Shown here piece after piece: positions 1 to 39,144 of a stretch of DNA of 39,144 nt. The stretch's first letter is position 1; each line of letters opens with the position of its first letter. A program made the position numbers and the translations under genes. The notes under the pieces were generated by a model, which searched no databases, was not told where the DNA came from, and saw only the letters and a program-made list of their open reading frames with translations. Origin of the DNA: Microcaldota archaeon (GTDB lineage: Archaea; Micrarchaeota; Micrarchaeia; Micrarchaeales; CABMGC01); NCBI GenBank assembly GCA_021791245.1, contig JAJYWY010000015.1:1-39144 (forward strand), in the 5' to 3' direction.

Positions 1-108
1 AAGATGCGCAATCTCACGAATCCATTCATTCCGGCAGCAAATAGGCCAAAGAATTGGGAGGAGCTGAAGAACGACCTACTGGTAAAACTTGACGACTTCC
101 AAAAATAG
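1..108 (+). CDS. C-terminal fragment of an unidentified protein
   Basis: Frame 1 is open from the first base to TAG at 106-108 and gives 35 residues (motifs RNLTNPFIP, NWEELKNDLL). The start lies outside the window. I do not recognise the family. The gene is followed directly by a long, structured, gene-free stretch ending in an IS200/IS605-like right-end hairpin. By analogy with TnpB/IscB elements, whose guide RNA comes from the 3' end of the nuclease mRNA, it could be the tail of such a gene. No catalytic motif is visible in this fragment, so that is context-based inference only. Confidence 0.5.
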   Translation, partial: KMRNLTNPFIPAANRPKNWEELKNDLLVKLDDFQK

Positions 109-130
109 CCCCCCGGATTCTCTTAGACTG

Positions 131-446
131 CTAGTTGATTAGTTCAGTGCTCGTAAGAGTGCTTGAAAGCCCCTCCTACTCCGTGCAGGTTCGGGCACTC
201 CGAGCTTCGTTCGGACTGCTGCTACGACTAGGAAACACTCTCAAACCTCTGGTATTTTATTCTTTAATTTCTCTATTTTCATGTTATTACTCTCCTGGCA
301 AGGCGGCCAACACGCTGATCGTGTTGGTTGCTACAGGAGAAACCGACGACAAAAAAAGAGAGAAAACCCCCAATAAAGTAACTTGAGTCAAAGTATTTAA
401 TTTGTCAAGTTCCTATGTTAATCATTCGTTGCGTTACACTTTGACT
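131..446 (+). ncRNA. candidate structured RNA (omega-RNA-like region)
   Basis: No convincing gene lies here, but the stretch holds a series of nested inverted repeats. CTAGTTG (131-137) pairs with CGACTAG (225-231) and encloses two hairpins: 143-167, with a GTAA (GNRA-type) tetraloop, and 195-219, with a GCTTCGT loop. Next is a long hairpin at 291-340: TCTCCTG, GCAA and CCAACACG pair with CGTGTTGG, TTGC and CAGGAGA around a CTGAT loop, 19 pairs with a GGCGG bulge. AGTCAAAGT (386-394) then pairs with ACTTTGACT (438-446). The pairing is direct observation. That it is one RNA, and an omega-RNA-like one, is inference from the transposon-like hairpin that follows. I see no TATA box in front, so it may be processed from the upstream transcript. 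Confidence 0.4.
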
Positions 447-449
447 TTC

Positions 450-497
450 TCAGGTCGCTGAGGAAGCCCACACCGTTTACGAGTGGGAGGATGTCAC
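450..497 (+). repeat. IS200/IS605-like right-end hairpin, copy 1
   Basis: A small hairpin (TCAG 450-453 with CTGA 458-461) is followed by GGAAGCCCAC, an 11-nt loop and GTGGG (stem 467-471/483-487), then AGGATGTCAC. Many IS200/IS605/IS1341-type elements have right ends of this form, a GC hairpin a few bases before a GTCAC-like cleavage site. A close relative with the same trailing ATGTCAC occurs at 35340-35371. No transposase gene is next to it, so it is best read as a relic or the tail of a longer element. Confidence 0.5.
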
Positions 498-512
498 GGT
501 ACCTAAGGAAAC

Positions 513-524
513 CAGTTTAAACTG
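513..524. promoter_or_regulatory. 12-bp palindrome, candidate operator of the mer operon
   Basis: CAGTTTAAACTG is a perfect palindrome 14 nt upstream of the TATA box of the mercury operon. The operon encodes an ArsR-type dimeric repressor, which binds palindromes of this size near promoters. The palindrome is seen; its role is inferred. Its central TTTAAA could instead be an alternative TATA element. Confidence 0.35.
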
Positions 525-538
525 CAGGATGCCCAAAC

Positions 539-546
539 TTTTATAA
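539..546 (+). promoter_or_regulatory. TATA box of the mer operon
   Basis: TTTTATAA lies about 27 nt upstream of the ATG at 570. An earlier in-frame ATG at 549 overlaps the region between TATA box and transcription start, so it would not be in the mRNA. The spacing points to a leaderless transcript starting at or next to 570 and decides the start of the first gene. Confidence 0.55.
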
Positions 547-569
547 ATATGATTGGTTATTCATATATT

Positions 570-1082
570 ATGTATGGCAGCGGCAAAACAATAAACGCTA
601 TTCGCATTGTGTTCAATTCCAAGGCATACTATATGGTATTTCTAGTGTTTGCAGCTCTGACCTTCCTTGGTTATTCTTATCTGTTTTCCGGCTCTTCATT
701 AAATCTTGCCATGCCAAAAATAGCTTTTGGACTAAATGCCTATTCATTAATCATATCCATATCGATTAGCATACTCCTAGCTCTCTCATTGGTGATGAAC
801 CTATTCGCGTTTGTGAATGGGGCTGCAATGAATGGAAAATCTGGTTTAGGCGCTGTTATAGCATCAATAATACCGAATAGTCTTTGCTGTACATCTTTGG
901 TGCCGGCCATCTTGGCTGCCTTTGGCGCTCCCACTGCGACAATAATAGGGGTAGCAGGTGAACTCCAGGGCCCATTCGCTACTTACGAAACCCTGTTCAT
1001 CGTTCTCTCGATAGGCCTTCTCTTGCTAAGCATTTTATTGGTTTCAAGAAACATCGCAAAATGTTGCACGGTGAAGAAATGA
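570..1082 (+). CDS. membrane protein with two vicinal Cys pairs, putative mercury transporter
   Basis: The 170-residue protein is very hydrophobic, with about four membrane segments (near residues 18-40, 55-80, 95-120 and 138-160). One Cys-Cys pair sits in NSLCCTS at the edge of the third segment and another in AKCCTVKK at the C-terminus. MerT/MerC-type mercury importers use paired cysteines in and next to membrane helices to pass Hg(II) inward. I cannot assign it to a named Mer family by sequence, but position (first in an operon ending in MerA) and Cys pattern support mercury transport. It ends in an ATGA overlap with the next gene. The start at 570 follows from the TATA spacing; 549 is the alternative. 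Confidence 0.6.
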   Translation: MYGSGKTINAIRIVFNSKAYYMVFLVFAALTFLGYSYLFSGSSLNLAMPKIAFGLNAYSLIISISISILLALSLVMNLFAFVNGAAMNGKSGLGAVIASIIPNSLCCTSLVPAILAAFGAPTATIIGVAGELQGPFATYETLFIVLSIGLLLLSILLVSRNIAKCCTVKK

Positions 1083-1642
1083 AAAAGAGTAAGATAGCAA
1101 TAATTGGAATTGGATCCCTGATTGCCATTCTTGCTATAACTTTATTGTTTATGAAATATGGCTCGAATGGCAGTAATACGGCGCCGCAGAACATTACTGT
1201 TGGGTCGATAGCTCCGGACTATAGCTTCCTTCTAAGCAACGGTTCGTATGCGAATTTGTCCGCATACAAAGGGCATGCTGTAGTCCTTTGGTTTGTAGCC
1301 ACTTGGTGCTCATCATGTGCCCAAGGCAATGAGGTGATAAGCCAGAACTACCAGTTTTTCAAACGGCGCGGGATTAAGGTTATTGAACTGGAGCTTTACA
1401 ATGATTTGGGATACAGCGGACCACCTATAACAAGCTTTGTGAATTCATATGCCCCAAGTGCATACTCCAACGGCACAATAATCCCGGCACTTGCAAATTA
1501 TAATATGACTGCAGCCTATGACCCAAAAGGCTATCTGGACATATATTACCTTCTCTCTGGAAACAGCACTGTTTTGTATATAAACGGCTCTCCATCATCT
1601 ACTCTTGGCCAGTTAGAGGAAGCAATAAACAGCACTTTATAG
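1079..1642 (+). CDS. membrane-anchored thioredoxin-fold (TlpA/redoxin-like) protein
   Basis: The 187-residue protein has a Lys-rich start, one membrane helix (about residues 5-24) and a Ser/Asn-rich extracytoplasmic spacer. A TlpA/ResA-like domain follows with VGSIAPDYSFLLSNG, then the redox motif WCSSC (VATWCSSCAQ) after a beta strand. It should act outside the membrane as a thiol oxidoreductase. In this operon it could keep the transporter cysteines reduced or bind Hg(II) directly; both are inference. The start is the ATG whose last bases form the stop of the preceding gene (ATGA), a sign of translational coupling. An in-frame start at 1061 would lie inside the upstream gene. Confidence 0.75.
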   Translation: MKKSKIAIIGIGSLIAILAITLLFMKYGSNGSNTAPQNITVGSIAPDYSFLLSNGSYANLSAYKGHAVVLWFVATWCSSCAQGNEVISQNYQFFKRRGIKVIELELYNDLGYSGPPITSFVNSYAPSAYSNGTIIPALANYNMTAAYDPKGYLDIYYLLSGNSTVLYINGSPSSTLGQLEEAINSTL

Positions 1643-1651
1643 CGTGATTGA

Positions 1652-1984
1652 ATGGACAAACTTGAATTCAAGACTTTCTTTTATGCAATAGGCGATTACA
1701 GCAGGTTCAGCATATTGAAATCCCTGGCAAAGAAAGATTTGAATGTAGGCAGAATCTCTGCCATAACTGGAATTGAACAAAGTAATGTATCTCACCACAT
1801 GCAATGCCTTTTGAATTGCGGATTTGTGAATGTAAGGAAAAAAGGCAAGGAGCGCATTTATGCGATCAACCCAGAAATGAGGCAAACAATAAACAGCATC
1901 ATAAGGCACATAGCAATTTACAAAAAACGGATAATATCATGTGATATAGCAAACAGGGAATATATTTCAAAGGTGATTAAATAG
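1652..1984 (+). CDS. ArsR/SmtB-family winged-helix repressor, likely MerR-type regulator
   Basis: The 110-residue protein has an ArsR-type winged helix: the HTH is in GRISAITGIEQSNVSHHMQ (about residues 30-48), followed by LLNCGFV and the wing RKKGKERIYAI. Cysteines in the recognition-helix region (MQCLLNCGF) and near the C-terminus (IISCDIA) could bind a thiophilic metal. Known archaeal mer operons (Sulfolobus merR) use this fold. The gene lies between the thioredoxin-like gene and merA, so it probably represses the operon and releases it on Hg(II) binding. The start is preceded by GTGATTGA, giving TGATT with a 2-nt spacer. Confidence 0.75.
   Translation: MDKLEFKTFFYAIGDYSRFSILKSLAKKDLNVGRISAITGIEQSNVSHHMQCLLNCGFVNVRKKGKERIYAINPEMRQTINSIIRHIAIYKKRIISCDIANREYISKVIK
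1972..1983 (+). promoter_or_regulatory. Shine-Dalgarno and non-canonical start site of merA
   Basis: GGTGATT (1972-1978), two spacer bases, then ATA (1981). The layout matches the TGATT-N2-start signal of several other genes here. No ATG, GTG or TTG exists in the merA frame between the TAA at 1978-1980 and the conserved FAD-binding motif, so this signal determines the start call. Confidence 0.5.
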
Positions 1985-3396
1985 AAGAATTTGAGTATGC
2001 AATACTCGGTCAAGGGTCCGCTGCCTTCTCGGCAGCAATAAAAGCAAACAGCATTGGGATTAAAACTGCAATGGTAGGCAGGGGTGCAACTAAGGGTGCG
2101 GTGCTTGGCGGCACTTGCATAAACGTCGGATGTGTGCCAAGCAAGAGGCTAATAACAGTAAGCACGTTTATTGAAGAGCTTAGGAAAAAGAGATATTCCG
2201 GACTGGATTACACTGTTGGAAAGCCGGACTATGCGAAGATAGTCAAAGAGAAAGACAGAATTGTAAATGACCTTAGGGCTGAGAAATACAAGGATGTATT
2301 GGAAAGTATGGAAAATGTCACGTTCGTAGATGAAACTGGGACGTTCATAGATGCAAACACAATCAAGGCAGGGGCTAAAGAGATAAGGGCAAAGCACATA
2401 CTAATAGCAACAGGCGCAAAGGCTGCAATACCGCAGATAAAAGGCATAGAAAAAGCAAAATATCTCACGAACGAAGAAGCGCTGTCTATGGATTATCTTC
2501 CTGAGTCGCTAATAGTTGTCGGCGGCAGGGCGCTAGGGCTTGAATTTGCCCAGCTATTTGCCAGATTTGGAGTGAAGGTTACCCTGCTGCAGAGGAGCGA
2601 CAGGATAATACCTAACTGGGAACCGGAAATGAGCAGCTATCTTACAAAATACCTGAAGGAGAGCGGAGTTGAGATAGTGACAAATGCTGCCTTGTCCAAG
2701 ATAAGCTATAGAAACGGGGCAAAGAGCATAACTGCAATGGTTAATGGGAAAGAAGCAGTTTTTGATGCCGAAGAAATACTTTTTGCCACTGGAAGAACTG
2801 CCAATACTGAGAAGCTAAATCTTGAGGCATCCGGAGTTCAACTAAACGAGAGAAATTTCATAAAAGTCGATAAGTCGTTAAAGACAACATCTGAGAACAT
2901 ATATGCTGCAGGAGACGTTACCGGTGAGCCTATGCTTGAGACGCTGGCTGCAAAGGAAGGCAATACAGCTACTTCTAACATCTTCGAAAATGCAAACAAA
3001 ACGATAAACACGAATGAGATACCAAGCGCGATATTTACCTATCCTGAAGCTGCAATGGTAGGCATGACAGAAGAGCAGGTAATAAAAAACAGGATAAAAT
3101 GCAGCTGCGGCCCTGTAGAGTTCAAGTTTGTGGCAAAGGCCGCAATAATCGGAGATACTAGAGGCATAGTTAAGATAGTGATAGATAGCAAAACCAAGAA
3201 GATACTGGGCGTGCACATTCTGGCTCCGCATGCTGCGGATCTTATACATGAAGGTGTGTTGGCGGTGAAATTCGGGTTAACGATAGACGATATAATAGAT
3301 ACCGTGCACGTCTTTCCAACGCTCAGCGAAGGGTTTAAGCTGGCTGCGCAGGCATTCTACGAGGATATCTCAAAGCTTAGTTGCTGTACTGTATAG
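1981..3396 (+). CDS. merA: mercuric reductase (Hg(II) to Hg(0)), apparent ATA start
   Basis: This FAD/NAD(P)H disulfide oxidoreductase reduces Hg(II) in the cytoplasm. From 1981 it has 471 residues, the MerA core without an NmerA domain. The FAD motif YAILGQGSAAFSAA is near residues 6-19 and the redox pair in GTCINVGCVPSK at C46/C51. The NAD(P) motif VVGGRALGLEFAQ follows, then the FAD motif IYAAGDV and the dimer-interface HVFPTLSEG. The C-terminal SCCTV Cys pair (468/469) separates MerA from lipoamide dehydrogenases. The first ATG (2071) would remove the FAD motif, so translation must begin upstream. The options are ATA at 1981, a -1 shift from the ArsR gene, or a one-base deletion in the A run at 1979-1981. 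Confidence 0.85.
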   Translation: MEEFEYAILGQGSAAFSAAIKANSIGIKTAMVGRGATKGAVLGGTCINVGCVPSKRLITVSTFIEELRKKRYSGLDYTVGKPDYAKIVKEKDRIVNDLRAEKYKDVLESMENVTFVDETGTFIDANTIKAGAKEIRAKHILIATGAKAAIPQIKGIEKAKYLTNEEALSMDYLPESLIVVGGRALGLEFAQLFARFGVKVTLLQRSDRIIPNWEPEMSSYLTKYLKESGVEIVTNAALSKISYRNGAKSITAMVNGKEAVFDAEEILFATGRTANTEKLNLEASGVQLNERNFIKVDKSLKTTSENIYAAGDVTGEPMLETLAAKEGNTATSNIFENANKTINTNEIPSAIFTYPEAAMVGMTEEQVIKNRIKCSCGPVEFKFVAKAAIIGDTRGIVKIVIDSKTKKILGVHILAPHAADLIHEGVLAVKFGLTIDDIIDTVHVFPTLSEGFKLAAQAFYEDISKLSCCTV

Positions 3397-3636
3397 CAAG
3401 TCCAAAACTCAAAAAGATGCGAATTCCATAAACTTGCAAAGGCATAATGTAAAGCCATGCATGATAAGGAATGCAAAGCAAGTAGGCTCCGATTTCCAAT
3501 GGGCCATATAATGCATTATGCAAAATGCACCATAAATATATCCATTATTGTCTTCACTTGCAGCCTAGATAAATAATACCAATTATTATATCATAAAAGA
3601 GAAAAACAAAATGCAAAGAAACATATAAGCAGATAT

Positions 3637-4560
3637 TCATGAAGTTGCACATGATGAAGGTGTTACGCCACTAGGATATACAGAGCTTCCTGCAGTCCAC
3701 GTGCCGAACCCGCTGCTGCTCACAGATGCATAATAAGGATATGCACCATTACTGCTTATACAATATATATAACCATTGTAAATTCCACATGTACCAGTAG
3801 CTCCTAATCCAACAGGATACGTAGCACTTCCTGCAGTCCACGTCCCGAAACCGCTGCTGCCCACAGACGCATAGTATGGATATTGCCCGATGGAGTTACT
3901 ATCTATGCAATATATATATCCATTGTAAGTTCCACAATAATGAGGTCGTATAAATCCACCAGGATATACAGAGCTCCCTGCAGTCCACGTCCCGAAACCG
4001 CTGCTGCCTACAGACGCATAATAAGGATATGCTCCTGAGTTGTCTATACAATATATATAACCATTGTAAGTTGCACATGTCACAGGATTTCCTACCCCTG
4101 TAAGATACACTGCACTTCCTGCAGTCCACGTTCCGAAACCGCTGCTGCCTACAGACGCATAATATGGATAATTGTTTTTGCTAGTTTCACAATATATATA
4201 ACCATTGTAAGTCGCACATGTACCAGCATTAACAAGCGTACCAGGAAACACCGCACTTCCTGCAGTCCACGTTCCGAAACCGCTACTGCCTACAGACGCA
4301 TAATAAGGATAAAGTCCACTTTGTTGGTTTACACAATATATATATCCATTATAAGTTGCACATGAAGGACCTGCAGGTCCACTTCCAGGAAACACTGCAC
4401 TTCCTGCAGTCCACGTCCCGAAACCGCTGCTGCTCACTGATGCATAATAGGGATATTGGTTGGGGGTATCTACGCAGTATATAAAACTGTTTATAGTCGT
4501 TGTTGAAGAGGTACTTGTAGATGTAGAGGTTGAAGTGGATGTAGATGTAGTCGTTGTAAG
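3637..4560 (-). pseudogene. propeller-like repeat region cut off from the pilin-like gene by an in-frame TGA
   Basis: The frame of the upstream pilin-like gene continues after its TGA (4561-4563) for 307 residues. A Thr/Ser linker of about 20 residues is followed by six repeats of 47-49 residues, each with YPYYASV, SSGFGTWTAGS and CATYNGYIYC. The pattern resembles kelch-like beta-propeller blades. The first repeat lacks its CATYNG part and the protein ends in SSCATS, as if the ends complete one blade. A GTG at 4437 could start a shorter protein, but it would lack a signal peptide. I read this as the exported second half of one gene, broken by a nonsense change or joined by readthrough. Confidence 0.55.
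3690..4440 (-). repeat. six tandem DNA repeats of 141-147 bp
   Basis: The conserved core TGCAGTCCACGT (plus-strand reading) recurs at 3691, 3832, 3979, 4120, 4261 and 4405, giving units of 141, 147, 141, 141 and 144 bp. All steps are multiples of three, so the reading frame is kept. Third-base differences between copies show the array is not brand new, but its near identity suggests recent expansion or conversion. Confidence 0.85.
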
Positions 4561-5343
4561 TCATACTGTGATTGAATTGCTTGCGCTTCCAAAGGTTGCC
4601 TGCACAAGCACATTAGATGACTGCGACTTGCTTACTACCATATATGAAGTTACGTTGCCGAATGTATCTGTAGTACCTGATGAAGGCGTAATCACAATCG
4701 AAGGCACGTTTGCAGAAAGTTGTATCGTTGCCCCCGGCACAGATGTGCCGAAGAGCTTGACGGTGCTTGTTATTTTTATCACTTTGCTGCTGTTTATTAT
4801 AGGCAATTGGGTTTCCGTTACACTTATTGCAATCTGCTCATTTGTAGAAAGGGTTGTCGAGTGCGCAGAGAACGTTCCGGAATATATCTCCCTTGGCTGG
4901 GAGTTGCACGTGATGGCATTGCCATTCGGGCATAGGCTGCTCTTCACATACAGCTTACCTGCAATGTTTGTTCCATCTGGAAGTGCATTGGGAAGAGTGG
5001 CATTGCATATTATCGCACCGCCAGGTAGCGCATAATTTGTAAAGCATTGTCCGGTTACGTTCTTTCCGCTTACGTTTGCTATCAGGCTCGGGTCTGCTAC
5101 AGGATAGTTCTGCATGTTTGACATATAAAGTGCCAAGAGCGAATTTGAAGTGCCTGGAGGAGTGCCTATTAAGAAGTCATTGCAGTAAATGCCGTAATTG
5201 AAAACGCATGTATTTGCAACAGATTGTGTAGAGGTATAATAAAAATATATTATTCCTATTACAATCGCTATTATAATAAATGCAAAGCCTATCGTGGTAA
5301 TATATTCGAGACCTGCTTGTGCCGTAGTACGAGTAATTCCCAT
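4561..5343 (-). CDS. pilin-like surface protein with class III signal peptide (N-terminal half of a split gene)
   Basis: The 260-residue protein begins MGITRTTA followed by QAGLEY, the archaeal prepilin motif (cleavage before Q, Glu at +5). A membrane/assembly helix of about 23 residues (GFAFIIIAIVIGIIYF) comes next. After a Cys-containing region (NTCVFNYGIYC, GQCFTNYALPGGAIIC), the last 90 residues look like an Ig-like domain (TVKLFGTSVPGATIQL, TDTFGNVTSYMVV). Prepilin peptidase processing and surface anchoring are expected. The frame stays open beyond the TGA at 4561-4563 into a Thr/Ser linker and propeller-like repeats. The start at 5343 is 26-27 nt from the shared TATA box; the ATG at 5352 is the alternative. 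Confidence 0.7.
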   Translation of the reverse strand: MGITRTTAQAGLEYITTIGFAFIIIAIVIGIIYFYYTSTQSVANTCVFNYGIYCNDFLIGTPPGTSNSLLALYMSNMQNYPVADPSLIANVSGKNVTGQCFTNYALPGGAIICNATLPNALPDGTNIAGKLYVKSSLCPNGNAITCNSQPREIYSGTFSAHSTTLSTNEQIAISVTETQLPIINSSKVIKITSTVKLFGTSVPGATIQLSANVPSIVITPSSGTTDTFGNVTSYMVVSKSQSSNVLVQATFGSASNSITV

Positions 5344-5364
5344 ATTTCCCATTCGTACCTAATC

Positions 5365-5372
5365 TATTTAAA
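5365..5372. promoter_or_regulatory. shared palindromic TATA box for two divergent genes
   Basis: TATTTAAA contains the palindrome TTTAAA (5367-5372). Its centre is about 26 nt from the ATG at 5343 on the minus strand and about 26 nt from the ATG at 5395 on the plus strand. One TBP site thus fits leaderless starts in both directions. The separate TATATAAT at about 5381-5388 is only about 10 nt from the plus-strand ATG, too close to serve it. Confidence 0.5.
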
Positions 5373-5394
5373 GCAAGATTATATAATATTATTT

Positions 5395-6087
5395 ATGGAG
5401 ACCTCGAAAAAAGGGATTGGCCGCAACTGGAAGCGGATATACGGCGTATATAGAAACATACCAAAAGTGTATGATAGAACTAACAGGTTTATTTCTTTTT
5501 TCCAGGATATAAGATTGCGCAAGGAAGTGCTTGATATAGTTGCGCAAAATACAAAGTCTAACTCTAGAATCCTTGATGCCGGTGCAGGAACAGGAATAAT
5601 GTCTAAACTATATAAGAGCATGAAAAATGCGGATATTACAATGCTTGACTATTCTGCTGAGATGCTGGAGAATTCTGGAATGAAATGTGAAATGGTGCAA
5701 GGCTCTTTTGACAGAATGCCGTTCAGAGAAGGTGCATTCGACTCTGTAATAATGGGCTTCTCGTTCCATGCATCAAGGGACATGTACAGATCTGCCAGCG
5801 AAATAAACAGGATATGCAAACGATGCCTGGGAATAGTGGGATTCGGGAAGCCTTCTGGGATTTTTGACAAGCTTCTCGTATCAGCATACCTAAACTTCTT
5901 GCTTCCTGTAATGGCGTTTATATCTACGCCTAGGCATTACAAGGATTTCCTTATTATAAAAAAGATATATTCCGAGCTTCCTGAGAATGAAGCCTCAAAG
6001 TCGATACTAGAGAAATACTTCAAGACGTTATTCTTCGGCCAGAAAGTCAGGGGTTTCACGTTCCAATTTGTCGGATTAAAGGGATGA
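5395..6087 (+). CDS. SAM-dependent methyltransferase (class I, UbiE-like)
   Basis: The 230-residue protein has a Rossmann methyltransferase fold: motif I ILDAGAGTG (residues 59-67), acidic motif II in ITMLDYS, the post-II motif MVQGSFDRMPF, and motif IV FDSVIMGFSFH. The N-terminal YDRTNRFISF resembles the YDxxN start of UbiE/COQ5-type enzymes that methylate quinones or related small molecules. The substrate cannot be told from sequence. The start is the ATG 26 nt from the TATA box; the frame is open further upstream, but that part is not in the mRNA if the TATA box is right. The next gene encodes a Trm112-like protein, the class known to activate several archaeal methyltransferases. Confidence 0.75.
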   Translation: METSKKGIGRNWKRIYGVYRNIPKVYDRTNRFISFFQDIRLRKEVLDIVAQNTKSNSRILDAGAGTGIMSKLYKSMKNADITMLDYSAEMLENSGMKCEMVQGSFDRMPFREGAFDSVIMGFSFHASRDMYRSASEINRICKRCLGIVGFGKPSGIFDKLLVSAYLNFLLPVMAFISTPRHYKDFLIIKKIYSELPENEASKSILEKYFKTLFFGQKVRGFTFQFVGLKG

Positions 6088-6091
6088 TTGC

Positions 6092-6376
6092 ATTAATGTA
6101 AAGTTTATTGACTTGCTTGCATGCCCAATGTGCAGAGGATATCCACTTAGACTTGAGAGCATTGAAGCCAAAGTATTGCACAATAGAACAAACATAATCA
6201 AAGGAATATTGCTGTGCAGTAAATGCAAAAGATGGTATCCGATTATAAATGGCATCCCGAGAATGCTGCCGGACGAATTCAGGGAGGATTACGGCCATTT
6301 CATAAAGGATCTCCCAAAAGCGATCTACAAGAAGTATAAATTCAACAGGAAATTTTTTACAAAATTTACATCATAA
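6092..6376 (+). CDS. Trm112-like zinc-ribbon protein, apparent ATT start
   Basis: The 94-residue protein has CPMC (C11/C14) and CSKC (C42/C45), followed by WYPIINGIPRML, the signature of the Trm112/YcaR family. Trm112 binds and stabilises class I methyltransferases; here it follows a methyltransferase within a few bases, suggesting a two-subunit enzyme. The conserved N-terminus (VKFIDLLACPMC) has no upstream in-frame ATG, GTG or TTG. The TTG at 6113 would cut off that strand. ATT at 6092 sits 2 nt after TGATT (6085-6089), the same layout as confirmed starts here. An ATG at 6096 is out of frame and reads directly into TAA. Confidence 0.7.
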   Translation: MNVKFIDLLACPMCRGYPLRLESIEAKVLHNRTNIIKGILLCSKCKRWYPIINGIPRMLPDEFREDYGHFIKDLPKAIYKKYKFNRKFFTKFTS

Positions 6377-6521
6377 ACGAAAAATTGCTGCGACTTTGCT
6401 TGCGTATGAATATCCGCATGCATATTTTTGCCAATGCCAAATCATATTTTGTCTGCGCTTGGCAAGCGAGCAACGCTTATTCGCGGAATGCACATGCGCT
6501 GTGGCATCAAGTTCTTCAAGC

Positions 6522-6556
6522 ATGCAAAATCTTCCTAATTAAAAAATGTTTTGCAT
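6522..6556. repeat. 8-bp inverted repeat upstream of the glycosyltransferase gene
   Basis: ATGCAAAA (6522-6529) and TTTTGCAT (6549-6556) are perfect inverted repeats with a 19-nt spacer. The surrounding gap (6377-6590) has no credible gene; a second inverted pair, TTGCCAA/TTGGCAA, lies near its middle. Either could be a terminator-like or operator element. Confidence 0.3.
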
Positions 6557-6590
6557 CAAATAAGAATATGTGATATGAAGGCGGTATGCT

Positions 6591-7781
6591 ATGGCAGCTA
6601 AAATAAAGATAGCAATATTATCTAATATACCATTACATTCGGGAATGTCAGGAAAAGTCCAGGAACTCAAAAACATCATAGATTTCCTGTGGTCAAAGGA
6701 TGCAGAAATAGCAGTATTTTCGCTGTCATCAAAGATGGCGGTATACAAGGAAGATAAATATATTGAAAGGGAGTTCCAAGATGCATCGCTAAAATACAGG
6801 TCACTGCTTAATCCTGCAAGCCATTTGGCTATTCTGCTCCTAAACTTCAAAGTGGACAACTATATATCAAATCGCAACATAAATATGATAAGGGCGCTAG
6901 TCGATTTCGATCCTGACGTGATAATCCTCGGTACATTCCTTCTTGCCGGAATATTACAAAGGGTACTCAATGGATCAGGCAAGAAAATAAAAGTAATATC
7001 CACTTTTGATTCTCCTGCTGTAATAGACAATTTTACAGCACCCATTTACCAAAAACTGCATGGGAAAATTCCCGAGCCTGCCCTGCGCCAGTATATCAGG
7101 AATTATAAAAAATATAATATGAAGCTTTACAATGAAGCCTTAAAGGCATCTGATTTTTTAGTGCTTCCAACCGAATTAGACATGAATGCGGCTTCACATG
7201 CATTCCCTGAGCAAGAGAAGAAGATTATATATGTACCTAAGCAGTTTGTAAGAAGTGATGTTAAAGCAGGGAGAATTAGAAGATCTATAAAAACCATAGC
7301 GTTTTTCGGAAATTATGCATACCCTCCAAATAGAAGCGCGATAGAGGACATAGCCAAATACATAGCCCCAAGGCTTCCTGAGAAAAAGTTCATTGTCTTT
7401 GGAAATGGGTGCCCAGTAAAAAAAATATCAAATATAGAATACCTTGGCGCGGTTGAAAATCAATACGATGTGCTAAGGGATGTGGATCTTTGCATTGCGC
7501 CTCTGAGCATCGGAAGCGGGTTCAAGGTAAAAATCCTCGATTACTTCACGATGCACAAAGCGGTTATAGGGACGGATATAGCATTTCAGGGCTTCCACGT
7601 GGCAAACCACAAGAACGCAATAATTGAGAACGACATAAAAAAATATCCTGAGGTAATAAGAAACCTTGAAAAAAATAAGAAGAGATTCTACAATATGCAG
7701 AAAGCCTCGCATTCCGCAGTAGAGGAATTCGATAAAGGGAAAATCAGCGCAAAATGGAAACGGCTTGTATCCGTGCGATAG
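6591..7781 (+). CDS. GT4-like (GT-B fold) glycosyltransferase
   Basis: The 396-residue protein has the two-lobe layout of GT-B enzymes. The N-lobe opens KIKIAILSNIPLHSGMSGK and the C-lobe begins near residue 235 with TIAFFGNYAYPPN. The donor-binding region includes FIVFGNGCPVKK, IEYLGAVENQYDVL and DLCIAPLSIGSGFKVKILDYF. In GT4 enzymes the GxGxKxKILDY segment contacts the sugar-nucleotide diphosphate. It probably moves a sugar from a nucleotide donor to a lipid or protein acceptor at the inner membrane face; the acceptor is unknown. No other glycosylation gene is adjacent. GGCGGT five bases before the ATG may be a weak ribosome site. Confidence 0.7.
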   Translation: MAAKIKIAILSNIPLHSGMSGKVQELKNIIDFLWSKDAEIAVFSLSSKMAVYKEDKYIEREFQDASLKYRSLLNPASHLAILLLNFKVDNYISNRNINMIRALVDFDPDVIILGTFLLAGILQRVLNGSGKKIKVISTFDSPAVIDNFTAPIYQKLHGKIPEPALRQYIRNYKKYNMKLYNEALKASDFLVLPTELDMNAASHAFPEQEKKIIYVPKQFVRSDVKAGRIRRSIKTIAFFGNYAYPPNRSAIEDIAKYIAPRLPEKKFIVFGNGCPVKKISNIEYLGAVENQYDVLRDVDLCIAPLSIGSGFKVKILDYFTMHKAVIGTDIAFQGFHVANHKNAIIENDIKKYPEVIRNLEKNKKRFYNMQKASHSAVEEFDKGKISAKWKRLVSVR

Positions 7782-7982
7782 AAAAGTGCGGGGATCATGC
7801 ATTATCTTAACCGCCTCTATTTTACCCTATGATAAAAGGTTTAATAACCGTGTCTCGACATTCTGACATTGCAGTACTTGGCTGTTTGCCGCATTTCCAT
7901 TAATTAATGCTGTGCTTTTCCTCTGTTGCCTCTGGAATTCATAGATCCTTAGGGACTAATAACAAGTTTGAAGTATGTCACG

Positions 7983-8017
7983 TTTTTATATTTTGCATTT
8001 CAATCAGTATTGGTGAT
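7983..8017 (+). promoter_or_regulatory. promoter and ribosome site of the 2-oxoacid dehydrogenase operon
   Basis: TTTTTATAT (7983-7991) predicts a transcript start near 8012. There GGTGAT (8012-8017) forms a Shine-Dalgarno, followed by TTG at 8022. The combination favours TTG 8022 over the first ATG at 8058. The TTG at 7968 is upstream of the TATA box and is excluded. Confidence 0.45.
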
Positions 8018-8021
8018 ATTC

Positions 8022-9089
8022 TTGCTTAAAGAAGCTTATTCTGGCTCCATAAAGTACATGCAGATTCTTGATGAGGAAGGAAACGTAGACCAAAGCATTC
8101 CTTTAGATGATATTGACAATGAGAAAATAATAAGGATGTATAAACTCATGGTGTTCGCACGCGCAGTGGATTCTAAGGTGCTCAGCCTGCAGAGGCAGGG
8201 CAGAATGGCAACGTATGGCCCATGCATAGGGGAGGAGGCAACACAGATAGGGGCAGCAATTGCCATGAACCCCAACGACATATTTGTCCCGAATTTCAGG
8301 CAGCACGCGTTATATCTCGCAAGAGGCATGCCTCTTGAGAATTTCCTTTTGTACTGGAAGGGATATGAGGAGGGGAATATTCCGGCGGCTAAGATAAACG
8401 GGATGCCTGTAATAGTGCCAGTGGGAACGCAGATGCAGCATGCAGTAGGGCTTGCGTTTGCGCAGAAGCAGAGGAAAACAGGAAATGCGGTGGTAGCTTA
8501 TGTTGGGGATGGCGGAACGTCAGAAGGGGATTTTTATGAGGCAATGAATTTTGCAGGAGTTATGAAAGTGCCTGTGATACTAATAATAGAAAATAATGGC
8601 TGGGCCATCTCAGTTCCGAGAAGCAGGCAGAGCGCAGCCGAGACCCTTGCACAGAAGGCAATAGCCGCGGGAATACCTGGGGTGCAGGTAGACGGCAACG
8701 ACGTATTTGCGGTATACAAGGCTGTCAGCGAGGCGATAAGGAATTCAAAAGACGGTGCATTTGTTATAGAGTGCATAACATACAGGATGAGCATGCACAC
8801 TACTTCAGACGATCCTACAAAATACAGAAGCGAAGCAGATGTAAACGAGTGGAAGGCAAGAGACCCTATCCTGAGGCTTAGAAAATACCTAAGCAAGCAT
8901 GGGCTGTGGAACGATGATATGGAGAGTAAGATGAATGAGGAATATGCAAAGCTGATAGATGCTGCAGTAGAGAAGGAGGAGGCATTCAAGCCCGACCCGA
9001 GATCAATGTTCAACTCCGTATACAGCTTCATCCCGCAGGTGCTGCAGGAGGAGATGGACGATGCCGAGGCAAATAATTATTGGAGGTAA
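8022..9089 (+). CDS. 2-oxoacid dehydrogenase E1 component, alpha subunit
   Basis: This subunit binds thiamine diphosphate and decarboxylates the 2-oxoacid. It has 355 residues. LQRQGRMATYGPCIGEEA and FRQHALYLARG match E1alpha; the ThDP motif starts GDGGTSEGDFYEAMNFA and ends in NNGWAIS. The phosphorylation-loop region STRTTSDD-like (SMHTTSDDPTKYR) is also present. It heads a five-gene operon. Pyruvate, branched-chain 2-oxoacids and acetoin are all possible substrates; the homologous Thermoplasma acidophilum complex uses branched-chain 2-oxoacids. The start is TTG 8022 with GGTGAT in front; the ATG at 8058 would cut into the conserved SIKYMQILDEEG. Confidence 0.9.
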   Translation: MLKEAYSGSIKYMQILDEEGNVDQSIPLDDIDNEKIIRMYKLMVFARAVDSKVLSLQRQGRMATYGPCIGEEATQIGAAIAMNPNDIFVPNFRQHALYLARGMPLENFLLYWKGYEEGNIPAAKINGMPVIVPVGTQMQHAVGLAFAQKQRKTGNAVVAYVGDGGTSEGDFYEAMNFAGVMKVPVILIIENNGWAISVPRSRQSAAETLAQKAIAAGIPGVQVDGNDVFAVYKAVSEAIRNSKDGAFVIECITYRMSMHTTSDDPTKYRSEADVNEWKARDPILRLRKYLSKHGLWNDDMESKMNEEYAKLIDAAVEKEEAFKPDPRSMFNSVYSFIPQVLQEEMDDAEANNYWR

Positions 9090-9094
9090 TTCCT

Positions 9095-10060
9095 ATGCAA
9101 GCTAACATGGTAACTGCGCTGAACAACGCGATCGACCTTCTGCTCAAGGAAGACGAAAACGTGGTAGTTCTTGGAGAAGATGTTGGAAAAGACGGGGGCG
9201 TTTTCAGAGTTACCGACGGGCTGCAGGCGAAATATGGAGACAACAGGGTCATTGATACGCCATTGGCTGAGTCTGCAATAATAGGCACCTCTATAGGCAT
9301 GGCATTGGGCGGCCTAAAGCCTATAGCTGAGATACAGTTTGCGGGATTCATGTACCTGGGCTTTGGGCAGATAATAAACCATTGCTCAAGATACAGGACA
9401 AGGACAAGAGGGACGCGAAGCCTTAATATGGTTATAAGAACCCCTGTCGGCGGAGGCATACGCGCTTTAGAGCACCATTCTGAAAATCCCGAAGCACTTT
9501 ATGCCCATGCTAACGGGCTCATAGTTGTCGAGCCGTCTAACCCTTATGATGCAAAAGGCCTTATGATAAGCGCTATGCACATGAACGACCCTGTGATATT
9601 CCTAGAGCCGACAAAGCTATACAGGCTGTTCAAGCAGGAAGTGCAGGATGGCATGTACGAGGTTGAGATAGGAAAGGCAAATGTAGTCAAGGAGGGAAGC
9701 AAGCTCAGCATAATAACATACGGCACTATGACAAGGATTGTTGAAGACGTTGTAAGCAAGAAGAACGTGGACGCGGAGATAGTGGATCTCAGGACGATAA
9801 GCCCGCTTGACGAGAAGACGATAATAGACAGCGCAAAGAAGACTGGAAGAGTGATGATCGTGCATGAGGCGTCGGCGAGTTTCGGCGTTGGAGCTGAGAT
9901 ATCTGCAAGGATAGCTGAAAAAGCGATATTCGAGCTGCAGGCACCTATACTAAGGGTGGCATCGCCAAGCATCCCAGTGCCATGCCCGGGGTACGAGGAT
10001 TATTATCTCCCTAACGCAAAGAAGATAAGCAATGCCATAGATAAAATACTGTCAGTGTGA
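9095..10060 (+). CDS. 2-oxoacid dehydrogenase E1 component, beta subunit
   Basis: The 321-residue protein forms the alpha2beta2 E1 with the upstream product. It starts [13 protein letters not shown], then [20 protein letters not shown], which contributes Glu to the ThDP site. [32 protein letters not shown] and the C-terminal transketolase domain ([29 protein letters not shown]) follow. GGAGGT lies nine bases before the ATG at 9095, deciding the start over a TTG at 9080 that overlaps E1alpha. The intergenic distance to E1alpha is only 5 nt, so the two are made together. Confidence 0.93.
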
Positions 10061-10062
10061 TT

Positions 10063-11409
10063 ATGAAAGAGCTGAAATTTGCAGATGTCGGCGAAGGAAT
10101 AACAGAGGGCCACGTGCAGAAATGGATGTTCAAGGATGGTGACAGGGTCAATGAAGACCAGCCCATAGTGCAGATAGAGACGGACAAGGCAGTTGTCAGC
10201 ATCCCCTCCCCGCTTTCAGGAATACTCAAGATAGCCGTAGGCGAAGGCTCAGACGTACAGGTTGGATCAACGCTCGCGTATATACTGTCAGAGTCTGAAG
10301 TCGGCTCATTTGATCTGCATACAGTTGCGCAGAAGGCAGAGGCAGGTATGAAGGCACCTGAGGCAAAACAGCAGGAGCAGCGTACGAATGCTACAGCATA
10401 TCCTGCGCAGCCCGTGGCTGCCGCAATGCCGCAGAATTCAGGAAAGCCGGCAGATGCACATAAGCGAGATGTTATAGCGACTCCTTCGGTAAGGAAGATG
10501 GCAAGAGAGATGGGGGTAGACATTTCTGCATTAACTGGCACAGGCCCTAATGGAAGGATTACCGAAGATGACATAAAAACGTATGCAAATAGGAATGGAT
10601 CCTCACAAGCGCAACCGCAGGCTGCTGCAGTCCAGCCGCAGGCGCAGAACCTGCAGCCTCTGCAGCAGGCAGCCAACGCAATCCCGGATACAAGCAAGTA
10701 CGGCCCTGAGACCAGAGTCCAGATGCCTCAGGTGAGGAAGACCATAGCCAGGAACATGGAGCTGTCATGGACAATACCAAGGGCAGTGCATATGGACATA
10801 TTGGACGCAACTGCCCTTTTTGACAGGGTGATGAAAGAAAAAGAGAAGGCCATGAAAGAGCTTAACGTGAAGCTCACTTTCCTGCCATTCATAATAAAGG
10901 CGGTGATAGCTGCGCTCAAGGAAGAGAAGAACAAGTTCTTCAATTCCAGTTTCGATCCGGTGACAAGGGAGGTAATACTTAAAGGATATTATAACATAGG
11001 CCTTGCTGCGGCTTCACCAGACGGGTTGAAAGTGATAGTCATAAAGAATGCGGACGAGAAGAGCATAATGGAGATAGCGAAGGAGATATCATTGCTTGCA
11101 GAGAAAGCGCAGAACAAGACGATCTCAGTGGAAGAGATGCGCGGAAGCACGTTTACAATAACAAACATAGGAAGCCTCAAGGGCGGCTTCTTCTCAGTGC
11201 CCATGATAAACTATCCTGAAGCGGCTATAATGGGCGTGCATATGGTAAGGGACTGGCCAATTGTAAAAGACGGTATGGTAAAAATAGGAAAGATGCTCTC
11301 GCTCTCCCTCACATTCGACCACAGGGTTGTAGACGGGGCAGACGCAGTAAGGTTTACGAATTCAGTGATAAAGTATCTAGAGGATCCGGATTTCCTCGAG
11401 ATGCTGTAA
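10063..11409 (+). CDS. dihydrolipoamide acyltransferase, E2 component
   Basis: E2 is the complex core and transfers the acyl group from lipoyl-lysine to CoA. In order over 448 residues: one lipoyl domain (1-77; lipoyl Lys42 in ETDKAVV), a flexible linker, a peripheral-subunit-binding domain near 140-177 ([26 protein letters not shown]), a Gln/Ala/Pro linker and the catalytic acyltransferase domain ending in [13 protein letters not shown] (active His about 420). The GTG at 10057 overlaps the E1beta stop, but the ATG at 10063 gives the usual [12 protein letters not shown] start. The lipoyl group must be attached by a ligase; a candidate is at 19114-19926. Confidence 0.93.
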
Positions 11410-11418
11410 GGCGATGGC

Positions 11419-12792
11419 ATGGTTATGGGTTCGCTGCCTGAAGAGGTGGATCTTGCGATAGTGGGGGGAGGAGTAGGCGGTTATGTCGCAGCAATACGCG
11501 CAGCCGAGAGGGGAATGAGCGTGGCGCTGGTAGAGAAGCATAAGCTTGGCGGCCACTGCCTAAACTATGCGTGCATACCGTCAAAGTCGCTCATACATAT
11601 TTCAGACATATTCTATTCCTCACAGCATTCCCAGCAGTTCGGCATAAGCGCAGAGAAGGTCAGCATTGACGCCAAGAAGATGCTGGAATGGAGATTGGGG
11701 GTATCCAAAAAGCTGGAAGAGGGGGTTGCGTTCCTTTGCAAGTCTAATGATGTGGAGGTGTACAATGCCGAGGCTACGTTTCTCAGCTCGAACACGCTCC
11801 AGCTCAGCGGCGGCGAGTCCTTGGACTTCAAGAAGGCGATAATAGCGACTGGATCCGAGCCTATAGAGCTCAAAGGATTCGGCTTCTCTGACAGGATAAT
11901 GGACTACAAGGCAGCGCTTCTCATGGACAGGATACCAAGGTCAATGGCCATAATAGGTGCCGGATACGTTGCAGTAGAGATAGGAATGCTCTATGCAAAG
12001 CTAGGCAGCAAAGTGTCGCTCATAGCAAGGTCTGACGTGCTCTCGAGATTCGATGCTGACGCGGTCAGCATAATTAAGAAGAAGATGGAAGAGCTGAGGA
12101 TCGAAATATACAAAGACGCTCAGCCTGCCTCGTATGACTCCTCATCTCTGACTCTCATCGACAAGCGGAAGGTAGATGCAGAAGCAATAGTGGCAGCAGT
12201 AGGGCTAAGGCCATATACGAAAAACCTCGGGATCGAGAATACTAAAGTGCAGCTGGACGAGAAAGGCTTCATAAGGGTTGACGACCAGCTTTACACAACC
12301 GACAGGAACATACTTGCGGTTGGAGACGTAATCGGCGAGCCTATGCTTGCGCATAAGGCCATAAGGCAGGGAATTGTAGCAGCAGACGTGGCTTCCGGAA
12401 TAAAGGCGGGATTCGACAATAAGGTAATACCTTCAGTCATATTCTCGGATCCGGAGATAGCTGTTGCAGGGAGCATTGAAGAGAAGGAAGGGATAGAGGT
12501 TACGAAGTTTCCAATGTCAGCCATAGGCAGGGCAGTGGCCGTCGGCGCTACAAACGGGTTCGTGAAGATAGCATATGAAAAGGGGACGGGGCTGCTGAAA
12601 GGGGCGGAGATAGTCTCCAGGGAGGCAAGCTCCATGATAAGCGAGATATCGCTTGCAATAGAGATGGGCGCGACAATAGACGATATAGCCATGACAATAC
12701 ATCCTCATCCTACGTTCAGCGAAGGCGTGCAGGAAGCTGCGGAAGCTGCCTTGGGATTCCCTGTACACTTTTTCTACGGAAAGAGGAAATAG
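11419..12792 (+). CDS. lpd: dihydrolipoamide dehydrogenase, E3 component
   Basis: The 457-residue flavoprotein reoxidises the E2 dihydrolipoyl group with NAD+. FAD motif LAIVGGGVGGYVAAI, redox disulfide Cys47/Cys52 in GGHCLNYACIPSK, NAD motif MAIIGAGYVAVEIGMLYAKLG, second FAD motif ILAVGDVIGEP and the C-terminal catalytic HPHPTFSEGVQEAAEA are all present. The redox segment departs from the common GGTCLNxGCIPSK (Thr to His, Gly to Ala), and the Tyr between the cysteines is unusual. It lacks the C-terminal Cys pair of the MerA at 1981. ATG 11425 is an alternative start. Confidence 0.9.
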   Translation: MVMGSLPEEVDLAIVGGGVGGYVAAIRAAERGMSVALVEKHKLGGHCLNYACIPSKSLIHISDIFYSSQHSQQFGISAEKVSIDAKKMLEWRLGVSKKLEEGVAFLCKSNDVEVYNAEATFLSSNTLQLSGGESLDFKKAIIATGSEPIELKGFGFSDRIMDYKAALLMDRIPRSMAIIGAGYVAVEIGMLYAKLGSKVSLIARSDVLSRFDADAVSIIKKKMEELRIEIYKDAQPASYDSSSLTLIDKRKVDAEAIVAAVGLRPYTKNLGIENTKVQLDEKGFIRVDDQLYTTDRNILAVGDVIGEPMLAHKAIRQGIVAADVASGIKAGFDNKVIPSVIFSDPEIAVAGSIEEKEGIEVTKFPMSAIGRAVAVGATNGFVKIAYEKGTGLLKGAEIVSREASSMISEISLAIEMGATIDDIAMTIHPHPTFSEGVQEAAEAALGFPVHFFYGKRK

Positions 12793-12796
12793 CAAT

Positions 12797-13549
12797 ATGG
12801 ATTATCTGTCGGATTTTGACGGCGCGTACGTAAAGACAAGGCTTGGCAAGGTATACTGCAAGAAGCATTTCGAAGGAAACGATAAAAAATCTATATTGCT
12901 GCTGCACGGCTTTGGCGGCACTACGAAAAACTGGACAAGGCTTGTGTCGAACATGCCAGAGGGCTTCAACGTCTATATGCTCGATCTTCTTGGGCACGGG
13001 ATGTCTGAAGCGCCGGAAATAGAGTACAGGATAGACCAGCAGGAGGCGGCAGTTGCAGAGGCTGTATCCAGTCTCGGCATAAAGGATGTCTATCTCTGCG
13101 GCCATTCGTACGGAGGGTGGGTTGCAGCGCTCTATGCGATAAGAAAGAGGAGAATGGGGGGGTTGATGCTCATCGACGCGGCCGGGCTTGAATCGTATTT
13201 CAAGGAGGTTGACATGAACACAAGAATTGGACAGAAGAAGAGAAAGGAGATACTTGACAAGGTATCAGTGTTCAATGCAGGGAGAATGGAGATAATGGAG
13301 AGGATTGCGGAAAGTAACATGCTTGAAGAGCACATAACAGCAGAAGAGCTAAAGAACATAAACTCCCCGACTCTGATAATATGGGGAGAAAATGATGATA
13401 TAATAGACAGGAGATTCGCTGAAGAATTCAGGGATGGAATACAGGGAAGCAGGCTTTTCATAATAAAGGGAGCAAAGCACAATCCTCACTATACGCATCC
13501 AAAGGAGGTTGCAGGGCTATTGCTCAAATTCATCCTTGCAGGGCAGTAG
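12797..13549 (+). CDS. alpha/beta-fold hydrolase of the 2-oxoacid dehydrogenase operon
   Basis: The 250-residue protein has a complete alpha/beta hydrolase triad. The oxyanion segment is LLLHGFGGTTKNW (residues 34-46), nucleophile Ser104 in GHSYGG, Asp200 in WGENDDIID and His228 in GAKHNPHY. It follows E3 by 4 nt, so it is probably cotranscribed. Bacterial acetoin dehydrogenase E2 proteins (AcoC) can carry an alpha/beta hydrolase fold, and stand-alone hydrolases next to such complexes may act as thioesterases or on the substrate. I cannot tell which applies, nor whether the substrate is a thioester, ester or C-C bond. Confidence 0.8.
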   Translation: MDYLSDFDGAYVKTRLGKVYCKKHFEGNDKKSILLLHGFGGTTKNWTRLVSNMPEGFNVYMLDLLGHGMSEAPEIEYRIDQQEAAVAEAVSSLGIKDVYLCGHSYGGWVAALYAIRKRRMGGLMLIDAAGLESYFKEVDMNTRIGQKKRKEILDKVSVFNAGRMEIMERIAESNMLEEHITAEELKNINSPTLIIWGENDDIIDRRFAEEFRDGIQGSRLFIIKGAKHNPHYTHPKEVAGLLLKFILAGQ

Positions 13550-13571
13550 ATGCATCTGATCTTCCAAATGG

Positions 13572-14072
13572 CTACCTCATCTCGTTCTTGTCCTCTTTCC
13601 AGTAGCCGCTTATCCCATAGTGGTCTATTATGCTGAAGTATATGGCCCAATGGAAGAGCATGGTGTTAAGCAGGCTTATGTTCATATCCTTGTCTATGTC
13701 AAGCACTATCCCCTTTCTTTCAAGCTCCTCCGCAAGCTCAACCGTAGAGAATTTATCCTTCTTTTTGGATAGAGCGTGCGCAGTCTTGAAAGGCTCTATC
13801 TCGATAAGCAAATCCCTTGCTTTCTTCAGCGCTGCCTCATCGTTTATGTGGAAGTCCTTTCCGAGCTTAGTTATGCTTATGTTGTCTCCTACGACCTTCA
13901 CCAGCTTCAGCATCGTTGCGGCATTTACTTGGGGCAGCAGCGTGTCCACCTCGCTGTCCGACATCCTGCTAAGCTCTGCTATCCCCATCCTGCCTTTATT
14001 GTGTATGAGCATCCGCAGTATGCCGTTTATCGCCGCAAGCCTGGCACCTGAAGGAAATGTCTTTGCCTTCAT
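13572..14072 (-). CDS. AAA-associated C-terminal domain protein (winged-helix-like)
   Basis: The 166-residue protein matches the domain often fused to archaeal ABC-transporter ATPases (AAA_assoc_C type). It has an N-terminal helix-rich HTH-like part (GRMGIAELSRM, LLPQVNAATMLKLV), the beta-wing ISITKLGKDF, then helices ending in HWAIYFSIIDHYG, where such proteins form a second winged helix. No ATPase domain is attached, so it is a stand-alone version, perhaps regulating a transporter elsewhere. A TTATTTT element about 26 nt upstream (near 14098) fits a leaderless start at 14072. Assignment is from motif memory. Confidence 0.5.
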   Translation of the reverse strand: MKAKTFPSGARLAAINGILRMLIHNKGRMGIAELSRMSDSEVDTLLPQVNAATMLKLVKVVGDNISITKLGKDFHINDEAALKKARDLLIEIEPFKTAHALSKKKDKFSTVELAEELERKGIVLDIDKDMNISLLNTMLFHWAIYFSIIDHYGISGYWKEDKNEMR

Positions 14073-14179
14073 CAGTATCGCTAGGTGAGCGCAAAATAAG
14101 TATTTTAATGTTTTGATTAGGCAAAGCGCGGCTCAGGCTTCCATATTTCCAGGATGCAGCATCATGTAATTTAACGCGC

Positions 14180-14187
14180 TTATAAAT
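14180..14187. promoter_or_regulatory. strong orphan TATA box in a 423-nt gene-free gap
   Basis: TTATAAAT after ACGCGC lies in the gap between the divergent genes at 14072 and 14496, far from either start. On the plus strand it would start a transcript near 14210, five bases before an ATG opening a 15-residue frame (14215-14262). On the minus strand it would start one near 14157. Otherwise the gap (14073-14495) holds only the promoters of the two flanking genes. A short RNA or micro-protein is possible but unproven. Confidence 0.3.
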
Positions 14188-14495
14188 CTGGATCAATATT
14201 GTTTCTGCAGAAGCATGCCACAAAAAGCTATAAGAACGAACATTAGAGAAGATTATACATAACGGCAATATTATAATTTGTAATTTTGCAGCTGTAGAAA
14301 TACCGCATCGCTTTCTTACGGAAAGATTAAGCACAAGCGCATGGGCAAACATGCAAAAGCCGCAATCTTCTGCAGGGGAAATAGAATAAACTGGATGGTA
14401 AAATAATTGGGCAGAAAAGCGGAAATAAGATGTAAAGGAAGGCCAAGATGGCATGAATAAATACCTTTATAGAGAAGATTTAATGAATAGATTAT

Positions 14496-17336
14496 ATGCC
14501 AAAGCCAAAGGAGAGGGATGGTAAAACCCAGGATGAAAAGGGGATAAGAGCAGAGAAGGAACAAAACAAAACGCCTATATCAAAGAGACTTCAGAAGATA
14601 AATCACGAGGAAGGGAACGCAAGGGATAAAAGCAGGGACATAGCAACGCTGCTTCCTCTTTCCGCATATTGGATAAAGGACTTCTTCAGGGCGCTCGCCA
14701 CGCATAAGAACTTCCCAGATGCGCTTGCAACGACATTTGCGCTTCTCAGCCTGTCTATAGCAATTCCATATTTCCCGATGCCAGTGCTTCTAATAATCCT
14801 TGCCATAACATTCATCCTTACTCTTGTGCATCCTCTGTTCGGGCTAGCATCAATGCTCTTCTTTTCCCTGGCATCTCTTATATACCAAGTTCCGCTTCTC
14901 GCATGGCTATTCATAATATTCATAAGCGTGGCACTGATGCTCGGCTACAAGCATTACAGAACAATAACGTTTACATATATGCTCATAACCCTGCCTCTCT
15001 CATACGTAGGATCTCTTCTTGAAATTCCCGCGCTTGTGCTTACAATACTTACAGTAGGATTCAAGAGGTCTGCAATAGCAGTCTCGGTGGCAATACTTAT
15101 TGTAGTTATGGTATCGGGGCTGACAGGCTTGCAGATAACTGGGGGCATAGCATATAATCCTGTCCCTGCGCATTCTGTAATATTGAACCAAGGCAACAAT
15201 TTCGCTGCCGGGGTAGTTCCCGTGAAATATGCAGCTACTACCCTCCAGTTCCTTGGCACAGTGCCTTCCCTCCTTTCCGGCCTGTTCAGCTACAGCGTAG
15301 CTGTAAACATACCGAATGCGATGATAATGGCATTTTATCCATTGGAATTCGGTGCCGTCTTCATCATAATGCAGATAGTGCTATGGGTTATAGTGGCATA
15401 TATCATAAGTTCCTATGCCCTTGCAAGCAGATCCAGGTATAAAGGATCTGAAGCAAGCCTTTTCAGCGCAGTAATAATAGTTGGGTACATATTTTTTTCA
15501 TATGCGTCTGGAAGCCAATTGCAGCTGGAGCCCATCTTTAGCTTAGCGATACTTGTTGCCGCGCTCTTTCTCTTCGAATACAACGGCATGGATGTCGTCA
15601 CTGCAATGAATGTGATGAAAGAAGACTTTAGAAGGAAATTCGGGGAGGGCTTTGAGGATCTCACTACCGGCGCTAACGAGAAGTTCAGGGACATAGCAAA
15701 TTACGATTCTACCAAGGCAGAGCTCAAGGCGGCCATAATGGCGCCAATTGAGCAGAGGGCACTGGCCGGCGCATACAACATAAAGCCTGCGAAGGGCGTG
15801 CTGCTCTTCGGCCCGCCAGGAACAGGAAAAACCCTTATGATGCGCGCGCTTGCGAATGAGCTGCATGCAGGATTCTTTTATGTAAAGGCATCTTCGATAC
15901 TTTCGCCATACTCTGGGGAGACCGCAAAGACAATCTCAAAGATATTTGCAATAGCAAAAAAGAACGCACCATCAATACTTTTCTTTGACGAAATAGACGG
16001 GATAGCTGGCAGCAGGGAGATGAAGAGCAGCGATGAAGGACGGCAGGCGTTGTCTACGCTGCTTGCGGAGCTGGACGGATTCCAGAAAGTAGAGAATATC
16101 GTTGTAGTAGGATCAACGAACATGCCGCAATCCATAGATCCTGCATTAATGAGGCCAGGAAGATTCGACAAGATACTGTACATGCCGCTTCCGGATAAAG
16201 AGGGCAGGAAGAAGATATTCCTGCATTATCTGTCGAAGCTGCCTATAAGCAGGGATATAAACCTTGACAAACTTGCAGAAATAACCGAGAGATATTCGGG
16301 TGCGGATATAAAGAATGTATGCGACGAAAGTGCAAGGCTTGTAGCTGAAGAGGCTTCTAAGAAGAGGACTGTGCTGAAGATAGACATGTACGACATAGTC
16401 TCTGTGATAAGGAAAACAAAGCCTTCCACATCAATATCGCAGCTTGAGCAGTACGATGAATTCAAGATGGATTATGAGAGAAGGACAGGGAAGCCCAACG
16501 ATGCGGAAGAAGCGAATTCGGATGTCACGCTTGACGACGTCATAGGCCTCGACGAAGCCAAGAAGGCGCTTTATGAAGCTGTGGAACTGCCTATACTCCA
16601 TCCAGATCTCATAAAGAAATACAATATAAGCAGCACCAGCGGGATGCTGCTCTTCGGCCCGCCCGGAACCGGAAAGACGATGCTGATGCGCGCAGTTGCG
16701 AATGAGATCGGGGAGGTGAAAGTGATAGTGATCTCAGGGACAGATATAATGAAGGAAGGCAAAGAACGCGCAATACTCGGGATAAAGAAGGCTTTTGACA
16801 GGGCGCGTGAGAATTCGCCTTCGATACTTTTCATAGACGAGATAGATACGGTCTCGCCGTCAAGGGAAACTGCAACTGAGGAAGGCGCATCCATAACAGG
16901 AGAGATTTTACAGGAGATAGACGGGATGAAGGGAAAATACAGGGGAAAGATAGTGTTCATAGGCGCTACCAACAGGCCGGACAATATCGATCCTGCGCTT
17001 CTCAGGCCTGGCCGTTTTGACAATCTCATTTTCGTAAGGCCGCCGAATGCAGATGAGCGCGAATCTCTATTCAAGAGGTATATGAAGGATGCCCCCATCT
17101 CAGATGACATAAACTATCAGAAGCTTGCCGAATCTTCGGAAGGGTATACCGGAGCTGACATTGCTGATATATGCAGGAGGGCCAAGCTCGACGCGCTGGA
17201 AAGGAGCCTTGACGACGGAGAAGAGAAAGTGTCGATGGATGACATAACCAGGCAGCTAAAGTCTGCGAAGCCGTCTGCACCAAGTCAGGAGATAAGTGCA
17301 TATTTGTCATTTCTTATGAGGTACGGGAAAAGGTAA
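14496..17336 (+). CDS. polytopic membrane protein with two Cdc48-like AAA+ ATPase domains
   Basis: The 946-residue protein has a charged cytoplasmic start (1-70), then about nine or ten hydrophobic segments over residues 75-385 with a polar loop (about 205-270). Two AAA+ domains follow: D1 with GPPGTGKT near 438-445, FFDEIDG near 495-501 and arginine-finger RPGRFD; D2 with GPPGTGKT near 720-727, LFIDEIDT near 780 and RPGRFD. Domain order and motifs match Cdc48/VAT, but the usual N-domain is replaced by a membrane domain and there is no FtsH-type HExxH protease. It probably extracts or remodels membrane proteins using ATP. TTTATAG near 14469, 27 nt upstream, fits a leaderless start. Confidence 0.88.
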   Translation: MPKPKERDGKTQDEKGIRAEKEQNKTPISKRLQKINHEEGNARDKSRDIATLLPLSAYWIKDFFRALATHKNFPDALATTFALLSLSIAIPYFPMPVLLIILAITFILTLVHPLFGLASMLFFSLASLIYQVPLLAWLFIIFISVALMLGYKHYRTITFTYMLITLPLSYVGSLLEIPALVLTILTVGFKRSAIAVSVAILIVVMVSGLTGLQITGGIAYNPVPAHSVILNQGNNFAAGVVPVKYAATTLQFLGTVPSLLSGLFSYSVAVNIPNAMIMAFYPLEFGAVFIIMQIVLWVIVAYIISSYALASRSRYKGSEASLFSAVIIVGYIFFSYASGSQLQLEPIFSLAILVAALFLFEYNGMDVVTAMNVMKEDFRRKFGEGFEDLTTGANEKFRDIANYDSTKAELKAAIMAPIEQRALAGAYNIKPAKGVLLFGPPGTGKTLMMRALANELHAGFFYVKASSILSPYSGETAKTISKIFAIAKKNAPSILFFDEIDGIAGSREMKSSDEGRQALSTLLAELDGFQKVENIVVVGSTNMPQSIDPALMRPGRFDKILYMPLPDKEGRKKIFLHYLSKLPISRDINLDKLAEITERYSGADIKNVCDESARLVAEEASKKRTVLKIDMYDIVSVIRKTKPSTSISQLEQYDEFKMDYERRTGKPNDAEEANSDVTLDDVIGLDEAKKALYEAVELPILHPDLIKKYNISSTSGMLLFGPPGTGKTMLMRAVANEIGEVKVIVISGTDIMKEGKERAILGIKKAFDRARENSPSILFIDEIDTVSPSRETATEEGASITGEILQEIDGMKGKYRGKIVFIGATNRPDNIDPALLRPGRFDNLIFVRPPNADERESLFKRYMKDAPISDDINYQKLAESSEGYTGADIADICRRAKLDALERSLDDGEEKVSMDDITRQLKSAKPSAPSQEISAYLSFLMRYGKR

Positions 17337-17395
17337 TCTTCAATATATTGCAAAGATGCCTATAGAGAAGCTATTTGATGCAATATTCTTTTCTG

Positions 17396-17761
17396 TCATT
17401 CAAGTTCTTCTGGCCTTGTAACAAGTTCCCTTCTGTCATACGTTTCGAATTCATAGTTCTTTGTAAGGGTCAGGCACTTTGGCGGGCATACCTCTTCGCA
17501 AAGCCCGCAGAACAGGCATCTCGCGTGGTTCACCTGAGGCATCTTCTTCTGCCCTCTATCAGTCTCAACTATTACCATATCTATCGTCTTGTTTGGGCAG
17601 ATTAGCGCACATGCGCTGCAATTTATGCATGTATCCTTGTCAAGCCTCAGCTTTCCCCTATAATTGTCGGGAATAGATTCCCTTTCCTCAGGATACTGCA
17701 CGGTAAATCTCTTTTTCAGCAGGGATGCAGCAGCTTTCGCAATCGGTTCAACTATCATCAT
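17396..17761 (-). CDS. NuoI-like 2x[4Fe-4S] ferredoxin subunit
   Basis: The 121-residue protein has two [4Fe-4S] motifs: C45, C48, C51, C55 in CINCSACALICP and C82, C85, C88, C92 in CLFCGLCEEVCP. The N-terminal ERESIPDNYRGKLRLD is typical of NuoI/complex I-type subunits, where the clusters pass electrons toward the quinone. No other nuo gene is in the window, so it is separated from any complex I operon or works as a separate ferredoxin. TTTATATAAA at 17781-17790 (minus strand) is 25 nt from the ATG and fits a leaderless transcript; a second ATG follows immediately. Confidence 0.8.
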   Translation of the reverse strand: MMIVEPIAKAAASLLKKRFTVQYPEERESIPDNYRGKLRLDKDTCINCSACALICPNKTIDMVIVETDRGQKKMPQVNHARCLFCGLCEEVCPPKCLTLTKNYEFETYDRRELVTRPEELE

Positions 17762-17803
17762 GATATGATATCTAGTGAAATTTATATAAAGGCGTTACGC
17801 AGC

Positions 17804-19006
17804 CTACATTTCTGCATATGACTTTCTAGTTCCTTCCGATGCAATGCCTATGAGCGAAGCGATCTTTCTAGATTCGCTTTCCGCTGCCTTCACCTTGACG
17901 AAGGATCCAAGTTCGTGTGTAGTCCCTCTCTCAATTTTTGAGATGTTTTCGTCTATGCAGATAATAGAGCCGTCAAGCACGTATATTGTCCTTTCCTTGC
18001 CCACCTGAAATATTTCGCTGTCGTATACGGCAAGCATACTACTTACTGTGGCATCATGCATCTCTATCTCGAATTTATACCTTCCTCCGAAGTCTGCCAT
18101 CGGCCCCTTATAAGCGAATGTAAGCCTTCCATTTTCATCCCGTATCCTTATCAGCTCGTCGTTTTCCATTACTGCAGACCCAGTTCTTGTATAATACCTA
18201 TCAAACTGCGCAACATGGCATAATCTAGTAGCGCCCAGCTTTCTTAGCCTTTCTCCGATTGCTTGCTTCTCTTCTTCGGTTATCCTAAATTTGGTATATA
18301 CATCTTTGAATCCGCTTCTCTGTGCCTCAACTAATGGATTGTACCTGTTTTCTATCACCAAATCTGCATTTGCCTTTGTATCCGCGATGTATTTTGCATA
18401 CATCGGCTCTACAGTTTCCAGCATATACTCTATTATCTTCTCAGGTGGCCAAGAGGTCCTGCTGACGTCTCTTAGCAGTCTCCTTATTATCCTCCCATGC
18501 GTGTCTACATCTACGAATATCTTCATATCGCCCGTTTCCTTAAGCTTGTTATTCAGCGCGAATAACCCTTCTAGTATTACGATCCTCCGTGGAGACATTG
18601 CCATGCTGCCTTCAACTTCTCCGCTCACGAAACTGTATTGAGGAATCTCTATATCCTTTCCAGATTTAAGTGCTTCCAGATGCTCTTTAAGCAGATCTAG
18701 GTTTATGACCTCGGGCTGATCGAAGTTGAACATTATCCCTTTTGCCTCCTGCTCTTTCATAAAGTGCAATCCTCTGTAATAGTTATCCATCGACATTACT
18801 GTTGCATCCTGTCCGAATGCCTCTTTGAGCCTCTTCGCAACCGCAGTGGTTTTCCCTGATGCGGAACCGCCAGCAACCAATACCACTATTACTCCCTCTT
18901 TTTCTCTCAGTATCCCATTGATCCTTCCAACTGCCAGTTCAATTCCCTCCTCGAGGTTAAATGCACACCCTTTCGCTGCTTCCGCATGCTTCCGCCCAAG
19001 TTCCAC
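17804..19006 (-). CDS. uridine kinase-like P-loop kinase fused to a CYTH domain
   Basis: The 400-residue fusion has an N-terminal PRK/uridine kinase domain (about 1-215): Walker A GGSASGKT (46-53), MSMDNYYRG, FDQPEVINLDLL, ILEGLFAL, VDVDTHGRIIRRLLRD. A CYTH/triphosphate-tunnel domain (about 220-390) follows: LRKLGATRLCHVAQFDRYY, DELIRIRDENG, FAYKGPMAD, FEIEM, GSFVKV. CYTH enzymes act on triphosphorylated substrates. The first ExExK strand is changed (VYTKFRI), as in some divergent members. Plant TTM1/TTM2 proteins have the same domain order. The start is GTG after GGTGAT; an ATG two bases upstream is out of frame. Confidence 0.8.
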   Translation of the reverse strand: MELGRKHAEAAKGCAFNLEEGIELAVGRINGILREKEGVIVVLVAGGSASGKTTAVAKRLKEAFGQDATVMSMDNYYRGLHFMKEQEAKGIMFNFDQPEVINLDLLKEHLEALKSGKDIEIPQYSFVSGEVEGSMAMSPRRIVILEGLFALNNKLKETGDMKIFVDVDTHGRIIRRLLRDVSRTSWPPEKIIEYMLETVEPMYAKYIADTKANADLVIENRYNPLVEAQRSGFKDVYTKFRITEEEKQAIGERLRKLGATRLCHVAQFDRYYTRTGSAVMENDELIRIRDENGRLTFAYKGPMADFGGRYKFEIEMHDATVSSMLAVYDSEIFQVGKERTIYVLDGSIICIDENISKIERGTTHELGSFVKVKAAESESRKIASLIGIASEGTRKSYAEM

Positions 19007-19067
19007 ATGATCACCGCATTAACTTGGAAGTGAGATTATAAAAATGTTGCATTTAAAATTCACTACG

Positions 19068-19099
19068 TATTGTATACATATCAAGATAAATATACAATA
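19068..19099. repeat. 9-bp inverted repeat between lipoate ligase and uridine kinase-CYTH genes
   Basis: TATTGTATA (19068-19076) and TATACAATA (19091-19099) are perfect inverted repeats with a 14-nt spacer. They lie downstream of the kinase promoter region and just before the end of the lipoate ligase gene. The AT-only stem could be a terminator-like element of that gene; I see no clear protein-binding signature. Confidence 0.3.
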
Positions 19100-19113
19100 T
19101 ATAGTATATCTAA

Positions 19114-19926
19114 TTATTCTACGGTTTTCTCATGGAGAAGGCAGAATCTGAAATCCGTCTTCAGTTTTGAGACGTCAGAGTTCTTTATCCAAGTGCTGTT
19201 GCCATAAGTGCGTTTTACCAAAATATCCGCGTCCTTCAGCACATTTTCCCTTTCCTGTGCGCCCATTCTCATGAAACTGCCAGATGTAAATTTGCGCAGC
19301 ATCGCAGATGCAAGCTCTTTTTTTATATCCTCTTTATTATCTTTATCGTTTATGAACATACTCACGCTAGGCAGCCTATCCAGTTCTTCTTCGTATTCCC
19401 TCTTCAAGTTGAGAAATTCCCTTATCGCTGCGGTATTCCATGGTTTCACCGCTATAACTCCATGATACATCGCAGAATGCCCAAGAGTTAACTTTTGGCC
19501 ATGTCCCGCAACTGGCATTCCGTTTATATTTATGCTGAATACCTCCCCCACTTCTATCTTGCAGCTCTTATCCACAATGGACATTATCGCGTCTACAGTC
19601 ATTGATCCGAAATACTGGTGTATGCTTTCCAAAGTCTCAAGATGCGGATTAACGCCATCTATCTTGGCTATTATGCTGTAAGCGAGTATATTCTCATCTA
19701 CATATATCGGCTTTCCGCTGCTTTTTCTCCTCGTGACGTCAATGCCTTTATCTTTCTTTATGTTATCATAATGGTCAGATATTGAAAGTATTATTGCAGG
19801 CTTCTTGAAGTTGTAGAAACGTATGAAGTGTCTCCCGCTCCTTTCGCATTCGCCTATTAAAGCCTCATCAATAGCCATGTTTGTTGCAGCATCGAACGTG
19901 TCATAGCCAAAAAATGTGAAATCCAT
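19114..19926 (-). CDS. lplA: lipoate-protein ligase A-like protein
   Basis: The 270-residue protein matches the LplA catalytic domain: NMAIDEALI, FYNFKKPAIILS, RRKSSGKPIYVDENILAYS (the RRxxG substrate loop) and GMPVAGHGQKLTLGHSAMYHG, whose Lys normally contacts lipoyl-AMP. It attaches lipoate to E2, and an E2 with a lipoyl domain is encoded 8 kb away. The C-terminal accessory domain of bacterial LplA is missing; in Thermoplasma that part is a separate LplB protein. I see no LplB-like gene next to it. The loop RRKSSG departs from the usual RRxSGG. Promoter elements near 19943-19952 fit a short or no leader. Confidence 0.75.
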   Translation of the reverse strand: MDFTFFGYDTFDAATNMAIDEALIGECERSGRHFIRFYNFKKPAIILSISDHYDNIKKDKGIDVTRRKSSGKPIYVDENILAYSIIAKIDGVNPHLETLESIHQYFGSMTVDAIMSIVDKSCKIEVGEVFSININGMPVAGHGQKLTLGHSAMYHGVIAVKPWNTAAIREFLNLKREYEEELDRLPSVSMFINDKDNKEDIKKELASAMLRKFTSGSFMRMGAQERENVLKDADILVKRTYGNSTWIKNSDVSKLKTDFRFCLLHEKTVE

Positions 19927-20041
19927 AATTGCATTATGAATAAAAGAAATAAGAAACTATCATCTGTTTGCAGGCATATGCTGCTGCATTCTACTGCAAC
20001 TTATATATAATTAATTATGTGTATATATTCTCGCTGATTTG

Positions 20042-20302
20042 ATGAAAGTGGATATTATAGAAGACGAGCCTAAGAGCCTTATACTTGAATTTGATGGGAC
20101 TGACAGGGGAGTTGCAGAGTTGCTTAAGGGAGTACTGATGCAGGACAAAGACGTTGACTTCGTGAGCGTAGTAAAGGAGCACCCAGAGATAGGAAAGCTG
20201 AGGCTTGTGCTTAAGGCAGAGAAGCCCAGGGCACTAGTAGTTAAGGCAGCCGAGGAAGCTGAGAAGATGCTAGATCAGGTATCATCAAAACTGAAGAAAT
20301 AA
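20042..20302 (+). CDS. rpo11: DNA-directed RNA polymerase subunit L (Rpo11)
   Basis: The 86-residue protein matches Rpo11/RpoL (eukaryotic Rpb11/AC19): VDIIEDEPKSLILEFDG, GVAELLKGVLMQDKDVDFVSV and the C-terminal helix AAEEAEKMLDQVSSKL. It pairs with Rpo3 to form the platform on which the polymerase assembles. The start is the ATG at 20042 with TGATT and a 2-nt spacer; the TTG at 20039 is less likely. TATA-like TTATATATAA lies at 20001-20010, giving a short leader. The next gene starts 4 nt after its stop. Confidence 0.9.
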   Translation: MKVDIIEDEPKSLILEFDGTDRGVAELLKGVLMQDKDVDFVSVVKEHPEIGKLRLVLKAEKPRALVVKAAEEAEKMLDQVSSKLKK

Positions 20303-20306
20303 TTAC

Positions 20307-20858
20307 ATGAAGTCTTCAAAAGGCATACGAATGCTGTCTCTCGATGACGGATCGTTTACAAGGAAGGACAAGAGAGCGCTTGTTGTAGGGATAATAGGCA
20401 GGGAGAGGATAATAGAGGGCGTTTTATCCTTTTTTGTGGATGTTGACGGCACAGATTCTACAGTAAAGCTGATATCCGCAATAAAGAAATCAAGATTCTC
20501 TGGACAGATAAAGGTTATAGTGCTGAATGGCGTATCTTTTGGCGGCCTCAATATAATTGATACATACACTCTGCACAAGAAACTGGATATCCCTGTAATT
20601 GCGCTTACTAGAAGCAGGCCGCGGGTGTCAATGTTAAAGAAAGTGATAGCTGAGCATGATGCTAACTCAAAGGAAAAACTCTTTGTTCTTAAGCGCATGG
20701 CTAAGAGCGTGCTTCTCGAAAAGAAAAACGGCTTTTATGCCCAGATCTTCGGCAGGCTTCCAGAATATGACATATACTCTTACGCATCAGATTTCCTCAG
20801 GCTTGCGCATATAGTAGCTACCGGAGTTACCCGCGGCGAATCCAAGGGAAGATTCTAA
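20307..20858 (+). CDS. DUF99 (endonuclease V-like) family protein
   Basis: The 183-residue protein matches the archaeal DUF99 family, related in fold to endonuclease V. It starts KGIRMLSLDDGSFTR, with ALVVGIIGRERIIEGVLSF, IKVIVLNGVSFGGLNIID and the closing GVTRGESKGRF, which is strongly conserved. A nuclease or nucleic-acid-binding role is expected from the fold but is not established here. It is probably cotranscribed with rpo11, starting 4 nt after its stop. Its stop TAA abuts the stop of the convergent gene at 20859 without a gap. Confidence 0.85.
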   Translation: MKSSKGIRMLSLDDGSFTRKDKRALVVGIIGRERIIEGVLSFFVDVDGTDSTVKLISAIKKSRFSGQIKVIVLNGVSFGGLNIIDTYTLHKKLDIPVIALTRSRPRVSMLKKVIAEHDANSKEKLFVLKRMAKSVLLEKKNGFYAQIFGRLPEYDIYSYASDFLRLAHIVATGVTRGESKGRF

Positions 20859-21137
20859 TTATCTTATTTTATATATGGAATGGTTTTCCAGCATGCTTAC
20901 TTTGTTTCCACAAATTTTCGATAAGTTTGTAAGCGCTTCCTTGTTCTTTTCCTTGCAAAACACCACGAAGCCAAACTTGCCACTTGTTAATCTTACTTCA
21001 GATACTCCTTTGCATTGTGCAAGTTGCATTGCTATCTTGCCAGAGTTCTTGTTTGTTTCAGGCTCTATTAAGAATAGAGCTCCACCAGAAGATCTCATCG
21101 ACGCATCGTTTGCCGCTTTTCTCATATTTCCTGCCAT
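20859..21137 (-). CDS. small protein of unknown function, possible RAM-like ligand domain
   Basis: The 92-residue protein contains ALFLIEPETNKNSGKIAMQLAQCKGVSEVRLTSG-like segments and FGFVVFCKEKNKEALTNL, a beta-alpha-beta pattern seen in the ligand-binding domain of Lrp/AsnC-type regulators. That match is weak. I chose ATG 21137 because GGTGGGAAA precedes it and the TATA box TTTTTATATT (21199-21208) puts the transcript start near 21177. The upstream ATG at 21191 would lie outside the mRNA and adds 18 odd aromatic residues. It is convergent and end-to-end with the DUF99 gene. Confidence 0.55.
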   Translation of the reverse strand: MAGNMRKAANDASMRSSGGALFLIEPETNKNSGKIAMQLAQCKGVSEVRLTSGKFGFVVFCKEKNKEALTNLSKICGNKVSMLENHSIYKIR

Positions 21138-21213
21138 TTTCCCACCAAACCAATATGAAGCAGTGAAAGCCCAAATGCAAAATGCAGACATAATTGCAAA
21201 TATAAAAAGGCGT

Positions 21214-21310
21214 AAAAAGTTAAGGCGCGCAGGAATTGGGGATTAGGGAACCAAAAAAGAACTACGCGCCTTAAGATTACATGCCCATCCAATGAATGAA
21301 TCCATTGGAC
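21214..21310 (-). ncRNA. candidate small RNA, about 95 nt
   Basis: On the minus strand, TTTATATAA (21329-21337) predicts a transcript start near 21307-21310. There a hairpin begins: TCCAATG pairs with CATTGGA (21309-21303 with 21294-21288) around 8 nt. A second stem follows, TTAAGGCGCG (21274-21265) with CGCGCCTTAA (21229-21220), 10 perfect pairs around 35 nt, then a run of five T (21218-21214) as a terminator. No open frame of note lies inside. Start, structure and end all fit a short independent RNA. No known archaeal RNA family was recognised; an H/ACA guide is unlikely because no ACA follows the stem. Confidence 0.45.
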
Positions 21311-21475
21311 AAATACTTTATTTTTGCTTTATATAAATAAATGAGTATAAAAATAATTCCAAAAAAGGAATCAAATCCCTAAAATTATGCACACTATTTC
21401 CAGATTCGTTCTAATTTGGGGTGGAATCCGAATTAATTGCAGCAGTTGTAATTTAAGCATTTTCCGATATAAAGC

Positions 21476-21560
21476 TTTAAATACCTTATCTGATATAGTA
21501 TGAAAGAACAAAATTATTTTTGTGTCGTAATCTTAACATTATATTCTAATTTTAAGATTA
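21476..21560 (+). promoter_or_regulatory. promoter and structured leader of the aEF1A gene
   Basis: TATA box TTTAAATA (21476-21483) predicts a transcript start near 21506, giving a leader of about 86 nt, long for this genome. TAATCTTAA (21528-21536) and TTAAGATTA (21552-21560) form a perfect 9-bp stem with a 15-nt loop, followed by GGTGA (21581-21585) before the ATG. TTAAGATTA also occurs at 21271, inside the candidate small RNA locus, so pairing between the two RNAs is possible. Confidence 0.4.
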
Positions 21561-21591
21561 TGAAATGATTATCTTTAATAGGTGAATTTAA

Positions 21592-22857
21592 ATGGCAGAA
21601 AAACCACACTTGAACATAATTTTCATAGGTCATATAGACCATGGAAAGTCAACGACTGTAGGGAGGCTGTTATTCGAGACAAAGGCAGTCTCAGAGCAGG
21701 AGCTCAAGAAGCTGAAAGAGGAAGCAGCCAAGTTCAACAAGCCTACCTTCGAGTTCGCTTTCGTTATGGACCAGCTCAAGGAGGAGAGGGAAAGAGGAAT
21801 TACGATAGACATAATGCACAAGGATTTCCAGACTCCTAAATATTATTTTACTATAATTGATGCACCAGGACACAGAGACTTCGTGAAGAACATGATAACA
21901 GGTGCAAGCCAGGCTGACGCTGCAGTGCTAGTCATATCTGCAAAAGATGGAATACAAGGCCAAACAAGGGAACATGCGTTCCTTGCAAAAGTTCTTGGAA
22001 TAAACCAATTAATAATAGGAGTAAACAAGATGGATGCAATAGGATTCGACAGGGTGAAATTTGAGGAAGTGAAGATGCAGATAAGCACTTTGTTGAAAAA
22101 TGTAGGATATGATGTTAGCAAGATATTGTTTATACCATACTCCGCCTTAGAGGGAGACAACGTAAAGGAAAAATCTCCAAAGATGGAATGGTACTCCGGA
22201 CCAACGCTGCTTGAATCTCTCGACACGCTTATTGTTAATCCCAAGCCTATCGACAAACCACTAAGGCTTCCTATACAGGATGTATACAACGTATCTGGAT
22301 TCGGAACGGTTCCTGTTGGAAAGGTGGAAACAGGGATGATGAAGCTTGGTGAACAGATAATAATAATGCCGAAGGGTATAAAGACAGAGGTAAAGGGAAT
22401 TGAAATGCACCACAAGGCGCTGCAGCAGGCAGAGCCTGGCGACAATGTGGGATTCAACATAAAGGGAGTAGACAAGAAGGATGTTACAAGAGGGGATGTA
22501 GTAGGGCCTGCAGGCAACCCTCCGACAGTTGCAGAGGAGTTTACTGCCCAGATAGTTGTACTGAACCACCCTACGGCAATAGCCCCTGGATACACTCCTG
22601 TCTTCCATCTTCATACTGCCCAGCTTGCAGCAACAATAGTGGAGATAGTGGAGAAGAAGGATCCCAAGACTGGACAAGTCCAGAAGAATCCTGAATTCAT
22701 AAAAAACGGCGACGTTGCAATAGTGAGGATAAAGCCTTCAAGGGCAATATGCGTAGAAAAATATAGCGATTTCCCTCAACTAGGAAGGTTTGCAATAAGG
22801 GACAGCGGCGCTACAGTTGCGGCAGGAGTAGTCCTCGAAGTGAAGAAGAAGGCATAA
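21592..22857 (+). CDS. tuf: translation elongation factor 1-alpha (aEF1A)
   Basis: This GTPase delivers aminoacyl-tRNA to the ribosome. Its 421 residues are full length for archaea. G1 is [11 protein letters not shown], switch region [10 protein letters not shown]3 [13 protein letters not shown]4 GVNKMDA, then beta-barrel domains 2 ([24 protein letters not shown]) and 3 ([26 protein letters not shown]). The Shine-Dalgarno is GGTGA, six bases before the ATG. It is followed after 10 nt by rpsJ, as in the archaeal str-type operon. Here these two genes are separated from L30e-S12-S7-aEF2 by about 8.7 kb. Confidence 0.97.
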
Positions 22858-22867
22858 ATGTGGTTGT

Positions 22868-23176
22868 ATGCCTGTCGCCCGCATAAAGATAACAAGCAGG
22901 GATGCAGCACCTCTCACGAGCATCTCCTCGCAGATGACAGAAATAGCGAAGAGCCTTGGAATAAAATATAAGGGACCGATACATATCCCGACCAGGAATA
23001 AAAGGATAACTACGAGGAAGACGCCTTGCGGAGACGGAAGCCATACATACGAGCACTGGACTATGCGCATACACAAGATTATTGTGATAATAGACGGAAG
23101 CGAACAGGCAATGAGGCAGATAATGCGGATTCCTGTGCCAGATACTGTCCATATAGAGATGACGCTGAGCGGATAA
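22868..23176 (+). CDS. rpsJ: 30S ribosomal protein S10 (uS10)
   Basis: The 102-residue protein is full length for archaeal S10: ARIKITSRDAAPLTSISSQM, GIKYKGPIHIPTRNKRITTRKTPCGDGS, and TYEHWTMRIHKIIVII near the C-terminal half. It binds the head of the small subunit and is essential. It lies 10 nt after the aEF1A stop, the conserved archaeal order, and has no strong Shine-Dalgarno, suggesting coupling to the upstream gene. Confidence 0.95.
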   Translation: MPVARIKITSRDAAPLTSISSQMTEIAKSLGIKYKGPIHIPTRNKRITTRKTPCGDGSHTYEHWTMRIHKIIVIIDGSEQAMRQIMRIPVPDTVHIEMTLSG

Positions 23177-23192
23177 TGCGATTGGTGAGAAA

Positions 23193-23420
23193 ATGGGATG
23201 CGATGATTACCCAAGAAAAGACTATGAAGAAGAAGAAAGAAAAAAAGCAAAAATGTTTAAATCTGAATTAGCTGATGCGCTCATTTCTGTTAGCAGGATT
23301 CCGGGATTTGAATCTATGGCTGAGTTAAGCTCAAAAATAGAAAATATGAAAACGAAAGATGTTTATAAGCTTTATAGTGTATTTGAAATTATACTAAGAA
23401 CAGTGCACAATCATTATTAA
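23193..23420 (+). CDS. small protein of unknown function after S10
   Basis: The 75-residue protein has a charged, helical N-terminal part (DYPRKDYEEEERKKAK), then FKSELADALISVSRIPGF and a helical end (KTKDVYKLYSVFEIILRTV). GGTGAGAAA directly before the ATG is a good ribosome site. Position 16 nt after rpsJ suggests cotranscription. I do not recognise a family. A later internal ATG (23256) could be an alternative start. Confidence 0.55.
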   Translation: MGCDDYPRKDYEEEERKKAKMFKSELADALISVSRIPGFESMAELSSKIENMKTKDVYKLYSVFEIILRTVHNHY

Positions 23421-23516
23421 AAAATCTGCAAATAATCAATTAACCAATCTCCGCGCCTGCAAACCCCTTTATGGTATTTTGTATTTTGGATAAAATAGCC
23501 GCAATGCCATTAATCC

Positions 23517-24359
23517 CTATATTTTGTCTTTGGTTTCTTTATCTGTATTTCTGTCCTTGTCCCTTGACAAATCTTTGAAATTCTTCTTATTCCTTCCTAT
23601 CGGAAACGGATTTAGATATACCTCTGCCCTTACCCATTCATCAATATCATCAAAGCCCCTCTTTCTTCCTTCTGACAACTTTAGGTATGCTTCTTTAAGC
23701 AATTGATATACTATTTTAGATCTGTATTTTAACGCTACATCGCCCCCTTTCTTGTTTGTTATAGTTATATCTGCGCCATATTTCAACAAAAGTTTGATCA
23801 TCTCCACATCGTCGTTGTCGACAGCCATAATTAATGCCGTATTTCCTTCATAGCTCTCCTTTCTGTTGATGTCTGTGCCGTTCTTGAGAAGAATCTCTGC
23901 CACTTTCAGGTGATCCTGCGTTTTATCTTCATTAAGTGCGACATTTCCTTTTCCATCTGGCTTGATTCTTTTTGACATCAATGTGATAAGAGCAGTATGA
24001 CCTTCTTCGGTAACTACTCCTGCGTTAGCGCCGCAGTCTATTAACAGCTTGACCATCTCCGGACTGTCAAGCGCAAGAGTTAATGCGTTTACTATTATTG
24101 CACCGGTCGGGCAAGGATTAGAAGGGGTTCCGTATCTGCATACAGCATCGTTTGGATCTGCTCCATGTTCAAGCAGGTATCTTGCAATCTCAAGATTGCC
24201 TTTTTCGATACTAGCTATTAACGGGGTGTGCATATGCTTATCACGGGCATGTATATCTGCGCCACTTTCCACGAGGCTGGCAACTTTCCTCGCATTATTC
24301 TCGACGCAGGCATCGAAAAGAGCCTTGTTTATGCTTGTTCTGCTTTTTCTAACTACCAT
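23517..24359 (-). CDS. ankyrin-repeat protein
   Basis: The 280-residue protein has about five ankyrin repeats over residues 8-210, seen as NKALFDACVENNARKVASLVESGAD, HTPLIASIEKGNLEIARYLLEHGADPND, EMVKLLIDCGANAG, LKVAEILLKNGTDIN and GNTALIMAVDNDDVEMIKLLLKYGAD. The C-terminal 70 residues are charged and probably disordered (NKKNFKDLSRDKD). Ankyrin repeats bind other proteins, and such proteins are common in host-associated microbes. No signal peptide is seen, so it is cytoplasmic. It is downstream of the peroxiredoxin gene with a 22-nt gap, and may share its transcript. Confidence 0.85.
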   Translation of the reverse strand: MVVRKSRTSINKALFDACVENNARKVASLVESGADIHARDKHMHTPLIASIEKGNLEIARYLLEHGADPNDAVCRYGTPSNPCPTGAIIVNALTLALDSPEMVKLLIDCGANAGVVTEEGHTALITLMSKRIKPDGKGNVALNEDKTQDHLKVAEILLKNGTDINRKESYEGNTALIMAVDNDDVEMIKLLLKYGADITITNKKGGDVALKYRSKIVYQLLKEAYLKLSEGRKRGFDDIDEWVRAEVYLNPFPIGRNKKNFKDLSRDKDRNTDKETKDKI

Positions 24360-24381
24360 ATTGATTCGTACCTACTTATTT

Positions 24382-24843
24382 TCATCCTATATTTTCTGCA
24401 TTTTTCATTGATGCCAGATATGAAAGAACCTCATCTGCGTGTGTATTCGGATTAACCTTTTCATATGCCTTGACAATTATCCCATTTTTATCTATAATGT
24501 ACGTATTCCGTGAAGCAATGCCAAGCATGCCTAATGATTCATAAGCCTTCAACACGGCAGCACTAGGATCTGACAACAGAAGTATCTTTAATCCGTGCTT
24601 GTCCCTGAATGCACAGTGAGAATCGTAATTATCCCTGCTTATCCCTATTATAAAAGCGCCTAGGGCATTAAATTGTTCAATATTTTCAGTGAATTTTTTC
24701 GCTTCTATTGTACATCCTGGGGTGTCGTCTTTAGGGTAAAAATACAGTACAAGGGTTTTTCCACTGAATTCCGAGAGTTTGTGCATCTTATTGTCTGAAC
24801 CCATAAGCTCGAATTCTATGGCTCTTGTGCCTTCTTTAAGCAT
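24382..24843 (-). CDS. bcp: peroxiredoxin, PrxQ/BCP type
   Basis: The 153-residue protein reduces peroxides with a thiol. FELMGSDNKMHKLSEF, LVLYFYPKDDTPGCTIE and the alpha/beta core ending in ASRNTYIIDKNGIIVKAYEKV match PrxQ/BCP. Peroxidatic Cys44 is in TPGCTIE. The position five residues on that serves as resolving Cys in many members is Lys here. Cys77 (YDSHCAF) lies about where the alternative alpha3-type resolving Cys occurs. ATATTTAAG near 24878 is a plausible TATA box with a short leader. Confidence 0.88.
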   Translation of the reverse strand: MLKEGTRAIEFELMGSDNKMHKLSEFSGKTLVLYFYPKDDTPGCTIEAKKFTENIEQFNALGAFIIGISRDNYDSHCAFRDKHGLKILLLSDPSAAVLKAYESLGMLGIASRNTYIIDKNGIIVKAYEKVNPNTHADEVLSYLASMKNAENIG

Positions 24844-24984
24844 AGCATCATCTGAGATTATCTGTTCATATCTAATATTTAAGTTTTGAGTTCAATTTTG
24901 ATTTGCTAATCTTCAAAATCGTTTTAAAACAAATTATACACAATCTTTATATATGGTAAAAAATAGGGTATACTTGGTGTACTT

Positions 24985-25221
24985 ATGTACTCGATGAGAC
25001 CTGAAGATGCACTGGAATTAGTGGAAGGGTCAAAAGGAAAATTGGCTCAGGCCATAAGGGAAGGGCTTAGATGCGCAAATGAGCTTGAGAGAGCAGGTTA
25101 CATGAGGGAAGCAAATGAGATAAAGAAACATATGATATTCCCAAATCTTTCAAACAATTCCATGCATTTCAAGGTTTACAGACGCATGGAGGGAAAAATA
25201 TTCACCTTGAAGCATACATAA
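24985..25221 (+). CDS. small protein of unknown function
   Basis: The 78-residue protein starts MYSMRPEDALELVEGSKGKL and has a helical core (LAQAIREGLRCANELERAGY, REANEIKKHMIF). No family was recognised. Strong TATA element TTTATATAT (24949-24957) predicts a transcript start near 24980, five bases before the ATG, so the gene looks independently expressed. ATG 24994 is an alternative start. Confidence 0.5.
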   Translation: MYSMRPEDALELVEGSKGKLAQAIREGLRCANELERAGYMREANEIKKHMIFPNLSNNSMHFKVYRRMEGKIFTLKHT

Positions 25222-25240
25222 TTGATTTCTCCATTTAGCA

Positions 25241-25279
25241 TCTGGCACCGCAACATGTCCGCAACATTGTGATGCCAGA
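25241..25279 (+). repeat. hairpin with duplicated CCGCAACAT motif
   Basis: TCTGGCA (25241-25247) and TGCCAGA (25273-25279) form a perfect 7-bp stem. Inside are two direct copies of CCGCAACAT (25248-25256 and 25259-25267), 11 nt apart. It lies 20 nt after the stop of the small gene at 25221. It could be a terminator, a protein-binding element or part of an untranslated RNA. The rest of the gap to 25432 shows no gene. Confidence 0.35.
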
Positions 25280-25432
25280 AATAAACGAAACCGCAAACTT
25301 AGGGAATATCAATGGATTTTGGGACAGAAAAGTTAAAGCATAATGATATCGGGCATAGTATTGTTTGGGTGTTGGGATTTGGAGATCAATATGAAAGTTT
25401 GAAGGACATGCCACACAAGAAATAGGCAGGCC

Positions 25433-26065
25433 ATGAGTGATTATCTGAACAGGTCAATAATATATAAAGGGAACAACGATACGCTTCTTGGCGAGATAAA
25501 GAGAACTGGATGCAATCCTGCAAATGCCATAGTAATTATAAACGCTTCCGGCACATTAAATCCCGATAAAGAAATAAAAAAGATGGCTTTAGAGATAATG
25601 CATCTTGCCAAAGTCAGGATGGTTCTGCCTAAAGCAGATCCAGAAAGAGAATTCATGGCATTATTAGACATGGCACGGATTATACCAGAAAATGTCGCAA
25701 CCGTTGTCTCGCATATAAAGTCAAAATCCGGGATATTCCTTGGATTTGTAGAACAATATATAGAAGGCTGCACATTAGACGACTTCATCATCCCAAAACT
25801 TAAGATTGCGGAATCAGGATATCTCCTTAATAAGCTTTCATGCATAGTTAGGCGGCTTCATAAAAATAACATTCCCCACGGCGATTTGCATACGGGAAAC
25901 GTGCTTGTAGACAAAAACATGGAAATAAAGCTTATTGATCCTGCCTTTTATGGGCATTCTACATCTATGTCCGCAAACGCGATAAAAAAGGATAAAAGAG
26001 ATCTGAAAGGCATTTTTATCTGGTGGAAGAGCCAGCTGTTGCGCCAAAACCACGACCCTAGGTAA
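25433..26065 (+). CDS. protein-kinase-like (APH/RIO-like fold) protein
   Basis: The 210-residue protein has a recognisable kinase C-lobe: hinge-like FVEQYIEGCTLDDF (residues 105-118), helix VRRLHKN, catalytic loop HGDLHTGN (149-156, with Asp151 and Asn156) and metal-binding Asp169 in LIDPAFYG, in place of DFG. The glycine loop and the phosphate-binding Lys are not clear in the short N-lobe. This catalytic loop type occurs in Bud32, RIO and aminoglycoside/choline kinases. The substrate is unknown. The lack of a clear N-lobe Lys makes catalysis uncertain. Confidence 0.6.
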   Translation: MSDYLNRSIIYKGNNDTLLGEIKRTGCNPANAIVIINASGTLNPDKEIKKMALEIMHLAKVRMVLPKADPEREFMALLDMARIIPENVATVVSHIKSKSGIFLGFVEQYIEGCTLDDFIIPKLKIAESGYLLNKLSCIVRRLHKNNIPHGDLHTGNVLVDKNMEIKLIDPAFYGHSTSMSANAIKKDKRDLKGIFIWWKSQLLRQNHDPR

Positions 26066-26118
26066 CATACGCAGGCATTATATTGTAGCATATGGAACAA
26101 TTGGCATTGAGTGTACCA

Positions 26119-26760
26119 TTACAGATGCAGCGCATAAGTGTTTCTATATATTTTCTTGTTGTTTTTTACCGTGAAGAGGGTATATGATATTGTCGGCTTT
26201 AGCCTTCCTATCTCTATAAACTTTGCAGAGAGTATCTTGCTGCTGACATAAACGTCCAATCCATTGCCTTTTTCTTCGGTTTTGGAAACAAATCCATCGT
26301 ACCTTGAGAAGAATTCGTTTAGCTTCCTTGCCAACTTCTTTACCCTTTCGCTGTTTCCCCTAAGCTGAAATACGGCTTCATAATATCCAGATCTTCTCCT
26401 ATAGCAATCTTGGCACATTACATTCTTTTCATCTGCCCTGAATACAACTTCTGCCTGCAGGACTTCATTATGCTCCCTTTTCGTCGCTATTCCTTCTATA
26501 GTCTTTCCGTTATACGCATAAAGACTGAACTTCAGGGGACTTATCTCCTTTCCTACTATTCGTCCTACTGTATCTGCTTCGTTTTCCTTGTATTCCCCGG
26601 AAAATTTTATCCTTCCGCAGGATTTGCATTTTATTATATCAATCTTCTTGACCTTGCCCTCAAGGTCACCGAGCATTCTCTTCCTTGCGCACGATTCGCA
26701 GAATTCTCCGAAGAATACTGTATCCTCTTCGGACTTGTTGCAGATTGGGCATCTCTTCAT
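26119..26760 (-). CDS. NMD3-related ribosome protein
   Basis: The 213-residue protein matches the N-terminal part of NMD3 (large-subunit export/maturation factor in eukaryotes). It has CPICN and FCESCARKR, CKSCGRIKFSG, then MCQDCYRRRSGYYEAVFQLRG, all zinc-ribbon cysteine pairs typical of NMD3. Archaeal NMD3 proteins are often longer, so this one may lack the C-terminal domains. In archaea it probably works on 50S maturation. It starts one base after the FtsY stop, in the same operon. Confidence 0.8.
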   Translation of the reverse strand: MKRCPICNKSEEDTVFFGEFCESCARKRMLGDLEGKVKKIDIIKCKSCGRIKFSGEYKENEADTVGRIVGKEISPLKFSLYAYNGKTIEGIATKREHNEVLQAEVVFRADEKNVMCQDCYRRRSGYYEAVFQLRGNSERVKKLARKLNEFFSRYDGFVSKTEEKGNGLDVYVSSKILSAKFIEIGRLKPTISYTLFTVKNNKKIYRNTYALHL

Positions 26761-26761
26761 C

Positions 26762-28180
26762 TCAACTTGCCTCAGGTATTATATTGTTAAGTATTATATC
26801 TGGATTGTACTTCACAAGCGCATCATAATCCTCTCCTGTACCGAAGAATATTACAGGTATTTCAGTGTCGCTTAATATGGATAAGGTGTTGCCCCCTTTT
26901 GCATCGCAATCCAATTTCGTCAGTATTATACCATTCAATCCTATTGCGTCATTGAACTTCTTTACCTGCTCAAGCAACGCATTTCCGGCTATGCTCTCCC
27001 CCACGAATATCTTCATATCAGGTTTTGCAATCCGTGTTATTTTCTTCATCTCTTCAAGGAGATTTTTGTTTGTATCCTGCCTTCCTGCCGTATCTATGAG
27101 CACAACGTCAATTCCATGCGCCTTAGCATATGCAATCGCATCGAAGGCTATGCTAGCAGGATCTGCGCCATACTGCCCTTTTATCACGTTTATGCCCAAC
27201 ATGTTTGCGTGGTGTGCAGTTTGCTCTATTGCTGCTGCCCTGAACGTATCGCTTGCAGAGAGAACGCAAGTCATGCCGTTGTCCATGAACATTCTAGCGA
27301 TCTTTGCTATTGTTGTAGTCTTTCCTGCCCCGTTTGGGCCTATAAACATAATTTTGTAGGGCTTCTCCTCTACAGCCTTCTTGCTCGCATCCCCTATTAG
27401 GTCCATGCCCATGCCTTTCTGCAGCGTGGAAGAAAGGGATTCGCGTATTGCCTGCCTTATCCTCTCTTCCATATGCCTAGACTCGAGCTTTCCACCAACA
27501 AGCCTGTCATGCATGTTTTTTACTATCTTGTCTGCAACATCATAATTTACGTCTGACTGAAGCAATGCCATATGGAGATTTTCTAGCAATTCCGATACAT
27601 CGTTTTCATTGATCACTACCTCCTTAAAGAGGATCCCCTTAAGCTTTGTGAGCGCAGATACATTTGCATCCAATTTGTTATCATTGTGCTTTGCAGCGGC
27701 TTCGTCCTTATTTGATATACTTGCATATCCTTTTTTCTCGGCATGCTCCTCATTGCGCGTTTCTGGGATTGCGCGCTTTCCTTCTGATTCATTGCGCCTG
27801 CGCTCGCCTGTTCCTTTTTCATGATGCTGCACTTCAGAAAAAGACTTTGCTGCAACAATCTTCTTCTCGCGTTTTTCTATATCCTCTTCTTCTTTCTGGT
27901 TCTTTGTTCCCTTTATTTCTTCTTTCGCTGCCTTCAAATCTGTTATATGTTCGCGTTCTTCTGCAATTGGCTTGCTTTCGATTAGCCTATCATGCGTCTC
28001 ATGGCTGTTTTCCTTTTCGGATTCATTAGCTTTTTCAGGCTCGCGTATACCATGCATCATTTCATTTGCATCAGGTACACTGGCCTTTTCATCTATTGCC
28101 TCCTTAGCTTGCTTGTCCTCTTCCTTCTTTACGAGTGAATCTATGAAACCGGAGAATTTTTTCTTCAAACCTTCAAACAT
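26762..28180 (-). CDS. ftsY: signal recognition particle receptor FtsY
   Basis: FtsY is the membrane-associated GTPase that docks SRP. Its 472 residues begin with a short amphipathic segment (GLKKKFSGFIDSLVKK), then a Lys/Glu-rich region of about 150 residues that probably contacts the membrane, and the NG domain. GTPase motifs are GPNGAGKTTTIAKI (G1, about 280), DTFRAAA, DTAGRQDT (G3) and TKLDCDAKGG (G4); Cys in G4 is unusual where Gly or Val is common. The start has GGTGATT and a 3-nt spacer. It lies at the usual place downstream of prefoldin alpha, but separated from it here by about 570 nt. Confidence 0.93.
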   Translation of the reverse strand: MFEGLKKKFSGFIDSLVKKEEDKQAKEAIDEKASVPDANEMMHGIREPEKANESEKENSHETHDRLIESKPIAEEREHITDLKAAKEEIKGTKNQKEEEDIEKREKKIVAAKSFSEVQHHEKGTGERRRNESEGKRAIPETRNEEHAEKKGYASISNKDEAAAKHNDNKLDANVSALTKLKGILFKEVVINENDVSELLENLHMALLQSDVNYDVADKIVKNMHDRLVGGKLESRHMEERIRQAIRESLSSTLQKGMGMDLIGDASKKAVEEKPYKIMFIGPNGAGKTTTIAKIARMFMDNGMTCVLSASDTFRAAAIEQTAHHANMLGINVIKGQYGADPASIAFDAIAYAKAHGIDVVLIDTAGRQDTNKNLLEEMKKITRIAKPDMKIFVGESIAGNALLEQVKKFNDAIGLNGIILTKLDCDAKGGNTLSILSDTEIPVIFFGTGEDYDALVKYNPDIILNNIIPEAS

Positions 28181-28292
28181 TCAAATCACCCAATCTCGGC
28201 AATGAATCCTTCATGCAGCTCTGGCATTTTCCAAGAATAAATCTGCTGGACCCTGCTGCAATTGCAGATGGCTTGGCGTTTATATCATCCAT
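28173..28292 (-). CDS. possible micro-protein upstream of ftsY (39 residues)
   Basis: The frame begins ATG at 28292 and ends TGA inside the first codons of ftsY. Translation is MDDINAKPSAIAAGSSRF-like, with a KCQSCMKD CxxC motif. It overlaps the end of the preceding small frame and the start of FtsY, as in a coupled series. Short length and lack of any known family make it uncertain. Confidence 0.25.
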   Translation of the reverse strand: MDDINAKPSAIAAGSSRFILGKCQSCMKDSLPRLGDLNV

Positions 28293-28534
28293 AATCTATC
28301 ATCTCTGTGCGTATATGTGCTGCCCTTTGACATGTCCATATTCGTATGCAATCCGGATATGTTGTTATACATGTTTTTTTGGATTGAAACATGCGCATTC
28401 CCAACTGCGGATTTCGTGCCGCGGCATATCTCATTTTGGCTTATCATGCTCAATTCTGCATATTCTTTCCCATGGCATATTTCGGTCATATGCGAGACCA
28501 GCATCATTATTTCACCAGCAACACATATATTCAT
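28280..28534 (-). CDS. possible small protein in the prefoldin-ftsY gap (84 residues)
   Basis: The frame starts MNICVAGEIMMLVSHMTEI and is rich in Met, Ile and Asn. It uses ATA codons as real genes here do. Its ATG overlaps the TGA of the preceding small frame as ATGA, the usual coupling in this window. No family was recognised. It could be a fast-evolving or lineage-specific member of the operon, or a chance frame. Confidence 0.4.
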   Translation of the reverse strand: MNICVAGEIMMLVSHMTEICHGKEYAELSMISQNEICRGTKSAVGNAHVSIQKNMYNNISGLHTNMDMSKGSTYTHRDDRLWMI

Positions 28535-28749
28535 TTGCAGTCATCCCTCTCTGAGAGGGACAGGATTCCTGTCACACATTCTCTGGCATCTTTCCATATG
28601 CAATTGCAGAGTCTGCAACTGCAGGCAGCTGTTAAATAAGGATCTATATTCGGCTGTGCTTCTATAATATCATTGTTCGGGGCAATGTACCTCTGCCGTG
28701 TGAAGATGCCGCATACCATAGAAAGCGCAGGGCCTTTTGGCATTGGCAT
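28531..28749 (-). CDS. possible small Cys-rich protein after prefoldin alpha (72 residues)
   Basis: The frame starts MPMPKGPALSMVCGIFTRQ one base after the prefoldin stop and holds a Cys cluster (AACSCRLCNC) plus two further cysteines. Its stop overlaps the ATG of the next small frame. The Cys spacing suggests metal binding, but part of the frame coincides with a cluster of DNA palindromes, so it may be a chance frame. Confidence 0.3.
   Translation of the reverse strand: MPMPKGPALSMVCGIFTRQRYIAPNNDIIEAQPNIDPYLTAACSCRLCNCIWKDARECVTGILSLSERDDCK
28544..28618. repeat. cluster of three short palindromes
   Basis: Three inverted repeats lie within 75 nt: TCCCTCT/AGAGGGA (28544-28560), GACAGGA/TCCTGTC (28559-28573) and TTGCAGA/TCTGCAA (28604-28618). 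Each has seven perfect pairs and a loop of one to three bases. Tiny loops make them better cruciform or dimer-protein sites than RNA hairpins, though the first could be one. Confidence 0.4.
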
Positions 28750-28750
28750 A

Positions 28751-29167
28751 CTATTGCATCAAAGAATTTATCCTATAATCTATCTTGAAGAGCTCCTGCT
28801 CGAGCTTCTCCTTTTGTCCGCTCAGCATTGCTAGAGAATCTGTATTCTTCTTTATGCTCTTCTCAATGAACACCTTTGCGTCATCAATGCTCTTTTCCAC
28901 AAGATATCCCGCACCAACATACATTATAATGTTTGTTTCCCCAACATCTTTCACCTTGAGCAAGAGCCCTGAATCTGCAGGCATCAGGAACGTATTTCCC
29001 CTTATCAGATCAATCTTCGAGAGCATCTCGATGCCCCTTCCAAGTGCATCCATGCTTGCCAGATGGCCCGAAATCGCCGCCATCATCTTCTCATATTCCT
29101 GTACGTATATGTCTTGCACCGCCCTTAGCTGGCTTATTTGCTCCTGCCTATTTGTATCATCCATCAT
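28751..29167 (-). CDS. pfdA: prefoldin alpha subunit
   Basis: The 138-residue protein is a helix-hairpin-helix chaperone subunit: two long coiled-coil helices (about 1-50 and 95-138) flank a beta region (IRGNTFLMPADSGLLLKVKDVGETNIIMYVGAGYLVEKSIDDA). Prefoldin (two alpha, four beta subunits) passes unfolded proteins to the thermosome. Its ATG overlaps the LX stop as ATGA. The conserved archaeal order LX-pfdA-ftsY supports the call. Confidence 0.9.
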   Translation of the reverse strand: MMDDTNRQEQISQLRAVQDIYVQEYEKMMAAISGHLASMDALGRGIEMLSKIDLIRGNTFLMPADSGLLLKVKDVGETNIIMYVGAGYLVEKSIDDAKVFIEKSIKKNTDSLAMLSGQKEKLEQELFKIDYRINSLMQ

Positions 29168-29334
29168 TTCACCTCCCTTATCTCGCTTATCCTTATCTTG
29201 CCCCTAGATATTCCGTTTCTTGCGCCAATCATTGAGAGTGCAGTCTCTATAGCATGTTTCTTGCTATTCGCATCCACCATCAATATAGCCTGTTTATTCT
29301 GTGTTTCCACACTGCATACAATTTCAAATTTCAT
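29164..29334 (-). CDS. rplX: 50S ribosomal protein LX (L18Ae)
   Basis: This 56-residue protein is too short for many gene finders. It reads MKFEIVCSVETQ at the start, then NSKKHAIETALSMIGARNG and RGKIRISEIREV, matching the KHALE...S.LGS and R.KI.I.EIEEI pattern of archaeal LX. It sits between aIF6 and prefoldin alpha as expected in archaea. GTGATT and a 2-nt spacer precede the ATG; the stop overlaps the prefoldin ATG. Confidence 0.85.
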   Translation of the reverse strand: MKFEIVCSVETQNKQAILMVDANSKKHAIETALSMIGARNGISRGKIRISEIREVK

Positions 29335-29352
29335 CAAATCACTTCATCAAGA

Positions 29353-30018
29353 TCATAACATCAATGCATCAGAGATCCTTGCAATCTCGAACCCGGTGCT
29401 TGCCTCCCCGAATATGCATCCTGTAGAATTTGCTATCGCACAAATGCCTATGTTGACGGAGCCAAGGTTTGCAGTAGATCTTTCCGGCTTAAAATGCGTT
29501 GCACTTTCCATACCTGCGGCCTCGTCGTCGCTGCACCTGTTGTTTATCACTATCCCCTTGTTAGTAAGTATGTTGTTTGCACCAACGGTGTCAAATCCTC
29601 CTGTTGATGCCTTTATGACCTCCACATCTAGCGCGTCTTCTATACCTTTTATCCCTTCTGGATCATATTTGGGATTTACTATTGCAACCTTATCGTTTGC
29701 CAGTATATTGTTTCCGAATGCATTCAGGTTTGCGCGCATGGTTGATACCTCAACATCGTCAAGCTCCTTTTTAATGGCATCGAGTTCACGGCCATATATC
29801 AAATCGGGAATAAGTATATGGTGCGAATTAGCCGCTGTATATATCCCTATGAGATTTGATCCGTTTATCGCGGTTCTTATTACCTTAATCCCAAGCGTTT
29901 CTGCCATCTCCTTCTCCCTTGCCATGTGCCCCATCCCCGCAAGCATAAATTTATCTGTGGCCTTTGCGAATACACCTATATATTCGCTTCCTTCTATTGT
30001 TGCTCTTAATGTCTTCAT
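29353..30018 (-). CDS. eif6: translation initiation factor aIF6
   Basis: The 221-residue protein is full length for aIF6, a pentein-fold factor that binds the large subunit and keeps subunits apart. Repeated pseudo-symmetric units are visible: IGVFAKATDKFMLAG, LIGIYTAANSHHILIPDLI, GNNILANDKVAIVNP, TVGANNILTNKGIVINNRC and ANLGSVNIGICAIANSTG. It lies between L31e and LX in the conserved operon. Confidence 0.93.
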   Translation of the reverse strand: MKTLRATIEGSEYIGVFAKATDKFMLAGMGHMAREKEMAETLGIKVIRTAINGSNLIGIYTAANSHHILIPDLIYGRELDAIKKELDDVEVSTMRANLNAFGNNILANDKVAIVNPKYDPEGIKGIEDALDVEVIKASTGGFDTVGANNILTNKGIVINNRCSDDEAAGMESATHFKPERSTANLGSVNIGICAIANSTGCIFGEASTGFEIARISDALML

Positions 30019-30078
30019 GCGAACCAGTTCTGCCTATAATTAGGAAAAGACCCTTTATTATCCTTGTCTTTTATCTGT

Positions 30079-30471
30079 TTACTTCTTAGCGCTATCATCT
30101 TCTTTAGCATGTGCCTTCTTTTCCTCATTCTTCACCGCTTTTGCATTTTTATCCGCGCTCTTTGGATTTTGCTGAGGTGTCTCACTAGACTGCACTTTGC
30201 TATCTTTTTTTGGCATTGCCTCCGATTTGTCCGGCTTAACGTTTACTATGCCGCCTGATTTCTCAATGCTTACCTTTATAGGATACATCTTTACTGCCTT
30301 TTTTAATATGATCCCGTTAAGCTTTTTGCTTATCCTAACCTCCTCTGGATTCACTCCCGAGAGTTTTGCCACTCTTTCTTTCAGGTAAATCGGGGCTGCT
30401 CTTAGCCTCCTTCCCTCATGTATCCTTATAAGCCTATTCCTAAGTTTTATATTTGCAGATACTTCAGCCAT
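30079..30471 (-). CDS. rpl31e: 50S ribosomal protein L31e with charged C-terminal tail
   Basis: The first 80 of 130 residues match L31e (IKLRNRLIRIHEGRRLRAAPIYLKERVAKL-like order, then VRISKKLNGIILKKAVKMYPIKVSIEKSGG). The last 45 residues are Lys/Glu/Ser-rich (KNEEKKAHAKEDD), an extension absent from most L31e proteins and probably disordered. It starts five bases after the L39e stop. Confidence 0.9.
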   Translation of the reverse strand: MAEVSANIKLRNRLIRIHEGRRLRAAPIYLKERVAKLSGVNPEEVRISKKLNGIILKKAVKMYPIKVSIEKSGGIVNVKPDKSEAMPKKDSKVQSSETPQQNPKSADKNAKAVKNEEKKAHAKEDDSAKK

Positions 30472-30475
30472 ATGA

Positions 30476-30634
30476 TCACGATTCAGCTTTTATGCGCCTG
30501 TGCCTCCAATCCCTCCTGAACATGTTGGACTCTATTCTCTTGTGTGTCCGGAGTATTGCAAGTAATGGTATCCTCCTAGATCTCTTTCCTGCTTTTCCAA
30601 GCATCATCTTCTTCTTTATGTTTTTTTTGCTCAT
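30476..30634 (-). CDS. rpl39e: 50S ribosomal protein L39e
   Basis: The 52-residue protein is very basic: MSKKNIKKKMMLGKAGKRSR, RIPLLAILRT and the closing FRRDWRHRRIKA, matching L39e, which lines the peptide exit tunnel. The frame has GGTGATT and a 2-nt spacer before the ATG, the model initiation signal of this window. It lies between PDCD5 and L31e as in other archaea. Confidence 0.93.
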   Translation of the reverse strand: MSKKNIKKKMMLGKAGKRSRRIPLLAILRTHKRIESNMFRRDWRHRRIKAES

Positions 30635-30643
30635 ACAATCACC

Positions 30644-30946
30644 TTACTTATGCCTGAACTCTATCTTTGTCTCGGGCTTCTCGGTAAGCCTTACAAGAAG
30701 AGCGGTTAGCTGTTTCTCGTCTAGCTTTCCTGTAAGCCTCCCAGACTGCGCCATGCTTATCAGCACCTGTATTATCTGGTCATAGAGTTCCTGATTCGAA
30801 TATTTTACGTTCACCAATCTTTCATATGCCTCTGGGGTAAGGTATCTTTTCGCTATCTCCTTCTTCATCTCGTTCTCTCGCATTCTCTTAACGAGCATAT
30901 CCCTTACTTTCTGCTGGTCTTTCTGGTCATCTTCTTCAGGCATCAT
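30644..30946 (-). CDS. PDCD5-family DNA-binding protein
   Basis: The 100-residue protein is helical and charged, with the PDCD5/TFAR19 core: KRYLTPEAYERLVNVKYSNQ, LYDQIIQVLISMAQSGRLTGKL and LLVRLTEKPETKIEFRHK. Archaeal homologues bind double-stranded DNA, but the cellular role is unclear. The start overlaps the S19e stop region by 11 nt, and L39e follows 9 nt after its stop. Confidence 0.92.
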   Translation of the reverse strand: MMPEEDDQKDQQKVRDMLVKRMRENEMKKEIAKRYLTPEAYERLVNVKYSNQELYDQIIQVLISMAQSGRLTGKLDEKQLTALLVRLTEKPETKIEFRHK

Positions 30947-31364
30947 GCACCAGCCCCCTGGCTATCTCGCTGCTTGTTTTATCAAGCAGGGACTTTCCTT
31001 TTGCCGTTATCACCCTGCCCTCGCCGTTCTTTTTCACATATCCGTGCGACTCAAGCACGTCGAATGCATCTTTTATCATGCTTCCTCCTGATCTCTTCTG
31101 GTGATGCCTTGACCTCTTGTGGGCCTGGTTGCTGCCGTACTTGGTCCTTAGCCTGGATATGCCTATAGGCCCGCTTATATAAACAGTCCTAAGTATTGAT
31201 GCACATCTCATGTACCAGAAATTATCGTCGGATGGAGGCCTTTCCCTGCCCGCGCTGCTCTTTACAATGTCTACATATGCGGGCTTCTTTATTCCGCTTT
31301 CCTTAAGCTTCTTTGCAACACTGGCAACGAGCATATTCCCATCAACATCATAAATTGTCGTCAT
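30936..31364 (-). CDS. rps19e: 30S ribosomal protein S19e
   Basis: The 142-residue protein matches S19e: NMLVASVAKKLKESG, WYMRCASILRTVYISGPIGISRLRTKYG, GGSMIKDAFDVLESHGYV and ITAKGKSLLDKTSSEIAR. It heads the operon running to NMD3. The palindromic TATA box TTTATATATAAA (31419-31430) predicts a transcript start near 31400 and a leader of about 36 nt. Confidence 0.95.
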   Translation of the reverse strand: MTTIYDVDGNMLVASVAKKLKESGIKKPAYVDIVKSSAGRERPPSDDNFWYMRCASILRTVYISGPIGISRLRTKYGSNQAHKRSRHHQKRSGGSMIKDAFDVLESHGYVKKNGEGRVITAKGKSLLDKTSSEIARGLVHDA

Positions 31365-31418
31365 TAAATTACCATAAAGCGCAGATCCTGAAAGAGTAGC
31401 GCAAAATTGTTTGCAACT

Positions 31419-31430
31419 TTTATATATAAA
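31419..31430. promoter_or_regulatory. palindromic TATA box upstream of the S19e operon
   Basis: TTTATATATAAA is a perfect 12-bp palindrome between the divergent S19e (minus) and L30e (plus) genes. It fits S19e at about 36 nt leader. On the plus strand a separate ATTAAATAC at about 31438-31447 would serve L30e. Confidence 0.45.
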
Positions 31431-31509
31431 TAGCGATAATATTAAATACTTTTACATGGTAAACTGAATAACTTTGCGCATTTTGCGCTTCCTTAAATAA
31501 TTGATTTTT

Positions 31510-31809
31510 ATGAGTGACTTAGCTAGAGATGTGAGACTTGCAGTAGATACTGGCAAAGTGGCATTGGGAAGCAGGGAAGTGGACAGGGCCGTATTAAGGA
31601 ATACTGCAAAGGTAGTAATAGCTGCGGAGAGGGCAAGAAAAGATAAGTTAGACGATATAATACATATGTGCGCAGTGGCCAACATAAGGCTGTTGAAGTT
31701 CGATGCTACGTCTAATGGCTTAGGCACAGTGTGCGGAAAGCCGTATCCTGTAGTGGCTGTTGCAATAATAGAACCTGGCAACTCAAATATAATTAACGAG
31801 AAATACTGA
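31510..31809 (+). CDS. rpl30e: 50S ribosomal protein L30e
   Basis: The 99-residue protein matches L30e: LARDVRLAVDTGKVALGSREVDRAV, AKVVIAAERARKDKLDDI and the end VCGKPYPVVAVAIIEPGNSNI. The start at 31510 follows TGATT with a 3-nt spacer; the TTG at 31501 is unlikely. It opens the L30e-S12-S7 operon. NusA, usually between L30e and S12 in archaea, is absent: S12 starts only 4 nt after this stop. Confidence 0.92.
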   Translation: MSDLARDVRLAVDTGKVALGSREVDRAVLRNTAKVVIAAERARKDKLDDIIHMCAVANIRLLKFDATSNGLGTVCGKPYPVVAVAIIEPGNSNIINEKY

Positions 31810-31813
31810 TTCT

Positions 31814-32242
31814 ATGCCTAATGGAGAATTTGCAGCAAAAGAACTTATAAAGAAGAGGAAGAGGCAGAGGCTGCTTAAGAAATGGTGGAAAAGGAAGAAG
31901 TTCAAGCTAAAGCAGAAATACGATCCTATGGGAACCGTGCCAAGGGCAAAGGCAATAGTCCTTGACAAGTTTTCGCTACAGCAGAAGCAGCCGCATTCAG
32001 GCTTGATAAAATGCGTTAGAGTGCAGCTTGTGAAGAACAACAAGGTAGTCGGGGCATATGTGCCTTATGATGGCACAATAGGCTTCATAGAGCCTCACGA
32101 CGAAGTAATAATAGAAGGGCTTGGAGGTTCGCAGAGAGGGCAGATGGGATGTATACCAGGAATAAAATACAAGGTGTCCGGGCTCAATGGGATTGACATC
32201 TACCAGATAGTTAAGGGCAAGAAGGAAAAGCCTAAAAGATGA
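31814..32242 (+). CDS. rpsL: 30S ribosomal protein S12
   Basis: The 142-residue protein is full length for archaeal S12: PNGEFAAKELIKKRKRQR, DPMGTVPRAKAIVLDKF, and QQKQPHSGLIKCVRVQLVKN (the decoding-centre KxPxSA loop, His replacing the common Asn). FIEPHDEVIIEGLGGSQRGQMG and GIKYKVSGLNG follow. It lies 4 nt after L30e, and TGATTCT precedes its ATG. Confidence 0.96.
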   Translation: MPNGEFAAKELIKKRKRQRLLKKWWKRKKFKLKQKYDPMGTVPRAKAIVLDKFSLQQKQPHSGLIKCVRVQLVKNNKVVGAYVPYDGTIGFIEPHDEVIIEGLGGSQRGQMGCIPGIKYKVSGLNGIDIYQIVKGKKEKPKR

Positions 32243-32247
32243 TTTTT

Positions 32248-33069
32248 ATGCCAGAGGAAGCCAACAACAACGAAAATATTGAGGCAACACAAATGCATCC
32301 TGCACCTGTGCAGAAGGAAGCGGCAAAGAAAAAGGCTTCACCGAAAAAGAAGGCTGCACAGGAGATAAAGGTTGAAAATGCCGAAGGTCAACCAAAAGAA
32401 GCAAAAGAGGCAAGTGAGGCAAAGGAAGTGATGAAACCTGTGCAAAACGGTATAGGGCTTGAAGAGCCTCTACTCTTCGATAAATACTCATACAGGAACA
32501 TAGAGATAAGGGATGCGAGCCTTGAGAATTACATAAGCCTTACTCCTAAAAGGTATCCGAACACATATGGGAAGAGAGGAAGCACGTTTGCAATATACAT
32601 GGCACAGACCAACATAGTAGAAAGGCTTGTAAACAAGCTGATGAGGGGAGGAACAGGGAAGAAGATAGGCGGCAAGGTTATAAGGACCGAGGGAAGGCTT
32701 CAGGGGAAGAAGACAAAAGTGATACATATGGTGCGTGACGCATTTGCCATAATAGAAAAGCAGACAAATCAAAATCCCATACAAGTGCTCGTAAATGCGC
32801 TAGAGAACGCTGCGCCTATAGAGGATACTACAAGGGTAAGGTATGGAGGGATAATATACAACGTGGCAGTTGATATAAGCTCTGCAAAGAGGCTCAATGT
32901 TGCCTTGAAAAATATAGCCCTAGCTGCAATAACAAACTCATTCAAGAATAGGAGAACGCTTGCAGAAGTTCTTGCGCAGGAGATAATTCTCACAGCCAAT
33001 AAGGATCCGAACAGTTATGCAGTTAAGAAGAGGATAGAGTCGGAGAGGATCGCCAGGAGCGCAAGATAA
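32248..33069 (+). CDS. rpsG: 30S ribosomal protein S7 with charged N-terminal extension
   Basis: The 273-residue protein has the S7 core from about residue 72: LLFDKYSYRNIEI, ISLTPKRYPNTYGKRGS, NIVERLVNKLMRGGTGKKIGGKVIRTEG, QNPIQVLVNALENAAPIEDTTRV-like and NSYAVKKRIESERIARSAR at the end. The first 70 residues are Lys/Ala/Glu-rich and probably disordered. The ATG at 32239 overlaps the S12 stop, but TGATT with a 3-nt spacer favours 32248. Confidence 0.93.
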   Translation: MPEEANNNENIEATQMHPAPVQKEAAKKKASPKKKAAQEIKVENAEGQPKEAKEASEAKEVMKPVQNGIGLEEPLLFDKYSYRNIEIRDASLENYISLTPKRYPNTYGKRGSTFAIYMAQTNIVERLVNKLMRGGTGKKIGGKVIRTEGRLQGKKTKVIHMVRDAFAIIEKQTNQNPIQVLVNALENAAPIEDTTRVRYGGIIYNVAVDISSAKRLNVALKNIALAAITNSFKNRRTLAEVLAQEIILTANKDPNSYAVKKRIESERIARSAR

Positions 33070-33129
33070 TGCCGTATGCATTTGCTGCGTATTTATATAA
33101 TTAATTTTACTTAATGATTGTTGGTTCTT

Positions 33130-35322
33130 ATGGTAAGGAAAGAAGCCGTTGTCGAAGAGATAGCAAAGACTATGAAAGACCTGGACAGGATTAGGAACAT
33201 CGCAATAATAGCTCACGTAGACCATGGAAAATCAACTCTCAGCGATTCTCTCGTAGCGCTTGCAGGGCTCATATCAAAAGATATGGCAGGAGAGCAAAGA
33301 GTCCTTGACTTCGAGGCTATAGAGCAGGCAAGAGGGATCACGATTAAGGCCGCAGACATATCATTGGGGTTCAATTACAAGAATCTGGATTACATAATAA
33401 ACCTTATAGACACCCCAGGCCATGTCGACTTCGGAGGGCACGTTACAAGGGCGCTCAGGGCGGTAGACGGGGTTGTGCTTGTAGTAGACGCGGTGGAAGG
33501 GATAATGCCTCAGACTGAGACTGTGCTCAGGCAGTCCCTCAATGAGAAGGGAAAGCCAGTAGTATTTATAAACAAGATAGACAGGCTCATAAACGAGCTC
33601 AAGCTCAATTTCGACCAGACGTTCGAGAGGCTGCTCAATATAATAAACGGGATAAACAAGCTCATAGAGAATTATGCACCTGAAGAGTTCAAGGATTCGT
33701 GGAAGATAAATGTAGAGAAGGGCACAGTAGCATTCGGTTCTGCATTCAACAAATGGGCAATATCCGTGCCGCATATGAAGGAATCCGGAATTACATTCAA
33801 GGACATATTCAAGATGAGCTCGGAAGGAGACAATAAGAAGCTGCAGGAGATAGCCCCGGTGGACAAGGTCATCCTATCCATGGTAATCGAAAATTTGCCA
33901 AGCCCAAAAATAGCACAGGTATACAGGATACCAAGAATATGGCACGGTGATCTGGAGACGGAAGACGGAAAGGCCATGCTTGCTGCAGACGCGTCAAAGA
34001 AAGTAAACATAATAATATTTGGAATAACATATGACCCCCACGCAGGCGAAGTTGCGATAGGCAGGGTATTTTCGGGAACAGTGAAGAAAGGAACAGAGCT
34101 CTACTTATCGGGATCCTTAAAGAGAGAGAAGGTACAGCAAGTGGGAATATTTATGGGCGCAGACAGAGTGCTCATTGACGAAGTCTCGGCAGGAAACATA
34201 GCTGCGCTAGTCGGTTTCAAGGACGTTTCAATAGGGGAGACTGCAAGCGAAAACGAGATAGCGCCATTCGAGGCAATAAAGCATTATTCCCAGCCTGTCG
34301 TAGCAAAAGCTATAGAAGCGAAGGAAACAAAAGACACCATGAGGCTCATAGATGCGCTCAGGGCGTTGTCAAAAGAAGACCAGACGCTTTATGTAGAGAT
34401 AAACCAGGAGACGGGAGAGCATATAATCAGAGGCATGGGAGAACTCCATCTTGAGATAATAGAGACCAAGCTTAAGGACGACTTCAAGATCCAGATAACC
34501 ACTAGCGAGCCTATAGTTGTATACAAGGAGACGATAGAGAAGGAAGTAAAGGATATAGAGGGAAAATCCCCAAACAAGCACACGAGGTTCTACATAAACA
34601 TATCCCCGCTGGAGCCAGGGGTAGTGGATTTGCTGGAGAACGGCGTGATAAAAGAGGGAAGGCCGAAAGGGAAGCTCCATGTTGACGAATTGGTGAAGGC
34701 AGGAATGGCAAGGGAGGAGGCAAAGGGGCTTGTTGATGTTTCAAACAAGAGCATGCTCATTGATGCAACCCACGGGGTGCAATATCTAAACGAAGTCATG
34801 GAACTTTTAATAGACGGATTTGAGGAGGCTACGAAAGACGGGCCTCTTGCAAGGGAGAAGTGCACCGGCATAAAGGTGCTTATAACAGATGCCACAATAC
34901 ATGAAGATCCTGTGCACAGGGGCCCTGCGCAGATAATACCTGCGATAAGGAAGCCCATATATGCAGGCATGCTGCTTTCAGGAGTGGTTCTTTTGGAGCC
35001 AAAACAGAAGTTTACCATAAACATACCGCAGGAATACATCTCCGACGTAATCACGCTGCTGCAGAGCAAGAGGGGTCAGGTAATGGACATACAGCAGGAG
35101 AGGGAACAAGCTACCATAGTTGCAAAACTGCCAGTGTCAGAAGTGATAAAAGGCTTCTCTAACGACATGAGGGGAGCCACAAAGGGGAAGGCAATATGGT
35201 ATCCGGAATATGCAGGATACGAGAAACTGCCTAAGGATATACAGGATAAGGTAGTAAAGGAAATAAGAATTAGGAAAGGGCAGCCGCCTGAACCGCCTGC
35301 GCCAAGCCAGTTTATGGATTAA
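33130..35322 (+). CDS. fusA: translation elongation factor 2 (aEF2)
   Basis: aEF2 is the GTPase that drives translocation. Its 730 residues are full length: G1 AHVDHGKSTLSDSLVALAGL, RGITIKAA, G3 DTPGHVDFGGHVTRALR, G4 NKIDRL, then domains II-V. The diphthamide loop HEDPVHRGPAQII is intact, so the Dph modification pathway should exist elsewhere. TATA box TTTATATAA (33092-33100) predicts a transcript start near 33122, so the gene has its own promoter. The upstream TTG starts (33118, 33121) would lie at or before that point; ATG 33130 is preferred. Confidence 0.96.
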   Translation: MVRKEAVVEEIAKTMKDLDRIRNIAIIAHVDHGKSTLSDSLVALAGLISKDMAGEQRVLDFEAIEQARGITIKAADISLGFNYKNLDYIINLIDTPGHVDFGGHVTRALRAVDGVVLVVDAVEGIMPQTETVLRQSLNEKGKPVVFINKIDRLINELKLNFDQTFERLLNIINGINKLIENYAPEEFKDSWKINVEKGTVAFGSAFNKWAISVPHMKESGITFKDIFKMSSEGDNKKLQEIAPVDKVILSMVIENLPSPKIAQVYRIPRIWHGDLETEDGKAMLAADASKKVNIIIFGITYDPHAGEVAIGRVFSGTVKKGTELYLSGSLKREKVQQVGIFMGADRVLIDEVSAGNIAALVGFKDVSIGETASENEIAPFEAIKHYSQPVVAKAIEAKETKDTMRLIDALRALSKEDQTLYVEINQETGEHIIRGMGELHLEIIETKLKDDFKIQITTSEPIVVYKETIEKEVKDIEGKSPNKHTRFYINISPLEPGVVDLLENGVIKEGRPKGKLHVDELVKAGMAREEAKGLVDVSNKSMLIDATHGVQYLNEVMELLIDGFEEATKDGPLAREKCTGIKVLITDATIHEDPVHRGPAQIIPAIRKPIYAGMLLSGVVLLEPKQKFTINIPQEYISDVITLLQSKRGQVMDIQQEREQATIVAKLPVSEVIKGFSNDMRGATKGKAIWYPEYAGYEKLPKDIQDKVVKEIRIRKGQPPEPPAPSQFMD

Positions 35323-35339
35323 CAATGTGGGCGGGAAAT

Positions 35340-35371
35340 CCCACACCATTTATGGGTGGGGGGAATGTCAC
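35340..35371 (+). repeat. IS200/IS605-like right-end hairpin, copy 2
   Basis: After GCGGGAAAT, CCCAC-A-CCAT pairs with ATGG-GTGGG (35340-35349 with 35352-35360) with a bulged A, then GGGGAATGTCAC. The stem layout and trailing ATGTCAC repeat the hairpin at 467-495. It lies 18 nt after the aEF2 stop, where it may also act as a terminator-like structure. No transposase is nearby. Confidence 0.5.
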
Positions 35372-35421
35372 TACCAAATCGGCTTTCATCAATATGCATA
35401 AGGCTTGCATTTGGATGCAGA

Positions 35422-36168
35422 CTATCTCTTTGCAATTTGCCTGAGATCAGCGAGCCTCCCAAAGTCTAGAGTTTCCGCATCGCCTATGCCGAAAGCATGG
35501 AGCGATTCTATGTTTATGCATTTAAGCAGCGGCGACATATCTGAGATATCATCAATGTTTGCATCGACTCCGCTTGCATAGTAGTTCATTGCAGGGAGGA
35601 TAACTATCTTCTTCCTCCTGCCGTAATTTCCGTAAAGTATGCAGCGCACTTTCTCCTTGACACCTAATTTGCTGTATAATGCTATATCCGGATGCACATG
35701 CCCCATTATAAGCGTATCCCATCCATCGCTTTTTGGAATTTCGTCTCCATGCGAGAACAGCATCCTGCCGATCCCATATTCCTCTTCAAATACATGTATC
35801 CCGAGCGCATCCGTTACTCTGGCAACGAAGTTGTCATGGTTGCCTCTTATCAATATGATTTCCTTCACTCCCAAAGCTTTAACATATTCCGCAAACTCCT
35901 TCATCTCGTTGAACTCGTCCAGATCCATAACAGAGAAATCATTCTTTATATCCCCTGTTATTATAAGCTTTTTTGCATCCGTGAGTCCAATGGCTTTTTT
36001 TACTTCTGCCTTTATATTCTCCAGGTTCTTCTTTGGAAGAAAGGCCCCGTTCTTCGATGCCACGCTCTCGTATCCCAGATGCAAATCGGAGCATGCTACC
36101 GCATTTATGCCCTTTATATATATTAGCGGAAGGCCGTCAATGGCTTCTATGTTTTTGTCAAGCATCAT
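35422..36168 (-). CDS. metallophosphoesterase paired with the Lhr-type helicase
   Basis: The 248-residue protein has calcineurin-like motifs: DLHLG (about 28-32), GDIKN, GNHDN, SHGDE and GHVHP, with all metal ligands present. It belongs to the archaeal group often next to Lhr-type helicases. It probably acts on a nucleic-acid or nucleotide phosphodiester; the substrate is not clear. Its start overlaps the end of the helicase gene by 11 nt, showing cotranscription. Confidence 0.87.
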   Translation of the reverse strand: MMLDKNIEAIDGLPLIYIKGINAVACSDLHLGYESVASKNGAFLPKKNLENIKAEVKKAIGLTDAKKLIITGDIKNDFSVMDLDEFNEMKEFAEYVKALGVKEIILIRGNHDNFVARVTDALGIHVFEEEYGIGRMLFSHGDEIPKSDGWDTLIMGHVHPDIALYSKLGVKEKVRCILYGNYGRRKKIVILPAMNYYASGVDANIDDISDMSPLLKCINIESLHAFGIGDAETLDFGRLADLRQIAKR

Positions 36169-38848
36169 CCTGCTCCCTTACCCTTACATTATTGCCTATC
36201 TGCTTCATAACGAGCGCATGAAGCTCCCTTAGCCTCTTCCTTCTATCCGCCATCATGACTACGTCAGCTTCTCCCAATGTTATGAGCATATGGGAGAACG
36301 GCGAAGGTATGTCTGTGCTTATCACCTTATATTTCACTTCGCCATTTTTTATGTCATTCAGAAGGCCCTTGCACCTCTTTATATCCATCACGTCTTCCAG
36401 TATCTCCCTGTATGTTTCCTTTAGCACTGGAAAATCCTCGCCTATGCTTTCAACAGCTTTTATCAATGCGTCAGCATTGAACTGCTGCTTCCTTACGCTT
36501 ATCTTGAATCCCTTGTAATTCTTCAGTATCATGAAACTTCTTGCCGCAGAATGCCTGAACCTCCTTTTTAGCATCTCTGTCCTTCTTATATTCTTTTTTA
36601 TTAGATGGGATATGTCGGCGCCTGATGCGATGTCCATGACCCTTTCCAGGTTCTTCTTGCTCAGCTTCGTATCGCTGTCGGTTATCACTACAAACCCGTT
36701 GTCAGATATGGAAAGCGCAACGTCTACATTGAAGTATTCCCCTATTATCATTGCGATAACCCTTGAAAGGGTATCATTGATCCTCCTTCCGAATAGCGAA
36801 TGGAATATGTAAATATTCCTGTCGTCAGACTGGTTTGCAGTAGCCTCTATGAGTATGAACCTGTCATTAGGTATGTAGCCGCACGAGAGTTTCTGCTCGA
36901 CGAAATAATTTAGTATTGAGATCCTTGCATTCCTGTCTATCGGCATAGACTCAAGCATCCTGCCGGCATCCTTTGAGATTTCAATGTTTTTTCTTCCTAT
37001 CGGGATCGCCTTTCCCTTTATCGATATGCCATTGTCCATTGCCTCCCTAAATCTGCCAATATCAGTTGCAAGTTCGTAAGTAAGGGGCAACTGCTCAGAG
37101 AACCAAGGAGGTATTGTTGGTGATTTTCCGTCAGCCCTCGACACTATGCATCTCATGCCCCTTGCGCTCTCGAACTGATATACCTTCCCTCCGAGTACAA
37201 ATATGTCACCTGGCTTAAGCCTTGATAAGAAATCCTCCTCTATGCTGCCCACTGGCCATTTGTCTTTTGTGTAAACATCGACTGCAACCTCATCAGGTAT
37301 TGTGCCAAGGTTTAGGTAATATATTAGCCGTGCAAGCTTTCCCCTCTTCCCGAACTTCTGCTCTTTCTCGTCATACCATATCTTCCCGTACACTCTTCTG
37401 CTCTCCAAGCCCACATATTTTCCTGCCAGATATTCAAGGGTCCTCATAAAGTCGATCTTGTCAAGAGTGTGGAATGGATAGGCGTTTCTTACCGTATCAA
37501 ATGCAGAATCAACATCCCATACCTTGTTCAGCGACATGCCCATTATGTGCTGCGAGAGCACGTCAAGGCAGTTCTTTGGGGTGCTGAATGAATCTAGATG
37601 GCGTTTTTTTGCGCTGTCAAGCATGACTGCGCATTCTACAAGGTCGTCGCGGTTCAGCACTATTGCTTCCCCCCTGGCAACATCGTTAAAATTGTGGCCG
37701 CTTCTTCCGAACCTCTGCAGCGCGCGCGATACGCTTTTTGGGGATCCAAGCAGAATGACATTGTCTATGGTGCCAATGTCTATTCCAAGCTCGAGGCTTG
37801 TTGAAGACACCACGCATTTGTAATCCCCTTTTTTTAGCATCTTCTCTACTCCAAGCCTCGCCTCGCGTGATAACGACCCATGGTGCGCTGCTATGCTACC
37901 TTCTTCATACTTGAATTTTTTGTAAAGGCTGAACACTGTTCTTTCAGTGCCGCTTCTTGTATTCGTGAATATCAGCGTTGTCCTGTTTTTCTTGACTATA
38001 TTGTTTATTATCCTGTAAACGGAATCCTCTATCCTGCTGTCTGGCGCATTGACTATGTCCTGCATGGGGCACATTGCCACGTATTCCATCTTCTTGTCCC
38101 AGTTTGCATCCACTATGCAGCAATCCCGTTCCTTGCTGCCTTCATACCCAACGAGAAACCTGGCTGCATCCTCAAGTGGGAATAGCGTAGCGCCCAAGCC
38201 TATCCTTATAAATCCATGCCCTATCATCTCGCTTAGCCTCTCAAGCGAAAGCGACAGGTGCACTCCCCTCTTGTTGTTTGCGAGCTCGTGCATCTCATCT
38301 ATTACTACATACCTTAGGTCTTTGAAGCTCTTCGAGAACCTTTCCGAATTTAGCAGTATCGCCAAACTTTCAGGAGTAGTTATAAGTATGTTCGGCGGAT
38401 GTGCGAGCATGCGCTGCCTATCCTTCTGGGTAGTATCTCCAGTCCTTATTCCTATGCCGACCTTCTTAAATCCTTTCATCCCTTGCATCGAGTATATTTC
38501 ATCCAGCGGAACGCTGAGATTTCTGTATATATCGTTGTTCAAAGCCCTAAGAGGGGATACATAAATGCAGTACACCTTCTCTTCAAGGGCATCTTTCCGG
38601 GCTTCATCGACAAGGTCGCTTATTATTGCTATAAATGCCGATAATGTCTTTCCGCTCCCGGTTGGTGCGGTTATAAGAAGGTTTTTCTTATCTTTTATAA
38701 GCTTCAGGGAATATCTCTGCGGAGGTGTAAGGCTTTTGTACTTTCCAGTAAACCACTTACTGACATCCGTATTGAGCCCCGCAAGGCTCTCCTCATCTGA
38801 AAAGTGCTGCTTGCATAGTTCTATCATTATCCGCACCGCGTACTGCAT
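36158..38848 (-). CDS. lhr: Lhr-type superfamily 2 DNA/RNA helicase
   Basis: The 896-residue protein has two RecA-like domains and an Lhr-core: Q-motif-like PPQRYSLKLI, Walker A TAPTGSGKT (about 60), motif Ib ITTPESLAIL, Walker B VIDEMHELANNKRG (DEMH), motif III GLGATLFP, TNTRSGTERTVF, STSLELGIDIG and motif VI QRFGRSGH. A long C-terminal part (winged helix and beta-barrel) follows. Lhr-core helicases of this length are widespread in archaea and act in DNA repair or RNA processing. It is upstream of the overlapping metallophosphoesterase gene. The start is uncertain: ATG 38848 is chosen, TTG 38869 and ATG 38827 are alternatives. Confidence 0.9.
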   Translation of the reverse strand: MQYAVRIMIELCKQHFSDEESLAGLNTDVSKWFTGKYKSLTPPQRYSLKLIKDKKNLLITAPTGSGKTLSAFIAIISDLVDEARKDALEEKVYCIYVSPLRALNNDIYRNLSVPLDEIYSMQGMKGFKKVGIGIRTGDTTQKDRQRMLAHPPNILITTPESLAILLNSERFSKSFKDLRYVVIDEMHELANNKRGVHLSLSLERLSEMIGHGFIRIGLGATLFPLEDAARFLVGYEGSKERDCCIVDANWDKKMEYVAMCPMQDIVNAPDSRIEDSVYRIINNIVKKNRTTLIFTNTRSGTERTVFSLYKKFKYEEGSIAAHHGSLSREARLGVEKMLKKGDYKCVVSSTSLELGIDIGTIDNVILLGSPKSVSRALQRFGRSGHNFNDVARGEAIVLNRDDLVECAVMLDSAKKRHLDSFSTPKNCLDVLSQHIMGMSLNKVWDVDSAFDTVRNAYPFHTLDKIDFMRTLEYLAGKYVGLESRRVYGKIWYDEKEQKFGKRGKLARLIYYLNLGTIPDEVAVDVYTKDKWPVGSIEEDFLSRLKPGDIFVLGGKVYQFESARGMRCIVSRADGKSPTIPPWFSEQLPLTYELATDIGRFREAMDNGISIKGKAIPIGRKNIEISKDAGRMLESMPIDRNARISILNYFVEQKLSCGYIPNDRFILIEATANQSDDRNIYIFHSLFGRRINDTLSRVIAMIIGEYFNVDVALSISDNGFVVITDSDTKLSKKNLERVMDIASGADISHLIKKNIRRTEMLKRRFRHSAARSFMILKNYKGFKISVRKQQFNADALIKAVESIGEDFPVLKETYREILEDVMDIKRCKGLLNDIKNGEVKYKVISTDIPSPFSHMLITLGEADVVMMADRRKRLRELHALVMKQIGNNVRVREQDDA

Positions 38849-38982
38849 TACTTCCTTTGAATGGTACAAATAGCATATTGAATAGAAATAATATTAATAT
38901 AAGACTTCCTATATTTTGGGTTTTGTTGATTGGCCCTGCATTATCAACATTTTTAGGGTTTTATCTGCAACTTAACCGTGCA

Positions 38983-39039
38983 TAGCGAGAAATCCCACAC
39001 CATTCATGGGTGGGATGAAAGCGGGTTTCAATCGCTATC
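38983..39039 (+). repeat. IS200/IS605-like hairpin, copy 3, with an outer stem
   Basis: TCCCAC-A-CCAT pairs with ATGG-GTGGGA (38994-39004 with 39007-39016) as in copy 2. GAAA (39018-39021) and TTTC (39027-39030) form a second small hairpin, and ATAGCGA (38983-38989) pairs perfectly with TCGCTAT (39033-39039) outside both. The result is a three-stem fold of 57 nt. The ATGTCAC tail of copies 1 and 2 is missing, so this end differs. Confidence 0.5.
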
Positions 39040-39096
39040 TTCTCTCGGCGTTTCTGTATGCAAAGGTATACATAGTTTGCTTTCATATATTAGTAT

Positions 39097-39144
39097 ATGT
39101 CAAGAGGCTATATATCATCAAAGACAAGCGTGCATTATGTCGGA
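39097..39144 (+). CDS. start of a gene running off the window
   Basis: ATG at 39097 opens 16 codons (MSRGYISSKTSVHYVG) without a stop to the end of the window. The family cannot be judged from so little. A transposase is possible given the transposon-like hairpin 60 nt upstream, but that is a guess from context. Confidence 0.4.
   Translation, partial: MSRGYISSKTSVHYVG

What the first reader, a model, noticed from the sequence alone, without database searches (positions are those of the whole stretch)
21214..21340. Candidate small RNA with own promoter, two stems and poly-T end
TATA spacing, a hairpin at the predicted 5' end, a 10-bp GC-rich stem and a T run all agree on one minus-strand transcript. 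No known RNA family was recognised.
Basis: partly seen in the sequence, partly recalled or inferred. Interest (0 to 1): 0.6.

Follow-up and report, generated by a model that had tools for sequence, protein, structure and literature searches.

The report
Structured leader RNA before small archaeal gene
In a tiny uncultured archaeon (Micrarchaeota), the spot flagged as a small RNA is a real folded RNA element of a type that recurs, with compensating mutations, in front of genes for very small proteins in related archaea; it is more likely the start of the neighbouring gene's message than a free-standing small RNA.

Summary
In detail: on the minus strand of a Micrarchaeota contig there is a TATA box (21337-21330), a hairpin at the expected RNA start, the window's only perfect 10-bp inverted repeat with a 3-45 nt loop (21220-21274), and T runs. 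Rfam has no match. An ORF begins 28 bases downstream on the same strand; it encodes a stand-alone RAM (Lrp/AsnC ligand-binding) protein, probable start 21137. Upstream of its homologues in other genera, hairpins with C-rich loops are over-represented (35/90 on the gene strand, 13/90 reversed, 4/90 shuffled). A covariance model of nine such hairpins shows compensatory changes; in 79 family genomes it finds 14 elements, 5 not used in training, 3 of those 5 before the same kinds of small-protein gene; none in 766 kb of EF-1A neighbourhoods. The T run and the EF-1A linkage are not conserved; the linkage to small-protein genes is. Best reading: a structured 5' leader of the RAM gene, probably regulatory, of a family absent from Rfam. 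A weaker TATA-like site lies between hairpin and gene, so a separate sRNA remains possible. No expression data; the mechanism (C-rich loop bound by a protein, or pairing with Shine-Dalgarno sites) is inferred, and a test for cis-specific pairing was negative.

The parts
21330..21337 (-). TATA box TTTATATA; predicted RNA start near 21306 (TATA centre plus about 27)
   Evidence: Sequence; start site inferred from general archaeal promoter spacing
21287..21310 (-). Hairpin 1, small loop, at the predicted 5' end
   Evidence: a comparable hairpin precedes hairpin 2 in L188, L028, L209 and L151
21220..21274 (-). Hairpin 2: 10-bp perfect stem, core of the conserved element
   Evidence: covariance model R1 42.3 bits; covariation. 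The window sequence was in the training set
21233..21261 (-). C-rich loop UUCUUUUUUGGUUCCCUAAUCCCCAAUUC of hairpin 2
   Evidence: C-rich loops on the same strand in relatives
21200..21219 (-). T-rich stretch, possible weak terminator; resembles the motif TTAYGCTTA that follows other leaders; also holds a TATA-like site TTTATATT (21206-21199) that could serve the gene on its own
   Evidence: Sequence; motif counts; terminator not conserved
21243..21305 (-). Optional 20-codon ORF MDSFIGWACNLKARSSFLVP inside the leader, start within a few bases of the predicted RNA start; unlikely to be what is conserved
   Evidence: Sequence; hairpin lengths in the family fall in all three classes modulo 3
21141..21146 (-). 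Shine-Dalgarno-like GGTGGG of the RAM gene
20859..21137 (-). Stand-alone RAM (Lrp/AsnC ligand-binding) protein gene, probable start 21137 (ORF open from ATG 21191)

Best explanation
It is the structured 5' leader RNA of the downstream RAM-protein gene, a member of a diverse family of leaders that precede small-protein genes in Micrarchaeota. Shown: TATA box, two hairpins, stem conservation with compensatory changes, C-rich loop on the gene strand, recurrent position upstream of same-strand small-protein genes. Inferred: transcription starts near 21306 and runs into the gene; the folded leader presents an unpaired C-rich loop that a shared partner recognises, either an RNA-binding protein (perhaps one of the encoded small proteins) or G-rich Shine-Dalgarno sites, and so sets how much protein is made. 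Partial termination at the T runs could also release the leader as a short RNA.
For: C-rich-loop hairpins upstream of RAM homologues: 35/90 gene strand, 13/90 reverse, 4/90 shuffled (Fisher p 3e-4 and 1e-8). Nine hairpins from seven genomes: 11 double changes, above 500 of 500 shuffles, signal lost when partners are slid. Model R1: 14 hits in 79 genomes, 5 untrained, 3 of these directly before a RAM remnant or VYAD peptide gene; none in 766 kb of EF-1A neighbourhoods. Structured, C-rich leaders also precede VYAD genes at loci without a RAM gene. One leader pair spans two families, with a compensatory change in the outermost pair (L181, L254). G018 carries several copies with near-identical loops before different genes, which points to a shared partner.
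Against: No transcript seen. A TATA-like site (7 of 8) at 21206-21199 could start the gene's own message. Two of five untrained hits have no small-protein gene directly behind them. Only 8 of 79 family genomes have a window-like hairpin by the model, and the hairpin was not enriched upstream of RAM genes in the sister family (2 of 21 against 4 reversed). A leader's own loop pairs with its Shine-Dalgarno region no better than swapped or shuffled loops. The training hairpins were chosen by me for stem and C runs.
Confidence: 0.5

Rival explanations
1. A free-standing small RNA of about 100 nt that ends at the T runs and acts in trans through its C-rich loop; the gene behind it has its own promoter.
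For: Own TATA box and T runs; stable closed fold; a TATA-like site between hairpin and gene; two model hits without a small-protein gene directly behind; near-identical loops in several loci of G018.
Against: T runs in 2 of 14 members only; recurrent position before same-strand small-protein genes.
Confidence: 0.28
2. The stretch is conserved as a short coding sequence (a leaderless leader peptide), and the hairpin is a by-product.
For: An ORF starts within a few bases of the predicted RNA start in the window; several G018 copies read alike (xRGRILFPTLRCAP); in L165, L178 and L190 an ORF through the leader joins the zinc-finger gene.
Against: Match lengths through the hairpin are 50 to 66 and fall in all three classes modulo 3, so one frame is not kept; the window ORF stops in the loop; the stem changes are compensatory.
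Confidence: 0.09
3. A DNA-level inverted repeat (operator, or remnant of a mobile element), not an RNA.
For: Any inverted repeat folds on both strands; related elements are multi-copy in some genomes (G018).
Against: The loop's C-richness keeps its strand relative to the gene; a TATA box lies upstream of the 5' arm in many members; DNA similarity search finds no second copy in the own genome.
Confidence: 0.08
4. Chance structure in AT-rich intergenic DNA.
For: DNA search of the region finds no clear relative in 60 genomes.
Against: z -5.9; only repeat of its kind in the window; untrained model hits at the same kind of site.
Confidence: 0.05

Closest known systems
Archaeal sRNA162 of Methanosarcina mazei (PMC3510493, title and abstract seen)
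   Same: Archaeal regulatory RNA that acts on both cis- and trans-encoded mRNAs, one of which encodes a transcription factor
   Different: No sequence or family match here; the window element precedes the gene on the same strand and has a C-rich loop on a long stem
Bacterial small RNAs with C-rich loops that pair with Shine-Dalgarno sites (from general knowledge; papers listed, not read)
   Same: Unpaired C-rich loop on a stem, G-rich Shine-Dalgarno sites in the linked genes
   Different: Archaeal, part of an apparent leader, and no cis-specific pairing could be shown
Autoregulatory mRNA leaders such as those of ribosomal protein operons (from general knowledge)
   Same: Structured leader before a gene for a small protein that might bind it
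   Different: Protein is a RAM-domain protein; binding untested
Stand-alone RAM proteins (for example 2zbc, 2e1a, 2cvi)
   Same: The downstream gene product has the same fold and size class
   Different: Divergent, multi-copy in many Micrarchaeota, linked to tiny zinc-finger and VYAD peptides

Membership tests
Any Rfam 15 family | Score at or above the family's gathering cut-off | tested here: not met
   No match for the window or for 19 loci with related leaders
Independent archaeal small RNA | Own promoter | tested here: met
   TATA box 8 of 8 at 21337-21330; by sequence only
Independent archaeal small RNA | Defined 3' end before the next gene | tested here: inconclusive
   T runs in the window, but T5 in 2 of 14 family members; no RNA data
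5' leader RNA | Recurrent position upstream of same-strand genes of related kind | tested here: met
5' leader RNA | Transcript continuous with the gene | not testable with these tools
   No expression data; TATA-like site between hairpin and gene leaves it open
Conserved structured RNA | Compensatory base-pair changes in the stem | tested here: met
   with shuffle and slide controls
Loop acting on its own Shine-Dalgarno site (C-rich-loop type) | Loop pairs better with its own Shine-Dalgarno region than swapped or shuffled loops do | tested here: not met
   own -8.7, swapped -9.7, shuffled -9.8 kcal/mol at the best offset
Stand-alone RAM protein (gene product) | RAM domain alone, without a helix-turn-helix domain | tested here: met
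   the window protein alone matches Pfam only weakly (E 0.02-0.03)

The most novel reading that the evidence does not exclude
A lineage-wide RNA-plus-small-protein system of Micrarchaeota: fast-evolving C-rich leader RNAs, each heading an operon of tiny RAM, zinc-finger and VYAD proteins, acting as a regulon through one shared partner and possibly released to act in trans.
Probability: 0.2. Interest if true: 0.75.

Novelty: new variant of a known kind. Interest (0 to 1): 0.55.

Why it matters
The papers searched gave no structured regulatory RNA of this kind for Micrarchaeota. A recurrent RNA element tied to multi-copy families of tiny proteins in genomes of about 1 Mb would point to an unstudied layer of gene control in these reduced archaea. 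The covariance model and the named loci make it testable in existing transcriptomes.

Tried and rejected
Synteny with EF-1A: no RAM or endonuclease dU gene beside EF-1A in any other fetched EF-1A locus. DNA similarity of the region: only short AT-rich matches. tRNA and tmRNA: none. Rfam at relaxed threshold: chance matches. A split or permuted tRNA was considered because of GGUUC in the loop and dropped for lack of support. Cis-specific pairing of loop and Shine-Dalgarno site: negative. Retrained model R2 across the order: no further hit in the family, two weak hits in the sister family (E 0.006 and 0.075), not counted. C-rich-loop scan in the sister family: not enriched. Viral contigs: one G018 loop string absent; the protein alignment was too diverse for that search.

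Full report
What is there. The window is a contig of a Candidatus Micrarchaeota genome (nearest EF-1A relatives; own genome 0.84 Mb in 42 contigs). On the minus strand, between EF-1A (21592-22857, plus) and a small ORF (ATG at 21191, minus), lie a TATA box at 21337-21330, a hairpin at 21310-21287, a second hairpin at 21274-21220 with a 10-bp perfect stem and a 35-nt loop, and T runs at 21218-21214 and 21208-21204. The minus strand folds far better than its dinucleotide shuffles (z -5.9), and the second hairpin is the only perfect 10-bp inverted repeat with a loop of 3-45 nt in the window. Rfam has no match.

The neighbour. The same-strand ORF P0001 (110 aa from ATG 21191) has a better start at 21137, preceded by GGTGGGAAA, close to where its homologues begin. 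Alone it matches the Pfam Lrp/AsnC ligand-binding domain only weakly (E 0.02-0.03). In its family 30 of 35 members match that domain, a family profile finds Lrp/AsnC and stand-alone RAM structures in the PDB, and an AlphaFold model (mean pLDDT 86.5) matches the same structures. It is a stand-alone RAM protein. The family is found in 120 of 164 genomes of the order, often in several copies, but once in the window's genome. Elsewhere these genes share operon-like clusters with a tiny zinc-finger protein (CW.C...FLWHI) and a tiny peptide ending WRVVYAD. The latter is in 32 of 79 family genomes and absent from the window's.

Is the RNA conserved? Beside EF-1A it is not. Upstream of RAM homologues, wherever they lie, hairpins with a C-rich loop are frequent on the gene strand: 35 of 90, against 13 of 90 on the reverse strand and 4 of 90 after shuffling (Fisher p 3e-4 and 1e-8). 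In 805 kb made of the window and EF-1A neighbourhoods, both strands, a stricter scan finds 23 such hairpins; the window's is the second strongest to fourth strongest by score and the only one with several TATA-like matches upstream (two others have one each). Nine hairpins from seven genomes align on the stem: 96% of pair cells are standard pairs, with 11 double changes, more than in any of 500 shuffles, and the signal is lost when partners are slid. I chose these nine for stem and C runs, so the percentage paired is inflated. The double changes and the next test are firmer.

The covariance model. R1, built from the nine, gives one hit in the own genome, the window itself, which was in training, and 14 hits in 79 family genomes. 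Five are new: G018:C9:19962 before a RAM remnant, G018:C9:19533 and G012:C19:16388 before VYAD-type peptide genes, and G018:C4:40034 and G035:C63:1908 with no such gene directly behind. R1 finds nothing in 766 kb of EF-1A neighbourhoods. R2, retrained on the 14, adds no family hit and two weak ones in the sister family. The covariation result stands on the larger set. G018 holds five copies, several with near-identical loops (UUUUGUUCCCCACC...), before different genes, which suggests one shared partner.

The wider class. Leaders at VYAD loci without a RAM gene, and at many RAM loci, show a related layout: TATA box, G-rich 5' strand, inner hairpins, unpaired C-rich stretches such as CCCAACCCAACCC, a closing C-rich 3' strand, and often TTAYGCTTA behind. 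One pair spans two families: L181 and L254 share an outer stem whose outermost pair changed from G-C to C-G, and the strings AAACCTCTGGAA and AAACCCACCCT. Whether outer-stem leaders and window-like hairpins are one family is open: the models do not join them, and the window-like hairpin is not enriched in the sister family.

Leader or small RNA? The linkage to same-strand small-protein genes favours a 5' leader. The T run, the main argument for an sRNA end, is not a family feature: by reading, a T5 run follows hairpin 2 in 2 of 14 members. Against a leader, a TATA-like TTTATATT at 21206-21199 could start a separate message near 21175, upstream of the RAM start at 21137. A conserved peptide as the cause is unlikely, since hairpin match lengths (50 to 66) fall in all three classes modulo 3, although some leaders are open and read alike within one genome.

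How it may work. The loop is C-rich, and RAM genes often carry an extended Shine-Dalgarno site (GGTGG[GA] in 32 of 89, none of 41 EF-1A genes). My start picker favours GGTG, which biases the first figure. Loop and site are complementary in composition, but a leader's own loop pairs with its site no better than swapped or shuffled loops, so direct cis pairing is not supported. Recognition of the loop by a protein, perhaps one encoded in the operon, is at least as likely. All of this is inference; no expression data were available.

Verdict. A real, conserved structured RNA element, best read as a regulatory 5' leader of a small RAM-protein gene, of a family not in Rfam.

Noticed in passing
151-360, both strands: Another strongly structured stretch (z about -6.4 minus, -4.8 plus), with a C-rich-loop hairpin at 157-200 on the plus strand; no tRNA and no Rfam match. 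It could be an undescribed non-coding RNA.
   Followed up: partly
37751-37860, minus strand: Strong predicted fold (z -6.25) inside the long minus-strand ORF 36158-38869.
   Followed up: no
L165, L178, L190 (genus g24): In these loci the leader hairpins lie inside an ORF that continues into the tiny zinc-finger protein, so RNA structure and coding sequence overlap.
   Followed up: partly
L156, L158, L159, L172, L173, L174 (genome G014): Up to nine similar clusters in one genome: leader, tiny zinc-finger protein, a second small protein, RAM protein. Looks like recent duplication of a cassette.
   Followed up: no
Behind leaders in many loci, for example L008, L151, L169, L186, L227: Motif TTA[TC]GCTTA follows the leader, about ten times more frequent than in background (7 in 39 kb against 28 in 1531 kb of strand). 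Role unknown.
   Followed up: partly
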